Part shown: positions 1 to 54,311 of the stretch, piece by piece
Position numbering within the stretch: position 1 is the stretch's first letter
Layout of the letters: each line of letters starts with the position of its first letter
From: Acidobacteriaceae bacterium
GTDB taxonomy: Bacteria > Acidobacteriota > Terriglobia > Terriglobales > Acidobacteriaceae
Reading direction: 5' to 3'
Length of the DNA stretch: 54,311 nucleotides
Assembly: GCA_003134435.1 (NCBI GenBank)
Contig: PLBE01000229.1
Span: 1-54,311 of the forward strand
Program-made: the position numbers and the translations under genes
The notes under the pieces: generated by a model
Seen by the model: only the letters and a program-made list of their open reading frames with translations
Databases searched by the model: none
What the model was told of the DNA's origin: nothing

Positions 1-603
1 GGCAGCGGCATGCACACCAACGTTTCCATCAGCAAAGGCGGCAAGAATCTTTTCTGGGATCCCAAGGGTGAAGAGAAACTCAGCAAGGCGGGATGGGAAT
101 TCGTGGACCGCATACTCACCCACGGCAACGACATTTGCCTCCTGCTCAATCCGAGCGTCAATGCCTATCGCCGCCTCGATCCCCACTTCGAAGCCCCCAA
201 CCAGATCAAGGCTTCCGCCGTCGATCGCGGTTCCATGATCCGCATCCCCATCGGCAACGAGCGCAGCATGCGCGTCGAGGTTCGCTCTGTCGCTCCCGAC
301 GCGAATCCCTATCTCGTGATGCTCTCCATTTTCAAAACCGGCCTCGAAGGCAGTACTTCGAAGATCAAGAACCTTCGTCAGGCCGAACGCTACCTGCCCG
401 ACAACATCTACAAGGCCCTGGCCGATTTCCGCCAGGCCGACTGGACGTCAAAGTTGATGGGCGATGATGTCAAGGGACGCTACGCCGACCTCAAAGAAGC
501 GTCGGCCGACCGCTGCCCGCGCCTTCTCGGCACTTTCGTAAAAGCGCCCGAAGTCCAGTACCACCACGACGTCTATAACCAGTACCTCTGGAATAAGTTC
601 TAG
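1..603 (+). CDS. glnA: Glutamine synthetase, C-terminal part (5' end outside window)
   Basis: The reading frame is open from the first base and ends at 601-603, giving about 200 C-terminal residues. The catalytic-domain signatures of the glutamine synthetase family are plain: GSGMHTN at the very start, NPSVNAYRRL, then EAPNQIKAS and RGSMIRIPIGNE, which carry ATP, glutamate and metal ligands. The enzyme condenses ammonia and glutamate using ATP in the cytoplasm. The NLYDLP-type adenylylation loop of enterobacterial enzymes is not visible in the tail, so control by adenylylation is doubtful. The family also includes gamma-glutamylamide synthetases, so the exact substrate is inferred. The N-terminal beta-grasp domain lies outside the window. 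Confidence 0.88.
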   Translation, partial: GSGMHTNVSISKGGKNLFWDPKGEEKLSKAGWEFVDRILTHGNDICLLLNPSVNAYRRLDPHFEAPNQIKASAVDRGSMIRIPIGNERSMRVEVRSVAPDANPYLVMLSIFKTGLEGSTSKIKNLRQAERYLPDNIYKALADFRQADWTSKLMGDDVKGRYADLKEASADRCPRLLGTFVKAPEVQYHHDVYNQYLWNKF

Positions 604-617
604 AGCCAGTTCGCGCA

Positions 618-640
618 GGGACGGACGCCCGGTCCGTCCC
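618..640. terminator. Hairpin after glnA, possible bidirectional terminator
   Basis: A perfect 9-bp stem (GGGACGGAC, 5-base loop, GTCCGTCCC) begins 15 bases after the glnA stop and lies between convergent genes. No T-run follows on either strand, so intrinsic termination is uncertain; it may only stabilise the 3' ends. Confidence 0.45.
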
Positions 641-707
641 CGCTTCGGATCCGGGCGATACTGCGTTCATCCGCTTAACTGAATCAGATACCCCGAGATT
701 CGGGACC

Positions 708-1328
708 TCAGACATTCCAAATGCCGACGATTCGGCGAAAATACTCTGGCTTGTCAAGCACCTTGGTCAAAAAATCGGCGACCTGGCGGGGGTGAATCAC
801 CTTCATCCCGCCCGGGAAGACATCGCTTTCAACGTAGTTGGTTGTTCCGAGCCCATCCTTGATCCATGGGCACCCCGCCAGCGTCCAATCCAGCGTGCTC
901 GCTTTTATGATTTCGAACGCGCCCTGATGGTCTTTGATTGCATGACGTACCGGAGTCAACTCCAACACCTCAGTCGCAACGTTCCCGATGAAGGTTTTCG
1001 GCATGCTCGCCGTCCCTGAGACCGCGACGTAACGGTGCACGCCAGCGCTGTCCATTTCCCTGACGATGATCCGTGCTGAGTCGGTCACAAAGGTTGAGGG
1101 CTTGAGCGGATCGACTCCTACGGCGTTCAGCACTGCGTCCACCTCATTCAACGCCATCCTCAAACTCTCAGGCCTGGTGACATCGCCCACTGCGATGGAC
1201 GCACCGTTTGCCGGAGAGAGCCTCGCCGGATCACGAACAAAAGCCGTCACCTGATGTCCGGCGGCAATCGCCATCCGAACTGCCTCAGACCCAACTCTGC
1301 CGGTAGCGCCCAGCACCAGAACCTTCAT
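708..1328 (-). CDS. NAD(P)-binding NmrA/SDR-like oxidoreductase
   Basis: The 206-residue protein begins with a Rossmann dinucleotide-binding motif, GATGRVG at residues 7-13, followed by FVRDPARL and a conserved VDAVLNAVG stretch, as in atypical short-chain dehydrogenases of the NmrA/NAD(P)H-binding group. No catalytic YxxxK is evident, so it may sense or bind the cofactor or act on an unknown substrate. It lies about 110 bases downstream of argH on the same strand and could be a read-through member of the arginine operon, but nothing in the protein suggests an arginine role. Family assignment is firm; function is unknown. Confidence 0.75.
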   Translation of the reverse strand: MKVLVLGATGRVGSEAVRMAIAAGHQVTAFVRDPARLSPANGASIAVGDVTRPESLRMALNEVDAVLNAVGVDPLKPSTFVTDSARIIVREMDSAGVHRYVAVSGTASMPKTFIGNVATEVLELTPVRHAIKDHQGAFEIIKASTLDWTLAGCPWIKDGLGTTNYVESDVFPGGMKVIHPRQVADFLTKVLDKPEYFRRIVGIWNV

Positions 1329-1440
1329 CCTTGCTCCCTCAAAATCTGTTGCGGAAATAGATGCGGTAATCGGCGAGACGATTCATGAGGGCAGGCAGGT
1401 CGGGGAGTCGCAGTTTGTCGTGCGGCAGACAGGGTGGAAT

Positions 1441-2859
1441 TCAGCGAATCGCGGGTTCCTTGGTTGGGCGCAGGCCCGCCACCCGCTCCCGCGCATTCTG
1501 CAGCGCCCGTTTGACGTGCCGCGGCGCGGTGCCGCCCGCCACATCGTGCAGCGCCAGCACTTCGGTAAGTTCCAGGCAGGAGTGGAATCCCGCATCAAAA
1601 CGGGCATGGATCGCCTGCAAATCGGCGAGCGGCAGCTTCTGCAAATCGGACCCACGCTCGACCGCCAACGCCACTGCCTTGCCGACCGCTTCATGCGCCA
1701 GTCGCGAAGGGACTCCGCGTTCGACGAGATAGGCGGCGGCAGCCCAGGCGTTCATGAAGCCCGTTTGTGCCGCCTGATTCATCCGGACATGATTGAATTC
1801 GACGGTGTTCATAAATCCGGTCACCAGCGGCAACATCCCCAGCACCGCGTCCGACGCGTCAAAGAGCGGCTCCTGCGTTTCCTGCAGGTCTTTGTTATAG
1901 GCCAGGGGTAATCCCTTTATCAGGGTTCGCAGCGTGCTGGCGCATCCCATCACCCGGGCCGCTTTTCCCCGCACCAGTTCCAGCAGATCCGGATTTTTTT
2001 TCTGCGGCATGGCGCTGCTCCCCGTCGAATAAGCTTCCGGCAGTTCGACGAAGCCATAGGCCGCGGTCGAGAACAGAATCATCTCTTCCGCCCACCGGCT
2101 CAAGTGGAGCGCCAGCAGCGCCAGCACGTCGACGAACTCGAGGGCAAAATCGCGGTCGCTGGTGGCATCGATGCTATTGGCGGTCGGGCCGTCAAAGCCT
2201 AACTCCGCCGCCATCCCTTGACGATTCAAGCTGAGCGTCGCACCCGCAACCGCGCCCGATCCCAGCGGACATAAGTTCGTCCGTCGGCGGCAGTCCGCCA
2301 GTCGCCCCGCATCGCGCAGAAACATCTCCACATATGCCAGCAACCAATGCGCTACCAATACCGGCTCCGCCGGTTGCAGATGAGTGTATGCGGGCATCGC
2401 CCATGGCGGCGACGCGCTGCCCGCCGCCTCCGCGCGCGCAAGCATCGACTCCACCCAGTCGCCCAGCAGATCTTGCAGCGTATCGATGCTATAGCGCACG
2501 AAAAGCCGAAGGTCGGTTGCGATCTGCTCGTTGCGGCTGCGTCCGGTATGCAACTTGTAGCCGGTCGCGCCAATCCGCGCGGCCAGGTGCTTTTCGACGA
2601 AATGATGAACGTCCTCGGCCTCAGGATCGTTCAGAAATTCCGGCGCCGACTCCGCCCGTTGGCCAATTTCCGCCAGTGCTTTCACGATTTCCGAGAGCTC
2701 TTTCGAAGTGAGCACTCCCGCATGCTCGAGTGCGTTCGCATGGGCCCGGCTGGCGGCGAGTTCAAACGGCAGCAGGCGCTGGTCATACGGGAAGGACCGC
2801 TGCCATTTTTCAAATTCCGGGTCAAGCGGCTGCCGGAAGCGGCCGGACCACATCTTCAT
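1441..2859 (-). CDS. argH: Argininosuccinate lyase
   Basis: Splits argininosuccinate into arginine and fumarate, the last step of arginine synthesis. The 472-residue length is normal. The fumarase/aspartase superfamily signature GSSAMPQKKN lies near residue 280, and the N-terminal WSGRF and HTGRSRNEQ motifs are typical of ArgH. The ATG at 2859 is preceded by GAGG seven bases upstream and lies only 10 bases after the argG stop, so the genes are translated from one message. It is the last biosynthetic gene of argR-argF-argG-argH. Confidence 0.96.
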   Translation of the reverse strand: MKMWSGRFRQPLDPEFEKWQRSFPYDQRLLPFELAASRAHANALEHAGVLTSKELSEIVKALAEIGQRAESAPEFLNDPEAEDVHHFVEKHLAARIGATGYKLHTGRSRNEQIATDLRLFVRYSIDTLQDLLGDWVESMLARAEAAGSASPPWAMPAYTHLQPAEPVLVAHWLLAYVEMFLRDAGRLADCRRRTNLCPLGSGAVAGATLSLNRQGMAAELGFDGPTANSIDATSDRDFALEFVDVLALLALHLSRWAEEMILFSTAAYGFVELPEAYSTGSSAMPQKKNPDLLELVRGKAARVMGCASTLRTLIKGLPLAYNKDLQETQEPLFDASDAVLGMLPLVTGFMNTVEFNHVRMNQAAQTGFMNAWAAAAYLVERGVPSRLAHEAVGKAVALAVERGSDLQKLPLADLQAIHARFDAGFHSCLELTEVLALHDVAGGTAPRHVKRALQNARERVAGLRPTKEPAIR

Positions 2860-2869
2860 GATTCAACCT

Positions 2870-4138
2870 CTATCGCCCAACCTCTACCTTCCCCTTGGTC
2901 TGGGTCTGCCTGGTCTGCGTCTGGGCGCGGCAACGCGAAGGCAATCCGAGAATCCGGATGAATCCCTCGGCATCCTTCTGATCATAGCTTGCCCCCATGG
3001 TGAACGACGACAGATCGGTGCGGTAAAGCGAGTATTCCGACTGGCGGCTCACGATGCTGACGTTGCCCTTATACAGCGACAGCGTGACCGTGCCCGTCAG
3101 ATTCTGTTGCGTGCTCTCGATGAAGCTATCCAGCGCTTCGCGCAGCGGCGTGAACCACAGCCCGAAATAAACCAGCTCCGCGTATTTCAGCCCCACGTGC
3201 TGTTTGAAGTGCAGCAGGTCGCGATCCAGGCACAGCGCCTCCAGTTCGCCGTGCGCGGCCAGCAGCAGCGTGCCTCCAGGAGTTTCGTAGCAGCCCCGCG
3301 ACTTGATGCCGACGAAGCGGTTCTCCACCAGATCAATGCGTCCCACGGCATTGCGGCCGCCAATCTCGTTCAGCAGTTCCAGCAGCGATACCGGATCCAG
3401 AACCTGCCCGCCCACCGCAACCGGAACCCCTTTGTCGAATCCGATTTCCACCTGCTCTTCTTTGTCGGCAGCCTCTTGCGGCGACTTCGTCATCTGCCAC
3501 GTACTCGCGAATGGCGCGTTCCCCGCATCTTCCAGTTCTCCACCTTCATGGCTCACGTGCCACAGGTTGCGATCCCGGCTGTGAATCTTCTCCCGGCTCG
3601 CAGTCACCGAAATACCGCGCTTCTCCGCATAATCGAGACAATCTTCCCGCGACTTCAAGTCCCACTCGCGCCACGGTGCAACCACTTTCAGCTCAGGAGC
3701 AAGCGCCTGATACGCCATCTCGAAGCGCACCTGGTCGTTGCCTTTGCCGGTGCAGCCGTGGCTTACCGCCGTTGCCCCTTCGCGCAGCGCCACTTCCACC
3801 TGATGTTTCGCAATCACCGGCCGCGCCAGCGATGTCCCCAGCAGATATTTGTTCTCGTACACTGCGCCGGCCTTCAGCGCGGGCCACACGTAGCCGGTAA
3901 GAAACTCTTCCCGCAGATCTTCCACGACTACCTTGCTGGCCCCGGTCCTATAGGCCTTTTCGACGACCGCCTCGACGTCATCTCCCTGGCCCACGTCCGC
4001 CACCATGGCAATCACATCGAAGGCGTAGTTTTCCTTGAGCCACGGAATGATGATCGAAGTGTCAAGCCCTCCCGAGTATGCGAGAACGATCTTTTCTTTT
4101 TTTTGCATGTTTTTTTCAGGCAGGTCTGGCTCAGGCAT
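2870..4138 (-). CDS. argG: Argininosuccinate synthase
   Basis: Joins citrulline and aspartate with ATP to give argininosuccinate. The PP-loop AYSGGLDTS near residue 20 identifies the N-type ATP pyrophosphatase fold, and GKGNDQVRFE matches the citrulline/aspartate site. The start chosen is ATG 4138: AGGAG sits five bases upstream, inside the end of argF, and the ATG overlaps the argF stop by eight bases, a translational-coupling arrangement. A second ATG ten codons in (4108) has no ribosome site. The 422-residue length is slightly long for the family because of this short N-terminal extension. Confidence 0.95.
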   Translation of the reverse strand: MPEPDLPEKNMQKKEKIVLAYSGGLDTSIIIPWLKENYAFDVIAMVADVGQGDDVEAVVEKAYRTGASKVVVEDLREEFLTGYVWPALKAGAVYENKYLLGTSLARPVIAKHQVEVALREGATAVSHGCTGKGNDQVRFEMAYQALAPELKVVAPWREWDLKSREDCLDYAEKRGISVTASREKIHSRDRNLWHVSHEGGELEDAGNAPFASTWQMTKSPQEAADKEEQVEIGFDKGVPVAVGGQVLDPVSLLELLNEIGGRNAVGRIDLVENRFVGIKSRGCYETPGGTLLLAAHGELEALCLDRDLLHFKQHVGLKYAELVYFGLWFTPLREALDSFIESTQQNLTGTVTLSLYKGNVSIVSRQSEYSLYRTDLSSFTMGASYDQKDAEGFIRILGLPSRCRAQTQTRQTQTKGKVEVGR

Positions 4139-5165
4139 GCGCGCTCCTGGCCGGGAAGCGGCCCACCCCGCCTCCCAAAAGCCAAACCAGTATAGCCTTC
4201 TGAATGTGCAGGCGATTCTCGGCCTGATCGAATACCACCGAGTTCACCGAGTCGATCACCTGGTCCGTAACCTCGCAACCGCGATGCGCGGGCAGGCAGT
4301 GCATGAATAATGCCTGCGGTTTGGCGAGTTGCATCAGCCCGGCATTCACCTGATAGGGACTGAAGATGGCGGCGCGCTCTACCGCTTCGTGTTCGTGCCC
4401 CATGCTCGCCCACGCATCGGTGTAGACGGCATCGGCTCCGGCAACCGCCTTGCGCGGGTCGTTGAGGATGCGGAGCGTAGCCCTGGTCTGCTCCGCAATC
4501 GCCTTCGCCATGGTGACAATCACGGGATTGAGTCCGTACCGTTCCGGCGTCGCGATCGAAACCTTCGCACCTACCGAAGCGCCCGCCAGCAACAGCGAAT
4601 GCGCCATGTTGTTGCCATCGCCGACATAGGCGAAATGAATCTTCTTCAGATCGCCGAAATGCTCTTGCAAAGTGAAGAAGTCGGCCAGAGCCTGGCAAGG
4701 ATGCTCGAGTTCGCTGAGCGCGTTGATCACCGGAACATCGGCGTACGTCGCCATCTCTTCCACTACCCCATGGCTGAACGTCCGCAGCACGATCAGATCG
4801 ATCCAGCGTTCCAGGTTGTGCGCGATGTCATAGAGAGATTCCCGCGCATTCAGGCGGCTCGCCGTCTGGTCCACAAAAAATGTGCTGCCCCCCAGACTGT
4901 CCATACCCGCTTCGAAGGTGAGCCGCGTACGCAGCGATGGCTTTTCGAAAAACATAACCATCTGCTTGCCCGCCAGTACGCCGCGAAAGTCCGCGGGTCG
5001 CTGCTTCAGCATCGAGGTGAGGTTAAACAGGGCCAGAATCTCCGCTGGAGACAGGTCGTGGATCGATACCAGATCGCGCGGCGCCGCCGCTTCCATCAGC
5101 AGCTTTGGCGGGCTCGACTTCGCGGTTGTCGGGTTCATCAGCAGGGCATCCGTTCTCATTTGCAT
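4131..5165 (-). CDS. argF: Ornithine carbamoyltransferase
   Basis: Transfers the carbamoyl group to ornithine, giving citrulline. The carbamoyl-phosphate motif appears as SLRTR rather than the common STRTR, followed by HPCQALAD and, near the C-terminus, FMHCLPAHRG, which carries the catalytic Cys of the HCLPA loop. The frame is open up to 5243, but the start is placed at ATG 5165, which has GGAG ten bases upstream and gives 344 residues; further upstream codons look non-coding. It follows argR by 90 bases and overlaps argG. No ARG box is evident in the argR-argF gap, so it probably depends on the argR promoter. Confidence 0.93.
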   Translation of the reverse strand: MQMRTDALLMNPTTAKSSPPKLLMEAAAPRDLVSIHDLSPAEILALFNLTSMLKQRPADFRGVLAGKQMVMFFEKPSLRTRLTFEAGMDSLGGSTFFVDQTASRLNARESLYDIAHNLERWIDLIVLRTFSHGVVEEMATYADVPVINALSELEHPCQALADFFTLQEHFGDLKKIHFAYVGDGNNMAHSLLLAGASVGAKVSIATPERYGLNPVIVTMAKAIAEQTRATLRILNDPRKAVAGADAVYTDAWASMGHEHEAVERAAIFSPYQVNAGLMQLAKPQALFMHCLPAHRGCEVTDQVIDSVNSVVFDQAENRLHIQKAILVWLLGGGVGRFPARSAHA

Positions 5166-5255
5166 TTTTCTGGTACTCCGTTTTTCACACAATTCCGTGC
5201 TTTGCCAAAATTTCGTCTTGGCGGGACTGCGCATCCGCTGCACTTTTTCCAGGCC

Positions 5256-5696
5256 TCAGGACGCTTCACGAATACGCCGCGCGAGCGCCAGCGCCTTCTT
5301 CTGGTCGGACGCGATCACCAGGACCGTGTCGTCGCCGGCCAGCGTTCCCACTACTTCCGGCCAGTGCGAAGCGTCCAGCGCCGCCGCGATCGGCTGCGCG
5401 CTGCCCACGGTGGTTTTTACCACCAGCAGGTTTTGCGCCTGCCGGACCTCCACCACAAACTGCCGCGCGAGATGCATCACCGAGGGCAAAACAGCTTCCG
5501 CTCCCACGCTCTCGCCCGCCCGCCGGTAACCCTCCGCGCCTTTCACCAGTTTCAGTTCGTGAATGTCGCGGGAAAGTGTTGCCTGGCCTACTTCGAAGCC
5601 CTTGCGTTGGAGACGGTGCTGCAACAGGTCCTGGCTCTCGACCGGGCCTTCGTCAATCAGGTCAAGAATCGCTTTGTGGCGCGCCGCCTTCGACAT
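5256..5696 (-). CDS. argR: Arginine repressor ArgR
   Basis: A 146-residue ArgR/AhrC repressor: an N-terminal winged helix (KAILDLIDEGPVESQ onward, with ATLSRDIHELKL as recognition region) and a C-terminal arginine-binding hexamerisation domain with GTLAGDDTVLVI. It senses arginine and represses arginine genes. The open frame extends to an ATG at 5720, but the putative -10 element (5722-5727) would place transcription start near 5715, inside that extension, so ATG 5696 (MSKAARHK) is preferred. No Shine-Dalgarno sequence precedes it; the leader would be about 20 bases. It is the first gene of argR-argF-argG-argH. Confidence 0.93.
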   Translation of the reverse strand: MSKAARHKAILDLIDEGPVESQDLLQHRLQRKGFEVGQATLSRDIHELKLVKGAEGYRRAGESVGAEAVLPSVMHLARQFVVEVRQAQNLLVVKTTVGSAQPIAAALDASHWPEVVGTLAGDDTVLVIASDQKKALALARRIREAS

Positions 5697-5731
5697 GAAT
5701 AAACATGCAACGTAATGCATAAGTATCCATT
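5694..5731 (-). promoter_or_regulatory. Tandem ARG boxes (ArgR operators)
   Basis: Box 1 (5694-5711), read on the plus strand as CATGAATAAACATGCAAC, matches 16 of 18 positions of the Bacillus-type ARG box CATGAATAAAAATKCAAK. Box 2 (5714-5731) is weaker, 12 of 18, and lies two bases away, so the centres are 20 bp apart, as in paired ArgR sites. Box 1 covers the argR start codon; box 2 covers the predicted -10 element. This is a classic autoregulatory layout. Confidence 0.8.
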
Positions 5732-5751
5732 GAAGGCAGCGCCCCTGTCAA
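5722..5751 (-). promoter_or_regulatory. Predicted argR operon promoter
   Basis: On the minus strand a perfect -35 hexamer TTGACA (5746-5751) is followed after 18 bases by GATACT (5722-5727), four of six matches to a sigma-70 -10 element. Transcription would start near 5715, about 20 bases before the argR ATG, within the ARG box pair. Confidence 0.65.
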
Positions 5752-5958
5752 GCGGAAACGCCTAGCCGGTTACCTGGGATACAATCCGCCAAGCCGCTCC
5801 CCGCGCAACGCCGACCGCCGAACCCCAGGTTGATCGCGTAGTCCATCTTTTTAAAATCATGCACTTAGGGAACGCTGTTCCCAACCCTACCGACGCCCGC
5901 GGCTCCACCACTTCCTGCTCATTGCTCAGCGTCTGTCTTTGTGTTAATTTCGCCCGTC

Positions 5959-6714
5959 ATGAAGGCCCTGTTTTCAAAACTCGGGTTTGGCGCGACGGAG
6001 GAGGAAGTTCCAGAGATTGTCCAGGGCGACACTCCAACTCTCCAGGGCGCTGACTTGGCGGTCGCCTATTTTTCCTCCCGTTCCGGAGGCGATCTGCACG
6101 ACTTTCTCCGCGTCAGCCCTCACCGTTTTCTTTTCGGATTGCTCGACGTGGCCGGGAAACGCGAGAGCAGCGCCTCGGTGCTGCAAGCTGCCCAGTTGTG
6201 TTTCCGCTCCTCCGGCGAGCAGCTTTTCGCTGCCGCTGAATTGAACGAGTCCGAAGCGATGGTCGAACTGTCGCGACGTTTGAATCTCGAAATCATGCGC
6301 GCCGCCGGTGGCGTCCGCAGTTGTCCCGCCTTCGCCGGCTGTTACAACGAAGAACTGGGTACGGTTTGCTATGTCAACGCCGGCCACACGCCCGGCCTGC
6401 TGCGCGATGACGACAGCGTCGTCGAATTGCCCGCCACCGGCCTGCCCCTCGGCCTGTTCTCTCTCGCCCCCACGGACGCCCGCATCGTCGGCCTCGGACG
6501 CAAGGGTTCGCTTGCGGTGGTCTCGCGGGGAGTGGTCGAGGCGGAATCGAAAAGCGCGGAGTTTGGTCTGGACGGAGTCAAGAGCGCGATGCAGGGTGGC
6601 GCTACTTCCGCCAAAGATCTTTCGCAGAATATCCTCCAGCGCATGCAGGACTTCATGCATTCGGCGCCGAAACACAACGACGTGACCGCGCTCACGCTGA
6701 CTCGGGGAAATTAG
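5959..6714 (+). CDS. Degenerate SpoIIE/RsbU-type (PPM) phosphatase domain protein
   Basis: The protein (251 residues from ATG 5959; an upstream start at 5941 is less likely) aligns with the RsbU/SpoIIE phosphatase fold: GGDLHDF corresponds to GGDFYD, LLDVAGKR to GDVSGHG, YVNAGHTPGLL to the NAGH strand, GLPLGLF to GxPLG, and HNDVTALTL to the C-terminal DDxT motif. These enzymes usually dephosphorylate anti-sigma antagonists. The conserved DGV(T/I)EA motif reads RGVVEA here and the final DD is ND, so metal binding may be weakened. No sensor domain or partner switch gene is adjacent. Fold assignment is good; activity is uncertain. Confidence 0.72.
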   Translation: MKALFSKLGFGATEEEVPEIVQGDTPTLQGADLAVAYFSSRSGGDLHDFLRVSPHRFLFGLLDVAGKRESSASVLQAAQLCFRSSGEQLFAAAELNESEAMVELSRRLNLEIMRAAGGVRSCPAFAGCYNEELGTVCYVNAGHTPGLLRDDDSVVELPATGLPLGLFSLAPTDARIVGLGRKGSLAVVSRGVVEAESKSAEFGLDGVKSAMQGGATSAKDLSQNILQRMQDFMHSAPKHNDVTALTLTRGN

Positions 6715-6894
6715 AAAATCTCCCTCCGCTTTCGTGCCGTCAGTGGTTAGCCCTCCGCTTTTGTACTCCTGAGAAGCCTGGCCGTCCCCAAGGGCGCCGC
6801 TCCATTGGCCTCCGCGCGACGATCGGCGTAAAATAACGAAAAACAATTTCTCCTCGGGTATTACCCAGGTTTCGAGAGACGTCGAGAGAACCTA

Positions 6895-8022
6895 ATGACG
6901 AAGACCAGACTTCCCCTGCTGTTGGCTATCACCTACGCCCTGCTGACGCCGTCTCTGTTGCCGGCCGACACGGTCGTCGAAGAGATCGTCGCCCGCGTGA
7001 ACAACGAAATCGTGACCCGTACGGAATACATCCGGGAGCGCGATCAGCTCAAACAGGAGATTCAGCAGCAGGATCCGGTCAACGCCGATCGCGTTTTTGC
7101 GGAACAACAGCGCGACGTTCTCGAGAAATTGATTGACCAGCAACTCCTGTTGCAAAAGGGCAAAGACCTGGGCATCACCGGCGACACGGAACTGGTCAAG
7201 AAACTCGACGAAATGCGCAAGCAGATGAACCTCGGAACCATGGAAGAACTGGAGAAGGCGGCGGAAGCGCAGGGAGCTTCCTACGAGGACTTCAAGCAGA
7301 ACCTGCGAAACCAGATCATCACCCAGCGTGTGATCGGCCAGGAAGTCGGCTCCAAACTGGCCATGAACAAGGACGAGGTCAAGAAGTTCTACGAACAGCA
7401 CCGCGCCGAGATGGAGCAGCCCGAGCAGGTGCGGCTCAGCGAAATTCTGATCGCCCCCAAGCTTGCTCCCAAACCGACTCCGAGCGCCGACGCCAAGCCG
7501 GAGGCGCCGTCCGCGGCGGAGACGGAAGCAGCGCTGGCGGCCGCCAAGGCGAAAGCCGAGGACCTGCTCGACCAGATTCACAAAGGCGGCAAGTTCGCCG
7601 ACCTGGCAAAAAAGTATTCCGACGGACCGTCGGCCAAAGACGGCGGCGACCTCAATTATTTCAAGCGCGGCACGCTCTCCAAAGAACTTGAGGATAAGGT
7701 TTTCGCTCTCAAGGCTGGCGAGGTTACGGATGTGGTCCGCACCAAGCAGGGGTATGTCATCCTGCAGGCGGTCGAACATCAGATGGCAGGTATACCCAGC
7801 ATGAAGGAAGTTGAGCCGCGCATCCAGGATGCCCTCTACATGCAGAAACTCCAGCCCGCCCTGCGCGCATATTTGACCACCCTGCGCGAAGAAGCATTCA
7901 TTGACATCAAGGCCGGATATATCGATTCGGGCGCGAGCGCCAAACAAACCAAGCCCGTCGAGACCAACTCCAAAGAAGCCGACGCGAAAAAACTCAAGAA
8001 GAAAAAGCTCGGTGTGTTTTAG
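6895..8022 (+). CDS. SurA-like periplasmic peptidyl-prolyl isomerase
   Basis: A 375-residue chaperone/isomerase. Residues 1-23 form a signal peptide (LPLLLAITYALLTPSLLPA). A SurA N-terminal helical domain follows (VVEEIVARVNNEIVTRTEY), then one parvulin domain around residues 180-300 with ILIAP, LAKKYSDGPSAKDGG and GYVILQ strands typical of rotamases. An Ala/Pro/Lys-rich insert (about residues 190-220) interrupts the parvulin start, and the C-terminus is Lys-rich. It probably assists folding of outer-membrane proteins. Only one parvulin repeat is present, against two in E. coli SurA, so PrsA/PpiC-like naming is also possible. Confidence 0.85.
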   Translation: MTKTRLPLLLAITYALLTPSLLPADTVVEEIVARVNNEIVTRTEYIRERDQLKQEIQQQDPVNADRVFAEQQRDVLEKLIDQQLLLQKGKDLGITGDTELVKKLDEMRKQMNLGTMEELEKAAEAQGASYEDFKQNLRNQIITQRVIGQEVGSKLAMNKDEVKKFYEQHRAEMEQPEQVRLSEILIAPKLAPKPTPSADAKPEAPSAAETEAALAAAKAKAEDLLDQIHKGGKFADLAKKYSDGPSAKDGGDLNYFKRGTLSKELEDKVFALKAGEVTDVVRTKQGYVILQAVEHQMAGIPSMKEVEPRIQDALYMQKLQPALRAYLTTLREEAFIDIKAGYIDSGASAKQTKPVETNSKEADAKKLKKKKLGVF

Positions 8023-8139
8023 GCTGGTCTCCTTGGAGGAGGCGAGGTTTCGTTATCGGGCATGCCTTGAGGGATGCCAAGTCAGTGGCGATACTGCGCC
8101 TTGAGGCGCTGGATGCGGCAACCGATTTCGCGGAGGCTC

Positions 8140-9228
8140 ATGAAAGAGTTTTTTATTTCCGAATGTCCCCAGCAGGAAAACAAGATCGTCACCTCCAGCT
8201 TCGTGGTTGCCTCGAAGCAGGTGAAGGCGAAGAAAAACGGCGAGCCCTATCTGGCGCTCGTCCTCGCCGATCGCACCGGCCAGATCGAAGCCAAGATGTG
8301 GGACAACGTCGACGAATTCATCGACGTCTTCGAGCAGGAAGACTTTCTTAAAATCAAGGGGCTCATCAACAAGTACAAGAATCGGTTCCAGCTCACCATT
8401 CACAAGCTGCGCCGCATGGAAGACGCCGACATCGACTTCACGGACTACCTGCCGAAGACCACCAAGGACATCGGCGAACTGTGGCGAACTCTCACCGAAT
8501 TTGTCGCCACCTTCCGTAATCCAAACCTCAAGGCACTGGTGCAACTGTTCATGGCCGACACGGAAATTGCCGAGCGCTACCGCAATGCGCCCGCCGCCAA
8601 GACGCTGCATCATGCCTACATTGGCGGTCTCGTCGATCACGTCGTGTCCCTCTTCCGCTCCTGTGACCTCATGTGCCAGAACTATGCCCAGATCGACCGT
8701 GATCTCCTGTTGACCGGAGCGTTTCTCCACGACATCGGTAAGATCCAGGAACTGACCTACAACCGCGCCTTTTCCTACACAACCCGCGGCCAATTGCTGG
8801 GCCACATGATCATCGAACTCGAAATGCTGCAGGCCAAGCTCGCCCAGTTGCCCGGCTTTCCGGGGGAACTCAAAATTCTGCTCGAACACATGATCATCAG
8901 CCATCACGGCCAGTACGACTTCGGCTCGCCCAAGCTCCCCATGTTCCCCGAGGCGCTCATGCTGCATTACCTCGACGATCTCGATTCCAAGATGGAGGCA
9001 ATGCGCGCCCACTTCGAGCGCGAGGCTGGCGTCGAAGGCCCTTGGACCAGCTATAACGCGTCGCTCGGCCGCCCGCTGCTTGATTCCAGGAAGTTCATGC
9101 AAGGAGAGAAACCGCCGACCGCCAAAGCCAGCGTGGAGAATCACGGCGCTCAGCCAGCCCCACTGGCTAACTCGGAACATTCCGCCGCAGCGCCGTTACT
9201 CGACCTGTTTACCGAACAGAAAACATAA
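8140..9228 (+). CDS. YhaM-like 3'-5' exoribonuclease (OB fold + HD domain)
   Basis: From ATG 8140 the protein has 362 residues. Residues 10-90 form an OB-fold nucleic-acid-binding domain (YLALVLADRTGQIEAKMWD), followed by an HD phosphohydrolase domain with LHHAYIGGLVDHV, AFLHDIGK and the later ISHHGQYDFG, supplying the metal-binding His/Asp set. This order is that of YhaM/CBF1, a 3'-5' exoribonuclease involved in RNA turnover. GGAGG lies only three bases before the ATG, tight but usable. The C-terminal 50 residues are low-complexity and probably disordered. It follows the SurA-like gene by 117 bases. Confidence 0.85.
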   Translation: MKEFFISECPQQENKIVTSSFVVASKQVKAKKNGEPYLALVLADRTGQIEAKMWDNVDEFIDVFEQEDFLKIKGLINKYKNRFQLTIHKLRRMEDADIDFTDYLPKTTKDIGELWRTLTEFVATFRNPNLKALVQLFMADTEIAERYRNAPAAKTLHHAYIGGLVDHVVSLFRSCDLMCQNYAQIDRDLLLTGAFLHDIGKIQELTYNRAFSYTTRGQLLGHMIIELEMLQAKLAQLPGFPGELKILLEHMIISHHGQYDFGSPKLPMFPEALMLHYLDDLDSKMEAMRAHFEREAGVEGPWTSYNASLGRPLLDSRKFMQGEKPPTAKASVENHGAQPAPLANSEHSAAAPLLDLFTEQKT

Positions 9229-9535
9229 CGCATCTTCGATCAAGTGTGGCGCGGGCACTCTTGTCCGGGAAAAGGAAGTGCAGTTTATACCGCTGCCCTA
9301 TCACGCGAGCACTTGTTCAGAGGTTCGTTAAACACGAAGGACCTGTTCCCAACCCTGAAGCATCGCGGGTAGCGTCTCCAGCGGAAGTAAGACCTGGAAC
9401 CGGCAACGCAGCGGCCGCCCGGCTTTGATTCCGGGCGGCCCTTTTGCTGCGCTGTTCGTTTGGACTGCTTGGCTTGGGCGACCTTGCTGAGTTGGTTCGC
9501 CTGACTTGGGCCCGACTACGGTGTCTGACTGCTGG
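9229..9535. other. Intergenic region with terminator, no gene
   Basis: No convincing gene. It lies between convergent genes and holds a strong terminator hairpin (9413-9440). A GC-rich segment near 9245-9270 (GGCGCGGGCACTCTTGTCCG) resembles dispersed intergenic repeats I associate with acidobacterial genomes; that is recollection, not a search. A 14-base string at 9343-9356 recurs exactly at 5875-5888. Confidence 0.6.
9411..9445 (+). terminator. Strong intrinsic terminator after YhaM-like gene
   Basis: A perfect 10-bp GC-rich stem GGCCGCCCGG / CCGGGCGGCC (9413-9422 and 9431-9440) encloses an 8-base loop and is followed by CTTTTG. The flanking GCAGC and GCTGC can extend the pairing beyond the T-run. 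It lies between convergent genes and may work both ways. Confidence 0.75.
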
Positions 9536-10234
9536 TTACGACAGGAAGAATTCTTTCGCCAGCGCCATCCACTTCTGGTCAGGAATCTGGGCGGAGATGT
9601 CGTTCACCGCCACTCCACCATCCTGCGCCAGCGCTCCCGCCATCGCCATCGGCAGCGGCAGCCGTTGCTGCAGCCGGCTCGCCGATTCCTGCGTCCAGAA
9701 GCGCGCCATCGCTCCACCCAGCAGGTTGCGGAAACTCGTCTTCGCATCCGGAGCTTGAACCGTTACCAGCCAGCCTTCGCCAAACGGGTCGCGCAGCGCC
9801 AATTTCGGATCGGCCGCCAGTGCCATGTTGATATCCGATACGCTGCCTTCGATCGGCGACACCATATCCACCGCGCAGTCGTCGCGATACAGCGTGCACA
9901 TCTTCTGCCCCTGCCGAATCCACTGTCCGCGCTGCGGCAGGGTGATCTTGTCCACCTTGCCTGTCAGCTTCGAAGCAAAATCGTCCATACCTACCCGCAC
10001 CAGGTTCGGGCTCTCGCTCAGTGCCCAGGTGTGACCGGGGTGATAGCGGAAATTTTCCGGGACCGCGAAGCCGCCCACCAGCGCCGGCTGCAATCGCGGA
10101 GCCGTGGCCGTTACCGCCGCCTCAACTGTTTTTGCCGGAGCTACCTGCAACGCCGGTTGCACCGCGCGCCGGCTGCGGAAATGATCGATCAGCAGAAAAG
10201 ATACGAACGTGAACAGAACCAGTAGGACTGTCAT
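9536..10234 (-). CDS. Membrane-anchored glycine-cleavage H-protein-like lipoyl fold, no lipoyl Lys
   Basis: ATG 10234 is chosen because GAGGTGG precedes it and it starts directly with a membrane helix (TVLLVLFTFVSFLLI); the open frame extends further upstream without support. The 232-residue protein has an N-terminal anchor, an Ala/Pro linker to about residue 55, then a GcvH-like barrel: YHPGHTWAL, VGMDDFASKLTG, VSPIEGSVSDIN, DPFGEGWLV. In true H proteins the lipoylated Lys sits in ESVKAAS; here the equivalent position is Asp119 (YRDDCAVDMV), so it cannot be lipoylated there. No gcvT/gcvP genes are near. Probably a non-catalytic structural or binding protein. Confidence 0.72.
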   Translation of the reverse strand: MTVLLVLFTFVSFLLIDHFRSRRAVQPALQVAPAKTVEAAVTATAPRLQPALVGGFAVPENFRYHPGHTWALSESPNLVRVGMDDFASKLTGKVDKITLPQRGQWIRQGQKMCTLYRDDCAVDMVSPIEGSVSDINMALAADPKLALRDPFGEGWLVTVQAPDAKTSFRNLLGGAMARFWTQESASRLQQRLPLPMAMAGALAQDGGVAVNDISAQIPDQKWMALAKEFFLS

Positions 10235-10619
10235 AAACCACCTCGTCGGAGGGCCTTCTGTAGCGAGCCACTCAGCGCTCTTCATAAAGGCAATCGCCAT
10301 GCCAAAGCGCTCGCAGCCAAGATCAGTTTGGCTCGGCACGCGTCATCTTGCTTGCAATGAAAGGGATAGCGGAATCGCAATCCTGAGCCGTGAAATGCAA
10401 CGCTGCGATTCTCAACAGCTCTTCTGCTGACAATCGCAACAGGCCGAAGCCTGTGTTTTCACTGTTTGTCGACGGATCAAGCGGATCACAATCTGAAATC
10501 AGCAACTTACAGGCGAGCTACCTACTGATGAATCTCACAACAGCCAAAGTTGAAGAATGCAACGCTCGTTGCGCAGAATCGACACCTCAGCTGGCTCGCC
10601 CGCCTCGCCGAGATCCTCA
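10235..10619. other. Intergenic region, one small stem-loop
   Basis: This 385-base gap lies between two minus-strand genes. No gene is convincing. A perfect 6-bp stem ACAGGC-CGAA-GCCTGT occupies 10439-10454 with a T-run on the plus-strand side (GTTTTC), so its termination direction, if any, would be opposite to the flanking genes. The promoter of the H-protein-like gene should lie here but I cannot place it. Confidence 0.5.
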
Positions 10620-11324
10620 CTACATCGGAATCGGGACTGGAAGGATTTTCTTTTGTATCGCGACCGTAACCAGCTGGGCCTTGTTATGGATGTCGAGTTT
10701 GCGCATCAAGTTGAACTTGTGCGCTTCCACCGTCTTGACGCTGACCCCCAGAGCCGCCGCCGCCTTCTTTACGGTATTACCCTCGGCAAGCAACTTCATC
10801 ACCTCGCGCTCGCGCAGAGTCAGCGTCCCCCTTCGCAGCGGGAATCGCGACGTTTGATTCCGCCGGCTCGCGTCGTCTCTCAATCTTGTCTGGATCTGAG
10901 GACTCAATGCCTTCTGGCCATGATGTACGTCGCGGAGCGCGCTCAACAAGAGTGGCGCGGGAGTGTCTTTCAGCAGGTATCCGCTGGCGCCGGACTGCAA
11001 CGCCTGCTGCACATACTCCCGGTCCTCATGCATGGTGAGATAGATGATGCGCGTGCCGCTGCAGTGCTCTTCGATGAGGCGTCCCGCTTCGAACGACGAC
11101 ATCCCGGGCATGCCGATATCGAGCAGCACCAGGTTGGGACGGTGCTCGAGAACCAGTTTGAGCGCCTCGGCGGCATCGCCTGCTTCGCCCACCACGGCAA
11201 AGTCCGGAGTGTCTTCCAGCAGGCGGCGGACGCCATAGCGCAGCATTTCGTGATCGTCGGCGATCACGCAGCGAATGGGCGCAGCCTGCTCCGGCTCGAA
11301 TCGTCCAGCCTTGCTGCTCAACAT
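10620..11324 (-). CDS. NarL/LuxR-family response regulator
   Basis: From ATG 11324 (GAGG nine bases upstream) the protein has 234 residues. The receiver domain (about 17-135) carries the acidic pocket ADDH, phosphoacceptor Asp69 in LVLLDIGMPG, Thr in IIYLTMHED and Lys in GYLLKDTPAP. The C-terminal LuxR-type helix-turn-helix (about 165-225) reads LTLREREVMKLLAEG and SVKTVEAHKFNLMRKL. It should be phosphorylated by a histidine kinase and bind DNA as a dimer. No kinase is adjacent, so it is an orphan in this window. An upstream extension of the frame to 11444 has no ribosome site. Confidence 0.92.
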   Translation of the reverse strand: MLSSKAGRFEPEQAAPIRCVIADDHEMLRYGVRRLLEDTPDFAVVGEAGDAAEALKLVLEHRPNLVLLDIGMPGMSSFEAGRLIEEHCSGTRIIYLTMHEDREYVQQALQSGASGYLLKDTPAPLLLSALRDVHHGQKALSPQIQTRLRDDASRRNQTSRFPLRRGTLTLREREVMKLLAEGNTVKKAAAALGVSVKTVEAHKFNLMRKLDIHNKAQLVTVAIQKKILPVPIPM

Positions 11325-11491
11325 GAAGAAATCCTCGCGAACTTTGACGAAGCGCCGCGATGAGTCTGGGACCCGGGTCGCTCGGGCGACCTGCGATACC
11401 TCGACTCCTTGATTGTACCTGCCCGGTCCAAACCTTCGGCGCAAAAATCAGTCAGGCCGACACTTTTCTTCATTTACAATGCCTCTTCCAC

Positions 11492-12667
11492 ATGCTTCGC
11501 TATTTCACTTCGGGAGAGTCCCACGGCGAGGCCCTGGTCGCGTTCCTGTCCGGGCTACCAGCCGGATTAGTGGTCGATCAGGAGTTTGTAGACCGCGAAC
11601 TCTGGCGCCGCCAGCAGGGTTTTGGACGCGGCGGACGCATGAAGATCGAAACCGACCGCGCCCATTTTCTCTCGGGTGTGCGCCACGGGAAGACGATCGG
11701 CTCGCCGATCGCTGTGATCCTCGAAAATCGCGATTGGCAGAACTGGAAAGAAGCGCTGCCGGTGGAAACAGGCGACCCCGGGAAACACAGGCGCGTGGCC
11801 TCGCCCCGCCCGGGCCACGCCGATCTTGCCGGCGCTTTGAAGTACGATTTTACCGAAGCCCGTTACGTTCTGGAACGCGCCTCAGCCCGCGAATCCGCCG
11901 CCCGGGTTGCGATTGGAGCCCTCGCCAAACTCCTGCTCCGCGAATTGGGCGTGGAAGTTCTGAGTCATGTGATCGCTGTGGGTGCGGTTTCGATTGCCGA
12001 TCGGGAAATCCCCTGGGAGCAAATCGAGCCCCTCTCGCGCCAGGGCGAAGTGCTGCTCGCTTGCGCCGACGCCGATGCCGAGCAACGCATGAAGGAAGAG
12101 GTCGATAAAGTGCTCCGCACCGGCGATTCCGCGGGTGGAGTGTTCGAGGTGGTGGCTCACAATGTCCCTCCCGGACTCGGCAGCTATGTGCAATGGGACG
12201 AACGGCTGGATGCGCTGCTGGCCGCGGCGGTGATGTCGTTGCAGGCGGTAAAGGCGGTCGAAATTGGAAGCGGGATTCAAGCCGCGCATTCGCCGGGGTC
12301 GGCCGTGCATGACGAGATTGGTTATCGCGATGACGCCGGGTTCGCGGGCTTCACCCGCACCCGCAACCATGCTGGAGGTCTGGAGGGTGGCGTCTCGAAC
12401 GGACAGGAGATTCGGGTGCGCGGTTATCTGAAGCCGATTTCTACTCTAAGGCGCCCCTTGCAGTCGGTGGATTTCGCCACTCGCGAGCCCGTCAAAGCAG
12501 CCTACGAGCGCTCGGACGTTTGCGTGGTGCCCGCCGCCGGCGTTGCCGCCGAGGCGATGGTCGCACTGACCCTGGCGCGTTGTGCGTTGGAAAAATTCGG
12601 CGGCGATTCGCTGAAGGAAACGAAACGAAACTTCCAAGGCTATCTGGAACAGCTGAAGAACTATTAG
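11492..12667 (+). CDS. aroC: Chorismate synthase
   Basis: Converts EPSP to chorismate with reduced FMN, the last step of the shikimate pathway. The ATG at 11492 begins MLRYFTSGESHG, the family N-terminal signature; sequence further upstream in frame is non-coding. Other hallmarks are RPGHADLAG, ARESAARVAIGA and GVSNGQEIRVRGYLKP. The 391 residues match the usual 360-390. It is followed, after 120 bases holding a large inverted repeat, by def-fmt-rsmB on the same strand. Confidence 0.96.
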   Translation: MLRYFTSGESHGEALVAFLSGLPAGLVVDQEFVDRELWRRQQGFGRGGRMKIETDRAHFLSGVRHGKTIGSPIAVILENRDWQNWKEALPVETGDPGKHRRVASPRPGHADLAGALKYDFTEARYVLERASARESAARVAIGALAKLLLRELGVEVLSHVIAVGAVSIADREIPWEQIEPLSRQGEVLLACADADAEQRMKEEVDKVLRTGDSAGGVFEVVAHNVPPGLGSYVQWDERLDALLAAAVMSLQAVKAVEIGSGIQAAHSPGSAVHDEIGYRDDAGFAGFTRTRNHAGGLEGGVSNGQEIRVRGYLKPISTLRRPLQSVDFATREPVKAAYERSDVCVVPAAGVAAEAMVALTLARCALEKFGGDSLKETKRNFQGYLEQLKNY

Positions 12668-12675
12668 GATATGTT

Positions 12676-12754
12676 GTCATCCTGAGCGAAGCGAAAGACC
12701 TATGAATTTTGAGTTCGCTCCAATGCATAGGTCTTTCGCTTCGCCCAGGATGAC
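12676..12754. repeat. Long inverted repeat of a dispersed intergenic type
   Basis: Two 29-base arms (12676-12704 and 12726-12754) are reverse complements with one mismatch, separated by 21 bases. Each arm begins or ends with the GTCATCCTGAGCGAAGCGAA core. A degenerate half copy lies at 18162-18182. It could terminate aroC transcription, though no T-run follows. Confidence 0.85.
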
Positions 12755-12787
12755 GACCCGAAACTTGCAAGCCCGAAACTTACAAGA

Positions 12788-13297
12788 ATGATCTATCCAA
12801 TTGTGAAATTTGGCGATCCCGTCCTCGACACTCCGGCCGCAGCCGTGACCAGCTTCGACGACGAACTCAAGAAACTCGTGGACGATATGTTCGAGTCGAT
12901 GTACGCGGCTCGCGGCGTTGGCCTGGCCGCTCCGCAGATCGGCATTTCGAAACGAATCGCTGTTGTGGACGTAACCTTCAAGGAAGACCCAGGCGCAAAG
13001 CTGGTGCTGATCAATCCCGTAATCGTCGGGAAAGAAGGGCGCCAGCGCAACAGCGAAGGCTGCCTGAGCATTCCCGAGTTTCGCGAAGATGTCACCCGCG
13101 CCAGAACAGTGACCGTGCGGGCGCAGGACCTAACCGGCAAGTTCTTCGAGCACACCGGGGAAGAGTTGCTGGCGCGCGCTTTCCTGCACGAAACCGATCA
13201 CTTGAACGGCAAGCTGTACATTTCGCACATCAGCGCCCTGAAACGCGACCTAATTAAGCGCAAGATCAAGAAGATGGTGAAGGCGGGAGAGTGGTAG
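12788..13297 (+). CDS. def: Peptide deformylase
   Basis: Removes the N-formyl group from new proteins in the cytoplasm, using a bound metal. All three family motifs are present: GVGLAAPQIG, EGCLSIPEF (metal Cys) and HETDHLNG, an HExxH-type helix supplying two His ligands and the catalytic Glu. Length is 169 residues, type 1 class. It heads the def-fmt-rsmB cluster, a gene order widely conserved in bacteria. Confidence 0.96.
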   Translation: MIYPIVKFGDPVLDTPAAAVTSFDDELKKLVDDMFESMYAARGVGLAAPQIGISKRIAVVDVTFKEDPGAKLVLINPVIVGKEGRQRNSEGCLSIPEFREDVTRARTVTVRAQDLTGKFFEHTGEELLARAFLHETDHLNGKLYISHISALKRDLIKRKIKKMVKAGEW

Positions 13298-13426
13298 AAG
13301 ATTCGGGTATCTTGCAATCTGGTGATTTTGTGAATGGAGAGCATATGGGTTTGGGGGCGGCGGCGCAGCGCGGCCGCGCCTGGTCGTTGTTGTTGAATGC
13401 GGCTATCGCCGCTGAGGTATCCAGCG

Positions 13427-14386
13427 GTGATAGCCACTCCTTTTAATCTGGTTTTCTGCGGGACGCCTCGATTCGCGGTTCCGACCCTGGAAAGACTGGT
13501 CGAGGCCGGTTTTTTCCTGCCCCTGGTGGTCACGCAACCCGATCGGCCCCGCGGGCGCGGAATGGAAATATCCGTCTCTCCCGTGAAGGATGGGGCGGTC
13601 CGCTTGGGTCTTACTGTAGTGCAGCCCGCAGCGATCAAGAACAACGTGGAATTCCGAGATCAGCTTGCCGCGATTCGCCCCGACGCCATCGTCGTCGTCG
13701 GCTACGGCCGCATCATTCCGCAGTGGATGATCGATCTTCCGCGGCTCGGGAACCTGAATTTGCACGCGTCGTTGCTGCCAAAATATCGCGGCGCAGCGCC
13801 TATCCAGTGGGCAATCGCCAGCGGCGAATCGGTCACCGGGGTTACCACCATGCGCATCGATGCCGGCCTTGATACCGGCGACATACTGATGCAGCGCGAG
13901 ATGCCGATTGCTCTGGAAGACACCGCCGAAACTTTGGGCCCGAAGCTGGCGTCCATCGGCGCCGATCTGATGGTTGAGACCCTTCGGGGGCTAGAGAATG
14001 GGGCCGTTCACCCTTCTCCGCAGGACCATTCGTTGGCATCCCTGGCGCCGATTCTTACGAAAGAAGATGGGCGTATGGATTTCGCACGCAGCCCCAGAGA
14101 TCTTTTCAACCGCTTGCGTGGATTTCAGCCCTGGCCCGGAGCGTTCACGATCTATAAGGGCAAGACGCTGCAAGTGCACCGCGCTCAGCCGGCGCAGGCG
14201 GCAGTTGCGCTGGCACCCGCGGAAATCGCCGTCCAGGCATCCCACCTGCTGGTTGGCTGCGGTGCGAAATCCCCGGACTCCGTCCTCGAACTGCTCGAGG
14301 TTCAACTCGAAGGGAAGCGGCGCATGTCGGCGTCGGAATTCATCAACGGCTACCGGCTAAAATCCGGCGACCACCTGGGACAATAG
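13427..14386 (+). CDS. fmt: Methionyl-tRNA formyltransferase
   Basis: Formylates initiator Met-tRNA with 10-formyl-THF. Motifs: FCGTPRFAVPTLERL at the N-terminus, VVVGYGRIIP, HASLLPKYRGAAPIQWAI (the SLLPKYRG formyl-binding loop) and GLDTGDIL. The C-terminal tRNA-binding domain follows from about residue 200. The start is placed at GTG 13427, which has GAGG nine bases upstream and leads directly into the family N-terminus; an ATG at 13397 in the same frame lacks a ribosome site. It lies between def and rsmB. Confidence 0.93.
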   Translation: MIATPFNLVFCGTPRFAVPTLERLVEAGFFLPLVVTQPDRPRGRGMEISVSPVKDGAVRLGLTVVQPAAIKNNVEFRDQLAAIRPDAIVVVGYGRIIPQWMIDLPRLGNLNLHASLLPKYRGAAPIQWAIASGESVTGVTTMRIDAGLDTGDILMQREMPIALEDTAETLGPKLASIGADLMVETLRGLENGAVHPSPQDHSLASLAPILTKEDGRMDFARSPRDLFNRLRGFQPWPGAFTIYKGKTLQVHRAQPAQAAVALAPAEIAVQASHLLVGCGAKSPDSVLELLEVQLEGKRRMSASEFINGYRLKSGDHLGQ

Positions 14387-14392
14387 TCTCCG

Positions 14393-15778
14393 ATGGCCGT
14401 CTCTCCCGCTCGCGCCGCAGCTTTCGAGATTCTCCTGCGCGTCGAGCGCGACGACTCCTACGCCGCCGAACTTCTGCACTCAGCCGCGTTCTGCAAGCTG
14501 ACCTCGCGCGATCACGGTTTGGCCACCGAACTGGTGATGGGAGTTCTCCGCTGGCGGTCTCTGCTCGATCGGCGGTTGGCTGCCGCATCGTCGCAAAAGC
14601 TGGAACGACTGGATGTCGAAATTCTGGCGGCATTGCGCCTCGGCGTGTATCAATTGCAGTTTCTCACGCGGGTTCCGGCGCGGGCGGCGATCTTCGAAAG
14701 CGTGGAGCTCGTCAAAGCCGCGCGCAAACGTTCGGCAGCTTCCTTCGTGAATGCGGTTCTCCGGAAGGTGGCCGCTGCCGGCGCAGGAAACAGCTTGGCG
14801 GAAATCGATACCGCGCCCGACTCCATCACCCTCGCCCAGAACGCGGCGCATCCTCCGTGGCTGCTGGAGCGCTGGACCGCGCACTATGGGCTGGGGATTG
14901 CCCGCCAGATCTGCGCCCATGATCAAACGATACCGAAGACGGCGATTCATATTCACTGCGATCAATCTGAAAATCAGTCTGAAGGTCAAACCGAAGATCA
15001 AACCGAAGCCGAACTTGCCGAGGCCGGCGTGCAACTCGCTCCTGGCCCGCTGCTGTCGTCGGCGCGAGTTGTTCTTGCCGGCGAGCTCACCGCGACGCGT
15101 GCCTGGCGGGAAGGCCGCATCTCGATTCAAGATGAAGCTTCCCAACTGGTGGCGCTGCTCGCCGGTCTCGGGGAAGGACACGCCGAGCGTAGAATTCTCG
15201 ATTGTTGCGCCGCTCCAGGCGGCAAGACCACTCTGCTCGCCAGCCGCAATCCGCGCGCTCAAGTGTTTGCTGCGGAATTGCATCCTCATCGCGCTCGCCT
15301 GTTGCAGAGTCTCAGTCGCTTACCGAATGTCCATGCCGTCGTCGCGGACGCCCGTCAATTGCCTTTCTCCTGCACGTTCGACCGCATACTCGCCGACGTA
15401 CCCTGCTCCGGCACCGGCACGTTTGCCCATAACCCGGAAATCAAATGGCGTCTCCGGAAAGAAGATCTGCTCGATCTCCCGTTGCGCCAGGCCGCCATCT
15501 TGAAATCGGCGCTTACCCAGCTTGCGAGGGGCGGGCACCTCGTCTATTCCACGTGTTCGCTGGAGCGCGAAGAGAACGAAGCGGTGGTGGAAGCGGCGGT
15601 GGAGGGCACTGGCGAGTTCAAAGTCGTCGACTTCAAGCAGGAGTTGGAGCAACTCCAGAAATCGGGCGAATTGTCCTGGCGAGAAACCGCATCCCTGCTC
15701 GCCGGACCCTACCTGCGAACCATCCCCGGAGTGCATCCCTGCGATGGATTCTTCGCCGCCATGCTTGCACGGAAATGA
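14393..15778 (+). CDS. rsmB: 16S rRNA (cytosine-967-C5)-methyltransferase RsmB
   Basis: Methylates C967 of 16S rRNA. The N-terminal NusB-like RNA-binding domain covers about residues 5-135; the SAM-dependent Rossmann domain contains CCAAPGGKTTLLA (SAM motif I), DVPCSGTGTFAHNPE (motif IV with a catalytic-cycle Cys) and YSTCSLEREENE (motif VI Cys). It starts six bases after fmt ends, so the two are co-translated. An odd Gln/Glu-rich insert near residues 191-206 is encoded by four imperfect 12-base repeats (14963-15010). Total length 461, slightly longer than usual. Confidence 0.94.
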   Translation: MAVSPARAAAFEILLRVERDDSYAAELLHSAAFCKLTSRDHGLATELVMGVLRWRSLLDRRLAAASSQKLERLDVEILAALRLGVYQLQFLTRVPARAAIFESVELVKAARKRSAASFVNAVLRKVAAAGAGNSLAEIDTAPDSITLAQNAAHPPWLLERWTAHYGLGIARQICAHDQTIPKTAIHIHCDQSENQSEGQTEDQTEAELAEAGVQLAPGPLLSSARVVLAGELTATRAWREGRISIQDEASQLVALLAGLGEGHAERRILDCCAAPGGKTTLLASRNPRAQVFAAELHPHRARLLQSLSRLPNVHAVVADARQLPFSCTFDRILADVPCSGTGTFAHNPEIKWRLRKEDLLDLPLRQAAILKSALTQLARGGHLVYSTCSLEREENEAVVEAAVEGTGEFKVVDFKQELEQLQKSGELSWRETASLLAGPYLRTIPGVHPCDGFFAAMLARK

Positions 15779-15822
15779 TGCGGGAGCGGCGGGCGGTGAC
15801 GGCCACGGCTCCGCGCGAACTT

Positions 15823-16572
15823 CTAGCGCACTTCGAAATTCACCGCGCTCCCCGCCACAATCCTCTGCCCCGGCGCCGGAGTCTGGGTGACGATCATGCT
15901 CGCCCCGCTTGGCTCTGACGGCGCGACCGGCACAGGTTGCGGCTCACCCGGCATCGGCGGCGTGAGCACGCTCACCTTTCCCACCTTCATGCCCGCATCC
16001 TGCAGCGCCAGCGTCGCACTGCCCAGCGGTTGTCCCGTGAGATTTGGCATTACGTAGCTCGGCGGTTCGGCACCGTCGCTCACCAGCAAATTGATCTTGG
16101 GCGCAGCCACCCCACTCGCTTTGGCCGGCGGGCTCTGTGAGATCACCTGGTCGGCTCCCACCCCCGCCAGGGCGACGTGCGCGATTGAACCCAGACTGAG
16201 CCCGCGCCGCCGCAGGTTCAGCTCCGCCACCCGCTCGCTTCCGCCCGTCACGTCGGGAATCGCCACGCGCTGCGGTCCCAGGCTTTGGGCCACCCGCACC
16301 GACCAGCCTCGCCGCACTCGCGTTCCCGGCGGCGGCATCTGCGTCATGATTTTTCCTTCAGGAATGTCGGCGCTGTAGAACTGGCGTTCCACTACGACTT
16401 GCAGGCCGGAGGCCGCGCTCGCGCGCTCCGCCTCCGCCGGACTCATTCCCACCAGCTTTGGAATCGCAACCTCGCGCCCGTGGATGGCGAGTTGCATGGC
16501 GGTCAGCGCGGAGATCAGAGCTACCGTCATGAGGACCAGGGCCAGAAGCAACATGCGAAAAATTTTCCGCAT
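15823..16572 (-). CDS. Membrane-anchored triple-PASTA protein without kinase
   Basis: A 249-residue protein: a membrane helix at about residues 5-28 (MLLLALVLMTVALISALTA), then three PASTA domains, starting near VAIPKLVGMSPAEAE, VAIPDVTGGSERVAE and YVMPNLTGQPLGSAT, each with the usual alternating QxPxxG close (TQMPPPGTRV, SQSPPAKAS, TQTPAPGQRI). PASTA domains bind peptidoglycan fragments and usually sit outside the cell at the end of PknB/PrkC kinases or PBPs. No kinase or transpeptidase domain is present. It lies 44 bases downstream of obgE on the same strand and converges on rsmB. Confidence 0.88.
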   Translation of the reverse strand: MRKIFRMLLLALVLMTVALISALTAMQLAIHGREVAIPKLVGMSPAEAERASAASGLQVVVERQFYSADIPEGKIMTQMPPPGTRVRRGWSVRVAQSLGPQRVAIPDVTGGSERVAELNLRRRGLSLGSIAHVALAGVGADQVISQSPPAKASGVAAPKINLLVSDGAEPPSYVMPNLTGQPLGSATLALQDAGMKVGKVSVLTPPMPGEPQPVPVAPSEPSGASMIVTQTPAPGQRIVAGSAVNFEVR

Positions 16573-16616
16573 TGCTGCCGATTATAGCCCCGGTGGCGCG
16601 CTGCCCAGGGGCCGAG

Positions 16617-17834
<1,218 letters not shown>

Positions 17835-18104
17835 CTACTTCGCTTCCACTGCCTCAGGCTCAACCATCACAAACTTGCCCATCGAGCCCTTGTCGACGAA
17901 CTTGATGCGTCCCGTAATCTTAGCGAAGAGCGTGTCGTCCTTGCCGCGGCCCACGTTCAGCCCGGGCTTCACCCGCGTGCCCCGCTGGCGCACGATGATC
18001 GTGCCGCCCGGCACCAGTTGTCCGCCAAATGCCTTGAACCCAAGCCGCTGCGCATTCGAATCGCGCCCGTTTCGTGAAGTGCCCTGTCCTTTTTTGTGCG
18101 CCAT
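17835..18104 (-). CDS. rpmA: 50S ribosomal protein L27
   Basis: An 89-residue L27. The N-terminus [16 protein letters not shown] is the flexible arm that reaches the peptidyl-transferase centre; there is no cleavable Firmicute-type extension. [11 protein letters not shown] and [16 protein letters not shown] are family hallmarks. It lies 79 bases downstream of rplU and upstream of a terminator. Confidence 0.97.
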
Positions 18105-18161
18105 AAATCAATTCCCAGTTCTCATTGGCCAGTTGCCAGTAACTTTCAAACCCAACAAAAA

Positions 18162-18182
18162 GTCATCCGGAGCGAAGGATCC
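18162..18182. repeat. Partial copy of the TCATCC-GAGCGAAG intergenic repeat
   Basis: GTCATCCGGAGCGAAGGATC resembles one arm core of the inverted repeat at 12676-12754 and sits in the rplU-rpmA gap directly beside the rplU stop. Only half an element is seen. Confidence 0.5.
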
Positions 18183-18183
18183 G

Positions 18184-18681
18184 TTACTTCTTTTTCTTCT
18201 TCGCCGCCGCTTTCTTAGGAGCCGCTTTCTTCGCATGCGCATGCGGCACGGCCTTGGTCGCCTTTTTCCCCGGACGCGCCGACGTTTTCACTTCGCCGCC
18301 CTCATGCTCGCCAGCCGCATGCGCCTTCTTTATTTTCTTCTCTTTTTTCGGGAGCTCCGGCGCCTTGAATGACTGCCCGCCAAACGCAATCTCCGTAATC
18401 CGCACCGCGGAATAGTTCTGCCGGTGTCCCCGCAGTTTCTTGTATTGCTTCTTCCGCTTGTAGTGGAAGACGAGGATCTTCGCGCCCCGGCCCTGCTCCA
18501 CCACCTCGCCGCTCACCAGCGCTCCCGACCCCGCCGGCACCACGCTGCCCGCCTCCGCCGAAACCGCCAGCACGTCGCCGAACTCCACCTTGCCGTCTTT
18601 ATCCTCCGGCGTTTCCACCCGGATCACATCCCCCGGGGCTACTCGATACTGCTTCCCACCTGCGCGGATCACCGCGTACAT
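18184..18681 (-). CDS. rplU: 50S ribosomal protein L21 with Lys/Ala-rich tail
   Basis: Residues 1-103 are a complete L21 (MYAVIRAGGKQYRVAPGD at the start, YKRKKQYKKLRGHRQNYS near residue 80-95). The family usually ends near residue 103; here about 60 more residues follow, rich in Lys, Ala and His and ending in a run of Lys. The tail is probably disordered and RNA-binding. It is the first gene of rplU-rpmA, with a predicted promoter about 150 bases upstream. Confidence 0.95.
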   Translation of the reverse strand: MYAVIRAGGKQYRVAPGDVIRVETPEDKDGKVEFGDVLAVSAEAGSVVPAGSGALVSGEVVEQGRGAKILVFHYKRKKQYKKLRGHRQNYSAVRITEIAFGGQSFKAPELPKKEKKIKKAHAAGEHEGGEVKTSARPGKKATKAVPHAHAKKAAPKKAAAKKKKK

Positions 18682-18831
18682 AGACTCTCCTTATGCTCGT
18701 GCAGGGACGGGGCTACTCTCCGCCCTGGCTCGGCAACTACCATCTCTTGCTTGCTGTTTTCCCGCTGCGGCTTCTGACCGGAAACGCGGCGCGGTCCCAG
18801 AACGGGTCCGCAAGTACAGGCAAACTCATCC

Positions 18832-18861
18832 AGTCTATCGTGCGCTGTGGAAATCGGTCAA
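18832..18861 (-). promoter_or_regulatory. Candidate rplU promoter with long leader
   Basis: On the minus strand TTGACC (18856-18861) and TAGACT (18832-18837) are 18 bases apart. Transcription from here would leave a leader of about 145 bases before rplU, long enough for autoregulatory structure, but no known L21 leader consensus is recognised. Confidence 0.4.
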
Positions 18862-18911
18862 ACGGAATGGGCTCTCCCTCGGTTTCCCGAAATTCCTTCC
18901 CCCACACTCCC

Positions 18912-20498
18912 CTACTCGCGCCCACGCAGTAACTCCTCAACTTTCCCCAGCTCCACATCCTTCCCCGCCACAATATCGCGCAAGGTCGGAGTCACCCTCA
19001 CATCGGGAGTCAGCCCCGCGTCCGCTTGCGGAGAAGTTGGAAATGTCCCGATTAACGGCAGATCCATTTCGATGCCCGACTTTGGCAGTCGCAAAAAGAA
19101 AAATGCGCCGCCATTAATTCCCCGTTGACTCCCGCCCGTCGGCTGGCCCACCAGAACTCCCAGCTTGTTCTGTTGCACGATCCGCGCGAACTGAAACGTC
19201 GCCGAACTGTTGTTGGCGTCGATCAATACATAAACCCTGCCGTGAAATCCCTTGCCCGCCGGCCGGATCACATCTTCGCCGCTCGGCTCATCCTCGTACC
19301 TGTTCAACGCGAAGTAACGCACCGCCGGAGCTGTCGGCCAGGGTTGTGGCAGCTCCACCGCAGCCTTTCCCCAGTTCTTGAAGCTCGCGTCCCACGTGTC
19401 GAGATATTCGTTCAGCCCCGCCGGAGTCTCGCGATAGCGAACCAGCCGCCGGTAGGTTGGAATCTTCAGTTCGGCGCTGACCAGTCGTTTCAGAATTTCG
19501 TCGCCTACGTCGTTTCCACCCTCATTCCCCCGCAGGTCGACCACCAGCGCCGGAGCATTTCTCTCCGCCAATTCGTCCAGCCGCAGGTTGAGCCAGCTTT
19601 TCCAGTCCCACTTGCTGTTGAAAAGCGCCCATGTCGGCATTCCCAGATAGACCGCCCCGCCCGGCAAGTACCTCCACTCGAAAATCGGAGCTTCGCCCTT
19701 CCGTCCCGCTTCCCTCGCCTTGATGGGCGCGATCCGCTCTTGATACGTCAGAGCTTCCACGCGCAGCGCCACCGCCTTCGCCTCTCCGGGACGCTGGGCC
19801 ATGAGTTGCAGCACAGTACTTTTCGGCGGGAAGAACATGGGGAAATAGATATCGAACGCTTCATAAACGCTATCGCCCGTCACTTCAAGATACGCAATTC
19901 GCTTGGCGTCGTTCGATCCATCGGCCCGCGCAATCGTCATCAGCCGCTCCAGAACCGCCGACGCTGGAATTCCATCGATCGACACCACCTCGGTCCCACG
20001 CGGCAGCCGTTGATCGGGAGTGAAATCCCTCGTCACCACCATCTTCCGATCGAGCCACCGAAAATAAAACGGCACCCGATCGTGCCCCTCGAATAAAGCC
20101 GCCGCAATCGCCCGCTTCTGGTTGAAAAAATTCGGATAAGTGTGCCCGCACTTTATCTGCGCCGCAAAAACGGATAAAGCAACATAGACCTCCCGCAGCG
20201 TGCGATCATGGCTGAATTCCCGCTGCAATGCCTCAAACTTCCCGTCCATCTCCGCCTTGCTGTTGTAGCGATAGAGGCCTGGATGCAATTCTTCATAAGC
20301 CTGTCGCAGAATCCCCGCATCGATCTCCAGGTCGGCCGATTTCAGCTCGGCCGACTTCATGTTCGCCGATTGGAGGATCGGATGGTCCGGCGAGCGCTTG
20401 TCCAGCGCCGCCGCCCGCGTCCCCACGGCTTGGCCCAACGCTATCCCGCCCCAACACATTTCGAGTGTCAGTAACAACCCGATTGCCCGTAGCATCAT
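18912..20498 (-). CDS. Exported S41-family (tail-specific type) peptidase
   Basis: From ATG 20498 (GGGAG nine bases upstream) the protein has 528 residues; a TTG at 20537 is less likely. It opens with a signal peptide (MMLRAIGLLLTLEMCWGGIALG). A helical N-terminal domain, a small PDZ-like segment (RGTEVVSIDGIPASAVL) and the S41 catalytic domain follow: VVDLRGNEGG, then VYVLIDANNSSATFQFA carrying the presumed nucleophilic Ser, and GQPTGGSQRG. The catalytic Lys about four residues after the Ser in CTP is not evident, so it may be of the C-terminal-processing-like subgroup using a different dyad/triad. Substrate is unknown. It follows dtd by 35 bases. Confidence 0.85.
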   Translation of the reverse strand: MMLRAIGLLLTLEMCWGGIALGQAVGTRAAALDKRSPDHPILQSANMKSAELKSADLEIDAGILRQAYEELHPGLYRYNSKAEMDGKFEALQREFSHDRTLREVYVALSVFAAQIKCGHTYPNFFNQKRAIAAALFEGHDRVPFYFRWLDRKMVVTRDFTPDQRLPRGTEVVSIDGIPASAVLERLMTIARADGSNDAKRIAYLEVTGDSVYEAFDIYFPMFFPPKSTVLQLMAQRPGEAKAVALRVEALTYQERIAPIKAREAGRKGEAPIFEWRYLPGGAVYLGMPTWALFNSKWDWKSWLNLRLDELAERNAPALVVDLRGNEGGNDVGDEILKRLVSAELKIPTYRRLVRYRETPAGLNEYLDTWDASFKNWGKAAVELPQPWPTAPAVRYFALNRYEDEPSGEDVIRPAGKGFHGRVYVLIDANNSSATFQFARIVQQNKLGVLVGQPTGGSQRGINGGAFFFLRLPKSGIEMDLPLIGTFPTSPQADAGLTPDVRVTPTLRDIVAGKDVELGKVEELLRGRE

Positions 20499-20533
20499 CT
20501 GTCGACGCTCCCGATTCAAATACCCGTCACCAC

Positions 20534-20983
20534 TCAAAATCCCTTCCCCGAATCCAGCAGGATCGTCACCGGCCCCTCATTCACCAATTCCACCTGCATC
20601 GTCTCCTGAAACCGTCCGGTCGCGCAGCGCAGGCCTGCGGCGCGAACCGTCTCGACAAAATATTCATAGAGTTCCCGCGCCTGTTCCGGCGCCGCCGCCG
20701 CGTCAAACGACGGCCGCTTGCCCCGTCGAGCGTCTCCGTAGAGCGTGAACTGCGATACCACCAGCAGCGCGCCGCCGACTTCCGCCAGCGACAGGTTCAT
20801 CTTCCCGGTCGCATCTTCAAAAATGCGCAGCCCTACGATCTTTTCGGCAAGATAGTCCGCTTCGGTTCGAGTATCTCCCCCGCCCACTCCCAGCAGGACC
20901 AGCAAGCCACGCTCAATCTCACCGGTAATTTCGCCCCTCACCGTAACTCGCGCCCGGCTCACCCGCTGCACCACCGCCCGCAT
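20534..20983 (-). CDS. dtd: D-aminoacyl-tRNA deacylase
   Basis: Hydrolyses D-aminoacyl-tRNAs, recycling mischarged tRNA. The 149 residues show the family motifs [30 protein letters not shown] (the SQFTL active-site loop) and [11 protein letters not shown] (NxGPVT). Gly-cisPro type proofreading is expected. It lies just upstream of the S41 peptidase on the same strand, probably co-transcribed. Confidence 0.96.
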
Positions 20984-21122
20984 CCCGTTGCCTCGATCCC
21001 TTCCTGTTCAAGCGCGTTTTGAATCCTTCAATTACAATTACGCACGCGAAGTCAATACACTTTACCGTGTAGTACAAGCATCGTGCACCCAATATCCAAC
21101 CAGAAAATTCAGGAGCGATTTC

Positions 21123-21683
21123 ATGAAAACTAGACTTGCACTGACCGCCATCCTTGCGGGAATGATGTTCTTCACCGCCTGCGAAAATGCCCAGAAAACC
21201 GGCGCCGACGTTGCCATCAAGGCTGCCCAGTCCGGATATGCCGCCGTCGCCGACCAGGCCACGCAATACGTACCCGACCAGGCCAAAGATGTTCAGAGCT
21301 CCATCCAGGCTGCCAAGGACGCATACGACAAAGGCGATTATGCCGCCGCTTTCGAAGCCTCCAAGGCTCTGCCCGGCAAGATCAAAGATCTTGCCGCCGC
21401 CGCTTCCGCCAAGAAGGATGAACTGGTGGCCAAGTGGAACGAGATGAGCGGCTCCATGCCCGGTATGGTGACCGCCGTTCAAAACAAGGTCGACGCCCTT
21501 ACCAAGAGCCACAAGCTACCCGCCGGCGCTGCCGATACCCTCGCGACCGTGAAACAGTCCTGGACCGATGCCTCGACCGCATTTTCCTCCGGACAGATTC
21601 CGGACGCCCTGGCCAAAGCTTCCGCCGCCAAAGATAAACTCACCGAACTGGCGACCAAGCTCGGGGTAAAACCCGCAGCCTAG
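21123..21683 (+). CDS. Small helical lipoprotein, function unknown
   Basis: From ATG 21123 (GGAGCGATTTC upstream) it encodes 186 residues. The N-terminus MKTRLALTAILAGMMFFTAC is a lipoprotein signal with the lipid-modified Cys at residue 20. The mature part is almost wholly helical, rich in Ala and Lys, with repeated AKDAYDKGDYAAAFEAS and ATVKQSWTDASTAFSSG patterns resembling degenerate helical-hairpin repeats. No enzyme motif is seen. It is monocistronic, diverging from dtd and followed by a terminator. Confidence 0.78.
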   Translation: MKTRLALTAILAGMMFFTACENAQKTGADVAIKAAQSGYAAVADQATQYVPDQAKDVQSSIQAAKDAYDKGDYAAAFEASKALPGKIKDLAAAASAKKDELVAKWNEMSGSMPGMVTAVQNKVDALTKSHKLPAGAADTLATVKQSWTDASTAFSSGQIPDALAKASAAKDKLTELATKLGVKPAA

Positions 21684-22014
21684 TTTGATTCTCGTCTGTT
21701 GATGTTGACGGGGCTTCGCCCCGCCGCCACACTTCAGCACGAGCGCAGTGGTTGCATCGGGGCCGGGCGTTCTTCACCCGGCCCTACTTTCTTTTGTTTC
21801 TCTCCGCACTGAGTCGCTCTTCAGTTTGACCACTCTCCCCGCTGCCAGTTAGGATTCGTGGGTGATCTCACGCCTTTGCATACTTTCCCAATCCCTTTTA
21901 GACTACTGGCTTCGACTTCATTCGATTTCATTGAGCACCATGCGGTCGTAATTCAGCAAACGCCGGTCCGCAACCCGGACCCGCGATTCCCAGACTTGGA
22001 AACGAGGAGAAACA
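21684..22014. other. Intergenic region with terminators upstream of acpP
   Basis: No gene. Two hairpins lie near the lipoprotein stop (21709-21723 and 21760-21784). The remainder should hold the acpP promoter; a pyrimidine-rich stretch near 21880-21930 is seen but no clear -35/-10 pair. Confidence 0.6.
21760..21797 (+). terminator. Intrinsic terminator after the lipoprotein gene
   Basis: A perfect 8-bp stem GGGCCGGG / CCCGGCCC with a 9-base loop is followed by TACTTTCTTTTG. A smaller stem CGGGGC-TTC-GCCCCG lies at 21709-21723, between the gene and this terminator. Confidence 0.7.
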
Positions 22015-22260
22015 ATGGCAGCCGTTGATGAAAAAGTGAAACAGATTATTGTCGAGCAGTTAGGTGTGGATGAGGGCGAGGTCACCCCCAGCGCTTCTTT
22101 CGTCGATGACCTGGGAGCCGATTCGCTCGACACCGTCGAGCTCGTCATGGCCTTCGAAGAGGCCTTCGATATCGAAATCCCCGACGAAGATGCGGAGAAG
22201 ATTCGCACCGTCTCCGACGCCGTCGACTACATCAGCAAGCACGGAAAGGGCGGCAAGTAA
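22015..22260 (+). CDS. acpP: Acyl carrier protein
   Basis: An 81-residue acidic protein carrying growing fatty acyl chains. The phosphopantetheine attachment Ser is in [19 protein letters not shown] precedes the ATG at a good distance. fabF begins immediately after the stop, the usual acpP-fabF pair. Confidence 0.97.
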
Positions 22261-22261
22261 T

Positions 22262-23521
22262 TTGCTACGTGACTCCGCCCCTAAATCGGAAAGACGGGTC
22301 GTCGTTACCGGTATCGGACTGATCTGCTCCCTGGGTAGTACCACCGGCACCGTGTGGCAGGCCCTCCTCGCCGGCAAGAGCGGCGTGGGCCGCATCACGG
22401 CGTTCGACGCCTCCGCCTTTGCCTGTCAGATCGCAGCCGAGGTCCGCGATTTCGATCCCTTCCAATTTATCGAGAAAAAAGAAGTCAAGAAGATGGGCCG
22501 CTTCATCCACTTCGCCATCGCCGCCTCCGATGAAGCGATGAAGATGTCGCAGCTCAACATCACCCCCGATATCGCCGAAAACGTCGGCGTCCATATCGGC
22601 TCCGGCATCGGCGGATTCGACGTCATCGAGCGCGAACACACCGCCCTCCTCGAAGGCGGCCCGCGCAAGATTTCCCCGTTCTTCATTCCCGCCGCCATCG
22701 TCAACCTCGCCGCCGGACACGTCTCCATGCGGTTCGGCGCGAAAGGCCCCAACGAAGCGACGGCCACGGCCTGCACCACCAGCGCCCACTCCATCGGCGA
22801 TTCTTTCCGCATCATCCAGCATGGCGACGCCGACGTCATGATTGCCGGAGGCTCCGAGGCCGCCATCACTCCCATGGGTGTCGGTGGGTTCGCCGCTATG
22901 CGCGCGCTTTCCACCCGCAATGACGATCCCGCCCGCGCCAGCCGGCCCTGGGACAAAGACCGCGACGGCTTCGTTATGGGCGAAGGCGCTGGCATCATGG
23001 TGCTCGAAGAACTCGAACATGCCCGCCGCCGCGGCGCTCCCATCCTCGCCGAAATCGTTGGCTACGGCATGTCCGCCGACGCCTATCACATGACTCAGCC
23101 GGCCCCCGAACACGAAGGCGGCTTCCGGGTCATGCGCAACGCCCTCCGCGACGCCCGGCTAGATCCCAGCGTAGTCGGCTACCTCAATGCCCACGGCACC
23201 TCGACCCCGATCGGCGATACCCTCGAGGCCCACGCCATCAGAAATTTGTTTGGCAAAACGGTCCCGGTGAGCTCCACCAAGTCCATGACCGGGCACTTGC
23301 TCGGCGGAGCAGGCGGATTAGAGGCGGGAGTCACCGTCCTGGCGCTGCGCGATCAGATTCTGCCCCCCACCATCAATCTCGAAAATCAGGACCCCGAAAC
23401 CGACGGCATGGACTTCGTCCCCAATCACGCCCGAAAAGCCAGCTTTGAATACGCCATGTCGAATTCGTTCGGCTTTGGAGGCACCAACGGCGCACTGCTA
23501 TTCCGCCGCTGGACAGAATAA
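22262..23521 (+). CDS. fabF: 3-oxoacyl-ACP synthase II
   Basis: Elongates acyl-ACP with malonyl-ACP. The Cys-His-His triad of KAS II is present: ATACTTSAHSIGD (nucleophilic Cys), NAHGTSTPIGDTLE and STKSMTGHLLGGAGG. No ATG fits the family N-terminus; the most likely start is TTG 22262, one base after the acpP stop and preceded by a purine-rich GGAAAGGG stretch, giving 419 residues. The C-terminal FGFGGTNGALLF is standard. Confidence 0.95.
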   Translation: MLRDSAPKSERRVVVTGIGLICSLGSTTGTVWQALLAGKSGVGRITAFDASAFACQIAAEVRDFDPFQFIEKKEVKKMGRFIHFAIAASDEAMKMSQLNITPDIAENVGVHIGSGIGGFDVIEREHTALLEGGPRKISPFFIPAAIVNLAAGHVSMRFGAKGPNEATATACTTSAHSIGDSFRIIQHGDADVMIAGGSEAAITPMGVGGFAAMRALSTRNDDPARASRPWDKDRDGFVMGEGAGIMVLEELEHARRRGAPILAEIVGYGMSADAYHMTQPAPEHEGGFRVMRNALRDARLDPSVVGYLNAHGTSTPIGDTLEAHAIRNLFGKTVPVSSTKSMTGHLLGGAGGLEAGVTVLALRDQILPPTINLENQDPETDGMDFVPNHARKASFEYAMSNSFGFGGTNGALLFRRWTE

Positions 23522-23525
23522 AAAT

Positions 23526-23641
23526 AAGGTGAGAGGTCGGAACTAACGCGCCGCCTGCGGGGAAAGATCCCGCGGCGAATTCATCGCCAAACTGGGCATC
23601 GTTTTGGAAGAGGCGGACTAGCGCCCCGAACCTCTGACCTT
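23526..23641. repeat. 116-base region bounded by inverted arms, between fabF and the DsbA-like gene
   Basis: The left arm 23526-23540 and right arm 23626-23641 pair over 14 positions with one mismatch and one bulge. Inside, GCGGG pairs with CCCGC (23557-23573) and GGCG with CGCC near 23613-23626. It fills the convergent gap. It may be a structured RNA, a two-way terminator or a small MITE-like element; no target duplication is evident. Confidence 0.55.
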
Positions 23642-23657
23642 CCCTACTCCTTCTTCA

Positions 23658-24269
23658 TCACTCCTTCTTCATCGCGTCGATCATCACATAAAGCTGGCTC
23701 GTATCCGTCACTTCCACGTATGGCTTGCCCGTACGCTTGCCGCTTACCACCCAGATTGTCGGCGTGTGGTCGATGTGCAAACTCATGCCCAGGTCTTTGT
23801 CCGCCCGCACCAGCCCCGCCAGTTTCCCGTCGGGATCAACCACGAAAGGTACGCCCAGCTTGTGCTCCGAGGCGAACTTCTCGGCAAAGCCCCGTAAATT
23901 CTGGGGGTTGATCTCCAGTTGGTGCTCAAAAACCCTCGCCCGAAATTCGTTCCCCACTTCCTTCGAATGCGTATCGAAGTAGCGCGCCAGCACCGCCGCA
24001 TCAAACGACCAGTTGTGCAACGGCAATGGGAAATCATGCTGCACCAGCGGAATCTTATAGGTCCGCGAAGCCTGCTCCAAAAGCGGCGCTACTCGCCCGC
24101 ATTGCGGACATTGCAGGTCTTCAAAAACGACAATCGCAAACTGCGCCCCCTTCGGCGGACGCAGCGCTTCCGGCACATCTTCCCCAAAAACCGGCAATCC
24201 CGCCAACATCAGACACGTCATAGCCAGCGCCAACAGTGCGACGCGCAAAAACGGTTGTTGAACTCTCAT
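23658..24269 (-). CDS. Exported DsbA-like thiol:disulfide protein
   Basis: A 203-residue thioredoxin-fold protein with a signal peptide (LLALAMTCLMLAGLPVFG). The active site CPQC lies in VVFEDLQCPQCGRVAP; a cis-Pro loop is likely at DHTPTIWVV. The helical insertion is short. It resembles DsbA/DsbC-type proteins near TlpA in acting in the periplasm, either forming or isomerising disulfides. The 3' end carries a 14-base tandem duplication that just follows the stop. It lies 39 bases downstream of the TonB gene. Confidence 0.85.
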   Translation of the reverse strand: MRVQQPFLRVALLALAMTCLMLAGLPVFGEDVPEALRPPKGAQFAIVVFEDLQCPQCGRVAPLLEQASRTYKIPLVQHDFPLPLHNWSFDAAVLARYFDTHSKEVGNEFRARVFEHQLEINPQNLRGFAEKFASEHKLGVPFVVDPDGKLAGLVRADKDLGMSLHIDHTPTIWVVSGKRTGKPYVEVTDTSQLYVMIDAMKKE

Positions 24270-24308
24270 AGTCTTATTCGGATACCCCTGTTAGGATGCA
24301 CAGCAACC

Positions 24309-25448
24309 TCACTTCAAGTCATTGCTGACTTCAAGATTATAAAAATAATAGAACCGCAACCCCAGAATCTGCCCCGGAAATTCCTTGGGCAGCGGAGGAA
24401 ATGGGGTTGACGCCGTGATGCTCCCCCAGGCCGCCCGGTCCAGGGCCACGTCGCCCGACGAAGTGTGCACCACCATGCCCGTCGTCTTGCCGTCCTTCAA
24501 AATTACAAACTCAATCGACAACTTGCCCTGCTTCAAAATCGGCGGATACACCGACGGCGGCATCAGGTTATACCAATTTTGCCGCACAATCTGCACCACC
24601 CGGGTCAGATACGGACCAAAATCCACGCCCATCGTGTCGGTCAGGATTTCCGCCTGGTCCAGCGCCCTCGCCCCGCTCCGCCCCTGGCTCAACCCGTAAT
24701 CCCCACCGTCCCCGCGCCCGTAGTGTCCGCGGCTTTCGGCCGCCGCCCGGGTCGCCTGCTCGAGTGCCGAGCCCGCAGTCATCGGGGTATTAAAATTCGG
24801 CTGCGCCCGGTTGGTCTGCGGAGGCGTCTGCAACTGCGCCGTCTGATCGCTCGGGCGCGGCTGCTCGAAACCCTGATTCTCCTGCGGCGGAGGCGGCTGA
24901 TTCTGCGCCGACAGGTTCTGCGCCGGTTGCCCCGTCGCCGGTGGCTGCTGTATATCTTCCCCGGGCCGCCCCGGGTGCGCGCTCTGCAGCAGCTTCTTCA
25001 AGTCTTCCCGGTTGATCTGCGGCGCCTTGCTCGTCGCGATCCGATCCTTGTCCGAAATCGCCTTCGCATCCGGACGTCGCGTCGCATGCTGTGCGTCCGG
25101 CGGCAGTTCCAGAAAGGTCGCGTCATTGGCCTGGTTGGCCTTGCCGCTGATCGCCAGATCCACCGTCCGGTGCGGCAACAGCATCATCAAACGCTCGCTG
25201 TTCCACAAGACAATGATCACCAGCAAGTGCAGAATCACCGAAAGCCAGAGTGCCTCCCGCTTGCGCGCCCGCGAAAGATCGTCCTGTAACTGGATCAGAA
25301 GATGCGGAACATCGTCCGGATTGAAGTCGCGGTACGCCGTCTCCCAGTGCTGCGCTTCAAACAAATCGCGCTGCTCGGGATGGTCCGGCGGCGGGGTCGA
25401 AGCTTCGCGAGACAATGGATCGCGCGACGGAATTTGGGAGACCGGCAT
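24309..25448 (-). CDS. TonB-family energy-transducer-like protein
   Basis: A 379-residue protein with a cytoplasmic N-terminal 65 residues, one membrane helix (about 67-85, LWLSVILHLLVIIVLW), a long Pro/Gln/Asn-rich periplasmic linker (about 125-255) and a C-terminal TonB-like domain (VVQIVRQNWYNLMPP, KQGKLSIEFVILKDGK). It should couple inner-membrane energy to outer-membrane transport, but no exbB/exbD or receptor genes are near. The cytoplasmic extension is longer than in classical TonB. Alternative: a TonB C-terminal/AgmX-like adaptor. Confidence 0.82.
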   Translation of the reverse strand: MPVSQIPSRDPLSREASTPPPDHPEQRDLFEAQHWETAYRDFNPDDVPHLLIQLQDDLSRARKREALWLSVILHLLVIIVLWNSERLMMLLPHRTVDLAISGKANQANDATFLELPPDAQHATRRPDAKAISDKDRIATSKAPQINREDLKKLLQSAHPGRPGEDIQQPPATGQPAQNLSAQNQPPPPQENQGFEQPRPSDQTAQLQTPPQTNRAQPNFNTPMTAGSALEQATRAAAESRGHYGRGDGGDYGLSQGRSGARALDQAEILTDTMGVDFGPYLTRVVQIVRQNWYNLMPPSVYPPILKQGKLSIEFVILKDGKTTGMVVHTSSGDVALDRAAWGSITASTPFPPLPKEFPGQILGLRFYYFYNLEVSNDLK

Positions 25449-25770
25449 CAGGCAGAGACTATTAAGCTTAGAGCTGCGGGCAGGCTTCCGGGTTGCGTAG
25501 CATTACGCCTGAAGTGCCTTCGTAAAGTTACGTAAACTATGGAGTTGCAACCGCTCATTCTATTGTCGCATTTTTTGCGCCCGTCCACTAAGTACCGCCG
25601 TAATCCCCCGGCCATCGTCCATCGTGCCGATCGCTCGGGTCACTGATTTATACTTAACGGCATCTGAGCTTTTTGTCGCTCTCGTTCGTCCTACGGTCGT
25701 CCTGCGATCTGATTCCAACCGTACAATGTCTCTTTGCGTCTCTTTGGAGATTCTGGGGAGAATGTGGCCT
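25449..25770. other. Divergent intergenic region
   Basis: This 322-base region separates divergent genes, so it should hold both promoters. A near-direct repeat CGTAAAGTT ACGTAAACT is seen at about 25520-25537, a possible operator. Short frames here are not convincing genes. Confidence 0.5.
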
Positions 25771-27171
25771 ATGTTACACAAGGGGACTTGCGTTCGTGAC
25801 GTTTCCGTCCTTGATCCATTGCGCCTTCCAGCCGCCTTGCTTATCGCCATCGTCCTGTTTGTCAGCCCTGGCGCCATCCTCGCTCAGCGCGGCGCTGGTG
25901 GTGGCGCGGGCGCTGCCGCCGGGGGCGGCCGGAACACCATGCCCATCATCTGCGTGCATGATTGTCCCGCGCTCCGCGAAGGCCTCAGTTCCGACGATAG
26001 TCTCAAGAACTTTCGCCGCGCCATGGCCATCCAAGCCACCCCCGAACAACGCGCCGCCTTCGCCAAAATCGCACAATATGCGGAACAGGCCAGCGATCAG
26101 CTGCTGACGTTTCGCCAGTCTCTCCAGCCGTCCCCTGCTGCCTCCGCTCTTTCCGATCGCGTCGCCGCCCTGGATGACGCCGTCGCCAAAGCCCGCGCCG
26201 GACATCTGAACTTTGTCACCGCACTATCCGCCGCCCAGAAGTCCGGTTTGAAGGATGTGACCGCAAAACTCGAGAAAGCCGATTCCGACCTCGATAAACA
26301 AATCAAGACCTTCGATCAAATCGTCCACACTCCCAAACCGGACACCGAACCCATCGCCGCCTCTGCCGCCAACCTCGAAAAAGCCCTCGCCGGCTTTCGC
26401 AGCGACCAACTTGAACTGGGCCGGGAAATGAGCATCCTCTTTCCTCCCGTCGGCGAAGACGTGGCCTTTAGCCTGCCCGCCGTCACGCAGTCCGTCGCCG
26501 TCGACGGCAAAACCATCCTCATCCCCTCTTCTGGCGCCGTCTCCCGCGGATCCGTCACCAACGGTCTCAATCTTTTTACTCTCCAGCAGGTCGCCGATCT
26601 CTCCGACCTGCAGCAAAACATCGTCGCTATTCTTCGCGCCGAACTTTTCCGCGCTCCCCGCTGCGGCGAGCGCATCGACGTCCTCGACGCCTCCCTTACT
26701 CCACTCGCTCCCGCCAGCCTCGTAGTCGCCACCGTCCGCTACGAACGCTGGATTTGCCCGCCCGGTTCTGTTGGCGCCACTGAACTTGCCTCCAGCAACG
26801 GCCAGATTGAGGTCAAGCTCACTCCCACCCTCGAACCTGGCGGCAGCCTGCATCTGCTCTCTGAAATCAGCCGGGTCGACGCCGACGGCCTGCTGCGCAA
26901 CGCGCTTCGCTCCGGTGATCTCGGCGTCAAACTGCGCGACCAGATCGCCGCTGCCCTGACCCAGGTCATCGGGAAAGCCGCCGACCTCAAGGCTACGCTC
27001 CCGCTCGCTGCGCGGCAGTCCGCTACCCTGCAAAAACTTGCTTTCGAAAGCGTCGGCCCCGACCAGCTCGGCCTTATCCTAGACGGCCAACTCCAACTCT
27101 CGGACGAGCAAACTCAACAGTTTGCCGCCCAGCTCAAACAATCCCTGGCTGCCCAAGCCAACGCGCCCTGA
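25771..27171 (+). CDS. Exported protein of unknown function
   Basis: About 466 residues from ATG 25771 (GGGGAG ten bases upstream; ATG 25762 is possible). An N-terminal export helix (PAALLIAIVLFVSPGAILA) is followed by a Gly/Ala linker, a helical region (about 50-200) rich in Ala with coiled-coil-like heptads (SGLKDVTAKLEKADSDLDKQ), then a more mixed domain with LFRAPRCGERIDVLDASL and a final helical region. Two Cys pairs (ICVHDC and a distant RC/IC pair) could form disulfides. I do not recognise the family. It stands alone between divergent and convergent neighbours. Confidence 0.8.
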   Translation: MLHKGTCVRDVSVLDPLRLPAALLIAIVLFVSPGAILAQRGAGGGAGAAAGGGRNTMPIICVHDCPALREGLSSDDSLKNFRRAMAIQATPEQRAAFAKIAQYAEQASDQLLTFRQSLQPSPAASALSDRVAALDDAVAKARAGHLNFVTALSAAQKSGLKDVTAKLEKADSDLDKQIKTFDQIVHTPKPDTEPIAASAANLEKALAGFRSDQLELGREMSILFPPVGEDVAFSLPAVTQSVAVDGKTILIPSSGAVSRGSVTNGLNLFTLQQVADLSDLQQNIVAILRAELFRAPRCGERIDVLDASLTPLAPASLVVATVRYERWICPPGSVGATELASSNGQIEVKLTPTLEPGGSLHLLSEISRVDADGLLRNALRSGDLGVKLRDQIAAALTQVIGKAADLKATLPLAARQSATLQKLAFESVGPDQLGLILDGQLQLSDEQTQQFAAQLKQSLAAQANAP

Positions 27172-27229
27172 AGATCGCGCAGGGCCCCCGCCCTCGCCAC
27201 CGCAGTTACCTGAAAATTCACCCTGCCCG

Positions 27230-28279
27230 CTAACCCCGGCCCACGCCAATCCGTCGAGCGTGTTGCCCTATCTCACCCAGAATGGCCAGCCCCAACTCCA
27301 GCGCCCGCCGCCCATCCTCAATTGAAACCGCCGGGCGCGACCGCTCCCGCACCGCTTGCAGAAAGGCCTTGATCTCCGCCAGCAGCGGCTCTTCCGCAGT
27401 AATCGCCGGCCTTGACATCTCAATCTCTGGATTCACGCTAGCCTGGGCTGGAGCAGCCTGGTTGCCATCCGCGGCACCGCCCACCGTAAACACCAGCACA
27501 TCCTGCCGTCCATAATCGATCGAAATGTATTGCCCCGCCTGAAAGAACCGTAGCTTCCGTACCCGCTCCGTCGAAACCCGGCTGGCGGTGAAATTTGCCA
27601 CGCAGCCCGACTCAAACTCCACCCGCACGTTCGCAATATCCACTTTCCCCGACAGTATCGGCAGCCCCACCGCCCGGATTTCCTTCACCGCCGACTTCAC
27701 GAACGTCAGCACCACGTCGAGATCGTGAATCATCAGGTCCAGTACGACATCCACATCCAGCGCCCGTGGAGAGAACACGCTCAGCCGGTGCACCTCAAAA
27801 AACATGGGCTGATTGATCAAGGGCAAAGTCGCCCGCACGGCCGGATTAAAACGCTCCAGATGCCCCACCTGCGCTACTCGTTTGTGCTGCGCCGCCAGGT
27901 GAAGCAGTTCGTCGGCCTCGGCCAGCGTGGCCGCCACCGGCTTTTCAATCAGCACGTCGACACCGTTCTTCATCAGCGTCCGCGCCACTTCCAGATGCAG
28001 AACCGTCGGCACCGCGACCGATACCGCCTGCACTTCGCTGTGCGTAGTCAGCATCTGCTCGACCGAGCCAAACGCCTTGCACTCGAACTCCCGCGCAATC
28101 GCGTCCGCCCGCGCCGTATTCGGATCGACCACCCCTACCAGCCGCACACTGCCCGCCTGCTGCAGTTGCCGGTAGACACGAGCATGGTTTCGCCCAAAAG
28201 CGCCCACGCCAATGACTGCCACATTGATTGGAAATTCAGTGCTCAGATGACTACCCCGGGGACAGAAATTACCCAACAT
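27230..28279 (-). CDS. Gfo/Idh/MocA oxidoreductase, candidate UDP-GlcNAc 3-dehydrogenase
   Basis: Rossmann motif VAVIGVGAFGRNHARVY, then VDPNTARADAIA, the EKPVAATLAEAD loop characteristic of the family and GHLERFNPAVR, with a catalytic-type HDLDV. The start is uncertain; ATG 28279 gives 349 residues, and the frame remains open further upstream to overlap lpxI. It is the last gene of fabZ-lpxA-lpxI, and in Acidithiobacillus GnnA, of the same family, lies beside lpxA and oxidises UDP-GlcNAc to make amide-linked lipid A. The partner transaminase GnnB is not in the window, so this role is an inference. Confidence 0.85.
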   Translation of the reverse strand: MLGNFCPRGSHLSTEFPINVAVIGVGAFGRNHARVYRQLQQAGSVRLVGVVDPNTARADAIAREFECKAFGSVEQMLTTHSEVQAVSVAVPTVLHLEVARTLMKNGVDVLIEKPVAATLAEADELLHLAAQHKRVAQVGHLERFNPAVRATLPLINQPMFFEVHRLSVFSPRALDVDVVLDLMIHDLDVVLTFVKSAVKEIRAVGLPILSGKVDIANVRVEFESGCVANFTASRVSTERVRKLRFFQAGQYISIDYGRQDVLVFTVGGAADGNQAAPAQASVNPEIEMSRPAITAEEPLLAEIKAFLQAVRERSRPAVSIEDGRRALELGLAILGEIGQHARRIGVGRG

Positions 28280-28346
28280 TGTCGCAGCAAAAGCCCCCGG
28301 GAGGAAAGCGCAAAAAAGCGAACCCGCGCCGCTTGGGATTACATCG

Positions 28347-29186
28347 TCAGTCCGCGCACACTGCAATCCCGGCCTCATCCGCCGCCCGCGTGATCGCCTC
28401 GCCATCCAGCAGCAAACATCGCCCCGCGTCCACCGCCAGACAACTCGCCCCCGCCGCCGTCATCGCTGCAATCGTCTTCACTCCAACCACGGGAACGTCA
28501 AAGCGCATATCCTGGTTCGGTTTTGACGTCTTCACCACGGTCAGGGACCGGCTCAGGGTGGAAGCGGCGCCGTCCGCCTCGAGCGACTTCATCAGCAAAC
28601 CCGCCCGCTCGATGGTCGCGTCCGTCCCTTCCATCGCCTCCAACGCCACGCACGCCGATTCCGCGATTACGACCGTCTGCCCGATGTCGTATTCCGCGAG
28701 CCGCCGCGCCACCTCGCGCCCATATCCGATATTCCTGCGCTCCTGCTCGCTCGGAGGTCGCTTCGTGAGAACTCCCGTTTTCGCCAGCAAAGGTTGGAGC
28801 AGCGCGGTCGAATTCTCCAGCAGGATGCCCTCATCCGCCAGCACCTTCGCCACCGCGCCCAGCAGCGAGTCGGTGTTCCGAGTGCCCAGCGAAAGCAGCA
28901 GCTTGGCCAGCCGCCAGTCCGGGCGGATCGCGGAAAAGATCTGTTTGTGCTTCACCTGCCCCGCCATCACCGCCCGAGTAACGCCTGCGGCCTTGAACGT
29001 ATCGATCAGCCTGGACAGTTCGCCCAACGAGATCCAATGTACGGAAGCCGCGCCGCGCGCTTCAATTTCAGGAAAAGCTTCTTCTTTGATGGCGGCGACA
29101 ATCACGTCAAAACCCTGAGCTCGCGCCGCGTCCAGCACGAGAAGAGGAAACGAGCCATTGCCGGCGATGAGACCAAGACGCGTCAT
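28347..29186 (-). CDS. lpxI: UDP-2,3-diacylglucosamine pyrophosphatase LpxI
   Basis: Cleaves UDP-2,3-diacylglucosamine to lipid X, replacing LpxH. The 279 residues begin MTRLGLIAGNGSFPLLVL, the LpxI signature, with later GQVKHKQIF and DVPVVGVKTI; the C-terminal domain holds VDAGRCLLLDGEAI. Organisms usually carry either lpxH or lpxI. It lies 160 bases downstream of lpxA on the same strand. Confidence 0.93.
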   Translation of the reverse strand: MTRLGLIAGNGSFPLLVLDAARAQGFDVIVAAIKEEAFPEIEARGAASVHWISLGELSRLIDTFKAAGVTRAVMAGQVKHKQIFSAIRPDWRLAKLLLSLGTRNTDSLLGAVAKVLADEGILLENSTALLQPLLAKTGVLTKRPPSEQERRNIGYGREVARRLAEYDIGQTVVIAESACVALEAMEGTDATIERAGLLMKSLEADGAASTLSRSLTVVKTSKPNQDMRFDVPVVGVKTIAAMTAAGASCLAVDAGRCLLLDGEAITRAADEAGIAVCAD

Positions 29187-29209
29187 AGGCAGTCATTACG
29201 CAGGGGGGG

Positions 29210-29324
29210 AAGCCCTCGTCCCCCGAGCGGAGCGAAACTCCGCCGAAGCTGTTGAGCGCGCCGAGCTGTGGCAGCGGCGCGGGGCGGGGCTGGACGGAGG
29301 ATGGGACGGACGAGGGCGTCCGTC
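29210..29324. repeat. GC-rich hairpin cluster in the lpxA-lpxI gap
   Basis: A perfect 8-bp hairpin GACGGACG-AGGG-CGTCCGTC occupies 29305-29324. The string GCCCTCGTCC at 29212-29221 is the exact reverse complement of GGACGAGGGC at 29308-29317, offering an alternative long-range pairing, and CGGAG-CGAAA-CTCCG lies between. It resembles a dispersed intergenic repeat. Confidence 0.55.
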
Positions 29325-29349
29325 GCCAGGGGAGCAAAGAAGCGCTGCA

Positions 29350-30126
29350 CTACTTGATGACTCCGCGTTCCGACTTGTCAATAAAATGGATCAGCATCGC
29401 GACATCTGGGCCAAGGTCCGCTTCGGCCTTGAGTTTTTCGAGGGCCTGAGAAGTATTCAGTTTCGAAGCCAGCAGCACGCGGTAGGCGTGATGAATTTTC
29501 TTGATCCGTTCTTTGTTGAATCCCCGCCGCTCCAGGCCAACCGCATTCAATCCGTAGGCGTGCGTCCCGCGTTCTGCTGAAGTTTTCGAAAACGGCAGCA
29601 CATCCCGGGTGATCGTTGTGCCCCCGCCAATAAATGCATGCGTCCCAATGCGCACAAAATGATGGACCGGACATAGTGCCCCGACCGTTGCCCAGTCTCC
29701 CACCGTCACATGCCCGCCAAGCGTAGCCGCATTCGCCATGATGATGTGGCTGCCCACCTGGCAATCGTGCGCAATGTGCGTGTATGCCATGATCAGGTTG
29801 TAATCTCCCACGCGCGTGCATCCCCCGCCCTTTACCGTGCCGCGGTTGATGGTGACGAACTCGCGAATGACGTTATGGTCGCCCATCTCCAGCCGGGTCG
29901 GTTCGCCCGCATAGGTAATGTCCTGCGGCGCCAGGCCAATCGAAGTGAACGGGAAGAAGCGGTTGTGGGCGCCGATTTTCGCGGGACCTTCGATCACCAC
30001 GTGCGCAGCCAGATGGCAGTCTTCGCCGAGTTCCACGTCGGCTCCAATCACGCAATAGGGGCCAATTTTGCATGAAGGATGCGCTTTGCTTTTCGGATCG
30101 ACGATCGCCGTAGGGTGGATAGACAT
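29350..30126 (-). CDS. lpxA: UDP-N-acetylglucosamine acyltransferase
   Basis: First enzyme of lipid A synthesis, acylating the 3-position of UDP-GlcNAc from acyl-ACP. The protein (258 residues from ATG 30126) is a left-handed parallel beta-helix of hexapeptide repeats (IHPTAIVDPKSKAH, CKIGPYCVIGADVELG, VTVGDWATVG). The catalytic His is in YTHIAHDCQVG. The C-terminal helical domain starts near RRGFNKERI. It follows fabZ with a palindromic repeat between them. Confidence 0.95.
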   Translation of the reverse strand: MSIHPTAIVDPKSKAHPSCKIGPYCVIGADVELGEDCHLAAHVVIEGPAKIGAHNRFFPFTSIGLAPQDITYAGEPTRLEMGDHNVIREFVTINRGTVKGGGCTRVGDYNLIMAYTHIAHDCQVGSHIIMANAATLGGHVTVGDWATVGALCPVHHFVRIGTHAFIGGGTTITRDVLPFSKTSAERGTHAYGLNAVGLERRGFNKERIKKIHHAYRVLLASKLNTSQALEKLKAEADLGPDVAMLIHFIDKSERGVIK

Positions 30127-30135
30127 TTGCAATTG

Positions 30136-30216
30136 GTTAATCTGTAATTTGTGATTTGGGCGGGCGACTTCAAGCTTTGACCCAAATTACAAATTACAAA
30201 GTGGAAATTACAAATT
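30136..30216 (-). repeat. Dispersed palindromic repeat, fabZ-lpxA copy
   Basis: Stem arms 30144-30160 and 30181-30197 (GTAATTTGTRATTTGGG and its complement) match in 16 of 17 positions around a 20-base loop. On the coding strand, the element begins with AATTTGTAA, supplying the last two codons and stop of fabZ, and ends with AAATTACAGATTAAC nine bases before lpxA. The same two ends recur between pyrR and pyrB. Confidence 0.75.
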
Positions 30217-30747
30217 CTCTTCCTCCTCTGCCCCCGCGCCAAGATGCCGTGGCACCAGTCGGCATGTCACGGTCGCTTCCGCCGCCACTTTCCCGTCGAC
30301 ATACGCCTTGCCTTCCAGTCGCGCCGCGGTGATGCGCCACGCCTTCACCAGGACCTCGATTCGCAGCTGATCTCCCGGTACCACCGGACGGCGGAATCGC
30401 GCCTTCTCGATCCCGGTAAACACCATCAACATTTCGTCGCGGTTCGGAACCTCGGTCAGCAACAGCAACCCCCCCGCCTGCGCGATCGCTTCCACGATCA
30501 ACACTCCCGGCATAATCGGCTTGTCGGGAAAGTGTCCCTGAAAAAAGGGCTCGGTGATGGTGACATTCTTCAACGCCACAATGCTCTTCATCCTCACCAG
30601 GTCAATCACCCGGTCGATGAGGAGAAAGGGATAGCGATGCGGCAGAATTTTGAGAACATCGCCAATTTCCATACGAGTCTTCGCTGGGGTCGCGACTTCC
30701 GCGGCAGGGTCGCTGGTGTGCACGGGAGTTTGTGTAGTATCAGTCAT
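30208..30747 (-). CDS. fabZ: 3-hydroxyacyl-ACP dehydratase FabZ
   Basis: Hot-dog-fold dehydratase of fatty-acid synthesis. Catalytic His in LPHRYPFLLIDR and Glu in PGVLIVEAIAQAG. The 179 residues include about 25 extra N-terminal residues before MEIGDVLKIL; an internal ATG there is possible. The C-terminal Asn-Leu is encoded by the start of the repeat element. It heads the lipid A block and competes with LpxA for hydroxyacyl-ACP. Confidence 0.95.
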   Translation of the reverse strand: MTDTTQTPVHTSDPAAEVATPAKTRMEIGDVLKILPHRYPFLLIDRVIDLVRMKSIVALKNVTITEPFFQGHFPDKPIMPGVLIVEAIAQAGGLLLLTEVPNRDEMLMVFTGIEKARFRRPVVPGDQLRIEVLVKAWRITAARLEGKAYVDGKVAAEATVTCRLVPRHLGAGAEEEENL

Positions 30748-30953
30748 GCCAATTCGTTCAAGGCGAAGATTATACTGCAGCGCGCCTTCCCGTCATGTCC
30801 CGGAACCTGGGCCGGGCTCCAACTTTCGCCGCCCCTGCTTTCACCTCTCCGGATGCTACTTCCGTAACCATAGCCGTGTGACGCACGACCTAGACTCCGG
30901 TCGACTTCCCGCCGATGATCACAAATAGGGGAGTTCGTTCCCCGGAGCCGATC

Positions 30954-31310
30954 ATGAATGCGCCCGATCTCCAACTTTCCTCCTCAACTTTAACGAAGCC
31001 TGATCGCCGCCGATATCCGCGCTACACCGTCCAGGTGCAAGTAGAAATTCACCCCGAGGGCAGCCAACTCCCCATGCGCCTCGTGACCACCGACCTCAGC
31101 CGCGGTGGTTGTTACATCAAGGTCACCGACCAGCTCCCGCTTGGGGTCCATGTGAAGACCACGCTCTGGCTCGACGACTACCCTATTGTCATCCGTGGAT
31201 TAGTTGTAACCCGCCATCCCCAATTCGGCAATGGCATCATGTTCCTGGATTTTGAAGGTGGGGCGGAGCCCATCCTAACCCGCTACCTCGATGCCATTGT
31301 CAGCAACTAG
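30954..31310 (+). CDS. PilZ-domain protein
   Basis: From ATG 30954 (GGAG eight bases upstream) it has 118 residues, almost only a PilZ domain. The c-di-GMP-binding motifs are present: RRRYPRYTV (RxxxR) and TTDLSRGGCYI (D/NxSxxG). It should bind cyclic di-GMP and act through an unknown partner. It diverges from fabZ and has no obvious operon partner. Confidence 0.9.
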   Translation: MNAPDLQLSSSTLTKPDRRRYPRYTVQVQVEIHPEGSQLPMRLVTTDLSRGGCYIKVTDQLPLGVHVKTTLWLDDYPIVIRGLVVTRHPQFGNGIMFLDFEGGAEPILTRYLDAIVSN

Positions 31311-31413
31311 ATTCGGGGGCGGCCCCGTCCAATGCGATTGGAGAGCTTGGGATCAACCGCGCTTTAGATTTCTGATTGACTGGGGGCGAGGGCTGAAAGC
31401 TGACGCGTGACCG

Positions 31414-31797
31414 CTATTTCCGACTCGCCGAGCACTCCGCGCAAGGACAGAATTCCCGCAGATAAAACCACGAATAAATTCCCAGGTCGTGCTTGTCGTT
31501 CCATGAAAACTTCAAGGCATACTTGCCGACTGCCTCCGCCGAATCCGCTTTGACGGCCGGCTTGAACATCGGCAACGCCCCCGGCGCCAGCTTCGGCAGC
31601 TCGCCGGGCTTTCGGCCCGACTTCGAGCGCTCGTCCTCACACAGCGCACAGGGGCACGCATCGCGCAAGTACGGAAAGGTATAGACAGACCGATGCCCAT
31701 CCTTCCACTCAATCTCCATACCCATCCCCGTCGTCAAGTGAATCACCACCGACTTGGGATCGTTCCCCACCCGAGGCGAAAAATCCGGCAAAGCCAT
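31414..31797 (-). CDS. DUF971 (GBBH-N-like) protein
   Basis: A 127-residue protein of the DUF971 family, related to the N-terminal domain of gamma-butyrobetaine hydroxylase. Two CPC-x2-C motifs are visible (CPCALC and CPCAEC), likely zinc or iron-sulfur ligands, with the typical EIEWKDGHRSVY and YSWFYLREFCPC strands. Function is unknown; in some genomes it is linked to Mrp/ApbC iron-sulfur carriers, absent here. Confidence 0.88.
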   Translation of the reverse strand: MALPDFSPRVGNDPKSVVIHLTTGMGMEIEWKDGHRSVYTFPYLRDACPCALCEDERSKSGRKPGELPKLAPGALPMFKPAVKADSAEAVGKYALKFSWNDKHDLGIYSWFYLREFCPCAECSASRK

Positions 31798-31992
31798 AAA
31801 TTTCAGTATCGCACGTCAAACAGACGTGTGGCGCAGACGCTCCCGCGCACGTGCAAATAGCCCGCAAAGATCGGAACATCTGCCCCAGGAAGGATAGTGA
31901 GGGGTGCCCCATCCTTCCGCGCCCTTTGCGGAAGCGTGGGCGATGCCGACGTAGTGCGCCGAGGGCAATCGCAGCGCAAACTCGACGCAAAC

Positions 31993-33579
31993 TCAGAAAA
32001 TGTTCTTGAATCCCCAAAACAAGAATCCCGCCAGCACCATCGACGCCGGCAGAGTTAACACCCAGGCCATCGCCAGGTTGCGCACCGTCGACCACTGCAG
32101 CCCGGAATGATTGGCGGCCATCGTTCCCGCAATCCCCGACGACAGAACATGGGTCGTACTCACGGGCAAGCCGAACCAGTCCGCCGCCCCGATCGTAAAC
32201 ATCGCCGTGATTTCCGCCGCCGCTCCCTGCCCGTACGTCAGATGCTCCTTGCCAATCTTTTCCCCGACCGTAACCACGATTCGTTTCCATCCGATCATCG
32301 TGCCCAGCCCCAGCGCCAATGCGACCGCGACTTTCACCCATCCCGGGATAAACCGGGTCGCCGCGTCGACATGCCTCTTGTAATTGTTCAGGCCTTCCCA
32401 ATCCTCCGCCCCGATGTCCGGTTTCCCGCTCTTCTTCATGAGTCGCAAGGCTTCGCTCGCGACATACATGTCGTTGCGGAAGTTGCGCACCCGATCATTC
32501 GGGATTTTAGCCATCTCCCCAAACAACGCCGTCTCGTTCCCAATCCCGCTCACCAGTTGGCGCAACCCCAGCATCGTATTCGGAGTGAACTCTTTCGTCC
32601 GAATGTAATCCGTCACTTCTTCCCGGGCGTCCCCAATCACCGCATCCGGACTCACATACTTTGTCAATATGCCCGCCGTCTGCTGCGATACGGCAATGAA
32701 GTCATCCGACTGTTTCCGCGTGATCGCATGATTCAGGGCATAAGCGGTAGGCACCGTTCCCACCAGGATCAGCATGATCAACCCCATGCCCTTCTGCCCG
32801 TCGTTCGAGCCGTGCGCGAAACTCACTCCCGTGCAGGTGAGCAAGAGCAACGCGCGAATCCAGAACGGCGGCGGTTCCGTTCCCTCCGGAGCCTCATACA
32901 GCGCCCGGTTCTTGACCACAGCCTTCATCAGGGTGAGCAGAAGAAACGCGCACACGAATCCCACGATCGGCGATAACAGCAGCGACTTCCCGATATTCGT
33001 GGCCTGCGCCCAATCCACTCCGCTCGTGCCTGTCTTTGGAGACATCAACTGGTTCGCAATCCCCACGCCAATGATGGAGCCAATCAAAGTATGCGAACTC
33101 GATGCGGGCAACCCGAAATACCACGTTCCCAGATTCCAGATAATGGCGGCCACCAGTAACGCGAAGACCATGGCGAACCCGGCTTTGCTGCCCACCTGCA
33201 ATATCAGTTCCACCGGCAGCAGCGAAATAATTCCGAAAGCCACCAGCCCGCTCGAGGTCAGCACTCCCAGGAAATTCCAGAATCCCGACCACACCACCGC
33301 AATATGGGGCTCCAGCGAGTGCGTGTAAATCACGGTGGCGACCGCATTCGCGGTATCGTGGAATCCATTGACAAACTCGAATCCCAGCGCCACCAGCAAA
33401 GCGATACCCAGCAAAACATAGGGCATGATCGATCCGCTGTGCACCGTCGAAAGGTCGGTCAGCAAATGGAACGCCGAGTAAATCACCCCGACGATCAGCA
33501 CCACCCCAAAGCCCACCATCCCGATCATCCCCGGACTCTTGTTCAGCTTGGCGTGCATTGCCGGCGTGGCTGTGGCCAT
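31993..33579 (-). CDS. PiT-family inorganic phosphate transporter
   Basis: A 528-residue membrane protein from ATG 33579 (GAGGAG nine bases upstream). The two inverted PiT repeats are clear: EFVNGFHDTANAVATV near the N-terminus and FAHGSNDGQKGMGLIM in the second half; GLPASSSHTLIGSIIGVG and GLPVSTTHVLSSGIAGT are the paired signature loops. A soluble stretch of about 130 residues separates the halves. It imports phosphate, probably with H+ or Na+. No PhoU-like gene is adjacent. Confidence 0.93.
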   Translation of the reverse strand: MATATPAMHAKLNKSPGMIGMVGFGVVLIVGVIYSAFHLLTDLSTVHSGSIMPYVLLGIALLVALGFEFVNGFHDTANAVATVIYTHSLEPHIAVVWSGFWNFLGVLTSSGLVAFGIISLLPVELILQVGSKAGFAMVFALLVAAIIWNLGTWYFGLPASSSHTLIGSIIGVGIANQLMSPKTGTSGVDWAQATNIGKSLLLSPIVGFVCAFLLLTLMKAVVKNRALYEAPEGTEPPPFWIRALLLLTCTGVSFAHGSNDGQKGMGLIMLILVGTVPTAYALNHAITRKQSDDFIAVSQQTAGILTKYVSPDAVIGDAREEVTDYIRTKEFTPNTMLGLRQLVSGIGNETALFGEMAKIPNDRVRNFRNDMYVASEALRLMKKSGKPDIGAEDWEGLNNYKRHVDAATRFIPGWVKVAVALALGLGTMIGWKRIVVTVGEKIGKEHLTYGQGAAAEITAMFTIGAADWFGLPVSTTHVLSSGIAGTMAANHSGLQWSTVRNLAMAWVLTLPASMVLAGFLFWGFKNIF

Positions 33580-33967
33580 AAAGAAAATCTCCTCTGTTGG
33601 CAATAAGTCTCAGGATTTTGAGCCCAATACTTCGGGGACAAACGTTGCGAAACTATACGGAAGGATTGTTAAAGCAGTGTGAAATCCGGAAATGGGCCGT
33701 GGCCTCTCTCGACGGGCTATTTTGGCGTTAGACTTGCTGGATTGCCTCCGCAGAGCGACTTTGATAACTCGCCGGTTCCGCCCGCGGGCTTCCGTGGTAA
33801 AGCCCTTGATTTCCCTGGTGAAACGGAACCCTTCAAGCCGGATCGCAATGAAAATAAGATTGAGGGCGCGGTTCGCCTGTTTTCTCGCCGCAGCCACGGC
33901 AGCGTTGGCGACGTAGTAAATTATCGTTAGACCAGTGACCAGTGATCATTCTGTTTTCGAGGATTCC
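33580..33967. other. Divergent intergenic region near the G/C bias reversal
   Basis: Separates PiT and the kbl-like gene, which diverge. No TTATNCACA-type DnaA box is seen. At 33848-33916 a 22-codon frame MKIRLRARFACFLAAATAALA looks like a signal peptide that stops at once, perhaps a gene remnant. The short direct repeat ACCAGTG occurs at 33931-33944 upstream of the kbl-like gene. Confidence 0.45.
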
Positions 33968-35182
33968 ATGCCCACTGCGACCCGCATCAATCCGCTTTCT
34001 TTTCTGACCGATCAACTCGACGAACTCAAGGCCAAGGGCACCCACTTCAAGCTGCGCGTTCTGGATGACGAGCAGGCGGCGGTCTGCACTTTTGACGGCA
34101 AGCGGGTCATCAACCTCGCTTCGAATAATTATCTTGGTTTTACGACGCATCCCAAGCTGCGCGAGGCGGCGCTGGAAGCGACGCGCAAATATGGGGTGGG
34201 ATCAGGGGCAGTGCGCACGATTGCGGGCACAATGAAGATTCACATGGAACTGGAAGAGAAGATCGCGCGCTTCAAGAATGTCGAAGCCTGCGTGGTTTTC
34301 CAGTCGGGATTCACGGCGAATGCGGGGACGGTATCGTCGTTCCTGGGCAAAGACGACTTTATTATTTCGGACGAACTCAATCACGCTTCGATCATCGATG
34401 GGTGCCGTCTCTCACGGGCGAAGATTCTGGTTTTCCGGCACAAGGACGTCGCGCATGCGGAGGAGCAGCTCGGCAGCGTGAAAAACGAGCCGGGGAAGAA
34501 GCTGCTGATCTCGGACGGCGTGTTTTCGATGGATGGCGATATCGGGCCACTACCGGGGCTGTGCGAGGCGGCGGAGAAGTATGGCGCAATCATGATGGTG
34601 GACGACGCGCATTCTTCTGGCGTGCTGGGACGGCAGGGACGGGGCACGATCGATCATTTCAAGATGCACGGACGCGTCGACATACAGGTGGGGACGTTGT
34701 CGAAGGCGATTGGGGCTCTGGGCGGATACGTGTGCGGGACGCGCGACCTGATTGATTTTCTATATCACCGGGCGCGGCCGTTTTTGTTTTCGACATCGCA
34801 TCCGCCGTCGGTCGCGGCCACTTGCATCGCGGCTTTTGATGTTCTCGAAACCGAACCGCAGTGGATGGAACAGCTCTGGGCGAACACGCGCTTCTGGAAA
34901 AAAGAACTGGGGCTGCTCGGATTCAACATCGGAGGCCAGAACACTCCGGCGAGCGAGACGCCGATCACACCCATCATTATTGGCGACGGACGGCTGACCA
35001 TGGATTTCTCCCGCGAGCTGTTTAAAGAAGGAGTGCTGGGGACCGGGATTGCGTTTCCGACGGTTCCCGAAGGCAAGGCGCGGGTGCGAACGATCATGAC
35101 AGCCACGCACACGAAAGAGGAATTGGAGCGGGCGCTGGAGGTGCTGGGGCGAGTGGGGAAGCGGATGGGGATATTGAGATAG
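33968..35182 (+). CDS. kbl: Alpha-oxoamine synthase family enzyme (Kbl or BioF type)
   Basis: A 404-residue PLP enzyme from ATG 33968 (GAGGATTCC upstream). Motifs: SNNYLGFTTHPKL, ELNHASIIDGCRLS, VDDAHSSGVLG and GTLSKAIGALGGYV, in which the Lys binds PLP. The family joins an amino acid to an acyl-CoA: Kbl makes 2-amino-3-ketobutyrate from glycine and acetyl-CoA, BioF makes a biotin precursor from alanine. No tdh or bio genes are near, so the substrate is undecided; overall resemblance favours Kbl. Confidence 0.85.
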   Translation: MPTATRINPLSFLTDQLDELKAKGTHFKLRVLDDEQAAVCTFDGKRVINLASNNYLGFTTHPKLREAALEATRKYGVGSGAVRTIAGTMKIHMELEEKIARFKNVEACVVFQSGFTANAGTVSSFLGKDDFIISDELNHASIIDGCRLSRAKILVFRHKDVAHAEEQLGSVKNEPGKKLLISDGVFSMDGDIGPLPGLCEAAEKYGAIMMVDDAHSSGVLGRQGRGTIDHFKMHGRVDIQVGTLSKAIGALGGYVCGTRDLIDFLYHRARPFLFSTSHPPSVAATCIAAFDVLETEPQWMEQLWANTRFWKKELGLLGFNIGGQNTPASETPITPIIIGDGRLTMDFSRELFKEGVLGTGIAFPTVPEGKARVRTIMTATHTKEELERALEVLGRVGKRMGILR

Positions 35183-35219
35183 TTTCGCGGTCCTAAACGG
35201 CTGGACGGGAACAAGTGTT

Positions 35220-35450
35220 TCATGCCATCAGGTCGGTAGCTTGCTTATCCATTTGGTCGGCGGTGTGGAGAACGGTGAGGTTGGCGGAGTAGTTGGTTTT
35301 GGCGGAGGAGAGGGCGACGGCTTCCTCACTAAGGGCAACGGTGTCGAGCGGCAAACCGCTGGCAGCGGCACCGGCCAGGCCGGAAACGGCGTTTACCATT
35401 TGAGCCTGCGCCTGTTCTAAACCCTGAAGAGCGATGGCAGAGAAGTCCAT
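35220..35450 (-). CDS. Small flagellar-rod-like protein
   Basis: A 76-residue protein from ATG 35450 (a GTG 18 bases upstream is possible). The N-terminus MDFSAIALQGLEQAQAQM resembles the first helix of flagellar rod/hook proteins (FlgB/FlgC/FlgG), and the C-terminus NYSANLTVLHTADQMDKQA resembles their closing helix, with almost no middle domain. No flagellar genes are in the window. Role unknown; it could be a secreted or structural adaptor. Confidence in the coding call is good, in the resemblance moderate. Confidence 0.65.
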   Translation of the reverse strand: MDFSAIALQGLEQAQAQMVNAVSGLAGAAASGLPLDTVALSEEAVALSSAKTNYSANLTVLHTADQMDKQATDLMA

Positions 35451-35513
35451 GTAACAGACTATCGGCACAAAGCTGCCAGAACTTTAGTCGTTCTGTAAAC
35501 TATTGAGCCAGAG

Positions 35514-35888
35514 TCACTTGTGCTGACTCACGGAAAGGACATTTCCGTCGGGATCTTTGAACCATGCAACTTTGTCGCCGGTGGGGGCGGACCAGATGCC
35601 TGATTCCTTATCAGGTACCCATGGATACTTCTCGAACGCCACGCCTTGTCTTTGCAGCCAAGCGACTACCTCTTCGATATTAGCTACTTCCCAGCCGAGG
35701 ACGGTGTAGGTAGGCGGGAGGACGTCCGGCGTTTTGGCGATGCGGATCATGGTTTCACCGGCTCGCATGACCAGGGCGAACTGGTCTTCGCTGATGAAAC
35801 GGAATCCGAGTTTGCCTTCGTAAAAGCTGCGTGCCCGGGCGGAGTCTTTGGTGGGAAGGAAGCCGATGATTTTGCTGGAAGCGAGCAT
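35514..35888 (-). CDS. VOC (glyoxalase-like) family protein
   Basis: A 124-residue protein from ATG 35888 (AAGGGG upstream). It has the vicinal-oxygen-chelate beta-alpha-beta-beta-beta layout: FLPTKDSARARSFYEGKLGFRF, then ALVMRAGETMIRI, and WFKDPDGNVLSVSQ at the end. Metal ligands of true glyoxalase I are not all evident. It lies 17 bases after dacB on the same strand. The substrate is unknown. Confidence 0.82.
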   Translation of the reverse strand: MLASSKIIGFLPTKDSARARSFYEGKLGFRFISEDQFALVMRAGETMIRIAKTPDVLPPTYTVLGWEVANIEEVVAWLQRQGVAFEKYPWVPDKESGIWSAPTGDKVAWFKDPDGNVLSVSQHK

Positions 35889-35904
35889 TTTGGGGCCCCT
35901 TAGG

Positions 35905-37500
35905 TTATTGCGCCGGCCCATCCTCGACAATCGCTTTGACTAATTCATCGATTGCGTTGGTCACTCGTTTTGCGGGCAGGTTGAAATTGTTGGACATGAT
36001 GGAGAAGGCGACGGATTGTCCGGTGTCGGTGGTGGCGTATCCGGAGAGAGCCTTGACGCCGCCGAGGGAGCCGGTTTTGGCCATGATGCGGCTTTGCAGG
36101 CGGGGAGCGTTGAAGCGGTCGGCGAGGGAGCCGTCGATGCCAGCGAGCGGGAAAGTCGCTTTGTAGTCGGCGCCCCAGGGTTGAGTAGAAGCGTAACGCA
36201 GTAACTGGACAATGGCGTGCGGAGTCACTAAGTTCTGGCGGGAGAGTCCGGAGCCGTCGTAGAAGTTGTACTCATCGCTTGAAATTCCGGCCTGCGTCAG
36301 AAATCCACGAAGGACCTCTAAGCCACCTTCGATGGTTCCGGAGTTGCCGCGTTCGCGGCCGAGGAGGCGGAGCAGGATCTCGGCGTGCAGGTTCTGGCTG
36401 ACTTTGTTGATGACGCGGACATCCTGCAACAGGGGTTTGGATTCGTAACTGGCCAGCGTAATGGGCCGATCGTTGTTCAGGGGGCGCGATTGTCCGTCGC
36501 TGCCGCCATGCGAGGGGGCGATCGCGCTTACGCTGAAAGTGGAAAGCGTGGCGAGTTCCGTGTGGTGAGTGCGTTCGCGGCCGTAGACGATAATGCCTCG
36601 CTTCTCGAGTAACTGACGGAAGAGTCCCGCGGCAAATTCGGCGGGATCCTCGATGGCGAGGGCCTCGTTGGCTCCGGCATCGTCGAGCGGCATGTTGCCC
36701 CAGAGGGTGAGAGTGGTCGAACCGGGCTCGCGGTTGACGAAGAATTTGCGCGGCGTGCCGGCGGGAGTGGTGATGATGCGATTGTCGAGGCGGTAATATT
36801 CGGCGAAGGGCTTGACGCTGACGAAGGCCTTTTCGCCGGCACGGTCGGCAGGCAGGATGTTGACGAAGACCACGTTGTCGTTGATGGTGAGGGCGGAGAC
36901 GGGAGCGCCGTCGGCCCAGACAAGATCGTCCTGGCTCCAACCTTCGCCGTAGCGTTCGAAGGCGAAGTAGGAATCGTCGGCCACGATGTCGCCATCGACG
37001 AATTTCACGCCTTTTTGCACCAGCGCATCGGCGAGCGCCTCGAGGGCTTGAATGGGATCTTCGTTGCGCTGGGTGCGGAGATCGTAAGGGAGTTCGCGTC
37101 CGGAGAGATTGGGATCACCGTGGCCGACGAGGACGAGGTCTCCGTTGAGCCGGCCATAGCGGTCGAGAGTTCCGGTGGTTTCGACGGTGGTGCGGAACTT
37201 GTAATCGGGGCCGATGAGGGCGAGAGCGGCGGCGGTGGTAAAGAGCTTGGTGTTGGAAGCGGGGGTGAAGAGTTTGTCGGCGTTTTGCGAGTAGAGAATC
37301 TTGCCAGAGGCTTTGTCGGCCTTGCCATCCGGGGAGAGAGAAACGATCTCGATGCCCCAGAAGCCACGGCTTAGATCTGGAGCACTGAGCACGGCGGTGA
37401 TGCGATCCGGCAATGGTTTGAGGGGCGCGGCGAGCACAGGCGAAAGCAGCTGCAGAAAGAGGAGCGGAAGAAGATACGCAACTGATCGCCGGGGAGGCAT
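35905..37500 (-). CDS. dacB: D-Ala-D-Ala carboxypeptidase/endopeptidase PBP4
   Basis: A periplasmic PBP4-class (peptidase S13) protein of 531 residues that trims or cuts peptidoglycan cross-links. Signal peptide at 1-24 (LLPLLFLQLLSPVLA). Active-site SxxK is S82-N-T-K85 in TPASNTKLFTTA; the SxN motif is in DGSGLSRQNLV and the KTG motif in IMAKTGSLGG. The large insert between SxxK and SxN is typical of S13. Upstream of it on the other strand is folP. Confidence 0.95.
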   Translation of the reverse strand: MPPRRSVAYLLPLLFLQLLSPVLAAPLKPLPDRITAVLSAPDLSRGFWGIEIVSLSPDGKADKASGKILYSQNADKLFTPASNTKLFTTAAALALIGPDYKFRTTVETTGTLDRYGRLNGDLVLVGHGDPNLSGRELPYDLRTQRNEDPIQALEALADALVQKGVKFVDGDIVADDSYFAFERYGEGWSQDDLVWADGAPVSALTINDNVVFVNILPADRAGEKAFVSVKPFAEYYRLDNRIITTPAGTPRKFFVNREPGSTTLTLWGNMPLDDAGANEALAIEDPAEFAAGLFRQLLEKRGIIVYGRERTHHTELATLSTFSVSAIAPSHGGSDGQSRPLNNDRPITLASYESKPLLQDVRVINKVSQNLHAEILLRLLGRERGNSGTIEGGLEVLRGFLTQAGISSDEYNFYDGSGLSRQNLVTPHAIVQLLRYASTQPWGADYKATFPLAGIDGSLADRFNAPRLQSRIMAKTGSLGGVKALSGYATTDTGQSVAFSIMSNNFNLPAKRVTNAIDELVKAIVEDGPAQ

Positions 37501-37750
37501 CCTGTGGATTGTAGCACCGGGAAAAACGGGCGTTCTGCCGCGGTATTGAGGGGCGGGAGCAAAAACTCGAACCGCGGGAACCGGGGAAAGGGGTGGGGGC
37601 TGCGAAGCTCCGGGTTCGGAGTTGACAGTTTTTTTCGCAGGGAGTGTCGAGGTGCTGATTCAGTTTATCGAAGAGTCGGAACGCCGAATGATTTAGGGGC
37701 GAGACAGTCCGCCTACCTATGGGTGAAAACGGGCATAGAATAGCGGGAAC

Positions 37751-38623
37751 ATGCGGGCAATTTTTCAATGGAACGTGGGTTCGCGGGTGCTGGAATTAGG
37801 GCGGCGCACGATGATCATGGGCGTCGTGAATGTAACCCCCGACTCGTTTTCCGATGGCGGACTCTACATTGACGCGGAGAAGGCGGTGGTCCACGCCGAG
37901 CGCTTACTCGACGAGGGCGCGACCATCATTGATGTAGGCGGGGAGTCGACGCGGCCGGGAACCGCGGAACGAGTTTCGGAAGAAGAGGAGCGCAGACGGG
38001 TGTTGCCGGTGATCCGCGACCTGAAGCGGCGGCGACCGAATGCCGTGGTCAGCGTCGATACCTACAAGGCGGGCGTCGCTCGGGCGGCGGTGGAACTGGG
38101 GGCGGAGGTGGTGAACGATGTCAGCGGATTCCGCTGGGATGGGAAGATGGCGAAGACTCTGGCGGAACTCAAAGTGGGAGCGGTGCTGATGCACACGCGG
38201 GGGCGCCCGGAGGAATGGAAGACGCTGCCGGCGATTGGCGATCCCGTGTTGATTGTGAAGCGGGATTTGCTGCAGTGGGCTGAAGCGGCAACCCTGGCCG
38301 GGATCAAGCGGGACCACCTCGTGCTGGATCCAGGCTTTGGATTCGGGAAGCGTTTCGAGGAGAATTATCCGCTGCTGGCGCACTTCGGGGAGTTGCAGAA
38401 GATGGGATTCCCGTTGCTGGCAGGAGTGTCGCGGAAGTCATTCATCGGGCGGGCACTGGCGCAAAACAGCAAGGATGCGGAGGTCGGGGAGCGGCTTTAT
38501 GGGACGCTGGCGGCGGAGACGGGCTTGATTCTGAAAGGGGCGCACATCATCCGTACGCACGATGTGCGATATGCGGTGGAGGCGGCGAGATTGGCGGACG
38601 CGATGGTGGCGAGCGGCGGATAG
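37751..38623 (+). CDS. folP: Dihydropteroate synthase
   Basis: Condenses p-aminobenzoate with dihydropterin pyrophosphate in folate synthesis. The 290-residue TIM barrel shows IMGVVNVTPDSFSDGG (loop 1), IDVGGESTRPG (loop 2), DTYKAGVA, NDVSGF and LDPGFGFGKRFEENY, and GVSRKSFIG near the end. The sulfonamide-target motifs are intact. A TTGACA occurs 125 bases upstream (37622) but its -10 is weak. It diverges from dacB. Confidence 0.96.
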   Translation: MRAIFQWNVGSRVLELGRRTMIMGVVNVTPDSFSDGGLYIDAEKAVVHAERLLDEGATIIDVGGESTRPGTAERVSEEEERRRVLPVIRDLKRRRPNAVVSVDTYKAGVARAAVELGAEVVNDVSGFRWDGKMAKTLAELKVGAVLMHTRGRPEEWKTLPAIGDPVLIVKRDLLQWAEAATLAGIKRDHLVLDPGFGFGKRFEENYPLLAHFGELQKMGFPLLAGVSRKSFIGRALAQNSKDAEVGERLYGTLAAETGLILKGAHIIRTHDVRYAVEAARLADAMVASGG

Positions 38624-38646
38624 TTTCTTGTTCCCGTCGTGACAAA

Positions 38647-39012
38647 TCAGCGAAATGCATGCCGCAGGCCCAGAGAAACTCCTTCGCCGCCCCACGATGG
38701 GTTGTCAGAGCCCGCTCGACGGCCGTCTGAGATGTGGGCCCAGCGGAAAGTCGCCTCCAGCCAATACGTCTGAGTGAGCCGGAAACTGCCTCCGCCGCCA
38801 CCTCGTGAAAGGAAATTGTACTGCTGCCCCCCTGAAGCGACGGCGCCGTTGGTGAGGATGAAGCTGGGCCCTTGATCGACAAAGACGCGCCAACGCGTTC
38901 GTTTCACGTGAGGATGACGCTCCAATCGCGTCTCGGCGCAAAGGCCACGCTCGCGAAATGAAACAGAGGGCTGACCAGACGCTACTTTATTCAGGATGCG
39001 CGGAACCAACAT
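38647..39012 (-). pseudogene. PagL-like lipid A deacylase fragment (N-terminus missing)
   Basis: The last 70 residues of this frame resemble the C-terminal strands of PagL-type outer-membrane lipid A 3-O-deacylase: VFVDQGPSFILTNGAV, FRLTQTYWLEATFRWAHIS and GGEGVSLGLRHAF, ending in an aromatic residue as outer-membrane barrels do. PagL uses His, Ser and Glu; here HIS and a downstream Glu 17 residues later keep that pattern. ATG 39012 gives only 122 residues with no ribosome site, and the first 40 do not look like a signal peptide or barrel strand, so it appears truncated at its 5' end beside the kinase gene. It could instead be a short divergent gene. Confidence 0.5.
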
Positions 39013-39034
39013 TTGCAGGAGATAAAGCAGCTTT

Positions 39035-40792
39035 TCAGTGCGCTGAGGAGCGCGCGGCTTCGGCCACCAGCGCGGGGACTTTGAGGACGGGCAGGCGGAT
39101 TTCAAATGCCGCTCCGCCTTCGGGCCGGTTGTGGCAGGTGATTTGTCCCTTGTGGTCCTGTACCACGCCATAGGTGGCGCTGAGTCCGAGGCCCGTGCCT
39201 TTGCCCACAGGCTTGGTCGTGTAAAAGGGATCGAAAACGCGTTCGGGATGCCGCAGGCCGGGGCCCGAGTCCGCAAATTGGACCACCACCTCGTGGTCTT
39301 CGCGCCAAAGTGAAACCTGGAGACGGCCGCCGCCCACTTCCTGCAGCGCGTCCACCGCGTTTTCGACAATCTGAAGAAAGGCTTGCAGGAGTTGGTTGGG
39401 GTTGCCCAGAACGCGCGGCATGGGATCGTCGCTTTCGACGGTCAGCGTGATCTTCTTGTGGTCGAGCTTGAATCCCTCCATTTGGACCGCACGCTGTAAA
39501 AGAGGCTTCAATTCCAGAGGAATCTTTTCACCGGGAGTTTGCTGGGCAAAGCTCAACAGATCGCCGACAAGTTCGCGAGTGCGCCGGGCCTGCTGGCCGA
39601 TCTTCTGCGCATTGGCGAGTTGCTCGCGGCTGAGGTTGCTGCTCGCAGCCATGCGTTCCGAGCTGCTCAGGATGGCGGAAAGCGGGTACTCCAGTTCGCC
39701 GGCCGCGAGGGCAACCAGTTCGCCCAGCGAAGCCAGCTTGGCTTGCTGGATCACTCTTCCCTGCAGCCTTTGCAGGCCATCGAAGCTGGTGCGTGAATGC
39801 TCGAGCAAGTTGAGCAGCCTCCGGTCCAGCAAATGTTGTTTCAGGAAAACGACAAAAGCCAGCCATGCGATCCCACCGATGGCGATCGCAAAACGGACGT
39901 GGCGCAAATACATCGGATCGTGGCTCAGGAATAATGCCCAATACGCCATAACCGGGAGCGAGAGCAGTGCAAGTTTGGCAAGTTGGAGAGCGACGGTGCG
40001 ATGAGGGCGAGTGTTCGGAGGTATGGCCTCGCTGGCGCTCAGCCTGCGTCGGCCAGCGACAGCAACCCACAAGAACGCGAGATTCGAAGCGAGAAACGGC
40101 AGGTCATAGATTCCGCCACTTTTGTATGTGCCGCGCGCGATCGCGCCGTTAATCGCTTCCGAGGAAAATGTGTAGAGAGCGGTAGCCAGCAGAATATTGC
40201 GATAGAGCTCGTGCCAGGGTCCAGAACTCGTCAGGAATGCCGATGCCGACACCGCAATCAATATCAATCCCTCGATGAGATAGAGCAGATCCCAGCGCGG
40301 GCTGTATACGGCGTAATTGGTGACAATGTATTCCTCGGGAAAAACGAAGAAGGCATAAACCACAACCCACCACACCAGAAGGATCAGCACGTTCAGCGCG
40401 CTGGGTAACACGCCTTCGCGCTCATCGGCCTCATGAGGACGGATGGCCATGGCCGCCGTGATCGGGACAACGTGCATAAACAGCACAATATCCCCCGGGA
40501 AAGGGTCGGGCAGCGGTTTGCGAAGCACCAATTCAAACCACGCCCAGCATGCCTGGTTGAACGACCACATGACCATGCCCGCCGCCATCAGAGTCCAGAA
40601 GAAGCGGGTGTGGCCGCCACTGTCGGATGCATTCCGAACGCACAGGATGGCTGTCGCCCCGATGACGAGCATGGGGACGAGGTCTCCGATGGCGACGCGA
40701 AAGAAGGGGCTGGGAAAAATTGCCGGAGCCCCGGCAAAGGCGAGCAGCAGACCAAGTCCGCAAAAGAGCGACGAGATTTGTAGCTTAGACAC
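39035..40792 (-). CDS. Membrane histidine-kinase-like protein lacking the phosphoacceptor His
   Basis: A 585-residue protein: an N-terminal membrane domain of seven or eight helices (about residues 5-310), a dimerisation-helix region, and a C-terminal HATPase domain with N box IVENAVDAL (Asn near 478), G1 box DSGPGL and G2 box GKGTGLGLS. In the HisKA-like helix the expected LGELVAGIAHEINNPL reads LGELVALAAGELEYPL, so Gly365 stands where the phosphorylated His belongs. ATP binding looks intact but autophosphorylation at that site is not possible. No response regulator is adjacent. It may act as a heterodimer partner, an ATP-dependent sensor or be inactive. Confidence 0.85.
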   Translation of the reverse strand: MSKLQISSLFCGLGLLLAFAGAPAIFPSPFFRVAIGDLVPMLVIGATAILCVRNASDSGGHTRFFWTLMAAGMVMWSFNQACWAWFELVLRKPLPDPFPGDIVLFMHVVPITAAMAIRPHEADEREGVLPSALNVLILLVWWVVVYAFFVFPEEYIVTNYAVYSPRWDLLYLIEGLILIAVSASAFLTSSGPWHELYRNILLATALYTFSSEAINGAIARGTYKSGGIYDLPFLASNLAFLWVAVAGRRRLSASEAIPPNTRPHRTVALQLAKLALLSLPVMAYWALFLSHDPMYLRHVRFAIAIGGIAWLAFVVFLKQHLLDRRLLNLLEHSRTSFDGLQRLQGRVIQQAKLASLGELVALAAGELEYPLSAILSSSERMAASSNLSREQLANAQKIGQQARRTRELVGDLLSFAQQTPGEKIPLELKPLLQRAVQMEGFKLDHKKITLTVESDDPMPRVLGNPNQLLQAFLQIVENAVDALQEVGGGRLQVSLWREDHEVVVQFADSGPGLRHPERVFDPFYTTKPVGKGTGLGLSATYGVVQDHKGQITCHNRPEGGAAFEIRLPVLKVPALVAEAARSSAH

Positions 40793-41060
40793 TGCTTTTC
40801 ATAGTATGACGTTCCCTTCGGGATGTTTAGATCCCGGACAGATTACCGGAGGTTACTGTGGTAACGAATTCTCGTAGAGGCGGGTTTGACCCGTCTCCGT
40901 CTGCGTCGATGGCATTCTGGCAGATCGGGGAGACGTGGGAGACCGCTTGTCTACAAGAAAGAAGGCCCGGCACGGCGGCTCGCCCGATGTGATGGCGGTC
41001 ACGGGGTTCAGTATCGGGCAAAGGTTGCGAGGGGCTGCGCGGCTGCTAGAATTGCGGGTC

Positions 41061-42098
41061 ATGGCATTCCCCACCGACCGCCTGCGCCGGCTGCGGCGCA
41101 CTGAAACTTTGCGTGCGCTGGTCCGCGAGACCCGGCTGACGCCTGAATCTTTTATCTATCCTCTGTTCATTTGCCCTGGAAGCGGGATCCGGAAAGAAGT
41201 GCGGTCGATGCCAGGAGTCTTCAACCTTTCGGTGGACGAAGCAGTCAAGGAAGTCCGGGAGACGAGAGCGCTGGGAGTGCTATCGGTGATTTTATTCGGG
41301 CTGCCAGAAAAGAAAGACGAAGTCGCGAGTGGCGCCTGGGCGGAGGATGGCATCGTGCAGACGGCGGCCCGGGCCATCAAGAGCGAAGTGCGGGACGTGG
41401 TTGTGATGGGCGACGTTTGCCTGTGCGAATACATGTCGCACGGGCATTGCGGCATCGTGAAGACGAACCTAAAAGAAAAAACGGCGCCGCAATCACTGGG
41501 CGCAGCCGCAGCGCCACCGGTCAGCGTGGAGTACGAGATCGTGAATGACGCCAGCCTGGAGTTGCTGGCGCGGACGTCAGTGTCGCTGGCGCGGTCGGGA
41601 GTTGATGTCATCGCGCCCTCGGACATGATGGACGGGCGGGTGGGAGCGATTCGCGGGGCTTTGGATACCGCTGGTTTCGAGAACACGCCAATTCTTTCGT
41701 ATGCGGCGAAGTTCGCTTCCGGTTTTTATGGTCCGTTCCGCGAGGCTGCGGATTCGACTCCGCAGTTCGGGGACCGGCGCTCTTATCAGATGGACCCGGC
41801 GAATATGCGCGAGGCCATGCGGGAGATAGAGTTGGATATTGCAGAGGGCGCGGACATGATCATGGTGAAACCGGCCATGCCCTATCTGGATGTAATTGCC
41901 GCGGCCCGCGAGCGCTTCGACTTACCGCTGGCGGCGTACCAGGTTTCCGGAGAGTACGCGATGATCGAAGCGGCGGCGCGCAACCAGTGGATCGACCGGG
42001 ACCGGGTGATGATGGAATCGCTGCTCTGCATCCGGCGGGCGGGCGCCAGGATGATACTGACTTACTACGCGAAGGAAGCGGCGAAGCTTCTGAGTTAG
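41061..42098 (+). CDS. hemB: Delta-aminolevulinic acid dehydratase
   Basis: Makes porphobilinogen from two 5-aminolevulinates. From ATG 41061 it has 345 residues. Metal-site cysteines lie in [14 protein letters not shown], so this is a zinc-type enzyme; the two active-site lysines are in [17 protein letters not shown] and [12 protein letters not shown]. The frame is open 40 codons upstream but that part is not HemB-like. It diverges from the kinase-like gene. Confidence 0.96.
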
Positions 42099-42153
42099 TC
42101 GGGCCCCGATGTGATCTCCAATCTTTGAACGAGCCTCTTGCGTTCACAATACG

Positions 42154-42168
42154 ACGAGTAAGACTCGT
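42154..42168. promoter_or_regulatory. Perfect small inverted repeat upstream of the sigma gene
   Basis: ACGAGT-AAG-ACTCGT lies 30 bases before the sigma-factor start. The spacing suits an operator better than a hairpin, and no T-run follows. Its function is unproven. Confidence 0.35.
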
Positions 42169-42197
42169 GAAAAATCCGCCGTGTTCGGTGTGGATAC

Positions 42198-42863
42198 TTG
42201 TCTAAGTTTGAGAACATCTCGTCGATGCAATTGGTGAGAGCCTGCGCTGGCTCCGACGCGGGCTCAAAGAAGGATGACAGAGAAGCGTGGGAGGAGTTTA
42301 TCCGGCGCTTTCATCCGGTGATTGCCAGCGCGGTGCTGCGGACTGCCCGGCAGTGGGATGAACCGGCACGCGCGCTCATCGACGACCTGATCCAGGAAGC
42401 CTACCTGAAGCTCTGCGAGAACGATTACCGCCTGCTGCGTGGCTTCCAGCCGGTGCATGAAAATTCGATTTACAAATTTCTGAAGGTCGTGGCGTCGAAT
42501 GTTGTGCGCGATTATTTCAAGGCGAAGAACGCGATCAAGCGGGGCGAAGGCCAAACCGAACCGATCACGGAAGCGATGCTGCAGAGCCTTCCGGCTGATA
42601 TGGAAAAAGCGGGCGGCACCGAATGGGATGCAGTCAGCCAGCGGATTGAACTGGATAAGATCGACAGGGTCCTGAGGGAACTCACGGGGAAAGAGAGCGC
42701 CAGGAACCGCATCATTTTCTGGCTGCGGCACCGGCAAGGGTTAACCGCGGCTGAGATCGCATGCATTCCTTCATTCGGACTGACGACGGAAGGAGTAGAG
42801 AGTGTTCTGATGCGCCTGGCGGCGGTGATCAGCAAGCATCAGGGATATTCCCCAGAGGATTAG
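42198..42863 (+). CDS. ECF-type RNA polymerase sigma factor
   Basis: A 221-residue sigma-70-family factor with sigma-2 (about 30-100: AWEEFIRRFHPVI, IDDLIQEAYLKLCEN, FLKVVASNVVRDYFKA) and sigma-4 (about 160-215: RIIFWLRHRQGLTAAEIA, GLTTEGVESVLMRL). Regions 1 and 3 are absent, as in ECF factors. The start is TTG 42198, which keeps the N-terminal residues common in this group; ATG 42225 is an alternative. The next gene, 65 bases downstream, encodes a protein with two anti-sigma-type zinc motifs, very likely its regulator. Confidence 0.87.
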   Translation: MSKFENISSMQLVRACAGSDAGSKKDDREAWEEFIRRFHPVIASAVLRTARQWDEPARALIDDLIQEAYLKLCENDYRLLRGFQPVHENSIYKFLKVVASNVVRDYFKAKNAIKRGEGQTEPITEAMLQSLPADMEKAGGTEWDAVSQRIELDKIDRVLRELTGKESARNRIIFWLRHRQGLTAAEIACIPSFGLTTEGVESVLMRLAAVISKHQGYSPED

Positions 42864-42928
42864 GCCGACTCATTGTGTTGGGTGAAGGGTTTGAGCAATT
42901 AAAATCGTTTTAGTGTGATGGGGAGATA

Positions 42929-45900
42929 GTGCGGGAAAAGAGTCCTGGGGAACATATACCGGCAGCGGAACTGGCACACCTCCTCGAAGTCTCCCGGCGG
43001 TGGAAAGCCTCGCGAGAGGCGGCGGAGGTGCATCCTCACTTCGCGATTTGTCCGTCTTGCCGGGAGCGTTTTGAGGTTTTGGTTTCGCTGGAAGGGCAAT
43101 TGCGGAGCAAGATCGCGAGCAGGAGAAGAATGGAGTCTGCGAGGAACGAGAACGAGTGTCTGGGGGCAGAGGCGTGGCGTGAGATTGCCGCCGGCCTGAT
43201 GCCTCCAGAGCAGACGCTTGCCTGCATCGAACACGCGAGCGGCTGTGAATCTTGTGGGCCGCAGTTCCGTGAGGCAGTGGCCGAAGCTAGCCGTCTGAAT
43301 GCAGAACTGACGGAGGCAGAGCAAAAGCAAGTCGCGAGTCTGGCAAGCGCCAGGGTGGAGTGGCAGCAGCGGCTAGCCCGGCAAATTGCGGCCGCAACAG
43401 CCTCCGAGCGCCGTCCCTCGCCGCAGAGGAGCAAGTGGCTGGCGGTTCCTCGACTGGCGCTGGCTGGAGCAGCCCTGCTAGCTCTGGTTGGCGTGGGAAT
43501 ATGGGTGGTGGGATCGTGGATCATCCTGGAACGGAAGCAGGTCGCCACGGCCACGCGCCTATTGGCCCGCGCTTATAGCGAGCAGCGTACGCTCGAACTG
43601 AGGATGGGAGATGCCACGTATGCGCCGCTGCGCATTTCGCGCGGCCCGGCAGATTCGTTTACAAGTCGCCCGCCCGCACTGTTAAAGGCGGAAGCGCTGA
43701 TCGCCAGCCAACTCGAAACCCATCCTTCCGATGTTTCGTGGCTGCAGGCCAAGGCGCGGGCGGACGTGCTGGAAGGCAAGTATGACGCGGCCATTGAAGC
43801 CCTGCGGCGCGCGGTTGAGTTGCAGCCGGGTTCGCCGGCGCTTCTGGCCGATTTGGCAACCGCCTACTTCCAGCGCGCGCGAACGGAAAACGATCGAGCG
43901 GAGGATTTCGGCACAGCCTATGAATACCTGAGTCAGGCCTTGAAGATTCAGCCTGACGATGCTGTGGCGCTCTTCAATCGAGCCATTGTCGCCGAACACG
44001 AATCCCTTTACCGGCAAGCGCTCGATGACTGGGAGCATTATCTGCGCCTGGATTCGGGCTCCGCGTGGGCGGGAGAAGCTCGCGAGCGGGCGGAGGCGGT
44101 GCGGGACAAATTGAAAGAGCATGGCAGCGTGGCCGCACCCTTGTTAGCGGTTGACCAAGTGGCGGCGATAAGCGGCCGCGCCAACTCCGATTCCGAAGAC
44201 GAGGCCGAAATCGACTCGCGGGTCGGAGAGTACTTGCACCAAGCCGTCCTCACGTGGTTGCCCGAGGCCTTCCCGGAAGCCCGGGCCCGGGCTCAAGGGA
44301 ATGAAGCAGCGCAAGCGGCCGCCTCGCAGGCGCTTTTTTTTTTGGCGGAGCTGACTAGCCGGCAACACGGCGATGGTTGGCTCTCGGACCTTCTGCGTGG
44401 ATCGGGAGGGCCCCAGTTTCCGCAAGCCGTCGCTGCCCTGGCTCGGGCCGTGAAGGCCAATGACAGCGGCGATAATGATGTGTCGCGCCAGCAGTCTGCC
44501 GTTGCGGAGAAGTGGTTTCGAGCATCGGGCAACATGGCGGGAGCGCTACGGGCGCAGTTTGAGCAGACCTTCGCGGCTCAAGTCGCACGACAAAGCGAAG
44601 CTTGCCGGCAGCAGGCGACCACGGCGCTGGCGCTTTCCGAGAAATATCCATACCCGTGGTTGCAGATTCAGCTTGGGCTGGAGAAAGCGGTCTGTTCCAC
44701 GCTGAGGGGCGACATCGGCGCCGACGAGAAGGCCACGGGCCGCGCCTTGGATCGGGCGCAGAAGAGCGGGTTCGAAGCGCTGTATCTGCGGGCCGTGTTG
44801 TTCGCCGCCGAAGATAAGCGCTTGACTGGCGATCGGGCTGGCGCTTCGGCACTGGTCAGTCGAGGTTTGGAGCGCTATTGGTCGGGGCAGTTTCCCGCGG
44901 TGCGGGGATACAGCCTGTATGTGGGCCTGGCCAACATCGCTGAAGCCGCGAAGCAGCCGAACCTGCAGGTAGCGAGTTTGCGCGAAGCGGTGGCCGTGAT
45001 CGACTCCGATGACGATCTGATGCAGCGCGCTCTGGCTCACAACCGGTTGGCGGATGCGGCAACGGCCGCGCACCTGCCCAATGTCGCGGAAAGGCAATAC
45101 GGCGAGGCGGCCCGGCTTTTGGCGGCAGCGCCACGGACCGAGGGGCGTCGGAACGACGCCCTAGAGACAGCCATCCGGACCGCACGGTTAGAGGTGCAGC
45201 TTGGCCGGTTCGAGGACGCGATCGTTCGTCTGACCGCCATTCAGGAACAGATTCGCCCGCTTTCCAATCAGTATCTGGCACAGATGTTTTATTCCACGCT
45301 GGGCGAGTTACAACTGAGCAGGCACCGGGAGGTGGAAGCGGAGCAGGCGCTGCGGCCCGCACTGGACTTGGCCGAACAGAGCCTGGCCACGCTGCGGTCG
45401 GAGCCGGAACGAGCGAACTGGAGCAAGGACGCGGCTCCGGCCTATCTGGCACTGACGGAAGCTGAACTGGCGCAGGGCCGGTCCGAGGAAGCGCTTGAAA
45501 CCTACGAGTGGTACCTCGGAGCCCCGCAGCGGGAGACAGCCGATTCGAACTTCCGACGACTCGCGTATCGGCCGGGCGGTGATGGCGCGTATGAAGCGAC
45601 GAGTAGCCCACCCACACGGGAACGATCGCGGCTGGCGGCTGTGCTTCCCTTGCTGGCAAGAGAAACAGTGATCGCGTATGCCGTATTGCCCGATGGGTTG
45701 GCGATCTGGATCTATGACGACCGGGGTATCAACACGCGCTGGATTCCACAATCCACGACCGGGCTGCAAGAGTTGGCGGAGCGTTTTCACGACCTGTCTT
45801 CCGATCCCCAGTCGGAGTTGAGCGCGTTGCGCCGCGACGCACGCAGCCTGTACGGATTGCTGATCGCTCCGGTGGAACAATCTCTTGCGCCCGGACGCAC

Positions 45901-46657
45901 ACTGGTGATTGAGGCGCCGGAATGGCTCGCCCGGGTACCCTTTGAAGCGCTGCTGGATGCGAACGATCACTACCTGATCGAGCGCTCGGCGGTGGTGCAC
46001 TCGCTGGGTCAGGATTCGCAGGCGCGGCTGCGCTCCGACGCGCTGATTTCGGCGGACTTGCCGGCCCTGGTGGTAGGCAGCACGGCTTCGTCGCCGTCGG
46101 ATGGCCTCATTCCGCTGCCGGATGTGGCCCGCGAAGCCGAAGGGGTGGGCAGCTGGTTTAAGTCTCCGCAGATTCTAAAAGGTGGCGAAGCGACACTCAC
46201 CAGAGTCCAGAACGAGTTGCCCTCGGCTGCCGTGTTTCATTTCGCGGGACACTCGCTGGCCACCTCCGGCCGCACCGGATTGCTGCTGCAGAACGAAGAT
46301 GGAAGAGCGAGCGTTCCGCGCCTGTTGGACGCAGCCGAGGTGCGGCAGCTTCGACTGCGAAACCTGCAGTTAGCAGTGCTGTCGGCTTGCGGTACCGCGT
46401 CCGAGAGCGGAGGGTCGGGCGGATTCGACAGCATTGGCGATGCTCTGCTGGGTGCCGGCGTGCCTCATGTAGTCGCGAGCCGGTGGCCGGTGGACTCTGC
46501 CGAAGCGCGCGAATTTGTTCAGGATTTTTATCACAATGCGCTGTCGGGCCAGACGGTATCCGAAGCAGTCCGTCTCACTTCGCGGAAGATGCTATCAAAC
46601 CCACGAACGGTTCATCCTTACTACTGGTCTGCGTTTGCAGCGTATGGGCGCCCCTAA
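42929..46657 (+). CDS. Zinc-finger (anti-sigma-like) - TM - TPR - CHAT protease fusion
   Basis: A 1242-residue protein starting at GTG 42929 (GGGGAGATA upstream). Order: two HxxxCxxC motifs of anti-sigma (ZAS) type, His37-Cys41-Cys44 and His102-Cys106-Cys109; one membrane helix at about 177-200, preceded by basic residues, so the N-terminus should be cytoplasmic; TPR-like helical repeats from about 245 to 900 (KARADVLEGKYDAAIEALRR is clear); then a CHAT caspase-like domain from about 950, with presumed catalytic His1108 in FHFAGH and Cys1154 in LSACGT. It follows an ECF sigma gene and probably binds that sigma, releasing it on a signal. Topology would place the CHAT domain outside the cytoplasm. 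Substrate unknown. Confidence 0.88.
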   Translation: MREKSPGEHIPAAELAHLLEVSRRWKASREAAEVHPHFAICPSCRERFEVLVSLEGQLRSKIASRRRMESARNENECLGAEAWREIAAGLMPPEQTLACIEHASGCESCGPQFREAVAEASRLNAELTEAEQKQVASLASARVEWQQRLARQIAAATASERRPSPQRSKWLAVPRLALAGAALLALVGVGIWVVGSWIILERKQVATATRLLARAYSEQRTLELRMGDATYAPLRISRGPADSFTSRPPALLKAEALIASQLETHPSDVSWLQAKARADVLEGKYDAAIEALRRAVELQPGSPALLADLATAYFQRARTENDRAEDFGTAYEYLSQALKIQPDDAVALFNRAIVAEHESLYRQALDDWEHYLRLDSGSAWAGEARERAEAVRDKLKEHGSVAAPLLAVDQVAAISGRANSDSEDEAEIDSRVGEYLHQAVLTWLPEAFPEARARAQGNEAAQAAASQALFFLAELTSRQHGDGWLSDLLRGSGGPQFPQAVAALARAVKANDSGDNDVSRQQSAVAEKWFRASGNMAGALRAQFEQTFAAQVARQSEACRQQATTALALSEKYPYPWLQIQLGLEKAVCSTLRGDIGADEKATGRALDRAQKSGFEALYLRAVLFAAEDKRLTGDRAGASALVSRGLERYWSGQFPAVRGYSLYVGLANIAEAAKQPNLQVASLREAVAVIDSDDDLMQRALAHNRLADAATAAHLPNVAERQYGEAARLLAAAPRTEGRRNDALETAIRTARLEVQLGRFEDAIVRLTAIQEQIRPLSNQYLAQMFYSTLGELQLSRHREVEAEQALRPALDLAEQSLATLRSEPERANWSKDAAPAYLALTEAELAQGRSEEALETYEWYLGAPQRETADSNFRRLAYRPGGDGAYEATSSPPTRERSRLAAVLPLLARETVIAYAVLPDGLAIWIYDDRGINTRWIPQSTTGLQELAERFHDLSSDPQSELSALRRDARSLYGLLIAPVEQSLAPGRTLVIEAPEWLARVPFEALLDANDHYLIERSAVVHSLGQDSQARLRSDALISADLPALVVGSTASSPSDGLIPLPDVAREAEGVGSWFKSPQILKGGEATLTRVQNELPSAAVFHFAGHSLATSGRTGLLLQNEDGRASVPRLLDAAEVRQLRLRNLQLAVLSACGTASESGGSGGFDSIGDALLGAGVPHVVASRWPVDSAEAREFVQDFYHNALSGQTVSEAVRLTSRKMLSNPRTVHPYYWSAFAAYGRP

Positions 46658-46758
46658 GTCCGTAGTACGCAGTTCACGGCGCGGGTGAAAGCCGAGCCCT
46701 TTCCAAGCGGGTCCAAATTGAGGCACCAACCCTAATTCCGTTATGAGGAGGCCCTTTG

Positions 46759-47700
46759 ATGCGAACCCAACTCTACTCGAACAGCAAGCTAGTTGCGGTG
46801 GCGGTTGCAGCTTTCGCGACTCTCTTTCTGGTTGCATGTCAGTCGAGTCCGCGGTCGATCGCTCCGGCAAAGGAGATGAAAGCAGACGCTGGCAAAGAGG
46901 TTTTCGTAGTTTTCGAAGGCCCGTGGGCTTTCGTGGACGACCCGAAAGATAGCAACAGCGTCCTAGCGCTTGCGCCCAAGACGAAATTGCACCGCGATCT
47001 TTATGTGACGGCCTCGAATAGCTCGACGCTGGCGTCGGGCGTTTACGAGCTTTCGGTACCGGCCCATGGCCCCGCTTTTTCGGGCGCGCTCGATTCCGGC
47101 TTTGCGCAAGCGAAGATTGACGCCAAGAGTTTGCAGCGGGCGCTTGACGACAAGGCGGAGCGCTATGTCATTCGACTGCCCAAGCCCGAAGCGTATGTGG
47201 CCGCCAAGCGGGACCGGAGCCGGGTGGGTCCGAGTTATCCTCCCGATGCTTCGACGGAGCAGTTGTACGCGACCTTTGTGTCGCTCCGCTACAACGTCGG
47301 GAGTCTGAACGGCTTTTCATTGGCGGGCAGTCCGGACAGCGGCGCGTTTAATCCACTGCTGCTGCAGTTGGAGACCCCGCATATTCGCTTTGCGATTGAG
47401 CCGGCGCAATTTGACGATATGAGCGACACCTGCGACCTGCACTCGCGGGAGTCTTTCCGAACTACGACGAAGTTCCTGGGGCTGAAGTTGTATGTCGAGT
47501 TTCCGGGCTACACGGAAGACTGCCGCAAAACGGATCCGCAGATGAATCGGATGCGGGGGGAGAGTGGGATACGTCGGGTGGAATTGTTGCCGGCGATGGT
47601 GGTGGCGTATCCGGTGGCGCGTGATCTTGCCGCTTATTTTTTTCATGCGGACCACCTAGATTGCCATGCTCCGGTGTTGTTTCTGACGATTGGTCCTTAA
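46759..47700 (+). CDS. Lipoprotein of unknown function next to the CHAT gene
   Basis: A 313-residue protein from ATG 46759 with GAGGAGG nine bases upstream. The N-terminus is a lipoprotein signal, LVAVAVAAFATLFLVAC, lipidated at Cys27. The mature domain begins VFVVFEGPWAFVDDP and has many beta strands and few Cys (two pairs). I do not recognise the family. It lies 101 bases after the CHAT gene on the same strand and would share its predicted non-cytoplasmic compartment, so it is a candidate partner or substrate; this is inference from position. Confidence 0.8.
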   Translation: MRTQLYSNSKLVAVAVAAFATLFLVACQSSPRSIAPAKEMKADAGKEVFVVFEGPWAFVDDPKDSNSVLALAPKTKLHRDLYVTASNSSTLASGVYELSVPAHGPAFSGALDSGFAQAKIDAKSLQRALDDKAERYVIRLPKPEAYVAAKRDRSRVGPSYPPDASTEQLYATFVSLRYNVGSLNGFSLAGSPDSGAFNPLLLQLETPHIRFAIEPAQFDDMSDTCDLHSRESFRTTTKFLGLKLYVEFPGYTEDCRKTDPQMNRMRGESGIRRVELLPAMVVAYPVARDLAAYFFHADHLDCHAPVLFLTIGP

Positions 47701-47767
47701 GTTAAGGAGGCTGCAGAGATAACGCGGGAAGTCAAAGGCATCTACCACGGGTGGCACAATCGGCGAC

Positions 47768-47789
47768 TTAAAAAGGTCGATCTTTTTAA
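47768..47789. terminator. A/T-rich hairpin between convergent genes
   Basis: TTAAAAAG-GTCGAT-CTTTTTAA forms a symmetrical 8-bp stem of weak pairs with T-runs on both strands, midway between convergent genes. It may end transcription from both sides but the stem is weak. Confidence 0.35.
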
Positions 47790-47828
47790 CGCACTACACT
47801 AGAGCGTAGTTGCAGTCGGGGGCGGGGA

Positions 47829-48713
47829 TCATCTATTTTCGCGCTTCGCTCCAACATCGATTCCATAGGCCATGCGGACCAGAGTTCGCTCCGAAAAAGG
47901 GACGTAAAGCAAGGCTGCGGTGGCGGCGAAGGCTAAGCCGACTCCGATTTGCGGCAATAAGAGGAAGGGCGCGATGGCCCAGAGTTGATCGAGGGCCAGG
48001 ACGAAGGGAAACAGACGGCCGAATTTCCCAGCCAGTTTGCGAAAATCGAAGGCGACTGCGGACAGCAGATAGAACCGCAGCGGGATTCCAACCGCTCCGG
48101 TGACGAGAACCACGCCCACGAGGAAGAGTGCTCTCCAGCCTGGTACAAAGCTGCTGGCGACATAGTCCACATCGAGGAGACGCGAGAGAGCGCTGAGGTA
48201 GAAGGCGAGGTACATGACTTGAAGCAGGGCGAAGAGCAGGCGCACTAAGCCACGGCGGGGCAGCGGGACGTGGAGTTCGGGGTGAAGCGCGACAGCGGCG
48301 TCAGGTTGGGACGGCGGAGCGGCTCGAATGGTGTTGTCGTGAGGCGGCGACGGAGGGCGTGGGGTCGCGATGTTATCTACCGGCGCGATAAAGCGGTATC
48401 CGCGGCGGGCCAGGGTTTCAACAAAGCGCGGGCTCGATGCGGAATCGCCCAGCGCCTCGCGGATCTTGTTCACCGCGGTGTTGAGGCTGTGATCGAAATC
48501 GACAAAGGTATCGGCGGGCCAGATTCGGACGCGCAGTTCTTCGCGCGTCACCACTTGACTGGCGTTCTCCAGAAGCGCCGCCAGGACCTGAAAGGGCTGC
48601 TCCTGAAGCCGGATGCGAGCGCCGTTCTTGCGCAGTTCTCGGGCGGCGAGATCGAGTTCAAAGACGCCAAAGCGAAGAAGACCCGCTTCGCGATTGGAAG
48701 GAGACTTGGGCAT
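47829..48713 (-). CDS. CadC-like membrane transcription regulator
   Basis: A 294-residue protein: an N-terminal OmpR-type winged helix (about 14-110: FGVFELDLAARELRKNG, QVVTREELRVRIWP, SLNTAVNKIREALGD, ETLARRGYRFIAPV), a Pro-rich linker, then about five membrane helices (from residue 155) such as LFLVGVVLVTGAVGIPL and PFLLLPQIGVGLAFAATAA. There is no receiver domain, so DNA binding is probably controlled through the membrane part, as in CadC/ToxR, but with a polytopic rather than single-pass anchor. Target genes are unknown. Confidence 0.85.
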   Translation of the reverse strand: MPKSPSNREAGLLRFGVFELDLAARELRKNGARIRLQEQPFQVLAALLENASQVVTREELRVRIWPADTFVDFDHSLNTAVNKIREALGDSASSPRFVETLARRGYRFIAPVDNIATPRPPSPPHDNTIRAAPPSQPDAAVALHPELHVPLPRRGLVRLLFALLQVMYLAFYLSALSRLLDVDYVASSFVPGWRALFLVGVVLVTGAVGIPLRFYLLSAVAFDFRKLAGKFGRLFPFVLALDQLWAIAPFLLLPQIGVGLAFAATAALLYVPFSERTLVRMAYGIDVGAKRENR

Positions 48714-48887
48714 GAGCGCGCCCGTAGTGTATCGCGAGGCAGGGGTGGGCGGTTAGTCGCTAAGGCGTTCGTCGCTGGTCATTTGTCGTTTGCTTGTGTC
48801 GGCAACGTCGTTCGCCGACGCCCCTGGCGACGAGCAGCGAATAATAATTGCTAACGGATAGCGGCACTGAAAAGCTACAATATTGTC

Positions 48888-49106
48888 GTGAACGCTCCGG
48901 TTCGGACGACTCCGCTCATCGAGCAACATGCGAGCAACCAACAGCTTCGCGAGCAAGATCCTCCCACGCAGCATCCCGACCAGCGGCATGAGCACCGTCA
49001 TGCGATCTTTGCAGCTGAAGCCAGCGGGCTGCTTCTGATGGCGATTCTGCTGCTCATTCTGACCCTCATTCGTTATTGGCAATCCATTGCGTGGAACGCG
49101 CGCTGA
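48888..49106 (+). CDS. Small single-pass membrane protein upstream of miaA
   Basis: A 72-residue frame from GTG 48888 with a polar, His-rich N-terminal half (QHPDQRHEHRH) and one membrane helix (SGLLLMAILLLILTLIRYW). TACAAT at 48876-48881 would place the start of transcription on or beside the GTG, so it may be leaderless; the -35 region is poor. It ends 46 bases before miaA. Not recognised. Confidence 0.55.
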   Translation: MNAPVRTTPLIEQHASNQQLREQDPPTQHPDQRHEHRHAIFAAEASGLLLMAILLLILTLIRYWQSIAWNAR

Positions 49107-49152
49107 AGTTGCGCAAGTTGTCGTCGCCCAAGTCCCAGGTTGGGTTTGAGTT

Positions 49153-50106
49153 ATGACTGCGCCCGATCGTGAGCCGCTGCTGGCGGTTGTGCTCGGTCCC
49201 ACGGCGAGCGGAAAAACGGCGCTGGCGCTGGCGCTGGCGCGGCGCTTTGGCGGTGAGATCGTGAACTGCGATTCGGTCGCGATGTACCGCGACTTCGAAA
49301 TCGGTACGGCCAAGCCCACGAGGGCGGAGCGCGCGGAGATTCCTCACCATCTGCTGGATTGCGTCGACCCAATGGCCGAGGTCAGCGCTGGAGAATATGC
49401 GCGGCGGGCGCGACAAACTGTGCGCGAGATCGAGTCGCGAAAGCACTTGCCGATTGTCAGCGGAGGAACGGGACTCTATCTGCGGGCGCTGCTGGAGGGG
49501 CTGTTTTCCGGTCCGCAGCGGTCGGAGGAGTTGCGCGACAAGTTGCGGGCGCGCGCGGAAAAACGTGGGCCCGGGTATTTGCATCGCATTTTGCGGCGCC
49601 TCGACACCTCGGCAGCGGAGCGCATTCACGCCAACGACATTCCAAAGACGATCCGGGCGATCGAGGTATGCCTGGGGTCGCGCCGTCCGATGACGGAAAT
49701 GTGGCAGGAGGGGCGCGAGGGGCTGCAGGGCTTTCGCATTCTGCGGCTGGGATTGCATCCGGAGCGCGAAGTTCTTTATGACCGCATTAACGGGCGGGCC
49801 GCGAAGATGTTTGAGGAAGGACTGAATCAAGAAGGACTGATCGCGGAGACGAAAAGGCTGCTCGAAAAGTATGGCGAACAGGCTCGCCCGCTCGGTTCCC
49901 TGGGATACAAACAGGCGATGCAGTTCCTGCGCGGCGAAATGGATCGGAAGTCGGCGCTGGCGGCGGCCCAGCAGGCGCATCGCAATTATGCCAAGCGCCA
50001 GATGACGTGGTTCCGACGAGAACCGGAAGTGCATTGGCTGGCCGGGGTGGGTGACGAGGCAGGGGTGCAGGCGGAAGCGCTCGCGGTGATCGAACGGGAG
50101 ATTTGA
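49153..50106 (+). CDS. miaA: tRNA dimethylallyltransferase
   Basis: Adds the dimethylallyl group to A37 of tRNAs reading UNN codons. P-loop GPTASGKTAL at residues 15-24; DSVAMYRDFEIGTAKPT matches the DSMQVYRGMDIGTAKP signature; HHLLDCVDP and GGTGLYLRALLEGLF are present. Length 317 is normal. hfq, often next to miaA, is not seen. Confidence 0.95.
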   Translation: MTAPDREPLLAVVLGPTASGKTALALALARRFGGEIVNCDSVAMYRDFEIGTAKPTRAERAEIPHHLLDCVDPMAEVSAGEYARRARQTVREIESRKHLPIVSGGTGLYLRALLEGLFSGPQRSEELRDKLRARAEKRGPGYLHRILRRLDTSAAERIHANDIPKTIRAIEVCLGSRRPMTEMWQEGREGLQGFRILRLGLHPEREVLYDRINGRAAKMFEEGLNQEGLIAETKRLLEKYGEQARPLGSLGYKQAMQFLRGEMDRKSALAAAQQAHRNYAKRQMTWFRREPEVHWLAGVGDEAGVQAEALAVIEREI

Positions 50107-50158
50107 AAACTTTGGTGATGGAGAGACGCCTCCCGCTGTTTTTGCTATCGTCAATGGC

Positions 50159-52120
50159 ATGGTCCGACATCTGCTCTTGATGGCGCTTCTGGTGGCTGCG
50201 ACTTTTTGCTTGGCAAAGGAAAAACGCTATCTGGCGGGCGGCCCCATCCACCTGGACCAAGGGGGACGGAAGTGGGCGGACAAGACGTTGCGCAAGATGT
50301 CGCGGGAAGAAAAGGTAGGTCAGCTTTTCTCCATCTGGGTGAGGGCGCAGTTTCTGAATGACGCGGATCCGATTTTTGTGCAGCTGCGCGACAACATCAG
50401 CAAGTATCACGTGGGGGGGGTGGTGATGAGCGTTCCGGTGGATGGCGGGGTGCTGTTGCGGAGCCAACCGGATAGCGTGGCGGAGTTGCTCAACCGGCTG
50501 CAGGAGTGCTCGAAGCTGCCGCTGATTGTCTCGGCCGATTTTGAACGAGGCGCATCGATGCGGGTGTACGGGGCGAGTGTTTTTCCACATGCGATGGCTT
50601 TTGGGGCGACGGGCAAGCCGGAAAATGCAGAGGTTTTTGGACGCATCTCCGCACTGGAGGCAAAGGCGATCGGAGTCCACTGGAATCTTTTTCCGGATGC
50701 GGACGTGAATTCGAACCCGGCGAATCCCATCATCAACACGCGTTCTTTCGGAGAAGACCCGAAACAGGTTGGCGATTTTGTGGCGGCATATATCAAGGGA
50801 GCGCATGAAGGCGGAATGCTGGTCACGGCGAAACATTTTCCGGGACACGGCGACACGGCCACCGATTCTCATCTGGGCGTGGCGCAAGTGACGGGCGACC
50901 GGGCGCGTCTGGATGCGGTTGAGTTGCCGCCGTTCAAGCGGGCGATCGAGGCGGGTGTGGACGCGGTGATGGTAGCGCACGTCACGGTTCCGGCGCTCGA
51001 TCCGGAGGCGAACCGGGTGGCGACCACTTCCAAGCCGATTGTCAGCGGGCTGCTGAAGGAAGAAATGGGATTCAAGGGCATGGTCGTGACCGACGCCCTG
51101 GACATGGCCGGACTGACGCGCCTCTACGCCAACGACATCGGGCGGGCGGCGGTTGAGGCGTTCAAGGCGGGGAATGACATGCTGATTATTCCGGCTGATC
51201 TCGAGGCCAGTTATCGTTCGATGCTGCGGGCGGTGGAAAGTGGTGAGATCGACCGGGCGCGGTTGGATGAATCCGTGCGCAAGATTCTGGAAGCAAAAGC
51301 CGCGCTGGGGTTGCACAAGGCGCGGCTGGCCGATCCGGGGCAGCTTCCCAGCCTGATTGCGAAGCCGGAGAATGTAGCAGCGGGGCAGCGCATGGCCGAC
51401 GAAGCTATTACCCTGGTACGGGATAACGGCAAGATGCTGCCGCTAAAGGCTTCTTCGGGGGGAGCGCCCTTGGGAACGTCGTTGGGAACTAAGCAGGCAG
51501 CGCTTCCGTATCAGTCATTGACAGAAGTGCAGACAGAGGCGCGGACAGAGGCACGCAAGCGTCTGGTGGTGGTGATATTTTCCGACGACCTGCGCACCGA
51601 CTCGGGACGGATGCTGGAGCGGCAGATTTTAGGCCGAGAGCCTGACGCGCGGGTGGTCTATCTCGATGAGCGCACGGCTGCCGGGATGAAGGCTTCGGTG
51701 GTGGAAGCGGTGGCAGGGGCGAAGCAGGTAGTGGCCGCGGTGTATGCGGTTCCGGTTGCGGGCAAGGCGATACGCGCTGCCGGAGGAGGATTGACGAATA
51801 CGGTTGCCATGGAAGAAGCGAGCGGATCGGTGCTGACTGCGATGCTGGAGCAGGCGGGCAGTCGAACCGTGGTACTGGCGATGGGCAATCCTTATGTGGT
51901 GCAGGATTTTCCTGCGATCGAGAATTATGTGTGCGCGTTCTCCAATGCCACGGTATCGGAAACGGCGGCGGTGAAGGCGATATTCGGCGAGATCGCGATC
52001 CGCGGCCATCTGCCGGTTACGATTCCGGGGGTGGCAACCCGAGGCGAGGGGCTGGAACGACCGGCCCGGGCAATTTCGCTTACAAACAGTTCAGGAGGCT
52101 CGTCCCATGGGCAACATTGA
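50159..52120 (+). CDS. Exported GH3-family beta-N-acetylhexosaminidase-like enzyme
   Basis: A 653-residue protein with a signal peptide (LLLMALLVAATFCLA). Residues about 40-400 form a GH3 barrel of NagZ type: KHFPGHGDTATDSHLG holds the His/Asp acid-base pair special to NagZ-like enzymes, and VTDALDMAGL the nucleophile Asp. Unlike E. coli NagZ (about 340 residues, cytoplasmic) it has a second C-terminal domain of about 220 residues and is exported. A linker near 435-465 contains short 12-base repeats. It probably removes GlcNAc from peptidoglycan or glycans. It overlaps the next gene by 14 bases. Confidence 0.9.
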   Translation: MVRHLLLMALLVAATFCLAKEKRYLAGGPIHLDQGGRKWADKTLRKMSREEKVGQLFSIWVRAQFLNDADPIFVQLRDNISKYHVGGVVMSVPVDGGVLLRSQPDSVAELLNRLQECSKLPLIVSADFERGASMRVYGASVFPHAMAFGATGKPENAEVFGRISALEAKAIGVHWNLFPDADVNSNPANPIINTRSFGEDPKQVGDFVAAYIKGAHEGGMLVTAKHFPGHGDTATDSHLGVAQVTGDRARLDAVELPPFKRAIEAGVDAVMVAHVTVPALDPEANRVATTSKPIVSGLLKEEMGFKGMVVTDALDMAGLTRLYANDIGRAAVEAFKAGNDMLIIPADLEASYRSMLRAVESGEIDRARLDESVRKILEAKAALGLHKARLADPGQLPSLIAKPENVAAGQRMADEAITLVRDNGKMLPLKASSGGAPLGTSLGTKQAALPYQSLTEVQTEARTEARKRLVVVIFSDDLRTDSGRMLERQILGREPDARVVYLDERTAAGMKASVVEAVAGAKQVVAAVYAVPVAGKAIRAAGGGLTNTVAMEEASGSVLTAMLEQAGSRTVVLAMGNPYVVQDFPAIENYVCAFSNATVSETAAVKAIFGEIAIRGHLPVTIPGVATRGEGLERPARAISLTNSSGGSSHGQH

Positions 52121-52748
52121 AATCTACAGTGATGGCAGATCGAAGCGACTGCAGTTCCGCCGCGGGCTGGTCAAAGTCGCGCTGAGCGGGGTGTTGGGCG
52201 TCCTTAGCGTGCTTCCCGCTTGCAGCATCAGTGCCAACAACAAGAGCGAGGATGGAGCGAAGCACGTGGACATCAAGTCTCCCATGGGCGATTTGCACGT
52301 GAGCGAGCAGGCCGATATCCGCGACGCGGGACTGACCCTTTATCCGGGAGCCAAGCCGGCTCCGAAAGACGACAGCGATGACCAGAAGAGCGCGAATGTA
52401 AATCTGTCATTGCCAGGATTTTCGTTGAAAGTGGTGGCGGCGGAGTTCGCTTCCGACGACGCTCCGGAAAAGATCATCGCGTACTACGACAAAGAACTTA
52501 AGAAGTACGGCAAAGCGATCCAGTGCCACGGCGCCTGGAGCGGCGGCCACGTGGACTACGAGGGCAAGGGGAAGGATGGGGGTTCCAAGCCGGTTTCATG
52601 TTCGAGCACGGGCAGTGGCGACTCCATCGAATTGAAAGTTGGAACCGAAGACAATCAGCACATCGTCGCGGTCAAGCCCGACCATGGGGGAACCCACTTT
52701 GCGCTGGTTTACGTGCGCATGCACAGCGGGTCGGACAACACTATCTGA
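52107..52748 (+). CDS. Probable exported lipoprotein, unknown function
   Basis: A 213-residue protein overlapping the GH3 gene by 14 bases, so co-translated. After 20 polar residues comes an export helix with a lipobox, LGVLSVLPACSIS. The mature part includes IRDAGLTLYPGAKP and EKIIAYYDKELKKYGKAI, a pattern I have seen in uncharacterised proteins of this kind of genome. No catalytic motif. The polar N-terminus before the signal is unusual, so the true start may be internal. Confidence 0.75.
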   Translation: MGNIEIYSDGRSKRLQFRRGLVKVALSGVLGVLSVLPACSISANNKSEDGAKHVDIKSPMGDLHVSEQADIRDAGLTLYPGAKPAPKDDSDDQKSANVNLSLPGFSLKVVAAEFASDDAPEKIIAYYDKELKKYGKAIQCHGAWSGGHVDYEGKGKDGGSKPVSCSSTGSGDSIELKVGTEDNQHIVAVKPDHGGTHFALVYVRMHSGSDNTI

Positions 52749-52872
52749 TGGAGAGTTGAAGCAGTGGAACGTTGAATCGTATCCTCCGACCCCGAGGATG
52801 CAATGGCGGAATGCCTCGATGAGGGAATGGCTGTGCCTTGCTCTCGGGTGCGTTGTGCGCTAGTTTCAGAAC

Positions 52873-53532
52873 GTGGAGCACACTTGCCAGCAATGCGGAA
52901 CCGCAGTCGAGGACGGGCGGCCATTCTGCCCGCAGTGCCGGGCCCCTCAAATTCACGTTCAGATTGCGACGCCGGACGCTGAAACCGCAGCGGGGTTGTA
53001 TTTGGCGGCGGACGAGCTTTCTCCCGAAGTACGGGCGGAGGCGAGGGTCGCTGCGATTCCGGCCGGATCCGCCTCATCGTCATCGAGCAGGACACTGGAC
53101 AGTAGAATTGCGCTTCGGTCTGCTCTCAAAGCGGGGGCGCTGGGCGTTTTCATTGGGGCAATCCCATTTGTCGGCATGGCGCTGACGGGCGCATTGGCGG
53201 TTGTGTTTTACCGCCGCAAGACTGGATCCATTCTTCCGGCGGCTCTTGGGGCGCGTCTTGGAGGCGCAGCCGGATTTGTGATATTCGCCATCGGCGCTTT
53301 GTGCGCCATGGTAATTGTCGCGTTTCACGGCCAACAGCAAAGCATCGATTTGATGATGACAACGTTCCAGAGGTTAGGAGCGAACACGGCCGATCCGCAG
53401 ATTCAAGCCAGCTTTCACAACGTGTTCACGGCGACGGGACAGGCGGCGGCCTTTTGTTTCTCGGTCGTCTCCGCCGCGGTGGGGGGAGCGCTGGTGGCGT
53501 GGTTTCTACGGCCACGCAATCCGCGGGAATAA
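52873..53532 (+). CDS. Zinc-ribbon membrane protein
   Basis: A 219-residue protein starting at GTG 52873. A zinc ribbon at the N-terminus (C5-x2-C8 and C19-x2-C22, HTCQQCG and FCPQCRAP) is followed by a polar Ser/Ala linker and about three or four membrane helices (GALGVFIGAIPFVGMALTG, GGAAGFVIFAIGALCAMVIV, FCFSVVSAAVGGALVAWFL). Architecture is common; function is unknown. pyrR follows. Confidence 0.82.
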   Translation: MEHTCQQCGTAVEDGRPFCPQCRAPQIHVQIATPDAETAAGLYLAADELSPEVRAEARVAAIPAGSASSSSSRTLDSRIALRSALKAGALGVFIGAIPFVGMALTGALAVVFYRRKTGSILPAALGARLGGAAGFVIFAIGALCAMVIVAFHGQQQSIDLMMTTFQRLGANTADPQIQASFHNVFTATGQAAAFCFSVVSAAVGGALVAWFLRPRNPRE

Positions 53533-53568
53533 TTTTCAGCCAATGCCGACGCTGGTTTCAGCCTCGCC

Positions 53569-53597
53569 TTGCTCTGGTCTTGCGGCGCGAGTATGAT
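53569..53597 (+). promoter_or_regulatory. Candidate pyrR promoter with near-leaderless start
   Basis: TTGCTC (53569-53574) and TATGAT (53592-53597) are 17 bases apart. The pyrR ATG is only ten bases beyond the -10, so the leader would be about three bases, leaving no room for an upstream PyrR attenuator. Confidence 0.5.
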
Positions 53598-53606
53598 GCA
53601 GCGTTT

Positions 53607-54188
53607 ATGATTTCTCGCCCCGAACGATCGTTCGAGATCCAAGAGAAAGCGCAGTTGATGTCGGCCTCTGAAGTGGAGCGGACGCTGATCCGGCTGGCGC
53701 ATGAGATTCTGGAAAAAAACAATGGCATGGAGGATCTGGCGCTGGTCGGAATCCGGCGTCGGGGCGTGCCGCTGGCGGAGCGACTAGCGAAGATCATTCA
53801 GCGCATTGAAAAGAAGCCGGTGTCGCTGGGCACGCTCGACATTACGCTGTATCGCGACGATCTTTCGATGCTCGGCTCGAAGCCGGTGGTGAAGAAGAGC
53901 GAACTGGAAATTCCGATCACGGGGAAGTCGGTGGTGCTGGTTGACGACGTGCTCTACACCGGGCGCACCACTCGCGCGGCGATGGACGCGCTGTTCCGCT
54001 CGGGGCGTCCGAAGCGCCTCCAGTTATGCGTGCTGATCGATCGCGGCCACCGCGAATTGCCGGTTGAGGCCGCCTTCATTGGGCGAACCGTGCAGACCAC
54101 GGAAAACCAGATTATTGAGGTCAAGCTGCGCGAAGTCGATAACGCGGAGAAAGTTCTGCTGATGGAAAAGCAGCCGAGTAATTTGTAA
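53607..54188 (+). CDS. pyrR: Pyrimidine operon regulator/uracil phosphoribosyltransferase
   Basis: A 193-residue phosphoribosyltransferase-fold protein. The PRPP-binding motif is VLVDDVLYTGRTTRAA; GIRRRGVPLAERL and TLDITLYRDDL match PyrR. In many bacteria it binds pyr mRNA and controls attenuation, with a weak UPRT activity. It starts at ATG 53607, preceded by a good -10. Its last residues Asn-Leu and stop come from a repeat element. pyrB follows 84 bases later. Confidence 0.93.
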   Translation: MISRPERSFEIQEKAQLMSASEVERTLIRLAHEILEKNNGMEDLALVGIRRRGVPLAERLAKIIQRIEKKPVSLGTLDITLYRDDLSMLGSKPVVKKSELEIPITGKSVVLVDDVLYTGRTTRAAMDALFRSGRPKRLQLCVLIDRGHRELPVEAAFIGRTVQTTENQIIEVKLREVDNAEKVLLMEKQPSNL

Positions 54189-54271
54189 TTTGCGATTTGT
54201 AATTTGCGACTGAAAATACGCGCTCTTGGATCACAACGAACAAATCAGAATTTCAGAAATCACAGATTAAC
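54179..54271 (+). repeat. Dispersed palindromic repeat, pyrR-pyrB copy
   Basis: Begins with AATTTGTAA over the pyrR stop, continues as an exact tandem pair of the 14-mer ATTTGTAATTTGCG (54181-54194 and 54195-54208), and ends with AAATCACAGATTAAC (54257-54271), which matches the fabZ-lpxA copy in 14 of 15 bases. Only one base separates it from the pyrB ATG. Confidence 0.72.
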
Positions 54272-54272
54272 T

Positions 54273-54311
54273 ATGAATCCAGCGCGCGGTTCGCTGCTCG
54301 GTATCGAACAC
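54273..54311 (+). CDS. pyrB: Aspartate carbamoyltransferase, first codons only
   Basis: Thirteen codons (MNPARGSLLGIEH) to the window edge. LLGIE is the usual N-terminal motif of aspartate carbamoyltransferase, and pyrR-pyrB is a standard gene order. Too short for certainty. Confidence 0.6.
   Translation, partial: MNPARGSLLGIEH

Follow-up and report, generated by a model that had tools for sequence, protein, structure and literature searches.

Membrane-bound control of a sigma factor with small RNAs as output is known from RpoE/RseA, in which the anti-sigma factor sits in the membrane. The ZAS anti-sigma factors RsrA and ChrR have the ligand pattern Hx3Cx2C with an upstream Cys or His ligand, and we know of no CHAT or TPR extension in ChrR, RsrA, RsiW or RslA. 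CHAT domains are common in bacteria, and to our knowledge a substrate or output has been established for few of them.

DdvS of Myxococcus xanthus controls a CBASS/CRISPR-Cas island (PMC12288465), Csx29 of type III-E systems cleaves Csx30 (PMC10028731), and the ECF54 group has CHAT, subtilase or carboxypeptidase proteins in its gene context (PMC8999054).

In this study, a sigma factor gene and a long fusion gene were analyzed in a 54,311-nt stretch of DNA from a soil bacterium of the Acidobacteriaceae (contig PLBE01000229.1; hereafter the window). The fusion architecture is not new, since DdvS/DdvA of one myxobacterium already has such a pair. Newly described here are the predicted promoter at the gene boundary, the same promoter at a small RNA, a third gene, and relatives in which the fusion is split. 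The features of the locus were as follows.

42198..42863, + strand: ECF-type sigma factor gene (221 aa, TTG start; TIGR02937 match)
42883..42912, + strand: predicted ECF promoter of the fusion gene (-35 GAAGG at 42884-42888, 16 nt, -10 TCGTT at 42905-42909)
42929..46657, + strand: anti-sigma/TPR/CHAT fusion gene (1242 aa, GTG start)
43037..43060, + strand: first HxxxCxxC zinc motif, residues 37-44 (variable among relatives)
43157..43255, + strand: second ZAS-like module, residues 77-109, ligands C77/H102/C106/C109 (invariant, 23/23)
43454..43510, + strand: transmembrane helix, residues about 176-194 (hydropathy scan; helix at 176-204 in the structure model)
43706..44098, + strand: N-terminal TPR region, residues about 260-390 (domain search)
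44603..44695, + strand: Cys559 and Cys589, after the membrane helix (pair invariant in 23 aligned fusions)
45833..46648, + strand: CHAT protease domain, residues 969-1240, His1108 and Cys1154 intact (E 3e-57)
46759..47700, + strand: third gene, lipoprotein-like (313 aa; a related gene lies 3' of the fusion in many relatives)

The initial annotation contained neither the promoter at 42883-42912 nor the linked third gene at 46759-47700.

Sigma factor gene and its linkage to the fusion gene

The sigma70-ECF model TIGR02937 matched the 221-aa open reading frame with 46.1 bits, above its cut-off of 42.9. The Pfam models of sigma regions 2 and 4 remained under threshold in the same frame (18.8 of 24 bits and 16.2 of 25.7 bits). 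A profile built from the relatives of the sigma matched RpoE (1or7) with an E-value of 4e-4. By its sequence, the protein is a divergent member, ECF-type rather than typical.

A sigma gene followed by one long fusion protein had been described in the initial annotation, and both reading frames were found where it placed them. Its reading also depended on linkage of the two genes in relatives. The fusion gene adjoined the sigma gene in 22/22 loci, the window's own counted (L003-L022, L024 and L025; L023, which begins within the gene, was left out). In a second collection, which overlaps in part with the genomes of the first, the sigma was present in 36 of 39 loci (L121-L159), and the remaining three start within the fusion. 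Among the partial-match loci L160-L193, any sigma match was found in 3 of 34, and HxxxCxxC was absent from their CHAT open reading frames.

Fusion protein

The architecture claimed earlier, with two HxxxCxxC motifs, a membrane helix, TPRs and a CHAT domain carrying His1108 and Cys1154, was borne out in the 1242-aa frame. The CHAT His/Cys pair, whose conservation among relatives had been left as a point to check, never varied: it was kept in 59/59 CHAT proteins of the family (23 + 33 + 3). C77, H102, C106 and C109 together with the CHAT His/Cys were invariant in 23/23 aligned fusions; therefore, these motifs are not due to chance. By its domain and its His/Cys pair, the fusion can be classed as a putative CHAT protease. 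A second CHAT match in the same genome was located on contig C110, close to the contig end.

The N-terminal part had been claimed as a ZAS anti-sigma domain. It does look like one, and its best solved matches are anti-sigma factors, each of them weak. C77/H102/C106/C109 give the ZAS arrangement of Hx3Cx2C with an upstream fourth ligand. The zf-HC2 model matched the frame at E 0.035, under its cut-off. In the N-terminal profile search, anti-sigma factors matched at E 0.08-0.4, interspersed with unrelated proteins at 0.3. ChrR was the top Foldseek match of the N-terminal model, yet at E 2.5; in a VIA alignment, model residues 74-126 fell on ChrR 3-55 with Z 4.4 and rmsd 1.7 over 52 residues, the unrelated rows having 3.9 and 3.5. 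The first zinc motif was missing in L013, L015, L021 and L024 and incomplete in L018 and others, and some distant relatives had another residue at the upstream Cys of the second module. The N-terminal part of the fusion presumably binds the sigma of the window.

The best membrane window of the fusion was 176-194, with a hydropathy of 2.48; a weaker hydrophobic window at 902 (1.76) lies within the folded part. The positive-inside charge bias flanking the helix was weak. Cys559 and Cys589 sit on adjacent helices of the structure model; more distant relatives no longer have this pair. The N-in topology, with TPR-CHAT outside the cytoplasm, is predicted from indirect evidence: the ZAS part has to lie on the sigma's side, all 23 aligned fusions keep Cys559 and Cys589 beyond the helix, and the product of the linked third gene is predicted to be exported in most cases.

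The fusion is not the sole arrangement. Most of the relatives read have anti-sigma and protease in one chain; in several Acidobacteriota, ZAS-membrane and membrane-TPR-CHAT proteins are encoded by separate neighbouring genes, and L150 is also split.

Third gene and genomic neighbourhood

The third gene is preceded by a ribosome-site-like GAGGAGG at 46745-46751. It is fast-evolving, and its product is predicted to be mostly exported. The third proteins of L151, L154, L155, L156, L158, L237, L241, L247, L252 and L257 showed no export signal. No Pfam family and no solved relative were found for the third protein.

Defence genes in the neighbourhood were searched with PADLOC at a threshold of 1e-10, using 11 window proteins and 72 of at least 132 neighbour proteins from loci up to L153. 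In these 83 proteins, no defence family recurred among the best 25 of 33, each being found in 1/83. Most of these best 25 of 33 families were PD-T4-6 models.

Predicted promoter at the gene boundary

GAAGG-N16-TCGTT was found at the sigma-fusion boundary in 19/19 pair-bearing genomes of the genus, the pattern having been derived from those same boundary regions. Within the window, the boundary promoter was the sole site at up to 3 mismatches, with 0.17 expected. It lies inside the coding end of the sigma in 10 of the 19 genomes and wholly or partly past the sigma stop in the other 9; thus, coding does not explain its conservation. At paralogous pairs, a similar motif was found close to this position in 14 of 25 loci at ≤0.02 (200 shuffles), and 11 loci were without it at 0.02. 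In four of the 14 positive loci (L137, L138, L143 and L159), an equally high-scoring site was present elsewhere in the locus. In simple scans, sigma-70 promoters and terminators were no more frequent than in shuffled sequences. The sigma of the window probably uses the GAAGG-N16-TCGTT promoter.

Some candidates were rejected. The motif at a cydA-like start (L075 and L076; named by eye) lies inside a conserved coding frame, and a regulatory role was discarded. The sister loci L078-L081 were considered for CHAT; they encode instead a sigma and a membrane protein (372-405 aa) with a zinc motif, and the boundary motif does not hold up at these loci.

Small RNA as likely target

The same promoter was found 9-10 nt upstream of an unannotated small RNA of about 160 nt, which is unlinked to the pair. 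The site before the RNA was located by a search with the boundary-derived pattern and was present in 19/19 pair-bearing genomes (20 copies). In two RNA-bearing genomes without the pair, which may be one lineage, the promoter stood before 0/3 small-RNA copies; one of these copies, in G017, had a single-base change in GAAGG. Searched against Rfam at E 1, 8 small-RNA loci yielded no family that covers the RNA. A first impression that the RNA was 6S RNA (RF00013) was ruled out, the 6S matches lying elsewhere: 6S RNA was above cut-off in 16 of 24 genomes, and the copy of the window's own genome was on contig C147. Judged by sequence, the small RNA is a likely target of the window's sigma.

Proposed mechanism and alternative explanations

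The linkage, the conserved ligands and catalytic residues, the conserved promoter and RNA and one strong membrane helix form the sequence basis of the proposed switch. The locus is probably a transmembrane switch of the DdvS/DdvA type whose output is itself and the small RNA. The cytoplasmic zinc module or modules of the fusion would tether the ECF sigma to the membrane, and TPR-CHAT on the other side would sense or process something there, the best candidate partner being the mostly exported third protein. Upon a signal, the sigma would be released and would transcribe from GAAGG-N16-TCGTT promoters. It would thereby transcribe the fusion gene, its own inhibitor, giving negative feedback; the third gene is probably co-transcribed with the fusion gene, and the unlinked small RNA would also be transcribed by the released sigma.

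What the CHAT domain does in such a switch can be explained in more than one way. In line with the initial annotation, it may be the trigger itself: upon a signal, the protein would cut itself close to the membrane, either in cis or within a dimer, and so free the sigma. The dyad intact in all 59 proteins suggests that CHAT activity is probably needed, and the joining of anti-sigma and protease in most relatives also fits a self-cut. However, the two are separate membrane proteins in several Acidobacteriota, so cis cleavage cannot be general; moreover, no cleavage site can be named, and the protease is predicted to lie across the membrane from the sigma-binding part. A self-cut is rather unlikely. 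Processing of the third protein by CHAT, reported by the sigma arm in a Csx29/Csx30-like logic across the membrane, can be entertained tentatively as a somewhat better prospect. Of 38 directly downstream open reading frames, 20 match the window's third gene at 1e-4 and others fall in linked groups, a lipobox-like site is present in 17/18 third proteins of the genus-type set, and Csx29, which cuts Csx30 (PMC10028731), is among the nearest folds. The lack of a family or solved relative for this protein and the several versions without a visible export signal speak against it. As CHAT substrate, the third protein is a candidate as good as the fusion's own chain. The full three-part form, an inner-membrane switch in which the exported third protein is ligand or substrate of a periplasmic CHAT whose processing of it frees the sigma, with the switch and the small RNA as main outputs, is doubtful to about the same degree as the self-cut. 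If true, it would be a widespread signalling class of Acidobacteriota, and fused and split forms would show how protease and anti-sigma became joined.

The boundary motif might instead be read by a different sigma and be uninformative on the window's own. The exact form GAAGG-N16-TCGTTnTA occurred at 55 sites in the genus; 24 of them were at neither the fusion nor the RNA, against 11 in the reversed control, and some were intergenic, so that there may be further targets or further sigmas that read the motif. The intergenic sites L194-L199 and L202 had no shared downstream gene in view, and L197-L199 resembled one another over 53-74 nt surrounding the site. Against a different sigma, the motif before the RNA is altered in the two RNA-bearing genomes without an orthologous sigma, and AAAAGG-type forms stand before paralogous sigma-fusion pairs; this explanation is quite improbable. 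That the pair is an assembly artefact or a chance neighbourhood might be argued from the draft state of the genomes and a frameshift in the fusion of the relative G007, but the gene order is the same in all 22 loci from separate genomes, which refutes it and leaves it a negligible chance. The DdvS/DdvA-type switch is preferred.

Comparison with known systems

The ZAS class I factors (ChrR, RsrA, RsiW and RslA) share Hx3Cx2C and the upstream Cys/His ligand with the fusion, whereas the fusion has two modules in tandem. ECF54, compared by its description in PMC8999054, also combines an ECF sigma with CHAT proteins nearby; it is described there as working without an anti-sigma factor. RpoE/RseA is alike in its membrane anti-sigma and small-RNA output, but RseA is cut by other proteases (PMC10028731).

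The analogy to type III-E CRISPR drawn in the initial annotation held in part. The Csx29/Csx30/CASP-sigma system (Craspase) likewise ties a TPR-CHAT protease to an ECF-like sigma, and the fold similarity to Csx29 is high. It is more remote than DdvS/DdvA, and the III-E sigma model NF041236 gave the window's sigma 14.7 bits, below its cut-off of 100. In Craspase, the Csx30 inhibitor and the protease are separate and target RNA activates (PMC10028731), whereas the anti-sigma of the present family is joined to the protease or, in some relatives, is its membrane neighbour.

The closest system is DdvS/DdvA of Myxococcus xanthus (PDB 8rot, 8rw5 and 8rlz), an ECF sigma with a transmembrane anti-sigma factor ending in a CHAT fold. 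In a Foldseek search, the TPR-CHAT model matched DdvA (8rot) best (E 1e-15), and next Csx29 and separase. The fold match to DdvA is long, at about 15% identity; the profile match (E 1e-7) covers part of the CHAT domain only, with DdvA's His and Cys aligned. The DdvA-type elements are all present in the window: an anti-sigma domain (weak fold match), a membrane helix, CHAT and an adjoining ECF sigma. DdvS controls a CBASS/CRISPR-Cas island (PMC12288465), while no defence family recurs here among the best 25 of 33. The window's fusion differs further in its tandem zinc motifs. The promoter predicted here sits between the sigma and anti-sigma genes; in Myxococcus xanthus, by contrast, it is the promoter of ddvS itself that depends on DdvS (PMC4374960). 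A predicted promoter and small-RNA target, together with a candidate partner protein and natural fused and split forms, make the role of CHAT in sigma signalling testable beyond DdvA.

Organization of the sigma-fusion locus

The contig belongs to a draft genome of 5.75 Mb in 261 contigs. The locus contained the following features:

42198-42863 (+): ECF-type sigma factor, 221 aa
42883-42912: predicted promoter TGAAGGGTTT-N12-TCGTTTTA, between the sigma and fusion genes
42929-46657 (+): fusion protein, 1242 aa, with two HxxxCxxC motifs, a membrane helix, TPRs and a CHAT domain
46759-47700 (+): third gene, 313-aa lipoprotein-like protein

The initial annotation had described a sigma gene followed by a single protein with zinc motifs, helix, TPRs and CHAT, and this was confirmed at 42198-46657. 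The upstream neighbours were an S13-type peptidase, a pterin-binding enzyme, a histidine kinase and ALA dehydratase; a winged-helix regulator, IPP transferase and a family 3 glycoside hydrolase lay downstream.

Conservation of the pair

The fusion was used as query against 61 genomes, its own and 60 relatives. Some match at 1e-3 was found in 51 of them, many being CHAT- or TPR-only, and sigma was detected at 1e-8 in 25 of the 61. The sigma gene adjoined the fusion in 22/22 long-match loci, the window's included (L003-L022, L024, L025; tblastn); L023 was outside this set because it starts inside the fusion gene. The sigma-CHAT linkage in relatives, a check proposed initially, thus held. In a second collection (L121-L159), which overlapped in part with the genomes of the first, sigma was present in 36 of 39 loci, and the other three (L141, L149, L152) began inside the fusion. 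In L150, sigma was on the opposite strand and the anti-sigma was a separate gene. Among partial-match loci (L160-L193), sigma matched in 3 of 34, that of L181 lying in a long, probably out-of-frame ORF, and HxxxCxxC was absent from their CHAT ORFs. Named fusion relatives were mostly metagenome-assembled genomes of Acidobacteriaceae, Terriglobia and other Acidobacteriota; L154 was labelled Acidimicrobiia.

Outside the sigma-fusion family, other sigma-like genes adjoined CHAT proteins without the zinc motif (L165, L168). In the sister loci L078-L081, a paralogous sigma stood beside a CHAT-less membrane protein (372-405 aa) with a zinc motif. In L020/L132 (G007:C273), a frameshift, which may be an assembly error, interrupted the fusion just ahead of the catalytic His, a residue that the second frame retains.

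Anti-sigma and CHAT parts

In an alignment of 23 fusions (L020, frameshifted, and L023, partial, excluded), C77, H102, C106 and C109 were invariant. By sequence, these residues fit the zinc-ligand pattern of ZAS anti-sigma factors, as in RsrA and ChrR. The first HxxxCxxC motif was absent from L013, L015, L021 and L024. A profile of residues 1-205 gave seven solved matches at E 1, including RsiW (0.08), the membrane protein chain 3hug (RslA; 0.12) and DdvA (0.4); the other four (0.3-0.8) were zinc-finger or other proteins, not known anti-sigma factors. The N-terminal model (pLDDT 85, pTM 0.48) ranked ChrR first in Foldseek, weakly (E 2.5), and in VIA (Z 4.4, rmsd 1.7, 52 residues), followed by unrelated rows at Z 3.9 and 3.5. 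The ZAS assignment rests on the agreement of motif, profile and model, none of whose scores is strong alone. Class I anti-sigma factors are treated in PMC7406223.

The CHAT His and Cys, whose conservation the initial annotation had set as a test, were intact in 23/23 aligned fusions, 33/33 CHAT proteins of a wider set and three partial proteins left out earlier (L141, L152, L132). The TPR-CHAT model (pLDDT 85, pTM 0.73) matched DdvA best in Foldseek (8rot, E 1e-15), with Csx29 and separase after it. VIA gave Csx29 Z 29, separase Z 28 and DdvA Z 26.6 (rank 19), all within three units. A profile match to DdvA (E 1e-7), over part of the CHAT domain, aligned His and Cys with those of DdvA. A second CHAT match of the window's own genome (C110:10264-10530, L002) lay close to a contig end.

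Each of the 23 fusions had a single clearly best membrane helix; in the window's fusion a second hydrophobic window (1.76) lay at 902, within the folded part. Charge bias around the helix was weak. A TPR-CHAT part on the far side of the membrane is suggested because the ZAS part needs sigma, Cys559 and Cys589 are spaced 30 apart in 23/23 fusions, and the third protein is mostly exported. Against this placement, the Cys pair was gone from several distant relatives and some third proteins lacked an export signal.

Third gene

Of 38 ORFs downstream of the fusion, 20 matched the window's third gene (BLASTP, 1e-4) and several others fell into linked groups; those of L147, L148, L152 and L156-L159 had no match at this threshold. 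A profile added L152 and L153 weakly, plus phylum locus L246, and further look-alikes were judged by eye. A lipobox-like site was found in 17/18 proteins of the genus-type set (L121-L136, L140, window). By eye, the proteins of L145, L146, L153, L157, L159, L240, L243 and L246 had a hydrophobic start or one resembling the twin-arginine motif; some others had neither. Eighteen members gave no convincing Pfam family, nor did a solved relative turn up at E 1.

Predicted promoter

With up to 3 mismatches allowed, the boundary pattern matched the window at this one site (0.17 expected). Nowhere else in the genome did a site have fewer than 2 mismatches; one other had 2, and the reversed pattern gave one. 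Among 24 genomes of the genus, the site was present in all 19 with the orthologous pair (G000, G003-G013, G015, G016, G018, G019, G021-G023), a recurrence that indicates conservation and is no independent test, since the pattern was derived from the same regions. It lay within the coding end of sigma in 10 genomes and wholly or partly past the stop in 9. The exact form GAAGG-N16-TCGTTnTA occurred 55 times in the genus vs 11 for the reversed pattern: by our own count 15 at the fusion, 16 at a small RNA and 24 elsewhere, 2 of the latter in the window's genome.

Paralogous and distant loci were scored with the genus-derived matrix against 200 base-composition shuffles. Fourteen of 25 scored at <=0.02 and 11 above, five of the 14 (L143, L148, L159, L088, L090) having been spotted by eye beforehand. 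In L137, L138, L143 and L159, another site in the same locus scored equally high, and the L158 hit sat 100 nt before the sigma stop.

A scan of the window gave no GAAGG-type site upstream of sigma, so the predicted feedback loop would act on the inhibitor (fusion) gene, not on the sigma gene. Further intergenic GAAGG-N16-TCGTT sites (L194-L199, L202), several as GAAGGGAAAA..., shared no downstream gene; they are possibly extra targets, or promoters of another sigma.

Small RNA

The pattern search gave a second recurrent site class, upstream of an RNA of ~160 nt. This RNA has a strong intrinsic terminator and often lies immediately 3' of a proline-dehydrogenase-like gene (named by eye). The consensus fold had 40 pairs; 10 showed changes on both sides, and the terminator accounted for 6 of the 10. 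A model built from 12 copies found the RNA in 21/61 genomes, all within the genus (21/24). In the 19 pair-bearing genomes, GAAGG-N16-TCGT(T/C) stood 9-10 nt upstream in 20 copies, a distance partly by construction because the first 12 RNA starts were placed at GGAA after the site; two weak, degenerate extra copies (G005b, G004b) had no promoter site. The site preceded none of the three copies in genomes G001 and G017. G001 carried the RNA with a paralogous sigma and a zinc-motif protein without CHAT. In G017 (two copies), sigma was not found; TCGTT was kept and the -35 altered, one of the copies differing from GAAGG at only one base. Sigma and RNA were both not found in G002, G014 and G020.

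No Rfam match covered the RNA at E 1 (eight loci), and 6S RNA was rejected as its identity, being located elsewhere. The window's own genome carried an unannotated copy outside the window (C157:19532-19688 (-), L113) with a GAAGG-N16-TCGTT promoter. Acido-Lenti-1 elements (RF01687) lay near two small-RNA loci (L063 9947-9992 and 8870-8916; L070 4445-4490).

Fused and split forms

When 297 genomes from across the phylum were searched with a sigma profile, sigma was found at 1e-10 in 36 genomes, belonging to 24/167 genera. Downstream genes were examined at 36 of the 48 listed places. The fusion was present at 11; at 4 (L241, L244, L247, L257), a ZAS-membrane gene was followed by a separate membrane-TPR-CHAT gene. 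Two were ambiguous (L258, L260), two had a zinc-motif protein without CHAT (L235, L236), and 17, some near contig ends, had small anti-sigma-like proteins or nothing recognised. Judging from these separate anti-sigma and CHAT genes, cis cleavage, which had been proposed alongside trans cleavage, cannot be the general mechanism.

Comparison with known systems

The locus is probably a switch of the type of DdvS/DdvA, the Myxococcus xanthus ECF sigma and its transmembrane anti-sigma, with predicted outputs to the fusion gene itself and the unlinked small RNA. The paralogue controls and the GAAGG sites without assigned target slightly lowered confidence in this reading. DdvS becomes active upon inactivation of DdvA, the signal being unknown, and the ddvS promoter requires DdvS (PMC4374960); DdvS governs a defence island of CBASS-type systems and type III-B CRISPR-Cas (PMC12288465; PMC8156234). 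The ECF54 group is treated in PMC8999054 and Csx29/Csx30 in PMC10028731. The literature matches listed (titles and abstract beginnings, few subscription journals) contained no description of the acidobacterial system. The earlier interpretation was right in part, namely as to the conserved pairing and intact catalytic residues. The architecture of the fusion is not new: DdvA likewise joins anti-sigma and CHAT in a single membrane protein. The present analysis adds a predicted regulon that includes a small RNA, a third gene, split forms and a wider distribution among Acidobacteriota.
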